Source: a virus | Virus record (IMG/VR): IMGVR_UViG_3300028925_000911 | Span: 1 to 26,520 of that record | Direction: 5' to 3' (one strand) | DNA: 26,520 bases | Part shown: one piece after another, positions 1 through 26,520 of the stretch | How the letters are laid out: the number at the start of each line of letters is the position of its first letter | Position numbering within the stretch: the first letter of the stretch is position 1 | The notes under the pieces: generated by a model | Database searches by the model: none | What the model was told of the DNA's origin: nothing | What the model saw: the letters and a program-made list of their open reading frames with translations, nothing else | Position numbers and translations under genes: made by a program

Positions 1-39
1 TTCATAGTATTATAAAAAGAATAGTCTTTTTCCTACTCC

Positions 40-98
40 TAATAACACATAATATTATTCTTATTACTATTCTCTTAGTATTACATAATAACACATAA
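40..98. repeat. 13-bp direct repeats in AT-rich leader
   Basis: The 13-mer TAATAACACATAA occurs exactly at 40-52 and again at 86-98, 46 bp apart, in a leader that has no gene before 249. A run of seven G follows at 108-114. The repeats could be binding sites for a phage or host regulator or part of a packaging or replication region, but in sequence this AT-rich they could also be chance. No other feature was found in 1-147. Confidence 0.35.
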
Positions 99-147
99 GA
101 GTTCTCTGGGGGGGTGTGCTGTAGCAAGGGTATCATGGAAACAAAGA

Positions 148-178
148 CCTTGCAAGGCCCTTTCTAATAAACTATAAT
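148..178 (+). promoter_or_regulatory. Sigma70-like promoter for the packaging/structural operon
   Basis: TTGCAA at 150-155 (-35) is separated by exactly 17 bp from a perfect TATAAT at 173-178 (-10), which puts the start of transcription near 185. The -35 lies inside a perfect 10-bp palindrome, CCTTGCAAGG at 148-157, so a dimeric regulator bound there would block the promoter. It is the best promoter in the window and precedes the small-terminase gene, so it probably drives the late packaging/structural genes. The consensus match is seen directly; the role is inferred. Confidence 0.6.
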
Positions 179-189
179 AAAAAGATTCT

Positions 190-221
190 AGAGAGGTGTC
201 TCTCTTAGGCGCGCCAGCGCC
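190..221 (+). promoter_or_regulatory. Two tandem hairpins in the 5' leader of the small terminase gene
   Basis: Two short inverted repeats lie just downstream of the inferred transcription start. AGAGAG/CTCTCT (190-195 with 200-205, 4-nt loop) is followed at once by GGCGC/GCGCC (208-212 with 217-221, 4-nt loop). No U tract follows, so they do not look like an intrinsic terminator. They may stabilise the late mRNA or affect translation of the GTG-started gene at 249, whose Shine-Dalgarno (AAAGGGG, 232-238) lies just beyond them. Confidence 0.4.
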
Positions 222-248
222 ACTGTCCAGTAAAGGGGTATTTTAAAA

Positions 249-791
249 GTGAGCGAAACAGAAGCAGTACTATCTGGAGAAGAACCTAGGCCCAAGGCAA
301 GATCAGAAGCCTATGACCTTACCAAGATGCAGACCAGGTTTGCAGAGGTGTACATAGAGACCAATGATTCTATTCATTCTTTGGTGGAAGCAGGGTACGC
401 CCCTGTGAAGACTCAGGACGGTAGACTGGACCGTACCAGAACAGCCAGAAGAGCACAGCAGTACCTTTCCAACCCTAAGCTCAGAGCCTACATAGAAATC
501 CTCAGAGAAGACGTTGTGGAGAAAGTCTCTTGGAATGCTCAGAAGGTCCTGGACAAAATGTACCAGACCTACATGAGAGCCACAGAGGCAGAGGACTATA
601 CCAATGCCAACCGTTCCCTGGAGAACATGGGAAAGCACCTGGGCATGTTCATTGACAAGAAAGAGATCAAACAGAACACCACCACCACGTTCCAGGGAAT
701 AGACGAAGCCTTCACTCCAGATGTAGACAGTGATATACAGAGACTGGCCAATATCTCAGGGTACTCTGTGATCAAGGGAGGGAAGGAGTGA
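249..791 (+). CDS. terS: Terminase small subunit
   Basis: This 180-residue protein resembles the Terminase_2-type small subunits, which recognise phage DNA and direct the large subunit to the packaging start. Residues about 24-80 carry the typical pattern: a helical 'LTKMQTRFAEVYIE' stretch, then an 'AGYAP' turn, then 'YLSNPKLRAYIE', which in this family forms the helix-turn-helix DNA-binding domain. The rest is helical, with a hydrophilic C-terminus probably for oligomerisation or large-subunit contact. The start is GTG, with AAAGGGG 10 bp upstream. The gene ends in a 4-bp GTGA overlap with the large terminase gene, which fits translational coupling. Sequence similarity among small terminases is weak in general, so the position directly before the large subunit is a strong part of the evidence. 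Confidence 0.85.
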   Translation: MSETEAVLSGEEPRPKARSEAYDLTKMQTRFAEVYIETNDSIHSLVEAGYAPVKTQDGRLDRTRTARRAQQYLSNPKLRAYIEILREDVVEKVSWNAQKVLDKMYQTYMRATEAEDYTNANRSLENMGKHLGMFIDKKEIKQNTTTTFQGIDEAFTPDVDSDIQRLANISGYSVIKGGKE

Positions 792-2338
792 ACCAAGGAG
801 AAGCTGCTCAAGAAGTCCTTCCACCTCAAGAGCACTTGCTAAAGCTAAGAGAGACCCTCTACCTCCAGGCCATAGAAGCAGCCAGAACAGATTTTTTCTC
901 TTTCACCAAGTTCATTGCACCTTCCCTGGTCCCTGACTTTAAAATAGGAAAACACATAGAAGTAATCTGTAAGAAGCTACAGAAAGTGGTGGACTCACCA
1001 GACCCACAGAGACTGATGGTGTTCCTCCCCCCGCGTTCCTCCAAGAGCTTGATCTGTTCTCAACTCTTCCCAGCGTGGTACATAGGAAACTACCCCTCTC
1101 ACGAAATAATGAGTATCTCTCACTCTGACCAGCTAGCCTCAGACTTCGGCAGAACTGTCAGAGACATCCTGAAGATGCCCCTGTACCAAGAGATATTCCC
1201 CGCTGCCACGCTTAGAGAAGATGTCAGAGCAGCTGGTAAATGGAAGACTAAACAGAACGGCATCTATTACGCCGCTGGAGTGCGTTCACAGATTGCAGGT
1301 AGGGGAGCACACATTGCACTGATAGACGATGCCATGTCAGAGGAAGACGCTTTCTCAGAGGCAGGCAGAAGGTACATCAAGGAATGGTACCCTTCTGGTC
1401 TCAGAACAAGACTGATGCCCAATGGTTCTGTTATCATAATCAACACCCGGTACCACGAAGATGATCTCTGCGGGTGGCTCCTCTCCAACGAAACAGAAGA
1501 TACAATCCCCTGGGACGTTATCTCTATACCAGCGTGGCTAGACGAGGAATCAGCAGAACTCCTAAACCTACCAGAGGGCTCCTCCTACTTCCCAGAGTGG
1601 AAGCCAGACGCGGTACTCAGGCTAGACGAGGCAGAGATCAGGGCCAACAACGGGGGTAAATACTGGCAGGCCTTGTATATGCAGAACCCCTCCCCTGACG
1701 AAGGCTCTGCCATCAAGTCTGAATGGTTCCAGAACTGGGACGAGGAAGACCCTCCAGAGTGCGAGCTAATCATTCAAACCTATGACACTGCCTTCTCCAC
1801 CCGGAGCACAGCTGACTACTCTGTGATCCAGACATGGGGCATCTTTGAGTACCGGACCACTGACCTAGCCGGGAGAGAGTACATGGCCCCTAACATGATC
1901 CTCCTGGGAAATGTCAGGGAAAGACTGGAATACCCAGAGCTAAGAAGGACAGCGCAGGACCTCTACGACTCCTACAGACCTGACATCTGTATCATAGAAA
2001 AGAAAGCCTCTGGGCAGAGCCTGATACAAGATATGCGTAGGGCAGGTCTCCCCGTGTTGGATTACCTCCCAGACCGTGATAAAGTAGCAAGGGTACACGC
2101 GGTTACACCTATACTAGAATCTGGAAGAGTCTGGCTCCCCAGGGGTAAGGACTGGGCCGAAGACCTATTTGCAGAGGCCATACAATTTCCCTATGCCCGT
2201 CACGATGACCAAGTAGATGCCATGGCAATGGCCATACACTACCTGAAAGAGTCTTGGTACCTTACGCACCCAGACGATCCCTCCTACGAGGAAGACGAGG
2301 ACAAACCCAAGAAGAGAACTTACTGGAACTGGAATTAG
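788..2338 (+). CDS. terL: Terminase large subunit (ATPase and nuclease)
   Basis: This 516-residue DNA-packaging motor and headful nuclease has the full set of large-terminase motifs. The Walker A-like loop is 'LPPRSSKS' (residues 80-87), where relatives usually have PPRHGKS, so a Ser replaces the Gly before the Lys. Walker B is 'IALIDD' (176-181) and the coupling motif is 'NTRYHEDDL' (219-227). The C-terminal RNase H-like nuclease shows its acidic residues in 'TYDTAF' (Asp333), 'IIEKKASG' (Glu404) and 'RHDDQVDA' (Asp473/474/477). The length is normal for the family. The GTG start overlaps the small-subunit stop and has GGAAGGA upstream. It acts in the infected cell at the portal vertex of the prohead. 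Confidence 0.97.
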   Translation: MNQGEAAQEVLPPQEHLLKLRETLYLQAIEAARTDFFSFTKFIAPSLVPDFKIGKHIEVICKKLQKVVDSPDPQRLMVFLPPRSSKSLICSQLFPAWYIGNYPSHEIMSISHSDQLASDFGRTVRDILKMPLYQEIFPAATLREDVRAAGKWKTKQNGIYYAAGVRSQIAGRGAHIALIDDAMSEEDAFSEAGRRYIKEWYPSGLRTRLMPNGSVIIINTRYHEDDLCGWLLSNETEDTIPWDVISIPAWLDEESAELLNLPEGSSYFPEWKPDAVLRLDEAEIRANNGGKYWQALYMQNPSPDEGSAIKSEWFQNWDEEDPPECELIIQTYDTAFSTRSTADYSVIQTWGIFEYRTTDLAGREYMAPNMILLGNVRERLEYPELRRTAQDLYDSYRPDICIIEKKASGQSLIQDMRRAGLPVLDYLPDRDKVARVHAVTPILESGRVWLPRGKDWAEDLFAEAIQFPYARHDDQVDAMAMAIHYLKESWYLTHPDDPSYEEDEDKPKKRTYWNWN

Positions 2339-2344
2339 AAGATT

Positions 2345-2500
2345 ATGACAATATCCAGAGCAAGCATTCCCAGAGAACTAAGAGGTAACAGGCAGAATAA
2401 AAGAACAAAAACTGCTACCATAGGTAAGGGAAAGAAGATACTATCAAAGAATACAAGGCGAAGCCGCAAACCCAGTAAGCGAAGCAAGGAAAAGGTCTAG
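2345..2500 (+). CDS. 51-residue highly basic protein between terminase and portal
   Basis: A short ORF from ATG 2345 to TAG 2498-2500 fills the gap between the large terminase (ends 2338) and the portal (starts 2504) almost exactly. It begins MTISRASIPRELRGNR and becomes very rich in Lys and Arg, with only two acidic residues (in ELR and the final KEKV). No fold or family is recognised. The tight fit between two essential genes and the steady basic bias support a real gene, but the Shine-Dalgarno is weak (a purine stretch, GAATTAGAAG). Its charge would suit nucleic-acid binding, for example during packaging; that is inference. It could instead be non-coding spacer that keeps a frame by chance. 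Confidence 0.55.
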   Translation: MTISRASIPRELRGNRQNKRTKTATIGKGKKILSKNTRRSRKPSKRSKEKV

Positions 2501-2503
2501 ACC

Positions 2504-4990
2504 ATGGCAGTTGAACGTAATCCAATCTTGATGATGGAGCCAGAACTCCAGCAAGAAATGCCCACCTCTAACTTTGACGCAAGAGGAGAAACTCCTTCCA
2601 TAGAAGCAGAACTACTGGAGGAAAGCATTGTCAACTTTATGCCCACAGAGGACGGGGGCGTAGAGGTAGAGTTCGGAGAGATGGAAGAGATGATGATCTC
2701 TGGTCCCATGGGTTCTCACTTTGAAAACCTAGCAGAGTACCTGGACGATGATGACCTAGCTGACATAGGCAACACGGTCCTGGACGGCTACCAGAGTGAC
2801 AAAGAATCCAGATCAGAGTGGGAGCAAATCTTTGAACGTGGCTTTGACCTCCTTGGTCTCAAGCTAGAAGAAACCACAGAACCTTTTGACGGTGCCTGCA
2901 CAGCGGTACACCCTCTCCTGATAGAATCAGTTGTCAAGTTTCAGAGCAAAGCCTCTCAAGAACTCTTCCCCTCTGGTGGACCTGTGAAGTCTCAGATCAT
3001 AGGGGCCTCTACCATTGAGCGCGAAAAACAAGCACAACGTGTCAAGAACTTTATGAACTACCAGCTGACACAGCAGATGCCAGAATACTTTGAAGAGCAA
3101 GAACGCCTTCTCTTTCATCTCCCTGTGATGGGGTCTTCCTTTAAGAAAATTTACTATGATCAGCTGATGGAAAGACCAGTGTCAGAGCTAGTACCCGTGG
3201 ACCACTTCTATGTCTCGTACAATGCCAGAGACCTCAGAACAGCCAGCAGGTACACTCACCTTATCTTCCGTTCAGAGAATGATTTCAGGAAGGACGTTGT
3301 CTCTGGCATGTACCGGGACATTGAACTCTCAAAACCTTCTGCTCCTGATCTACCAGAGATGACCCAGAAGATGGACGAGATCATGGGCATTGCCTCCGGG
3401 GGCATGGACCTGGAAGACCCCCAGTACGTTCTCCTGGAACAACACTGCTACCTTGACCTCCCAGAACCCTATAATGATCCAGACGGAATAGCCCACCCCT
3501 ACATTGTAACCATAGAGGAGACCAGTAAGAAGGTTCTCTGTATCACAAGAAACTACAAAGAGGATGACCCCAAGAAAGAAAAGAAGCTGCACTTTATTCA
3601 CTACAAGTACGTACCGGGGTTTGGTTTTTATGGTCTTGGTCTTATTCACTTCCTGGGTAACTTGACCATGACAGCCACCACTGCCATGCGCTCTCTGATA
3701 GACGCAGGACAGTTTGCCAACCTTCCCGGTGGCTTCAAGGCCAGAGGTGTAAGACTGGTGGGGGACAATGAACCAATTGCCCCAGGTGAGTTTAAGGAAG
3801 TGGAGAGCACAGGCATTGACCTGAACAAGGCCATTGTAACTCTCCCCTATAAAGAACCTTCTCAGACCCTGATGGGAATGATGCAGTTTGTCATAGGAGC
3901 AGGACAGAAGTTTGCAGACTCCACAGAACAGGTGATTGCAGATTCTAAGAACTCTGGACCCGTGGGAACCACCATGGCCCTCCTGGAGGCCTCCTCAAAG
4001 TTTTTCTCTGCCATTCACAAGCGGCTACACAAGGCACAGAAGGATGAGTTTGCAGTCCTAGCTCAGATAAACTATGACTACCTACCCGCTGATTACCCTT
4101 ACGAGGTAGTGGGAGGAGACCAGAAGGTGTTCAAGCAGGACTTTGACGGGAGAATTGACATCATTCCTGTCTCTGACCCCAACATCCCGTCCTCTGCACA
4201 CCGTATGGCACTGGGTCAACTGGCAATTCAGCTTGCCAGCCAGACCCCTCCTGGTACTTTCAACATGCCTGCGCTCTACAGAGAGGTCCTGACAGCTGCA
4301 AACTTCCCAAACCTGGACGAAATCCTACCCCCGGACCAGAAACCAGAGCCAAGGGACCCCCTGGCGGACATAATGGCCGCTACCAAGGGCCTACCCATAG
4401 CTGCTTTCCCTGGACAGAACCACGAAGCGCACATTCAGTTCAAAACTTCCTTCCTAAAGGACCCTGCCACGGGGGCAAACCCCATGATGAAGCAGATTGT
4501 ACCCATAATCAACGCAAATGTCCGAGATCACATGATTATGAAGTACCAAGAGCAGGTTCTGGGCATGGTGGAAGCCTCTGGAGTGGCCAATGACCCCAAA
4601 ACCACGGAGATGGTCATGGCACAGGCCGCAGAAGAGGTGGCAAACGCCAACGCTGCCATGGGCGTGGCCCAAAGTCCAGAACAACAGATGCTTCTCCTGG
4701 AGAAAGAGCGGTTAGAGTTTGACAGAGAGAAGGCGCAGGCCGCAACGCTGAAAGATTCTGCAGACATTGCCCTGAAGCAGCGTGACATGAACCTCAGAGA
4801 GAAAGAGAACATGAACGACCTGGTTCTAAACGTGGGCAAGATGGAAACAGAGGAGCGCAGGGACAACCTCAAGGCCCTGGAGAGCGCTGCCAAGCTGGAA
4901 CTGGAGCGTAACAAGGCAGAAGACAATAGTGAGATCAAGGCAGCGGACACCGCCATGAAATCTCTGCTGGCCATGGCGCAGAAGCAATAA
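2504..4990 (+). CDS. Portal protein
   Basis: At 828 residues this fits a large portal of the podovirus type, the dodecameric ring through which DNA enters and leaves the head. The first 80 residues are acidic. Residues about 105-170 ('FERGFDLLGLKLEETTEPF', 'HPLLIESVVKFQSKA', 'ELFPSGGPVK') match the start of the portal domain in marine podovirus-like phages. The middle holds the wing and stem regions. The last hundred residues (about 725-825) are almost entirely charged helix with coiled-coil character, like the long helical barrel of P22 gp1. The gene follows the terminases at the expected place. A purine-rich AAGGAAAAGG stretch upstream lies inside the small 2345-2500 gene and could serve as its ribosome binding site. 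Confidence 0.9.
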   Translation: MAVERNPILMMEPELQQEMPTSNFDARGETPSIEAELLEESIVNFMPTEDGGVEVEFGEMEEMMISGPMGSHFENLAEYLDDDDLADIGNTVLDGYQSDKESRSEWEQIFERGFDLLGLKLEETTEPFDGACTAVHPLLIESVVKFQSKASQELFPSGGPVKSQIIGASTIEREKQAQRVKNFMNYQLTQQMPEYFEEQERLLFHLPVMGSSFKKIYYDQLMERPVSELVPVDHFYVSYNARDLRTASRYTHLIFRSENDFRKDVVSGMYRDIELSKPSAPDLPEMTQKMDEIMGIASGGMDLEDPQYVLLEQHCYLDLPEPYNDPDGIAHPYIVTIEETSKKVLCITRNYKEDDPKKEKKLHFIHYKYVPGFGFYGLGLIHFLGNLTMTATTAMRSLIDAGQFANLPGGFKARGVRLVGDNEPIAPGEFKEVESTGIDLNKAIVTLPYKEPSQTLMGMMQFVIGAGQKFADSTEQVIADSKNSGPVGTTMALLEASSKFFSAIHKRLHKAQKDEFAVLAQINYDYLPADYPYEVVGGDQKVFKQDFDGRIDIIPVSDPNIPSSAHRMALGQLAIQLASQTPPGTFNMPALYREVLTAANFPNLDEILPPDQKPEPRDPLADIMAATKGLPIAAFPGQNHEAHIQFKTSFLKDPATGANPMMKQIVPIINANVRDHMIMKYQEQVLGMVEASGVANDPKTTEMVMAQAAEEVANANAAMGVAQSPEQQMLLLEKERLEFDREKAQAATLKDSADIALKQRDMNLREKENMNDLVLNVGKMETEERRDNLKALESAAKLELERNKAEDNSEIKAADTAMKSLLAMAQKQ

Positions 4991-5003
4991 GGAACTTAAT
5001 AAA

Positions 5004-5954
5004 ATGGTAGAATCTGCTAGAGTAAACAAGCACGTTGGATCAGAACACAGGTTAACAGAGTCTGAAATAATGGACTTGATTGGTCAGAGCCAGGGACTTG
5101 TAAAGTCAGAGGAGAAGCTTGTAAAGTCAGAGGATAGGCTCGCTGATACCTATGGTTCTGCTGCTCCTCTTTTTGGCCCCGGCGGTGCTGACACATCTGG
5201 AAGAAAAAAAGGACTAGCGGCTACTCCACAGGTACAAGAAGAGGAAGGTTCTATGTTTGATTTTAATATGGACGATATCACAAAGTACGTCTCTAATCTT
5301 TTTTCTTCTTCTCCTCCCCCTGCTATTGAAGAGCCAGTTTCTAGAACAAAATCTGTACAAAAACCTACTGGGTCTCCGCACCTAGAAGTAGAGGAAGACG
5401 GAGGCCCTCCAGCCGATGATTCTTTTGACGAGGCTATCCTACACACCATCAGGTACTACGAAGGAGCTCCTATACTAAAGGCAAGAAAGCCTGTAGAGGG
5501 CGATCCTTATACAGTGGGCTACGGAAGAACCAGAGATGATAAGGGAAACCTTATAAAGAAAGGGGCTAAGATTACAGAGGAACAGGCAGACAGGTACCTT
5601 AGAGAAGACGTAAAAAAGCGTATGCCCGAGCTTCGTAAAGCTTATCCTGATTTTAATTCTTACCCTGCGGAAGTACAACAACATATGGCTTCTTCTTACT
5701 ACAGAGGTACATTGACTCCAAACCACAGCCCTAAGACCAGGAAATTAATCAACGCAGGGAAGTTTAAAGAAGCTGCTGCAGAGCTACTGGATAATAATGA
5801 ATATAGAAATGCTAAAAAGAATAATAGAGCAGGTATCAGAGAAAGAATGGAAGATACTGCCACTGCTCTTCTAAGCATGGAGCCTGCTAGACAAGCTGCC
5901 AGAGGTGGCAGACTGGCCAGTAACCCTAACCCCTACGAACCGAAAGCTATTTAG
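5004..5954 (+). CDS. GH24 (T4-type) lysozyme with long N-terminal extension, probably virion-associated
   Basis: Of 316 residues, about 143-295 form a lysozyme domain that cleaves the MurNAc-GlcNAc bond of peptidoglycan. The catalytic Glu is in 'IRYYEGAP' (Glu153). The active-site Thr is in 'DPYTVGYGR' (Thr170), matching YTIGIG of T4 lysozyme. The Asp that usually sits 9 residues after the Glu is absent at that spacing; Asp167 is the nearest candidate. Residues 1-140 are polar and probably disordered, with a heptad duplication (LVKSEEK/LVKSEDR). There is no signal peptide or transmembrane segment, so export would need a holin, or the enzyme is carried in the virion. Its place right after the portal, away from the holin-like genes, favours a virion enzyme. 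The start is ATG with TAAGGA upstream. Confidence 0.8.
   Translation: MVESARVNKHVGSEHRLTESEIMDLIGQSQGLVKSEEKLVKSEDRLADTYGSAAPLFGPGGADTSGRKKGLAATPQVQEEEGSMFDFNMDDITKYVSNLFSSSPPPAIEEPVSRTKSVQKPTGSPHLEVEEDGGPPADDSFDEAILHTIRYYEGAPILKARKPVEGDPYTVGYGRTRDDKGNLIKKGAKITEEQADRYLREDVKKRMPELRKAYPDFNSYPAEVQQHMASSYYRGTLTPNHSPKTRKLINAGKFKEAAAELLDNNEYRNAKKNNRAGIRERMEDTATALLSMEPARQAARGGRLASNPNPYEPKAI
5097..5134 (+). repeat. 21-bp-period tandem duplication inside the lysozyme gene
   Basis: The 17-mer CTTGTAAAGTCAGAGGA is present exactly at 5097-5113 and 5118-5134. The 21-bp period keeps the reading frame and gives two copies of a Leu-Val-Lys-Ser-Glu heptad in the disordered N-terminal part of the lysozyme protein. 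The identity at the DNA level suggests a recent duplication. Confidence 0.8.
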
Positions 5955-5955
5955 C

Positions 5956-6129
5956 ATGCCCCTGACCCCTGGTAAAAGTAAGAAAGCCATCACAGCTAAC
6001 ATTAAAAAATTAAGAGGAGAAGGCTACCCACAGGAACAAGCTGTGGCCATTGCCATGTCTACCTCTAAGCAATCTAAAAAGAGACCTTCTAAAAAAAACC
6101 GTAGGATGAGCAGATCAAAGACAGTATAA
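5956..6129 (+). CDS. 57-residue Lys-rich small phage protein (MPLTPGKSKK type)
   Basis: ATG 5956 is chosen because it begins one base after the lysozyme stop and gives the N-terminus MPLTPGKSKKAITANIKKL. That start is recalled as typical of a recurrent family of tiny phage proteins with the pattern 'TPGKSKK.I..NI..L...G.PQ.QAVAIA'. An in-frame ATG upstream, inside the lysozyme gene, is unlikely to be used. Residues 1-35 should form two short helices ('NIKKLRGEGYPQEQAVAIAM'); the rest is a Lys/Arg/Ser tail. The family's function is unknown. Its basic charge and repeated occurrence in structural regions suggest a nucleic-acid or assembly role, but that is inference. Confidence 0.8.
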   Translation: MPLTPGKSKKAITANIKKLRGEGYPQEQAVAIAMSTSKQSKKRPSKKNRRMSRSKTV

Positions 6130-6139
6130 TAACTTTACA

Positions 6140-6337
6140 ATGGACATGTTCCAAGAAATTAAAGAAGCTTTTTCTGAGCAGCAGGAAAAATTAAAAGTTT
6201 TGCTTGCAACAGGACAGGTGGAAGACTATAACCAATATAAGCAATTGGTGGGGACTATCTCAGGAATTGAGTGGGCTTCCGTAGAACTAGGACGTATTAT
6301 CAACAATAGAATGGAGAGAGAAGACAGCTATGATTAA
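6140..6337 (+). CDS. 65-residue helical small protein of unknown function
   Basis: The ORF encodes MDMFQEIKEAFSEQQEKLKV followed by 'TGQVEDYNQYKQLVGTISGIEW', an all-helical, acidic-to-neutral protein without membrane segments. I do not recognise a family with a known function, although short proteins of this style, with a 'Y..YK.LVG...G' segment, recur near phage head genes. There is no clear Shine-Dalgarno; a second ATG at 6146 is an alternative start. Its stop lies 8 bp inside the GroES gene, so the two are probably translationally coupled. Confidence 0.7.
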   Translation: MDMFQEIKEAFSEQQEKLKVLLATGQVEDYNQYKQLVGTISGIEWASVELGRIINNRMEREDSYD

Positions 6338-6746
6338 TCCTCAACTAGGCGGGGCTATTACTAATGATGCGTGGATTACAAAGAATGATGTACCGGACCC
6401 AGAGGTTCTTCCAGACCTTCCCGGTTATCATGTTCTTGTCAGACCAACCTCTATCAAAGAAAAAACAAAAGGAGGTATCCTACTACCAGAGAAAGCCAGA
6501 GATGATATTGCCTATCTCACCACTGTTGGCAGAGTTCTTAAAGTAGGAACGCTGGCTTACGAAGACTCAGCTAAGTTTCTTGCTGGAGCCTGGTGCAGAG
6601 AAGGCGACTACGTCTGCTACCAGAAGCTCACAGGTACCAAGTTTGTCTACAAAGGGGTAAAGCTCCTTCTTATTTTTGATGATCAGGTCCTGATGAGAAT
6701 CTCTGACCCAGAAGATTTAGACACTACACTTGTATTAGGTAACTAA
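6330..6746 (+). CDS. GroES-like co-chaperonin
   Basis: This 138-residue protein carries the Cpn10 fold. 'GYHVLVRPTSIKEKTKGGILLPEKA' (residues 32-56) matches the GroES strand plus mobile loop, including the Gly-Gly-Ile-Leu-Leu (48-52) that docks on GroEL. It is followed by 'VGRVLKVG', 'REGDYVCYQKLTGTKF', and the C-terminal strand 'KLLLIFDDQVLMRI'. Bacterial GroES is about 97 residues; the extra length is an N-terminal arm of about 30 residues and a short acidic tail. Phage co-chaperonins such as T4 gp31 replace GroES to fold large capsid proteins, and this gene sits directly ahead of the capsid module. No GroEL is encoded in the window, so it would work with the host chaperonin. A GGAGAG ribosome site lies within the overlapping upstream gene. 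Confidence 0.9.
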   Translation: MINPQLGGAITNDAWITKNDVPDPEVLPDLPGYHVLVRPTSIKEKTKGGILLPEKARDDIAYLTTVGRVLKVGTLAYEDSAKFLAGAWCREGDYVCYQKLTGTKFVYKGVKLLLIFDDQVLMRISDPEDLDTTLVLGN

Positions 6747-6758
6747 GTATGGTAATAA
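6730..6758 (+). promoter_or_regulatory. Possible weak promoter before the scaffold/capsid module
   Basis: TTGTAT at 6730-6735 and TAATAA at 6753-6758 are 17 bp apart. They straddle the end of the GroES gene and the 62-bp gap before the scaffold gene. The match is imperfect in an AT-rich stretch, so it may be chance. A promoter here would allow extra expression of the capsid genes. Confidence 0.25.
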
Positions 6759-6808
6759 TATTAGTATGACCTGCGTAATCTTAGTTTCGCAACTATGGAG
6801 AAATATAA

Positions 6809-7816
6809 ATGATTGAAGACCAAGAAGAAGTAAAAGAAAACGTAGCAGAAGAGCTAACCGACTGGAACGAAGTTGACGTATCCTCCTCTTCTGAAAAAGA
6901 AAAAGTAGAATTTGAGATTGAGGAAGAGAAAGAAGAACCAGTAGCTGCCCAAGAAAAAGAAGCTGCCCCGGTAAAAGAAGAGATTCCTGAACTAGACGGT
7001 ATTGAGACCAAGGGCGCAGAGAAAAGAATAAGGCAACTGGTCAAGCAGAAGAATGAGCGCGAAGAGCGTATTGCTCAGTTAGAGTCAGAGCGTCAGGGTC
7101 TTATTGAAACTGTAAACAACAGAGATAAAAATTCTGTAGACCTCCACAAAAATACTTACGATGCCACAGAGCAACAGCTACAGAAACAAACAGAATTAGC
7201 CAAGCAGTCCTATCTAAGTGCCTACGACGCAGGCGATAAAGAAAAGATGCTAGAAGCACAAGAGATTTTAAGTAAATCTCAGCTTGATCTTAACAATGTT
7301 GAGCAGAACAGAGGTCAACTTGCTCAGTACGAAAAAACTCTAGTAGACAGAGAACAGAGACAACAACAACAGCTTGTACAGCAGCAACAGGTACAAGCAC
7401 AGAACCAAGCCCAGTCCACCGAGTACGACCCACAAGCCGTGGAGTGGAGTAAGAAACCAGAGAATAAGTGGTTTGGTTCTGATAACATTATGACTGTGGC
7501 GGCTCTTACAATTGACGCACAGCTTAAAGAAGAAGGTTACAATCCAACCTCTGATGATTTTTATTCTGAGGTAGATTCAAGAATGAGACACGAGTTTCCG
7601 CATAAGTTTAATCAGGAAGCTCCTGTAAAAAGGAATACTCAACAGGTGGTGGCAGGACAGTCGCGCAGTTCTTCTCCCGGTTCCTCTTCTAAAAAGGTGA
7701 AGCTTACTCAAGCAGATGTAAAGTTAGCCCAGAAGTGGAATATCCCTCTTGAGAAATATGCTGCTGAGAAAGCACGGGCAGACCGTGCAGCAGGAGAATA
7801 TGTACCCATTGGGTAA
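6809..7816 (+). CDS. Probable head scaffolding protein
   Basis: This 335-residue protein has the usual features of a scaffold. There is a very acidic N-terminus (1-62, mainly Glu) and long coiled-coil helices at about 68-205, including 'KRIRQLVKQKNEREERIAQL'. A Gln-rich stretch follows ('REQRQQQQLVQQQQVQAQ'), and the basic C-terminal segment 'SKKVKLTQADVKLAQKW' may be the capsid-binding helix. Residues 210-270 ('AVEWSKKPENKWFGSD', 'TIDAQLKEEGYNPTSDDFY') are recalled as common in marine-phage scaffold proteins. It has no enzyme motif. It lies three genes before the major capsid protein, where it would guide prohead assembly and then leave. The start is ATG with TGGAG upstream. A role as a minor virion protein cannot be excluded. 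Confidence 0.75.
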   Translation: MIEDQEEVKENVAEELTDWNEVDVSSSSEKEKVEFEIEEEKEEPVAAQEKEAAPVKEEIPELDGIETKGAEKRIRQLVKQKNEREERIAQLESERQGLIETVNNRDKNSVDLHKNTYDATEQQLQKQTELAKQSYLSAYDAGDKEKMLEAQEILSKSQLDLNNVEQNRGQLAQYEKTLVDREQRQQQQLVQQQQVQAQNQAQSTEYDPQAVEWSKKPENKWFGSDNIMTVAALTIDAQLKEEGYNPTSDDFYSEVDSRMRHEFPHKFNQEAPVKRNTQQVVAGQSRSSSPGSSSKKVKLTQADVKLAQKWNIPLEKYAAEKARADRAAGEYVPIG

Positions 7817-7859
7817 GAAGTAAGTGCGCGTAACAAAAAAATAAGGAGCGTTTTTAAAG

Positions 7860-8342
7860 ATGAGTAAAGCAAATAGTAGAGCAACAAGCACAAGGGAACT
7901 TGAATCAAAAGAATACACGTATCAAGAACCAAATTATCTTGATGTCCCTGCCGTTGTTACAGAAAGATTCACCAATGAAGACATGGTTCTCCGCTGGGTG
8001 CGTATCTCCCTCAAAGGTGAAGATGACTATAAGAACGTAGGTAACAAGATGACGCAGGGATGGGTATTTGTAACTCCTGAAGAAATTCCTGAGATGTTAC
8101 ACTCTGCCACTGTTTTAGATACTGGACGCTACACTAACTGCGTTGTACGGGGGGATGTCGCTCTAGCCAAGATGCCCCGAGGCAAAGCAGTTGCCAGAAA
8201 TGATTATTACGAGGGCAAAGCAAACGACCTTATGGAGGCTGTAAATCAGCAACTTATGTCAGCTTCAAACTCTAAAATGCCCATTTCAAATAGTAGCACT
8301 TCAACTGTAACCAAGGGTAGAATGGCACAATTTCAGGCTTAA
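7860..8342 (+). CDS. 160-residue protein of the capsid module, function unknown
   Basis: The protein contains 'DMVLRWVRISLKGEDDYKNVG' and 'GWVFVTPEEIPEM', a pattern I recall from hypothetical proteins located between scaffold and capsid genes in marine phages. No enzymatic motif, signal peptide or membrane segment is visible. The C-terminus is Ser/Thr/Asn-rich. AAGGAG lies 12 bp before the ATG. Its steady place in the head module suggests a head assembly or capsid accessory protein; this is inference from context only. Confidence 0.75.
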   Translation: MSKANSRATSTRELESKEYTYQEPNYLDVPAVVTERFTNEDMVLRWVRISLKGEDDYKNVGNKMTQGWVFVTPEEIPEMLHSATVLDTGRYTNCVVRGDVALAKMPRGKAVARNDYYEGKANDLMEAVNQQLMSASNSKMPISNSSTSTVTKGRMAQFQA

Positions 8343-8387
8343 ACACCTACTGTTTATTCTACTCATCTTTAAAAAGGAGAGTGTAGT

Positions 8388-8975
8388 ATGACTGCTACAA
8401 AAGCCCTAAACGGTCTCACTCCTTCTCGTAGATACGCTGGTGGTGCTAATACTACGCAGACTCGTAACTACCGTATTGCATCTGGCGCGGCTGGGAGCAT
8501 CTTCACAGGTGATCTTGTCCATGTCAGAAACGGTGTTGTATCTGTTGTAGGTAATGACTCCGGTGCCTCTGATGCGCCAATTGGTGTATTCATGGGATGT
8601 TACTACGAGGAGGACGGTGAGCCACGATGGAGAAGCCATTGGCCCACGGGAACGTCTGCAAGCAATGCTTATGCAATTGTTTGTGATGATCCTCAAGCTA
8701 CTTTTGAAGTCCAGTGTGACGCCAGTTCTTCTGTTGGCGACATCATGGAGCACAACTTTACGGTTACCCGTGGTGCGGGTTCTACCTTTACTGGACGTTC
8801 AGGCTTCGGTCTAGACGTTGCCAGTCGTACCAGTGGTGTAGCTGCAATGTTCCGTATCATTGACTTTGTTGAGACCCCTGGTAACAACATTGACGTGCCT
8901 GCGGACCGTGCTTTCCCAGTTGCGGAAGTTCAACTTATCCACCACCAGTTGACTAAAGTGTCATCCGGTGCTTAA
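8388..8975 (+). CDS. Probable capsid decoration/structural protein
   Basis: A 195-residue, Gly/Ala/Thr/Ser-rich, predominantly beta protein lies immediately before the major capsid gene, behind a strong Shine-Dalgarno (AAAAAGGAG). Segments such as 'GSIFTGDLVHVRNGVVSVVG', 'AIVCDDPQATFEVQCD' and 'VGDIMEHNFTV' have the alternating pattern of a beta-tulip or beta-barrel decoration protein. 'AFPVAEVQLIHHQ' closes the domain. Composition and position support a capsid-surface role. It could also be a capsid-stabilising protein with a different fold. Confidence 0.7.
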   Translation: MTATKALNGLTPSRRYAGGANTTQTRNYRIASGAAGSIFTGDLVHVRNGVVSVVGNDSGASDAPIGVFMGCYYEEDGEPRWRSHWPTGTSASNAYAIVCDDPQATFEVQCDASSSVGDIMEHNFTVTRGAGSTFTGRSGFGLDVASRTSGVAAMFRIIDFVETPGNNIDVPADRAFPVAEVQLIHHQLTKVSSGA

Positions 8976-8994
8976 CCTGAAAGGAGCTTAGATA

Positions 8995-9909
8995 ATGGCT
9001 ATTAATAGAGCTAGTATTGCCAAGCAGCTTCTGCCAGGTCTTAATGCCGTCTTCGGTATTGAGTACGGAGAAGTTGCCGATGAATACAGTGTTCTTTATG
9101 AAGTAGAGAATTCTGACCGTGCGTTTGAAGAAGAAGTCCTCTTCACTGGCTTTGGCGAGGCACCTGTCAAGGGTGAAGGCGCTGCTGTCCAGTATGACAA
9201 TGCACAAGAAAGTTACACCTCACGTTACACGGCAGAGACCATTGCTTTGGCCTTCTCCGTCACTGAGGAAGCTATGGAAGACAACCTCTATGACACGTTT
9301 GCCAAGCTACGTGCCAGAGGGCTTGCTCGTTCCATGGCAAGTACTAAGCAGACGAAAGCTGCTCAGACGTTCAACCAAGGCTTTGCCGCTGCCTTCACGG
9401 GTGGTGACGGCCAACCAATGTTCAGTGCCAGCCACCCCACCGTGGGTGATGGTATCCAGAGCAATCTGATTGGTACCACGGGTACGGTTGATCTTTCTGA
9501 AGCTGCTCTAGAAACTGCTTTGGTGTCTATTCAGACGTTGAAAGATGATAGAGGTATCTTAGTAGGAGGCGGCGCGCTTTCTTTGCACGTTGCACCTTCT
9601 AATCAGTTCACGGCAGACCGTGTGCTGAACAGCCCTTATCAATCTAATACGGCTGATAACAACATCAACTCCATTAACCACCAGGGTATGCTCCCCAGTG
9701 GTTACATGGTGAACAAGCGATTCAGTGACCCTGATGCGTTCTTTATCAGAACGGATGTCCCCAACGGGGCCAAGATGTTCATCAGAGCACCGCTTGCCAC
9801 CAAGATGGAGCCTGACTTTGACACGGGTAATCTCCGGTTCAAGGCCAGAGAACGCTACAGCTTTGGCTGGTCAGACTGGAGAGGTTTCTTCGGTTCAGCA
9901 GGAGCGTAG
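8995..9909 (+). CDS. Major capsid protein (Mu gpT-like, HK97 fold)
   Basis: At 304 residues this matches the Mu gpT-like major head subunit family. It has the opening 'LLPGLNAVFGIEYGE' and the region 'DNAQESYTSRYTAETIALAF' and 'VTEEAMEDNLYDTFAKL'. The central 'FSASHPTVGDG' and 'FTADRVLNSPYQSNTADNN' follow. The end 'DFDTGNLRFKARERYSFGWSD' is the typical last beta strand of the spine of this family. It forms the icosahedral shell around the packaged genome. There is no obvious N-terminal delta domain, which agrees with a separate scaffold gene upstream. GAAAGGAG precedes the ATG. A strong terminator lies 11 bp beyond the stop. Confidence 0.92.
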   Translation: MAINRASIAKQLLPGLNAVFGIEYGEVADEYSVLYEVENSDRAFEEEVLFTGFGEAPVKGEGAAVQYDNAQESYTSRYTAETIALAFSVTEEAMEDNLYDTFAKLRARGLARSMASTKQTKAAQTFNQGFAAAFTGGDGQPMFSASHPTVGDGIQSNLIGTTGTVDLSEAALETALVSIQTLKDDRGILVGGGALSLHVAPSNQFTADRVLNSPYQSNTADNNINSINHQGMLPSGYMVNKRFSDPDAFFIRTDVPNGAKMFIRAPLATKMEPDFDTGNLRFKARERYSFGWSDWRGFFGSAGA

Positions 9910-9919
9910 TTCTTACTAC

Positions 9920-9956
9920 AGTGGAGGGAGCCTAAAAACTTCCTCCACTCCTTTTT
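9920..9956 (+). terminator. Intrinsic terminator after the major capsid gene
   Basis: AGTGGAGG at 9920-9927 pairs with CCTCCACT at 9942-9949. The stem extends inward by a G-T, an A-T and a G-C pair to about 11 bp, with an 8-nt loop (CCTAAAAA), and CCTTTTTC follows at once. This is the strongest terminator in the window and marks the end of the capsid transcript, with partial read-through likely feeding downstream genes. Confidence 0.88.
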
Positions 9957-10011
9957 CACACATATTTGAATGGTACCCCCAGGGGTGCTGGTCTAGGAAG
10001 GACTGTTCACT

Positions 10012-10725
10012 ATGCCTACACATTTTCCCAACGGCGTTTCTAACCAAATAAAAGGTAATCCCCTTTTTAATTACCCTTATATGGACCCCTTTAAATACTA
10101 CATGTACCACGATGATTTCTTTGAATTTCACAATGGTATCTACACCATCACCACCACTGAGGCAGGAACAGGTTCCGCCACAGAGGCGATCACTTTCGGT
10201 GCAGGTGGACAGCTTCTGATAAAGAACGCTGCAGGTGATAATGACTTAGACTTTCTCCAGTTGAAAGGCGAGTCTTTCCTCTGGGATTCTACCAAGAGAA
10301 TGTTCTTTACGGCTAGGTTTAAAACCAACGATGCTACTCAGTCAGATATTATCATGGGTCTTCAAATCACTGACACAGCCCCTCTGGACGTTACGGATGG
10401 TATCTACTTCTTTAAACCAGACGGAGATACTCAACCTGATTTTGTCATTGAGAAAGACAATGATTTTGGCATCTCTATTCTGGAGATGAACGCAATGGCA
10501 GACGATACGTTTGTCACCCTCTCTTTTGAATATGATCCTCTGGACGTTGCCACGGGTGGGCCGGTGTTCCGCGCCTATCAAGATGACGTTAAAGTGGGTC
10601 AGATTGCAAGTACCGTTAACGCTCCTGATGACGAAGAGCTTACTCTTTCCTTCGGTATTCAGAATGGTGAAGCAGTTGTTAAGACGCTGACCATTGACTT
10701 TCTTATGATAGCAGTGGAAAGATAA
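10012..10725 (+). CDS. Probable virion protein with concanavalin A/LamG-like beta sandwich
   Basis: This 237-residue protein begins with 'MPTHFPNGVSNQ' and 'NYPYMDPFKYYMYHDDFFEFH', an opening I recall from structural proteins next to the major capsid gene in marine podovirus-like phages. The rest is beta-rich ('TKRMFFTARFKTNDATQSDI', 'TFVTLSFEYDPLD', 'VKTLTIDFLMIAVE'), the pattern of a LamG/concanavalin-like jelly roll that may bind glycans on the capsid surface. A weak GGAAGGA lies about 11 bp before the ATG. The gene is flanked by terminators at 9920-9956 and 10768-10799, so its expression should depend on read-through. The lectin fold is inferred from pattern. Confidence 0.7.
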   Translation: MPTHFPNGVSNQIKGNPLFNYPYMDPFKYYMYHDDFFEFHNGIYTITTTEAGTGSATEAITFGAGGQLLIKNAAGDNDLDFLQLKGESFLWDSTKRMFFTARFKTNDATQSDIIMGLQITDTAPLDVTDGIYFFKPDGDTQPDFVIEKDNDFGISILEMNAMADDTFVTLSFEYDPLDVATGGPVFRAYQDDVKVGQIASTVNAPDDEELTLSFGIQNGEAVVKTLTIDFLMIAVER

Positions 10726-10736
10726 CCCTCTGTTGT

Positions 10737-10765
10737 TTGGAAAGATATAGAGTTTGATCTATAAT
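10737..10765 (+). promoter_or_regulatory. Sigma70-like promoter upstream of the connector genes
   Basis: TTGGAA at 10737-10742 and a perfect TATAAT at 10760-10765 are separated by 17 bp, the same spacing as the promoter at 150-178. The expected transcript start (about 10772) falls inside the terminator hairpin at 10768-10799, so RNA from this promoter would lack the 5' arm and escape termination. It would drive the gene at 10817 and those beyond. This is inferred from the consensus match and position. Confidence 0.5.
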
Positions 10766-10767
10766 AG

Positions 10768-10799
10768 GGGGAGGATCAGGGAATGGTTCTCCCCTTTTT
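10768..10799 (+). terminator. Intrinsic terminator after the 237-residue virion gene
   Basis: GGGGAGGATC at 10768-10777 pairs with GGTTCTCCCC at 10785-10794 (10 bp with two G-T pairs, 7-nt loop) and is followed directly by TTTTT (10795-10799). It ends transcripts that read through the first terminator and the gene at 10012. Confidence 0.82.
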
Positions 10800-10816
10800 A
10801 CTCAGGAGACTAATAG

Positions 10817-11116
10817 ATGAGTACTACAACTAGAATAGCGCATGTCATAGGGGGAGCAGGTGGTAATGGTTTTCTTTGTGATGTACAGACCAGTGTCACC
10901 CTCTCTGACACTCGTATCAGAATGTACACCTACGCTGTCACCGTTGCTTCAGAAATTGTCATAGGAGCTTCTAATGGACCTGTTATCAAGCAGCCTGTTT
11001 TAGCTGCAAATACTGGTGATAGTATCTATATGCAGGACAGCGGTGTCAGGTGCCTAGGGAATGTCTCTGTTGCTGGCGCAAGTAACGCTGGTAAAATTTA
11101 TGTTTACTATGGCTAG
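10817..11116 (+). CDS. 99-residue beta-rich probable virion protein
   Basis: A small Gly/Val/Ser/Thr-rich protein runs from 'MSTTTRIAHVIGGAGGNGFLC' to 'GKIYVYYG'. Alternating hydrophobic strands ('IRMYTYAVTVASEIVIGA') indicate a compact beta sandwich. There are two Cys residues and no membrane segment. I do not recognise a named family. Placement between capsid and connector genes suggests a capsid-decoration or head-vertex protein. TCAGGAG precedes the ATG, and it is the first gene after the promoter/terminator pair. Confidence 0.7.
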   Translation: MSTTTRIAHVIGGAGGNGFLCDVQTSVTLSDTRIRMYTYAVTVASEIVIGASNGPVIKQPVLAANTGDSIYMQDSGVRCLGNVSVAGASNAGKIYVYYG

Positions 11117-11126
11117 GAGTTAGACT

Positions 11127-11780
11127 GTGGATTTTAATTCTCTTGTCAGCATCATCATAGAAACTACTGAGAACGATGGCTCAGAGTTTGTAGGTGCTCT
11201 CCCTGCCATGATACAGAGAGCACAGGAGAAGATGCAGAATGATCTGGATGATCAGGGTCTGGTTACCTATGCCAGTGTAGCTGTATCAGCTTCCTCTGCA
11301 GAGGTATCTGTACCTGTGGGAGGAGAGATCATCAAGACGTTCTCCATAGAAGTAGGAGGTTCCAGGACACAGCTGAAGCACAGACCCTATGAATACCTGC
11401 TGGACTACTGGCCTGTGTCAGCCTCCACTGGTACACCTAGGTACTATGGCTTTAAGACTAACACAGAGATCAGAGTAGCTCCCACGCCTTCTGCCACGGT
11501 AGATTCTCAGATAGGTTTTATTGCACAGATTACAACTATTACATCTGCCAGTCCTACAAACTACTTTACCATTCACTGTGAGAACGCGCTGTTCTATTCT
11601 TCTATGATAGAGGCTTCTCTCTTTATGAAGAGCTTTAACACAACGGCGGCGTGGCAACAGGAGTACCAAGGTGAAATAGAAAGGCTTAGAAATAGAGCCA
11701 GAAGAAGTAGGCAAGATGATATGCAGACAAGTTTCAGCACTGCCGGTGGTCCTAATACACTGGTCAAGGGGAGTGACTAG
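11127..11780 (+). CDS. Probable head-tail adaptor/connector protein
   Basis: This 217-residue protein opens with a helical domain ('LVSIIIETTENDG', 'LPAMIQRAQEKMQNDLDDQG') and continues with strands. 'RTQLKHRPYEYLLDYWP' and 'GTPRYYGFKTNTEIRVAPTP' follow, and it ends in a helix-rich tail ('EYQGEIERLRNRARRSR'). I recall this order from phage adaptor proteins (gp6/tail-tube-A-like) that seat on the portal and close the head after packaging. It starts with GTG; AGGAG at 11115-11119 fixes that choice. A second connector candidate, P22 gp4-like, lies at 14051, so two rings may be stacked between portal and tail. Confidence 0.65.
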   Translation: MDFNSLVSIIIETTENDGSEFVGALPAMIQRAQEKMQNDLDDQGLVTYASVAVSASSAEVSVPVGGEIIKTFSIEVGGSRTQLKHRPYEYLLDYWPVSASTGTPRYYGFKTNTEIRVAPTPSATVDSQIGFIAQITTITSASPTNYFTIHCENALFYSSMIEASLFMKSFNTTAAWQQEYQGEIERLRNRARRSRQDDMQTSFSTAGGPNTLVKGSD

Positions 11781-11782
11781 GA

Positions 11783-12994
11783 GTGAATAGAAAGATTAAG
11801 TTTCAAGAAGGGGGTAGAACTACACCTTATAATCCTATGGGTCACCTGACAAATCCTGAAGAAGCTGAAAAGAGACGGGTAGCAGGAAACAAAGGACGTA
11901 CACCTGCAAACAAAAAAGGTAAATACTGGTGGTCAGAGTACACAGACCCCTTTACAAAACCTGTTGATAAGTTTCTTTCTGGTGCACTAGGGCCTGCTGC
12001 AAAACCTGTACAAGGATTGCTAAGTTTGGGAACTCCTGCAGAAGCTGTAAACAAGGCTTTAGATAAACCTACAGCAGGGAATATAATAGAGGCTGCTGCA
12101 GACACTGCTGCTACAGCAGTAGGAGGAAAAGCAATACTTGGTCCAGTTAAAGCAGTGAAGAAAGTAGGTCCAGCGGTTAAAGAAATACCATCAACTAGGA
12201 GAAAAGACATGGGTAAATACAGCGTAGCTAAAAGTTTATATGAGACAGGTAAAAAGGCAGTGGCAAGAAGGAAGAAACTTCTGTCCAATACTACGAATCC
12301 TAAAGTTTCTCCTACTCCGAAGCCTAAAGAACCTCCTAAGACTCAAACTCCGAAGAGTCCTAAAACTCCGAAAAGAGTTGATGAAACTGTACAGACTAAT
12401 CCAAATACAGGGAGAGCGCCTGATGGTGGCCGTGGTGGTGCTACTACTCCTCCTCCAAAGACTCCAAAGACTCCAAAGACTCCAAAGAATCCGAAGAATC
12501 CGAAGACTCCTTCAAAAACCCCTAGCCTCCTCCAAAGAGCAAAGAAATTAGTTAAACCAGCAGTAATAGGAGGAACAGGAGTATTAGTAGGCTCTATGTT
12601 AGGTTCTGAGAAAAATGCTACTCCTGCCCCAGGTAGCCAAGCAGGCGGAACGTCTGTAAATACTAGCCCTGATGGTTCTAATGCAGGTGCAGGTATGGAT
12701 ACAGACCTGTTTGATACACCTACAGGTGTCACAGGCCGTAAGCCGACAGGTACCACAGGCCGTAAGCCTAAGAAGGACCCCACAGAAGGCGGTAAGTATA
12801 AGTCTTACTCAAAAGATAATAATGACTTTATGTACATGACCCAGAAAGGTTATGATGAAGAAGAAGAACAGGGTGATAAGGCAGGTGGAAGACCTGGCAG
12901 AGGTAAGATGAAGACCCAAGGAATGAACAAGACTGCAAAGCGTAAAGCCGGGTTCTCTGGTAAAGGCTCTGGCGCAGCACTGAGAGGATTTTAA
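11783..12994 (+). CDS. 403-residue Lys/Pro/Thr-rich, histone H1-like protein
   Basis: No family is recognised. The N-terminal third has 'EGGRTTPYNPMGHLTNPEEAEK' style phage sequence, a 'KYWWSEYTDP' motif and helical Ala-rich segments. Residues about 176-250 are a low-complexity Lys-Pro-Thr array (PKTPKTPKTPKNPKNPK) like the tail of histone H1. Residues 261-275 (AVIGGTGVLVGSMLG) form a short hydrophobic glycine-zipper that could enter a membrane. The C-terminus is Gly/Lys-rich, with a 'GVTGRKPTGTTGRKPK' duplication. The start is GTG directly after the upstream stop, with TAGGAG. A DNA-condensing or ejected internal head protein would fit the composition, but this is inference. Confidence 0.75.
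   Translation: MNRKIKFQEGGRTTPYNPMGHLTNPEEAEKRRVAGNKGRTPANKKGKYWWSEYTDPFTKPVDKFLSGALGPAAKPVQGLLSLGTPAEAVNKALDKPTAGNIIEAAADTAATAVGGKAILGPVKAVKKVGPAVKEIPSTRRKDMGKYSVAKSLYETGKKAVARRKKLLSNTTNPKVSPTPKPKEPPKTQTPKSPKTPKRVDETVQTNPNTGRAPDGGRGGATTPPPKTPKTPKTPKNPKNPKTPSKTPSLLQRAKKLVKPAVIGGTGVLVGSMLGSEKNATPAPGSQAGGTSVNTSPDGSNAGAGMDTDLFDTPTGVTGRKPTGTTGRKPKKDPTEGGKYKSYSKDNNDFMYMTQKGYDEEEEQGDKAGGRPGRGKMKTQGMNKTAKRKAGFSGKGSGAALRGF
12452..12510 (+). repeat. 9-bp tandem repeat coding Lys-Thr-Pro array
   Basis: About six copies of a 9-bp unit (ACTCCAAAG with variants AATCCGAAG and CCTCCAAAG) lie in frame in the 403-residue gene and encode repeated Thr-Pro-Lys or Asn-Pro-Lys. Three central copies (12461-12487) are exact, so copy number probably changes by slippage. 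Confidence 0.85.
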
Positions 12995-12997
12995 GCT

Positions 12998-13249
12998 ATG
13001 CCAATGAACTATATGAATGCCAAGAAGAGAGGCTTAGTTAAACTTAAAGCAGGTGGGCCTGTAGACAGCGGAGGTGCGGTTGAACATCTGGCCTCTATTC
13101 AGGATGAACTTGCTTCAGATAATCCTAACAAGGACAATATAGCTTTTTCTAAGGCTGCTTTAAAAAGAGCTTCAAAAGCAGATAAAGCAAAAGCTAGAAA
13201 AATTTTAAACTCTTCTGGTCTATATGATATGGACAAAGGAAACAGGTAA
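12998..13249 (+). CDS. 83-residue basic small protein, MPMNYMN paralogue 1
   Basis: The protein starts MPMNYMNAKKRGLVKLKAGG and continues into a charged helical region ('KAALKRASKADKAKARKIL'). It has no membrane segment or known domain. The first 33 bp match the start of the next gene (13261) at 32 positions, so the pair arose by duplication of at least the 5' end. The rest of the proteins differ. The Tyr-x-Asn...Lys-Lys motif followed by 'KAGG' also appears, loosely, in the 51-residue protein at 14744 and the 60-residue one at 13862. Function unknown. Confidence 0.75.
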   Translation: MPMNYMNAKKRGLVKLKAGGPVDSGGAVEHLASIQDELASDNPNKDNIAFSKAALKRASKADKAKARKILNSSGLYDMDKGNR

Positions 13250-13260
13250 GGAACTTAGAT

Positions 13261-13455
13261 ATGCCAATGAACTATATGAATGACAAGAAGAGAAAACTTA
13301 AAAAAGGAGGGAAGGTTGGAAAGGGAGGTAACAAAGAAGACTACCTTATTCCTGATCAGAACCCTCCCGTGGACTCTGAAAAATTAAACGCCTTCAACGG
13401 TAAGCCCACAGGTCAGGGCTACGGTGCAGCTAGAATAGGACCGGACGTTGTCTAA
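13261..13455 (+). CDS. 64-residue basic small protein, MPMNYMN paralogue 2
   Basis: It begins MPMNYMNDKKRKLKKGGKVG, nearly identical in its first 11 codons to the gene at 12998, then diverges into a Gly/Lys/Asp/Pro-rich segment ending 'GQGYGAARIGPDVV'. No domain is recognised. 'TAAGGAAC' between the two genes provides a ribosome site. Its last 8 bp are shared with the start of the Cys-rich ORF at 13448. The repeated N-terminus may be a targeting or binding tag; this is speculation. Confidence 0.72.
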   Translation: MPMNYMNDKKRKLKKGGKVGKGGNKEDYLIPDQNPPVDSEKLNAFNGKPTGQGYGAARIGPDVV

Positions 13456-13567
13456 GGAACAAGAGAAAAGGTGTTCTAATCCTTCTTGTCAGTGTACAGG
13501 TTGTAAAGATTGTTCAAGCACCAACGAAGGAGGTTGTTCTTGTAATCCAGTTCCCTCAGAGGAATAG
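13448..13567 (+). CDS. 39-residue, 7-cysteine mini-protein (metallothionein- or zinc-ribbon-like)
   Basis: The only ORF in the 13456-13583 gap starts at TTG 13448, overlaps the end of the upstream gene by 8 bp, and has AGGA 7 bp before it. The product is about 39 residues with Cys at 9, 14, 16, 19, 22, 30 and 32. The core 'CSNPSCQCTGCKDC' and the later 'GGCSCN' give a C-x4-C-x-C-x2-C-x2-C-x7-C-x-C array. Clustered C-x-C and C-x2-C spacing is the hallmark of metallothioneins and small metal-binding proteins, so metal binding is likely if it is made. No ATG or GTG exists in this frame, so expression rests on a TTG start, a codon this phage appears to use at 23177. Function in the phage is unknown. 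Confidence 0.55.
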   Translation: MSKEQEKRCSNPSCQCTGCKDCSSTNEGGCSCNPVPSEE

Positions 13568-13583
13568 TCCAGAAAGGAAATAG

Positions 13584-13862
13584 ATGGTGGAAGACTTTAG
13601 TGTATTTCAAGCTGTATCAGATTACGGGCTTGCCATAGTTGCCACCATAGGAGCAGGTGCAGCAGCTTGGAAGCTTCTCCATTTTATGCTCAAGGATGTA
13701 GCGGGGGCCTTAAAAGGTCAAGCTGAAATTATAATTTCTCTGATAGATAAGAGCAGTAGAGTAGAAACTCTGGTACAGAGAATGGATTCTAAGCTAGACA
13801 CAGTTCTACAGCAACGCTCAGAACCACTGCTAAAGGAAATAAAAGAAAGGTACCGTCCCTGA
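13584..13862 (+). CDS. Small membrane protein, putative holin
   Basis: The 92-residue product has one hydrophobic segment near the N-terminus (about 14-36, 'YGLAIVATIGAGAAAWKLLH'). A long amphipathic helix with coiled-coil character follows ('SSRVETLVQRMDSKLDTVL') and the tail is charged. A single TM segment followed by a cytoplasmic coiled coil is found in class III-like holins and in many marine-phage proteins labelled holin, but also in other inner-membrane proteins. AAAGGAAA precedes the ATG. The stop overlaps the next start as TGATG. No endolysin gene adjoins it, so the holin call is tentative. Confidence 0.6.
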   Translation: MVEDFSVFQAVSDYGLAIVATIGAGAAAWKLLHFMLKDVAGALKGQAEIIISLIDKSSRVETLVQRMDSKLDTVLQQRSEPLLKEIKERYRP

Positions 13863-14044
13863 TGGCTTTTGAAAAGTATGACCTAACTGTTAAACCTTAT
13901 GGTCTAAAAAAAGTAAATGTAGAACAAGAGCTTCCCTCTGGAAGACGAGTTCCTTATATGAAACCGCTTCCTTTTAAGGCAGGCGGTAAAGTTGTACACT
14001 CAGTGGATAGCCCTACCAAACCAGCTTGGATGAGGAATAGGTAA
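13862..14044 (+). CDS. 60-residue basic small protein, unknown
   Basis: A short protein with 'MAFEKYDLTVKPYGLKKVNV' and 'PFKAGGKVVHSVDSPTKPAW' starts inside the stop of the upstream gene (TGATG). It is neutral to basic, without membrane segment or known domain. The 'KAGGKV' stretch resembles the 'KAGG' and 'GGKVG' stretches of the two small proteins at 12998 and 13261. It is likely translated by coupling. Function unknown; it belongs to the cluster of tiny basic proteins in this region. Confidence 0.65.
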   Translation: MAFEKYDLTVKPYGLKKVNVEQELPSGRRVPYMKPLPFKAGGKVVHSVDSPTKPAWMRNR

Positions 14045-14050
14045 GACAAC

Positions 14051-14740
14051 ATGGCAATTGCAACCACATCTAATTTTGACACCACCTTCTTTATAGACGA
14101 GGTTATAGAAGAAGCCTATGCCATGATAGGTGGTCAGGCAGAGCTTGCCAATGATTCTATCACTGCCAGGAGATCACTTAACCTGATGCTGACAGACTGG
14201 CAGAACCGTGGTGTTCTCCTCTGGGGTACAGACCTGGCCAGCACCACACTGGTCACAGGAACAGCAGAGTATGCTCTCCCTGCAGAGACCGTGGACGTGC
14301 TCTCTGGGTACATCAGACTCACCTCCAATAGCAATGACTTTCAAATGAACCGTATAGGGTATGAGGAATACGAGGCTATCACCAATAAGACTACCTCTGG
14401 TAGGCCCACACAGTTTGCCACTCTCAGAGGCAGAGAAGTAGTCACAGCCTTCTTCTTCCCTGTTCCTGATGCAGCAGATACTTATACTTTTAGAAACTAC
14501 AGAATGAAAAGACTGGCAGACGTTAGTAAGAGTGCTCTCCAGAATGCAGACATCCCTTTCAGATTTCTTCCTGCTCTGACCTGTGGGCTTGCCTACTACC
14601 TCAGTTATAAGAGAGCAGGCGTCCCTGCAGAAAGAATTGTTGTTCTTAAAGCCAAGTACGAAGAACTCTTAGAGAGCGCACTAGACGCAGATAGAAACAG
14701 AGTGAGCCTCTTCATCACTCCTAGATTACAGGTGGTATAG
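14051..14740 (+). CDS. P22 gp4-like head-to-tail connector (tail accessory factor)
   Basis: The 229-residue protein fits the P22 gp4 family. There is an N-terminal helical domain ('FIDEVIEEAYAMIGGQAELA', 'ARRSLNLMLTDWQNRG', 'LLWG'), then 'GTAEYALPAETVDVLSGYIR', a strand region ('GREVVTAFFFPVPDAADTYT'), and a helical end ('FLPALTCGLAYYLSYKRAG'). Proteins of this kind bind the bottom of the portal ring after packaging and form the platform for the tail. Together with the gp10-like protein at 23177 it supports a short-tailed virion. Shine-Dalgarno is modest (GAGGAATAGG). Confidence 0.8.
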   Translation: MAIATTSNFDTTFFIDEVIEEAYAMIGGQAELANDSITARRSLNLMLTDWQNRGVLLWGTDLASTTLVTGTAEYALPAETVDVLSGYIRLTSNSNDFQMNRIGYEEYEAITNKTTSGRPTQFATLRGREVVTAFFFPVPDAADTYTFRNYRMKRLADVSKSALQNADIPFRFLPALTCGLAYYLSYKRAGVPAERIVVLKAKYEELLESALDADRNRVSLFITPRLQVV

Positions 14741-14743
14741 ACA

Positions 14744-14899
14744 ATGGCTAAACCTAAAGGACTATATGCAAACATTAATGCTAAAAAGAAAGCAGGCACC
14801 AGTAAGTCTAAAAAGAAAAGTACTATCACACCTAAAGCTTATGCTAATATGAAAGCAGGCTTTCCTAAGAAGAAAAAGAATGCCTCTAAAAAAGGGTAG
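14744..14899 (+). CDS. 51-residue Lys-rich small protein (GLYANINAKKKAG type)
   Basis: ATG 14744 lies three bases after the connector stop; the ORF ends at TAG 14897-14899. The protein contains 'KGLYANINAKKKAG' and a second, looser copy 'KAYANMKAGFPKKKK', so it is an internal repeat of Tyr-Ala-Asn-hydrophobic-x-x-Lys. I recall very similar tiny proteins in marine-phage genomes, without known function. About a third of the residues are Lys. The gene overlaps the start of the next by 20 bp. Nucleic-acid or acidic-surface binding is plausible from charge only. Confidence 0.7.
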   Translation: MAKPKGLYANINAKKKAGTSKSKKKSTITPKAYANMKAGFPKKKKNASKKG

Positions 14900-15170
14900 C
14901 ATGAAAGGACACAGTATCAGCGGTGGTCAGAAAAGACCTACCAAGTCTGGTGCTGGCATGACCAAGAAGGGTGTGGCAAAGTACAGGAAGGACAACCCAG
15001 GGAGCAAACTAAAGACAGCTGTCACAGGGTCTGTTAAGAAAGGTAGTAAGGATTCAAATAGGCGCAAGAGTTACTGCGCCAGATCAGCAGGACAAATGAA
15101 GAAGTTTCCCAAGGCTGCAAAGGACCCTAACTCAAGGCTTAGACAAGCTAGAAAAAGGTGGAAATGTTAG
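14880..15170 (+). CDS. 96-residue basic protein of a recurrent viral small-protein family
   Basis: The protein includes 'SGAGMTKKGVAKYRKDNPGS', 'LKTAVTGSVKKGSKDSNRRK' and 'SYCARSAGQMKK', ending 'LRQARKRWKC'. The order 'G.G.T.KG.AKY....GS.LK..VTG', 'K.GS...RR.S.CAR..G' and 'A..RW.C' recurs in small proteins of phages and large eukaryotic DNA viruses. Function is unknown. Two conserved Cys (in YCAR and the C-terminal KC) and many basic residues suggest DNA or metal binding; that is inference. The start lies inside the upstream gene and the stop is directly followed by the next ATG, so the three genes form a coupled set. Confidence 0.78.
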   Translation: MPLKKGSMKGHSISGGQKRPTKSGAGMTKKGVAKYRKDNPGSKLKTAVTGSVKKGSKDSNRRKSYCARSAGQMKKFPKAAKDPNSRLRQARKRWKC

Positions 15171-15449
15171 ATGTCTTTTAAAAAAGGTTTCTTTATCAGT
15201 GATAGATCAGGCTTCAGGCACAGGCTTGATCAGAGGGTCAAGGAACCAGGAACTAACTTTATCATTGCTAAGTCAGAGAGCGATGGTATATTTAATCTTG
15301 TTACCAACCCTCAAAATAGAGTAAAATTTTTACTAGATAAAGAAGTGATTAAAGACGCTAGGCCGCCTGATAATTCTGATAGGAATAAAAGTTGGAGTGC
15401 AGTGACCACTACCTGGGGTGAAGAGATAACGCAGTGGAACTTTATATAA
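15171..15449 (+). CDS. 92-residue protein between connector and fibre genes, unknown
   Basis: The protein reads 'MSFKKGFFISDRSGFRHRLD' ... 'WSAVTTTWGEEITQWNFI'. It starts immediately after the previous stop; AAAGGTGG lies upstream within that gene. It is soluble, mixed alpha/beta in pattern, and has no known motif. Short proteins ending in a 'W...TT.WG....W' segment are recalled next to connector and tail genes in marine phages, which would suit a neck or tail-completion role. That assignment rests on position. Confidence 0.65.
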   Translation: MSFKKGFFISDRSGFRHRLDQRVKEPGTNFIIAKSESDGIFNLVTNPQNRVKFLLDKEVIKDARPPDNSDRNKSWSAVTTTWGEEITQWNFI

Positions 15450-15466
15450 GTGAGGAATAGCATAGC

Positions 15467-16762
15467 ATGGCAAACTTAACAAATGCCAAGATAGCCAATA
15501 CCTTTAGAGACTTGCTACAAGTTAATGCAGCAACTTCTAATGCAGGGCTAGACGGAACGGTAAGAAATATTCAAGACGGAGGAGGAACCGCTTCTCCCAT
15601 TGCCATGAGCACGGCTCAGTTTAACGTAGCTGGACAGTTTGCTCTGGGAGGTACTGTTCTAACTGCCACGGCAGACCAGCTTAACAGCCTAGCAGCGGGT
15701 GGTTTCACTGCCCTGACGCATGGGAACGGTACTGTTCTACTTTCCATGAACGGTGTCTCAGTGTCCACTGCCACCACCAGTGCCACAGTTGTGGTCAATC
15801 CTACGCTTAGTCTGACAGAGGTAGACGCTGCCACGGGTAGCTTCAGCACCGCTGTCAGCGCAACTAGCCTTGTAGCAGCAAAGGGTAGCTTTACCACCAA
15901 GGTATCAGGAGTAGCTGCAGAGTTCTCTGGTAATGTATCCGCTGCTAACCTCTTTGCCTCTACCAATATCTTCATAGGCGGCACTGCTATACCTAATGCA
16001 GCTGCACTGACCAGTGTTAATAATGTTATCACTGCTCTCTCTGCCACCATGGCAACCAGTATTGCTGCCAGAACTGCTGCTATTACCTCTGTTAACACTG
16101 TTATAACAAACTTATCAGCTACAATGGCCACTAGCATTGCTGCCAGAACTGCTGCTATTACCTCTGTTAACACTGTTATAACAAACTTATCAGCTACCTT
16201 TGCCGCCAGTATTGGTAATCGTACCACGGCTATAACTGCTAACACTGCTGCTATTACTTCTATCAATACAGTTGTTGCAAATGTTTCTTCTACACTGGCC
16301 ACTAGCATAGCCACCAGATTACCTCTGGCAGGTGGGAAACTTACAGGTATAGTCTCTGGTACTACACTGGTGATGAGCGCAGGCGTTGGGCTAGGCGCTG
16401 TCAGTACTCTCCTGGGAAAGAAACTAAGAATGACAGCGGGAGGTGCAATTGCAGACCTTGTGACTCTTACTGATGGAACAAACATAGCCGTAGACCTCAA
16501 CACAGGACAGAACTTTACCGTGACGCTGGGAGGGAACAGAACTCTTTCCAATCCCACCAACTGTGTGGCAGGACAGGTGGGTAGTGTCTTTATCACACAG
16601 GACGGCACAGGTTCTCAAACACTGGCCTTTGGTTCTTCTTGGGACTTTATAGGAGGCACTGCTCCTGTACTTTCTACAGACGCAGCAGCAAGAGATAGGC
16701 TAGATTATATTGTACAAACATCTACAGATGTTCAAGCTGTTCTGACAAAGGCGTATTCATAA
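15467..16762 (+). CDS. Tail fibre-like protein with 25-residue helical repeats
   Basis: This 431-residue Ala/Thr/Ser/Val-rich protein is probably a trimeric fibre. The opening 'KIANTFRDLLQVNAATSNAG' and 'DGTVRNIQDGGGTASPIAMS' match N-termini of phage fibre proteins with a virion-attachment role. Residues about 182-285 hold four copies of a 25-residue unit ('AAITSVNTVITNLSATMATS...'), probably a coiled coil, followed by 'LPLAGGKLTG', a common fibre junction. The C-terminal 100 residues ('NFTVTLGGNRTLSNP', 'VFITQDGTGSQTLAFG') form a beta domain also found at the end of the protein at 22290. The stop overlaps the next start (TAATG). GAGGAA precedes the ATG. Confidence 0.8.
   Translation: MANLTNAKIANTFRDLLQVNAATSNAGLDGTVRNIQDGGGTASPIAMSTAQFNVAGQFALGGTVLTATADQLNSLAAGGFTALTHGNGTVLLSMNGVSVSTATTSATVVVNPTLSLTEVDAATGSFSTAVSATSLVAAKGSFTTKVSGVAAEFSGNVSAANLFASTNIFIGGTAIPNAAALTSVNNVITALSATMATSIAARTAAITSVNTVITNLSATMATSIAARTAAITSVNTVITNLSATFAASIGNRTTAITANTAAITSINTVVANVSSTLATSIATRLPLAGGKLTGIVSGTTLVMSAGVGLGAVSTLLGKKLRMTAGGAIADLVTLTDGTNIAVDLNTGQNFTVTLGGNRTLSNPTNCVAGQVGSVFITQDGTGSQTLAFGSSWDFIGGTAPVLSTDAAARDRLDYIVQTSTDVQAVLTKAYS
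16061..16197 (+). repeat. 75-bp-period tandem repeat with 62-bp identical blocks in the fibre gene
   Basis: A 62-bp block at 16061-16122 is repeated without mismatch at 16136-16197. The 75-bp offset keeps frame and gives the 25-residue repeat of the fibre. Flanking copies on both sides are diverged. The exact identity, including silent positions, points to a recent duplication or gene conversion that could change fibre length. Confidence 0.88.
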
Positions 16763-19700
16763 TGAGTGTTTTTAGTAACAATCTTCTACTAGGTGCAGGT
16801 GGACAGAGTACAGGACCAGAACCTTTTGATCCTACTCTCATTCCTAATTCTGTATGGTTGGATGGGACGGCAGATTTTTTATCAGTAGCGTTAGGTGCAA
16901 AAACCAGGACAAAAGCTGTCATAGGAACTTGGTTTCAAAAAACTGGATTTACCACCGCAGACTCTACAATCTTTAGTAAAAGAAGTGGCGGTACGGCTGA
17001 ATTTGGTATGAGAATGCAAGACCAGGCAAGTAAACAAGGCTTGATTTCTATTTATGATTTTGACAGTGCCGGGAGTGGGCAGTACGCTGCTGAGTCGTCT
17101 GGGATGGTGCTGAGAGACATAGGTTGGTATCATATTATGATATCAATAGATACCACCGCAGTTGCCGGGAGCAGGCTAAGATATTTTATCAATGGGATTG
17201 ATCGAACTGATACTCTAACTGTTTCACCTGATTATGCACTAAATGATAATCCCAGCATCACGGGAGGTAGTGGCGGGGAAACCCAATGGGGAATCGGCAG
17301 TGGCGGTTCTAGTCAGTTTGCTCCGATATACCTAGCACAATCTTTTATGCTAGATGACGATAGCATTCAAAACAATGACGTAGGTGTTCCGGATATTTTA
17401 GATACCTTTACCTACGGAACCAACGGTTCTCAGTTTGTTCCTAAAGCAAATGCAGATATAGCTTCTTTAGCTAGTTCAGCAGGAGGTGATAGTTTCTGTT
17501 TAGACTATGCAAATTCATCTGATCTGGGAAATGATATTAGCTCTAACAATAATGATTTTTCTCCTACTAGTATGGCAGCGGCTAATCAAAGGACTAATAC
17601 TCCTAGTAAAGTCTTCCCAATTATGAATCCTCTTAACGATATTGCCACTGTTGTTTTAAGTGAAGGTAATACAAGGGTTAATGCACAAGCTAATGCGTCT
17701 ATTAGGTCAACACTTTTTGCCTCTGCTGGAAAAAAATACGCAGAGATAACTGTCACTGCCATAGGAAATAGCTATCTAGGAGTGGCAATTAATGGCACTA
17801 ATCCTACAAGTTTTGCAGCCACTGGTGCTGTGGCATGTCAGCAAGGTGGTGACGTATATGTAAGTTCTAGTTCTCCGTCTGGTAAGAAATGTCCTGCGTA
17901 TACGACTAATGATGTATTGGGTATTTTAATAGACGTTGAAGCTAATAAATTTTGGGTAAGTAAGAATGGTACATTTCACTCTATGGATCGTGATCCAACC
18001 ATAACACTTACTGCCACACAAGTTTTAGCAGGTACAGGAGGTTTTGATCTTACTGAACTAGGTAGCGATGGATCATATGGAATCCATGTTGGAAACAGTG
18101 ACGGCTCAGCGCAAAACGTATCGGTGAACTTTGGTCAGGCTTCTTTTTCTCATACGCCTCCAGATGGTTATGTAGACTGGGCATCTGACAACCTAGCCGC
18201 ACCAGATTTTCAAGGAAAAGATTTCTTTGATGCTACTCTCTATGAAGGCAATGGTACAAGTCAAAGAGTAGGAGACTTTGTTCCTTTTACGGATGCACTT
18301 GCTGTAGCTAACTCTGCAATGTTTCAGCATGATGATGCAAGAGCATTTAGCAGACGTGTTGGTACTCCTTCTTCTTCTGGCGGCAAGAAAGGCACTTGGT
18401 CTGTCTGGTACAAAACATCAGTCATTGATACCGATAATGTATTGTTTGACACAGGAACAACCGCAACTAACCGTTTTAGTTTACAGATGGATGCCAGTGG
18501 TCAGATAACTTTTCTACACGGTAGCGCTACTATTTTAAAAACTAACGCTGATTTAAAGGGTGGGGGTTTTTGGAGGAATCTTGTACTTAGAGTTGATACA
18601 GGTGTTTCCGCCGCTGCTGACAGAGCGTTAATGTATATAGACGGCGTATTAGTTACTTCTTTTGCAACAGACGGCAGAGCAAGCTTAACGAAAGATTCAG
18701 AACTGGGTTACATGGATTCTGGTGCTACTCAATTTGTAGGCAGCTTTAACGGTGTATCTGCAAATCAATGGGATGGGTATTTTGCAGAGACAGTTTTTCT
18801 GGATAATCAATTTTTATCTGCCTCTTCGTTTGGTCAATTGGACACCAGTACAAACAAGTGGGTGCCGAAAGCAGTTACTGGTTTAACCTTTGGTGATCAA
18901 GGTTTTTATTTAGATTTTGAAAATAGCCCTGTAAACGTAGCACTTGGTAAAACAGGTTTGAAGTCTGATGATTTGGGGACTGGTGCAGTTTCTCTGCTAA
19001 CAGATGGTACTCAATTTGGTTCTTTTAATGCAGGTTCTAACCTTATTTTTCAAAACAGTAACGTCACTACGAAATCGTGGTGGGGCGTAGACTTTGGCAG
19101 TGGACAAACTAAAACAATTAAATCTGCTACGTTGTTTGGAAACCAACCGGGAGACGGTTCTGCTGCTGGATTTATCTTTACCTCTGGCGCAGTCACTTGG
19201 ACACTTTTTGGTAGTAACTCAGCAGTAGCAACAAGTAGTAATGATCTGTCGGGAACGACAACTTTAGGAACGGCTGCTGTTGCAGACGGTGTTACAAAAG
19301 GTGCAACGGTGGTTATAGATGCCACTAGTAACAGTGCAGCTTTTAGATTTTATTATGTGCAGATGAACACCACACTCAGCACACGTAGATTGTTAGGAGA
19401 GATACAACTTTACGAAACAGACGGTGGCGGAATAGCTAAAGATAGTTCTGGAAAAAATAATGATTTTGCAGCCCTTGGTGCTTGGGCAGCCACAGATCAG
19501 TTTATAGATACACCTAGCAAAAACTTTGCAACTTTTGATACTGATAATAATCAAAGCAATGTTTTAACTAACGGTGGTACACGGCTTAGTCCAGGCGGAT
19601 CGGGGTGGAAAAGCACAGCCGCAACTTTAAGGGGATTAACAAGTGGTAAGTTTTATTTTGAATTTACACCAGAAACTGCTAACTCTAACATTATAGTCGG

Positions 19701-21084
19701 CATAGGTTCACCTCCTTTTGTTACTACTGGTGGAACTTTACCCGGTAGCAATTTTAATGAATATTCATATTATTTTGCCGATGGTAATATTTTTAATAAC
19801 GGAGTTTTTACAGCGTATGGCAGTGCTGTTGGTGCGGGTGTAGTTGTAGGAGTTGCCATAGATTTAGATAACAATAAAATCTTTTTTGCTAGAAATAATA
19901 CTTTTGAAGATTCGGGTAATCCAGTTACCGGCGCTAATGCTGCTTTTACAATAACAGGAAATATATCCTACGATATTGTTGTAGGCATGACGAACAGTGT
20001 CACTACAGCTGATAACATTGTAAATTTTGGAGGGCAGTCTGCATTTGCATTCACCCCTCCAACAGGATTTGTTGCAGTCAATCAAGACAACCTAGATGAT
20101 ACTCAGTCTAAGATTACAGCATTTGCTTGGATAAAGAACAGAGATGCCACTGATAATCACATGCTTTTTGATAGAGTCAGGGGCGTGGGTAAGGACTGGC
20201 ACTCTAATGAAGCGGAAGCAGAAGTATTCAACGCCAACACACTAACAAGATTCCTTCAAAGAGGTGTACAAGTTGCTAACAACGCAGAGGTAAATACTGT
20301 CAATGAATCATTCGTTATGTGGCAATGGCTTATGGGAGATGCTGCCACAACTGGAACTTTAAATGAAGAAGGTAGCCTAGACAGCACAGTAATTACTGCT
20401 GCTTCTGAACATTTTAGTGTAGGTACTTATACGGGAAATGCCACAGATAATGCCACGGTTGGACATGGTCTTGGTGGAATCCCTGAGATGATTATAGTAA
20501 AAACTCTAGCAGATGCCGTGCATGGTGTCTGCTGGCACAAAGACGCAGCAGGCTCACCTAGTGCAAATACACAGGGAGACTGGGCAAGAGATACTGCTTT
20601 CGCTGTAAATAGTGCAAAGTTTGGAGGAACTAATAGTACACTTCCTAGTTCAACAGTTTTTAAAATGGGCAATAATGCGGAAATTAATCCTTCTTCAAAA
20701 AGTGTACTTTTCTATGCATTCAGGTCAATTCCTGGTGTGTGTAAAGTAGGAAGCTATACAGGAAATGGTGCTGCAGATGGACCATTTATCAATACAGGAT
20801 TTTTGCCTCGTTGGATTATGATTAAACAGACGGCTACTGCGAGCCGTCAGTGGAATATATTAGACACAGCTAGATATCCATTTAACGCTGCTAACCCGCT
20901 TGTTCTTCTAGCAAATACAACTGCCGCAGGTGCGGCACATATAGGAAATTTTGATTTTTTAGCTGATGGGTTTAAGGTAAGGGATACCGCAGATAATGTT
21001 AACACAAGCGGAAATAATTACACCTACGTAACCATGGCAGACATAGGCGGTAATGGTACGCTACCTCCTGTATATAGTAGATAA
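16762..21084 (+). CDS. Giant multi-domain lectin-like tail fibre / host-recognition protein
   Basis: At 1440 residues this is the largest gene in the window. Domains by pattern: a LamG/concanavalin sandwich at about 30-225 ('SVWLDGTADFLSV', 'IGWYHIMISID', 'RYFINGIDRTD'); SPRY-like at 310-475, closing with 'VNFGQASFSHTPPDGY'; a second LamG at 520-680 ('GTWSVWYKTS', 'ALMYIDGVLVTSF'). An F5/8 type C-like galactose-binding domain follows at 726-885 ('SWWGVDFGSGQTKTIKSATL', 'RRLLGEIQLYE'). A second SPRY-like domain is at 950-1105 ('GKFYFEFTPE', 'NFGGQSAFAFTPPTGF'). The C-terminal part has two 'VG.YTGN' plus 'G..P..I..K' units, at 1218 and 1327. All these folds bind glycans or proteins, so host-surface attachment is the likely role. 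The DNA is richer in A/T than the packaging genes, suggesting a separate history. Confidence 0.85.
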   Translation: MSVFSNNLLLGAGGQSTGPEPFDPTLIPNSVWLDGTADFLSVALGAKTRTKAVIGTWFQKTGFTTADSTIFSKRSGGTAEFGMRMQDQASKQGLISIYDFDSAGSGQYAAESSGMVLRDIGWYHIMISIDTTAVAGSRLRYFINGIDRTDTLTVSPDYALNDNPSITGGSGGETQWGIGSGGSSQFAPIYLAQSFMLDDDSIQNNDVGVPDILDTFTYGTNGSQFVPKANADIASLASSAGGDSFCLDYANSSDLGNDISSNNNDFSPTSMAAANQRTNTPSKVFPIMNPLNDIATVVLSEGNTRVNAQANASIRSTLFASAGKKYAEITVTAIGNSYLGVAINGTNPTSFAATGAVACQQGGDVYVSSSSPSGKKCPAYTTNDVLGILIDVEANKFWVSKNGTFHSMDRDPTITLTATQVLAGTGGFDLTELGSDGSYGIHVGNSDGSAQNVSVNFGQASFSHTPPDGYVDWASDNLAAPDFQGKDFFDATLYEGNGTSQRVGDFVPFTDALAVANSAMFQHDDARAFSRRVGTPSSSGGKKGTWSVWYKTSVIDTDNVLFDTGTTATNRFSLQMDASGQITFLHGSATILKTNADLKGGGFWRNLVLRVDTGVSAAADRALMYIDGVLVTSFATDGRASLTKDSELGYMDSGATQFVGSFNGVSANQWDGYFAETVFLDNQFLSASSFGQLDTSTNKWVPKAVTGLTFGDQGFYLDFENSPVNVALGKTGLKSDDLGTGAVSLLTDGTQFGSFNAGSNLIFQNSNVTTKSWWGVDFGSGQTKTIKSATLFGNQPGDGSAAGFIFTSGAVTWTLFGSNSAVATSSNDLSGTTTLGTAAVADGVTKGATVVIDATSNSAAFRFYYVQMNTTLSTRRLLGEIQLYETDGGGIAKDSSGKNNDFAALGAWAATDQFIDTPSKNFATFDTDNNQSNVLTNGGTRLSPGGSGWKSTAATLRGLTSGKFYFEFTPETANSNIIVGIGSPPFVTTGGTLPGSNFNEYSYYFADGNIFNNGVFTAYGSAVGAGVVVGVAIDLDNNKIFFARNNTFEDSGNPVTGANAAFTITGNISYDIVVGMTNSVTTADNIVNFGGQSAFAFTPPTGFVAVNQDNLDDTQSKITAFAWIKNRDATDNHMLFDRVRGVGKDWHSNEAEAEVFNANTLTRFLQRGVQVANNAEVNTVNESFVMWQWLMGDAATTGTLNEEGSLDSTVITAASEHFSVGTYTGNATDNATVGHGLGGIPEMIIVKTLADAVHGVCWHKDAAGSPSANTQGDWARDTAFAVNSAKFGGTNSTLPSSTVFKMGNNAEINPSSKSVLFYAFRSIPGVCKVGSYTGNGAADGPFINTGFLPRWIMIKQTATASRQWNILDTARYPFNAANPLVLLANTTAAGAAHIGNFDFLADGFKVRDTADNVNTSGNNYTYVTMADIGGNGTLPPVYSR

Positions 21085-21105
21085 TTTAAGGAAGGAACTA
21101 AGAAC

Positions 21106-21660
21106 ATGTGGGCAAGAATTATGGGCAGTCAGTTGGTAGAAATTATCAACACTCCTAAAGGTATGACGATTAATGATATTCAGTATCCCGTCTCTATCTT
21201 TACTAGGGCATGGACAGATGCAGCTAGAAAAGCACTAGGTATTGTACCTTATGTTTATACAGGTAATTCTGTTGAGAATATGTTTTATACAACCTCTGAA
21301 GCTGCTCCTTCTGTAGAAGAAGATAGAGTAGTTGTAGCAAAGACACAGACTGCCAGAGATATGGCTAGTATTAAAGTTGTGATGAAGGATCATATTAGTT
21401 CTGTTCTTTCTAGTTACCTTACTCAAACAGACTGGTATCATATTAGAAAAATAGAAACTGATGAAGCACTTCCTGCTGATATATCTAAGTGGCGTTCTGA
21501 TCTTAGAGCAAAAGCTGTAGCTTTAGAAACTGCCATAGATGCAGCGACAGATGTTGCAGGTCTTGAAGCTATGACAATCTATACACAAGAGATGCAAGAT
21601 GCTGGTAAGGAAGCCTCAGAGTTTGATGAGTGGCCTACTGATCCAAGGCTAGAAGAATAA
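21106..21660 (+). CDS. Probable tail fibre assembly/chaperone-like protein
   Basis: This 184-residue protein directly follows the giant fibre gene, as fibre-assembly proteins usually do. The central 'ASIKVVMKDHISSVLSSYL' and 'DWYHIRKIETDEALP' are followed by a helical end ('ALETAIDAATDVAGLEAM'). The 'D....RK.E....IP..I..WR..LR' pattern is common to short proteins placed after phage tail fibres and thought to help fold or attach them. The N-terminus ('GSQLVEIINTPKGMTINDIQ') is beta-like. AAGGAAGGA precedes the ATG. The chaperone role is inferred from position and pattern. Confidence 0.7.
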   Translation: MWARIMGSQLVEIINTPKGMTINDIQYPVSIFTRAWTDAARKALGIVPYVYTGNSVENMFYTTSEAAPSVEEDRVVVAKTQTARDMASIKVVMKDHISSVLSSYLTQTDWYHIRKIETDEALPADISKWRSDLRAKAVALETAIDAATDVAGLEAMTIYTQEMQDAGKEASEFDEWPTDPRLEE

Positions 21661-21665
21661 AACTA

Positions 21666-22061
21666 ATGAGATTTTTAAAGTATCTTATCCTTGGCCTTGT
21701 TCTTAGCACACTACCCGCATGTGTTACTGCTCAAGATTCTAAAGTAACTTGGGCAAAGGGTGATATTGTAGCATCTTTTTATGTATGTAGAACAGAGAAA
21801 GATATAATGGAAGTTGCCCTGGCAGATACTAAAGGAGGACACACGCTACGTCAAAGTGTTTTTAGAAAGACCGTAGCACAAGATTGTATAAATTTAAACC
21901 CTCCTCTAAGTTTTATAGTACAACAGGTTATTGGAAGCTACACAGATTCTAATAAGAAAGAAACAAGTATTCTTGCTGTTTCAGTACCTGATAAAGAAAA
22001 AACTGCTGGTTATGTTATTTCCATAGGTAAGCCGCTTATTGCCAAAGAGATGACTTACTAG
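21666..22061 (+). CDS. Putative lipoprotein / exported small protein
   Basis: The 131-residue product starts with a clear signal sequence: 'MRFLKYLILGLVLS', then 'TLPACVTAQDS'. Leu-Pro-Ala-Cys (16-19) resembles a lipobox, which would lipidate Cys19; cleavage by signal peptidase I after 'VTA' is the alternative. The mature part is beta-rich with two more Cys ('FYVCRTEKD', 'AQDCINLN') that could form a disulphide in the periplasm. It lies between the receptor-binding fibre region and a holin-like gene. Options are a superinfection-exclusion lipoprotein (like T5 Llp beside its receptor-binding gene), an outer-membrane lysis protein, or an envelope protein of unknown use. It is not Pro-rich like most o-spanins. 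The ribosome site is weak. Confidence 0.75.
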   Translation: MRFLKYLILGLVLSTLPACVTAQDSKVTWAKGDIVASFYVCRTEKDIMEVALADTKGGHTLRQSVFRKTVAQDCINLNPPLSFIVQQVIGSYTDSNKKETSILAVSVPDKEKTAGYVISIGKPLIAKEMTY

Positions 22062-22062
22062 A

Positions 22063-22272
22063 GTGGGAAGTCATCTGACAGACGTTGAACTAGGAAAGAT
22101 GATTCAAGCTGTGGATCAGCTTAGCACTGAGGTAGATAGACTTTCTGTTAGACTTGATCAGCTTGAGAGTCAGCTAGACAAAGGTAAAGGAGTTCTTCTA
22201 GGAGTTTTTCTGGTAGCCTCTGGTATAGGAGCCGCAATGTCTGCTATTATACAGAAAGTATTCACGTCTTAA
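22063..22272 (+). CDS. Holin-like protein (XhlA-type topology)
   Basis: This 69-residue protein has an N-terminal amphipathic coiled coil ('AVDQLSTEVDRLSVRLDQL') and then one C-terminal transmembrane segment at about 43-66 ('GVLLGVFLVASGIGAAMSAI') with glycine-zipper spacing. This topology fits XhlA/haemolysin-type or class III-like holins, which permeabilise the inner membrane at lysis. The GTG start lies one base after the lipoprotein stop, so the two are probably co-translated and may form a lysis or envelope cassette. The lysozyme gene is 16 kb upstream. A second TM-protein at 13584 competes for the holin role. Confidence 0.65.
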   Translation: MGSHLTDVELGKMIQAVDQLSTEVDRLSVRLDQLESQLDKGKGVLLGVFLVASGIGAAMSAIIQKVFTS

Positions 22273-22289
22273 ACCAAGGAATTAAATAG

Positions 22290-23165
22290 ATGTCATCATT
22301 TACAACTAGAATACGGTTAGAAAAACAAGGAGAGGGAGAGAACCCTAACTCTTGGGGTAGAGTCTTGAATCAAAACGTCATTGATTTAGTTGATGATGCG
22401 GTAGCTGCCTATACTACTATAACTGTTTCTTCTGTGGACGTTACACTTACAAATTCAGACGGTGTTGCTGACCAAGCCAGGAGCGCCTTTATTGAACTAA
22501 AAGGAGCTTTGACAGGCAATGTTAATATTGTTATACCTCAAAAGTCTAAAGGATACTTTATTAGAAATAAAACAACTCGTGCAGCCGCTGAAGTTACAAA
22601 AATTAAAACACTGGCAGGCGCAGGCGCAACTGTGGGGGTCAGTGCAAACGGATTGTTTGTTTGTGACGGGGTGTCTGTTCATCAGTCCAATGCAGTTGGC
22701 CTTAACCTAGGCACTGCAGCTGAATTAGACTTTGGAACTGCAGATTCTAATCTTATACCTGTCTCCACTGCTGATATTAGATTTGTCAGAGCCTCTGTTG
22801 CTAGTGCAATTACTGCTGCTAAAACATTCACTGCCCCTGTTGTTACCCCTGTTGTCTCCCTGACAGACGCTGCCTCTGTTGCTGTTAATATGGCCCTTGG
22901 TAATAACTTTGCACTGACGTTGGCTGGGAATAGAACACTAGGCGCTCCTGCAGGTGTAACACCGGGACAGACAGGCCACATATATCTTGTTCAGGATGGT
23001 ACCGGGAGTAGAACACTTTCTTTTGCCACTGCCTATACCTTTATAAGCGGAACTGCTCCTACACTTAGTACAGGGGCTAACGCAGTTGACCTTCTTGTTT
23101 ATAACGCTAAAACCACCACTGCTCTTTCAACCATTGTTGTTAAAGCTTTCTCCACTGCTACTTAG
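22290..23165 (+). CDS. Fibre-like/tail protein sharing a C-terminal domain with the 431-residue fibre
   Basis: The 291-residue protein opens with 'TRIRLEKQGEGENPNSWG' and 'LNQNVIDLVDDAVAAYTTIT', the typical N-terminus of phage tail-fibre or tail-spike adaptor proteins. Beta strands follow ('SAFIELKGALTGNVNIVIP', 'KGYFIRNKT'). Residues about 190-288 ('NFALTLAGNRTLGAP', 'IYLVQDGTGSRTLSF', 'TAPTLSTGANAVD') clearly resemble the last 100 residues of the protein at 15467. It probably attaches to the tail and presents the shared domain to the host surface or to the fibre. AAGGAA precedes the ATG. Confidence 0.78.
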   Translation: MSSFTTRIRLEKQGEGENPNSWGRVLNQNVIDLVDDAVAAYTTITVSSVDVTLTNSDGVADQARSAFIELKGALTGNVNIVIPQKSKGYFIRNKTTRAAAEVTKIKTLAGAGATVGVSANGLFVCDGVSVHQSNAVGLNLGTAAELDFGTADSNLIPVSTADIRFVRASVASAITAAKTFTAPVVTPVVSLTDAASVAVNMALGNNFALTLAGNRTLGAPAGVTPGQTGHIYLVQDGTGSRTLSFATAYTFISGTAPTLSTGANAVDLLVYNAKTTTALSTIVVKAFSTAT

Positions 23166-23176
23166 AGGAACTGGAT

Positions 23177-25276
23177 TTGTCTACAGAGTCACAAACAAAA
23201 CAACTTAACTTTAGACCAGGAATACACAGGGAGTCTACGCAGTATGCGGAGCAGGGTTCTTGGTATGACGGGAATAGAGTTAGGTTCAGAGATAAAAGAC
23301 CAGAGAATATTAGAGGATGGGAAGTTAAAACTTCTGGAACTCTGGTAGGAACTGGTAGGGATATTATTACGTGGCAGGATAACATAACGCAGAAGCATCT
23401 TGCCGCTGGGACAGAAAAGTTTCTTTATGAGTATGACAACGGAGTAACTAATAATATAACTCCGGTGAGAGAATCTGTTAATCTTACAAATGCTTTTGGA
23501 ACCACTCTTAACAGTGTAAGAGTTTGCGTATCAGATACAGCACACGGTCTTACCACTGGTGACTTTGCAGTGTTTACCTCTTCCTCTGTTCCCACTAACT
23601 ATACATTTAATAATATGTTCTCTGTCAGTGTTATCAGTGCCAACAGGTATGCTTTTGATAATACTGTCTCAGCGGCTTCTAACCAGAGTGCAAAAGGACA
23701 TGCCACAGCTAAGTACCTGTTACCTGTTGGAACTTCCGTTGGAATAACAGGTACAGGGTACGGGGCAGCTGCTTATAATGCAGAAGTCTTTACCTCTGTG
23801 GTACTGACCAGTGTCATAAACGTGGTGGCAGCTTGTATAGCTGTCAGTGTTAATAGTAATTCTCACGGTCTAGAAGTTAATGACTTTGTTTACTTCCCAA
23901 CTGCTAATACAATTGGTGGTAATATCCTACTTACTGATACAGCTTTTGGAGGACCTATCTTTCAGGTTCTCTCTGTTACAGATGTTAATAACTTTAGATT
24001 TAACTCTGCTGTCTCTGCTGTGGCCACCAGTACAGGAGCGGGACTGGCAGTGGCGCAGTTCCTTGTAGATGTCAGTACCACTGCAGGGTTTAGAACATGG
24101 GACTCTCCTGCTGTCTCCTCTGGTATTACCTTTGAAGCAGCTAACTGGCAGCTGGATACCTTTGGTGAAATACTACTGGCCAATAAAAGAGGGAAGGGTC
24201 TCTTCCAGTGGTTTCCAACTTTAGGAGGAGACGTAAGAGCAGTTGCTGTTACCAATGCTCCTGTGAGTGTTAATAGCTTTATTGTATCTCCTAATGACAG
24301 GCACGTCATTGCATTTGGTTGTTCTAATGCAGCAGGAGTAAAGGAACCTTTACTTGTCAGGTGGTCAGATCAAAATGATTATACTAATTGGACACCTTCT
24401 ATCAGTTCTACTGCGGGAGAAAACACACTCTCAGGTGGTACTACGATTATACAAGGCATCAGAAGCAGAAACCAAATTGCAGTTCTTACTGATCACGTTC
24501 TATATGGTATGCGCTTCACTGGTCCTCCTTTTATCTTCTCTTTCTCTGAGCTAGGCACAGGTTGTGGAGGCGTCAGTCAGCACGGTGGCATAGACATGGA
24601 CGGTATACCTGTCTGGATGGGCCACGATAACTTCTTTATGTTTGACGGTAGAGTAAGAAGACTTGACTGCACAGTGAGAAGACATGTTTTTAGTGATATT
24701 AACACAGATCAGTTGAGCAAAGTATACGCCGGGGTCAACTCAGAGTTTAAAGAAATTACGTGGCTCTACCCCTCTGCTGACTCCACAGAATGTAACAAGT
24801 ATGTGTCTTGGTCCATGGAGGAAAACTATTGGGTCTTTGGGGATGCCATATGGACTACTTGGGATGACAGAGATATCTATGATAATGTTGTCAATACTGG
24901 TACTTCTATAGGCGTCACCAGAATATATGATAATGAAGTTCCTGATGTCTTCACAGGTAAAGGATTAAAAATAGATTCGTTTATTGAAAGTGCAGACTTT
25001 GGAATAGGTGATGGTAATGATATGCTTTTTGTTGACAGATTAATTCCTGATGTTGAAATTAATAATGGACAGCTTTCTTTTACCATTCAAACTAAAGAGT
25101 TTCCCAACGGTGCTCTTAAAACAAAAGGACCTTTTACCCTAACTCAGAACACAGAGACGGTTAGGTTTAGGTCCAGGGGGAGACAGGCAAGAATTAAAGT
25201 GGAGAGCAACGCCACGGGCACAGAGTGGAGATATGGTGACCTTAGACTAGACATACAACCAGATGGTCTCAGGTAG
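23177..25276 (+). CDS. P22 gp10-like tail hub / stabilisation protein
   Basis: The 699-residue protein starts with TTG (AGAGGA upstream). It opens 'LNFRPGIHRESTQYAEQGSW' and 'YDGNRVRFRDKRPENIRGWE', as in phage stabilisation proteins and tail-tube-B-like hubs that assemble under the gp4-like connector. The body is beta-propeller-like ('WFPTLGGDVRAVAV', 'VLYGMRFTGPPFIFSF', 'VWMGHDNFFMFDGRVRRLDC', 'SKYAG'-like turns). Two inserted domains repeat a 'HGL..GDF' / 'HGLEVNDF' motif (about residues 122 and 230), a duplication. The C-terminus is a beta domain ('TVRFRSRGRQARIKVES'). It should seal the head and form the tail hub. 'MFVDRLIPDVE' is recalled from this family. Confidence 0.8.
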   Translation: MSTESQTKQLNFRPGIHRESTQYAEQGSWYDGNRVRFRDKRPENIRGWEVKTSGTLVGTGRDIITWQDNITQKHLAAGTEKFLYEYDNGVTNNITPVRESVNLTNAFGTTLNSVRVCVSDTAHGLTTGDFAVFTSSSVPTNYTFNNMFSVSVISANRYAFDNTVSAASNQSAKGHATAKYLLPVGTSVGITGTGYGAAAYNAEVFTSVVLTSVINVVAACIAVSVNSNSHGLEVNDFVYFPTANTIGGNILLTDTAFGGPIFQVLSVTDVNNFRFNSAVSAVATSTGAGLAVAQFLVDVSTTAGFRTWDSPAVSSGITFEAANWQLDTFGEILLANKRGKGLFQWFPTLGGDVRAVAVTNAPVSVNSFIVSPNDRHVIAFGCSNAAGVKEPLLVRWSDQNDYTNWTPSISSTAGENTLSGGTTIIQGIRSRNQIAVLTDHVLYGMRFTGPPFIFSFSELGTGCGGVSQHGGIDMDGIPVWMGHDNFFMFDGRVRRLDCTVRRHVFSDINTDQLSKVYAGVNSEFKEITWLYPSADSTECNKYVSWSMEENYWVFGDAIWTTWDDRDIYDNVVNTGTSIGVTRIYDNEVPDVFTGKGLKIDSFIESADFGIGDGNDMLFVDRLIPDVEINNGQLSFTIQTKEFPNGALKTKGPFTLTQNTETVRFRSRGRQARIKVESNATGTEWRYGDLRLDIQPDGLR

Positions 25277-25282
25277 GTAGTT

Positions 25283-25579
25283 ATGGCAGCAGTTTATCCC
25301 ACGCTACCTGATCTCTATTCTCTTACAGACGCTGAACTTATAAGTACTTATACAGAGATACGACAGTGGGCGGATTCTATCATCAATGAACTAGAGGGCA
25401 GAGACTTAGACAGTGCAAGAACAGGCGCACTAAGGGTTAATAGAACTGTATCCTCTGGTATTCTGGGCAGGCCAGGGGCAGGTGATATAGTCTATGAAAG
25501 AAAGACAGGTAAGTTCAGAGGCTTTGTAAGTGTTGCAGGCACCACCATTGGGTGGTCAGATTTTAATTCTTTTAGTTAA
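25283..25579 (+). CDS. 98-residue protein downstream of the tail hub gene, unknown
   Basis: It has an N-terminal helical part ('DLYSLTDAELISTYTEIRQW', 'ADSIINELEGRD') and a C-terminal beta part ('RPGAGDIVYERKTGKFRGFV', 'TTIGWSDFN'). Proteins of this length and style follow the gp10-like gene in several marine phages, by recollection. No enzyme motif or membrane segment is seen. A tail or internal virion role is likely by context. Confidence 0.7.
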   Translation: MAAVYPTLPDLYSLTDAELISTYTEIRQWADSIINELEGRDLDSARTGALRVNRTVSSGILGRPGAGDIVYERKTGKFRGFVSVAGTTIGWSDFNSFS

Positions 25580-25591
25580 CAGGGGAAAGTG

Positions 25592-26248
25592 ATGGGAAGA
25601 GGTAGTAATGGAGATCATACTTTGGGAAGCGCACTAGCTCACTTTGCAATGAAGACTCCTGAGTCTCAAGCAAAGTTAGCTTCTGGTTTTCCAAGTAATG
25701 CTCATGCTGATGTAAACAGACTTTTTGGAATAGCTCCCCCTTCTCAAGTACCTTTCTCCGGTGTTCCTTCTTCTACAACAGTTGTAACTGGTCAAGAAGA
25801 AGAAACTGAAGAAGGCAAAGATGACTCTGGACTTTCAGGAGTTCTTGGGTTTCAAAGTGGAGGAGCACTAGGTTCCCCGCAGGGACAGAACTCCATGGTT
25901 CTTCAGCCTATTATTGCTTCTCCTATTCCCACTGCTAGTCTAGGAGATAGGTTAGTTCCTCCTCCTTCTGAAGCACAGGCCCAGTCAGACTATGACTTTA
26001 CACTTAATACTCTTAAACCTTCTCCCATTTACCCCGGTGCAAACTTTGCCAATGTCATGCCAGGGGGTTATAATACACTAGGGAATATACAAGAAAATCA
26101 AGGGATGTCTCCCTATGACCAGAGCCAGAGGTCAATGGTCACGGGTACAACCACGGGGCAGCTTTCTCAGAACACAGCTAACCCAGGAAACCAGTCTATG
26201 CAGGGTGGTCTATCTTCTCTTAGTAACTCAATAGGAACATTCTCATAA
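25592..26248 (+). CDS. 218-residue Gln/Ser/Pro-rich protein, unknown
   Basis: ATG 25592 is preferred over the adjoining GTG 25589 because AGGGGAAA (25581-25588) is better spaced from it. The protein starts 'GRGSNGDHTLGSALAHFAMK', then becomes low complexity with Pro, Ser, Gln and Gly ('NPGNQSMQGGLSSLSNSIG'), including 'SPQGQNSMVLQPIIASPIPT'. No domain is recognised. The stop overlaps the next start (TAATG). It may be an internal or ejected virion protein, as the following gene appears to be; that is inference. Confidence 0.65.
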   Translation: MGRGSNGDHTLGSALAHFAMKTPESQAKLASGFPSNAHADVNRLFGIAPPSQVPFSGVPSSTTVVTGQEEETEEGKDDSGLSGVLGFQSGGALGSPQGQNSMVLQPIIASPIPTASLGDRLVPPPSEAQAQSDYDFTLNTLKPSPIYPGANFANVMPGGYNTLGNIQENQGMSPYDQSQRSMVTGTTTGQLSQNTANPGNQSMQGGLSSLSNSIGTFS

Positions 26249-26520
26249 TGAATAGTATGCAACAGCCAATGGCAAATCCAGCAATGCACGCAGAGGCTCT
26301 CAGCCGTATGGGCAGGGGTCCTGATACGCAGCTTATGCACGTTACTGATTCAGAAGTAAATGCACTGAACGGTCTTTCTGGTCTGGTCTTTAACGAGCCA
26401 CTGAGAACAAACCCAGAGACAGGTCTTCCAGAGGCTGGTTTGTTTAAACAACTTCTTCCCACCATCCTTGCCATAGGCGCTGCTACCTTCTTAGGACCCA
26501 TGGCTGCTCCTATGTTTGCT
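26248..26520 (+). CDS. Start of a probable internal virion/ejection protein (cut by window end)
   Basis: An ORF opens at ATG 26248, overlapping the upstream stop as TAATG, and stays open to the last base (91 codons visible). It reads 'RMGRGPDTQLMHVTDSEVNA', then 'NPETGLPEAGLFKQLLPTIL', then the hydrophobic 'AIGAATFLGPMAAPMFA'. I recall 'D..LMHV...EV.AL' plus 'NP.TGLPEAG....LLPT' followed by Gly/Ala-rich hydrophobic sequence from the N-terminus of large internal or ejection proteins of marine phages. The rest, and any enzyme domain, lies outside the window. Confidence 0.65.
   Translation, partial: MNSMQQPMANPAMHAEALSRMGRGPDTQLMHVTDSEVNALNGLSGLVFNEPLRTNPETGLPEAGLFKQLLPTILAIGAATFLGPMAAPMFA

Follow-up and report, generated by a model that had tools for sequence, protein, structure and literature searches.

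Does the gap between two small genes in a podovirus-like phage genome hold a gene of its own, and if so, is its product a phage metallothionein? The window analysed here, a stretch of 26,520 nucleotides, is a 26.5-kb phage record (IMG/VR record IMGVR_UViG_3300028925_000911) with genes for terminase, portal, lysozyme, GroES and capsid and two SU10-type adaptor genes. Judged by single proteins, its nearest cultured relatives are the pelagiphages HTVC023P and HTVC027P, the Roseobacter phages CRP-901/902, Planktothrix phages and DSL-LC04. The two SU10-adaptor-like genes (PF24175) differ from one another and belong to one late cluster, and the co-chaperonin, which is GroES-like (PF00166), is phage-encoded (Table 1).

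The gap lies in the head-tail gene cluster, where the original prediction had noted a TTG-started frame of 39 codons as a possible hidden phage metallothionein. The anatomy it described is all present in the sequence: seven Cys in the spacing C-x4-C-x-C-x2-C-x2-C-x7-C-x-C, an AGGA at suitable distance, an 8-bp overlap and an otherwise empty gap, which the frame fills, as the upstream ORF runs 8 bp into it and the next gene begins shortly beyond its stop. The mini-protein, read from the window as (TTG)SKEQEKRCSNPSCQCTGCKDCSSTNEGGCSCNPVPSEE, has 39 aa, 18% of them Cys, and is devoid of F, W and Y. Elsewhere in the window's proteins Cys accounts for 36 of 8271 residues (0.44%), a frequency at which at least seven Cys in 24 residues has a binomial p of ~1e-11. 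That standard gene callers miss such a gene is better attributed to its shortness, as had been suggested, and to the overlap; the further appeal to its lack of ATG or GTG was overstated. Common gene callers include TTG among their permitted starts. The gene upstream adjoins another that also encodes a small Lys/Gly-rich protein, and the two share the N-terminus MPMNYMN(A/D)KKR, which suggests duplication.

Table 1. Coordinates of the mini-gene, its surroundings and other features mentioned in the text. Positions are those of the window unless a contig or accession is given.
Feature	Position	Strand	Remarks
Metallothionein-like mini-protein gene (putative)	13448..13567	+	39 codons, TTG start, 7 Cys, TAG stop included; open and selected in 65/65 informative relatives
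Shine-Dalgarno-like AGGA	13437..13440	+	7 nt before the mini-gene TTG
8-bp overlap of mini-gene start and upstream-gene stop	13448..13455	+	may allow coupled translation
Upstream 64-aa Lys/Gly-rich gene	13261..13455	+	some relatives with the mini-gene lack this gene or have other sequence in its place
Downstream 92-aa gene	13584..13862	+	single hydrophobic segment, then likely coiled coil; constant neighbour of the mini-gene in the window's phage group
Adjoining small Lys/Gly-rich gene	12998-13249
SU10-adaptor-like genes	11127-11780, 14051-14740
GroES-like co-chaperonin gene	6330-6746
Secreted-looking protein, window	21666-22061
Secreted-looking protein, HMO-2011-type relative	L150:6918-7298	-
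Site where the homologue overlaps or abuts a ~70-aa protein	L184:1641-1896		other frame
WMU93301.1 frame, Microcystis phage MaAM05 record	L446:1498-1719 = MW495066.1 111775-111996

Cys density alone does not settle whether this frame is a gene, because two further Cys-dense ORFs lie in other frames of the window. Dinucleotide shuffles of the window contain a mean of 0.05 ORFs per shuffle with at least 30 aa and at least seven Cys in 24 aa; the unshuffled window contains three. What decides the matter is conservation. We gathered relatives in IMG/VR through two genes, that for the adaptor and the 92-aa gene downstream; in 65 of the 68 contigs with the latter the mini-gene lies directly upstream, while the remaining three (L042, L044, L069) start beyond its position. 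All 65 informative relatives keep the frame open; the original prediction had named frameshifts or stops in relatives as what would count against it, and it thus withstands this test. An apparent absence from one clade (L053, L054, L058-L061, L063-L065) was rejected, the gene being present there with His as its third Cys (CKNPNCGHEKCENCSCSEPCTAETCDC).

Among 42 distinct contexts, 39 start with TTG and three with ATG, and every one has a match of at least 4 nt to the Shine-Dalgarno consensus before the start codon; of the TTG triplets in these loci overall, 28% do. Conservation of the start is not merely a by-product of the overlap with a stop codon: the TTG persists in L013 and L035, where a larger gene ends in place of the upstream small genes, and L034/L084, L067/L096 and L068/L097 start with ATG and a strong Shine-Dalgarno sequence instead of TTG. 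We also considered the frame as a frameshift fusion to the upstream gene and rejected this; an in-frame TAG precedes the start in the window, and the contigs with their own ATG and strong Shine-Dalgarno sequence counter it as well.

Selection is sharpest at the Cys codons. On one tree of the downstream gene, comprising 33 distinct relatives after near-identical contigs had been collapsed, parsimony counts 25 substitutions in the seven codons for Cys that the relatives have in common with the window, all of them silent (TGT/TGC) and none at codon positions 1-2. The other mini-protein columns, with the first two omitted from the counts, changed 174 times at positions 1-2 and 144 times at position 3; for the 92-aa gene the same tree gives 172 and 356, respectively. 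Of the well-populated columns, all but the seven Cys and one Asn changed at least once at positions 1-2. Close pairs, pooled, yield a pN of 0.040 and a pS of 0.156, and the loops vary in sequence and, through indels, in length. Both the comparison of synonymous with nonsynonymous change and the pattern of conserved Cys with variable loops, which had been proposed as checks, therefore came out in favour of a coding frame. By these comparisons the mini-gene is a genuine phage gene, its Cys under selection and its loops free.

The gene also extends beyond the window's own phage group. Loose Cys-spacing scans of viral contigs mostly returned poly-Cys repeats and wrong-frame matches, and a stricter motif scan and a His scan were informative. 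Motif scans found a nine-Cys homologue (e.g. MEKSCTNPYCNCDGCKGCDCTYVCVNETCNCSKSSEDLNSSNDS) in L150, L179, L184, L271, L273 and L283, with 49% identity to the L068 protein (pairwise E 4e-10). Its carriers are HMO-2011-type podoviruses; the G004 terminase is 48-55% identical to those of HTVC115P, HTVC033P, CRP-603 and others. In these phages the homologue precedes the small terminase gene, a different genomic site and neighbourhood from those in the window group, and its neighbour is a relative of a secreted-looking protein that the window encodes elsewhere. By these scans two podovirus families have the mini-gene, each at its own site. This suggests that it passed from one to the other or reached both from a shared origin. 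The secreted-looking proteins themselves (126-131 aa; 33% identity, E 9e-17) have no family match. A ~70-aa protein with the look of a zinc ribbon (CxxC..CxxC) is encoded in a different frame so as to overlap or adjoin the homologue in HMO-2011-type phages, as in L184.

What the Cys might do is best approached through their variation. Relatives have 7, 8, 9 or 10, most of them 8, 9 or 10. An eighth Cys occurs in most relatives (CSNPSCQCTGCEDCSCTSEGGCSC), its position being occupied by Ser only in the window's own clade (L001, L004, L006); there are nine in a second group (CSNPNCSCTGCEDCSCTEPCNTETCDC) and ten in L062/L066. In the alignment the spacing over the first five Cys is exactly kept, the Pro and Thr-Gly near them are mostly kept, and one Asn is invariant. 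His can coordinate metal in place of Cys but cannot form a disulfide, so the His that replaces the third Cys throughout one clade favours metal binding over disulfides. Bacterial metallothioneins do mix Cys and His, the cluster of the Pseudomonas fluorescens protein being Zn3Cys9His (PMC7387436). This Cys-to-His swap is the best evidence in the sequence and argues, if indirectly, for metal binding.

In its general properties the mini-protein resembles the metallothionein class: it is smaller than 10 kDa, high in Cys, has Cys-x-Cys and Cys-x2-Cys motifs and few aromatics, and shows purifying selection on Cys with variable loops. It is like SmtA/BmtA (PF02069; 1JJD, 6GRV, 6GV6, 6GV7) in small size, in having about 9-10 Cys, in the presence of both kinds of Cys pair, and in a putative metal cluster of Cys and His. 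The phage protein is, however, shorter (38-45 aa), without YCSxxC and without profile or pairwise similarity, and its gene has no adjoining SmtB-type regulator and sits among head and tail genes. The mini-protein family profile (A1) recovered no solved metallothionein from the PDB library, the four PF02069-type structures included, whereas an SmtA query (its sequence confirmed by the match to 1JJD) found all four in the same library. Alignment of the family with SmtA by hhalign gave a probability of 1.3%, and the central Y-C-S-x2-C segment of SmtA is absent from all members. Since the profile, pairwise and motif tests failed, we do not file the mini-protein under the bacterial metallothionein family. 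The original prediction of a phage metallothionein thus stands as a functional analogy, based on the Cys/loop pattern and the Cys-to-His swap, and falls as regards membership of a known bacterial family; the mini-protein is best described, on present sequences, as a new metallothionein-like family of marine phages.

Other small metallothioneins offer looser parallels. The Neurospora copper metallothionein, with 25 residues and seven Cys in ~24 of them, has Cys-x-Cys pairs like the phage protein, at a spacing that differs and does not indicate homology. MymT of Mycobacterium tuberculosis is a copper metallothionein (PMC7387436); compared by description, the likeness lies in a short, Cys-rich, copper-binding bacterial protein, which in the case of MymT is cellular. 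A metallothionein-related frame does occur in one deposited phage record, that of Microcystis phage MaAM05, where the hypothetical protein WMU93301.1 is a relative of SmtA (44% identity, E 2e-5). It is of the SmtA type and not of the mini-protein family, and it may be of bacterial origin (contamination), because the 274-kb record has bacterial-looking genes.

The mini-protein family is invisible to the family libraries. Six members had no match to PF02069 in Pfam at E<=10 (and one chance match to any Pfam family, E 1.5), five had none in NCBIfam, members had none in PHROGs, and no zinc-finger family was matched in Pfam or NCBIfam. Isolate phages gave no credible match: a profile search of HTVC023P, CRP-901 and DSL-LC04 returned nothing, in a search run without a positive control using a profile that works on virus records, and the mini-gene was not found around the terminase genes, the sole region scanned, of HTVC033P, CRP-603 and HTVC115P. 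G007 and G008, two records at a greater distance, had no profile match, and plasmids had matches of E ~10 only. Scanning 84,980 prokaryote genomes with one strict fixed-spacing DNA motif yielded no convincing cellular copy, the 14 matches reading as stops, repeats or short unrelated frames; as the scan used a single fixed spacing, there may be cellular relatives with other Cys spacing. Searches of the open-licence literature turned up no phage metallothionein, and the papers on HTVC023P-type and HMO-2011-type genomes make no mention of metallothionein.

We favour, with a probability of about 0.7, a cytoplasmic metallothionein-like mini-protein with a metal cluster, late or coupled expression and a role in buffering or sequestering metal. 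Ribosomes finishing the upstream gene would probably restart at the overlapping TTG, and the mini-protein would be made together with head and tail proteins, probably late. Its 7-10 Cys (one of them His in one clade), on a loop-only chain of ~38-45 residues, would fold around a small thiophilic metal cluster, most likely of Zn(II) or Cu(I), and folding may occur only upon binding of a small number of Zn(II) ions or of a Cu(I) cluster. In the infected cell the protein would probably buffer or sequester such metal. By inspection, the mini-protein has no signal peptide or N-terminal hydrophobic segment, so its thiols would face the reducing cytoplasm. An AlphaFold model of low confidence (pLDDT 59, no secondary structure elements) is weakly consistent with a metal-free metallothionein, and no metal-responsive regulator was noticed beside the mini-gene. 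We take metal binding to be strongly implied and infer zinc or copper buffering; that the protein would work like a metallothionein is, as an analogy, well supported. A role in binding virion metal, also raised in the original prediction, has found no support so far.

With loops that vary and only the Cys and one Asn fixed, function most likely resides in a metal-thiolate core and not in partner recognition. Strict conservation of the Asn and looser conservation of the Pro and Thr-Gly could nevertheless point to a specific fold or partner instead of a plain buffer. Around the first five Cys, these residues would suit a small structural zinc-binding protein, zinc-finger-like, whose metal site holds a fold that binds a host regulator, the 92-aa membrane-type protein or DNA; so would the constancy of the 92-aa gene as a neighbour in the window's phage group. 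We regard such a protein as unlikely, since non-Cys positions change freely, the loops gain and lose residues and Cys, a Cys number of 7-10 does not amount to a fixed ligand set, no zinc-finger family was matched, and the neighbourhood differs in HMO-2011-type phages. It is improbable, too, that the Cys mainly scavenge oxidants or Cu(I) during infection, as in a thiol redox or copper-defence protein for which metal buffering would be secondary. Metallothioneins are able to scavenge reactive oxygen species (PMC7387436), and the strictly kept residues are, besides one Asn, Cys alone; but a kept His in place of Cys is more readily explained by metal coordination than by redox chemistry, and the exact spacing of the first five Cys suggests cluster geometry.

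The location amid head and tail genes would fit a disulfide-rich structural or exported peptide, for example a small virion knob. That is very improbable for a protein without a signal peptide, in which Cys numbers can be odd (7, 9), a Cys changes to His and the loop variation is extreme for a structural part. As for a chance open frame without protein function, the short length, the TTG start, the partial overlap with another gene and the occurrence of Cys-dense chance frames in the window all agree with one, and yet the conservation data already contradict it and leave it next to no credence: the frame is open in every informative relative, its seven Cys codons change silently only, its start and Shine-Dalgarno sequence outlast the loss of the upstream gene, and a homologue exists in a second phage family.

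The metallothionein-like reading has a broader form, which we hold tentatively and at somewhat less than even odds: that this is a phage-specific family, not yet seen in cells and a fixed gene of a marine podovirus group, spread over two families, through which phages manage their own zinc or copper. At this length the peptide can be synthesised for a direct test of metal binding. In the open literature, phage-encoded metallothioneins seem to be essentially undescribed, and here a gene of 39 residues is universal in its phage group under very sharp selection on Cys, an indication that short non-ATG genes can conceal testable biology. If the metallothionein-like reading is true, a dedicated phage protein handles zinc or copper that is freed or needed during infection, and metal handling would join the infection programme of some marine podoviruses.
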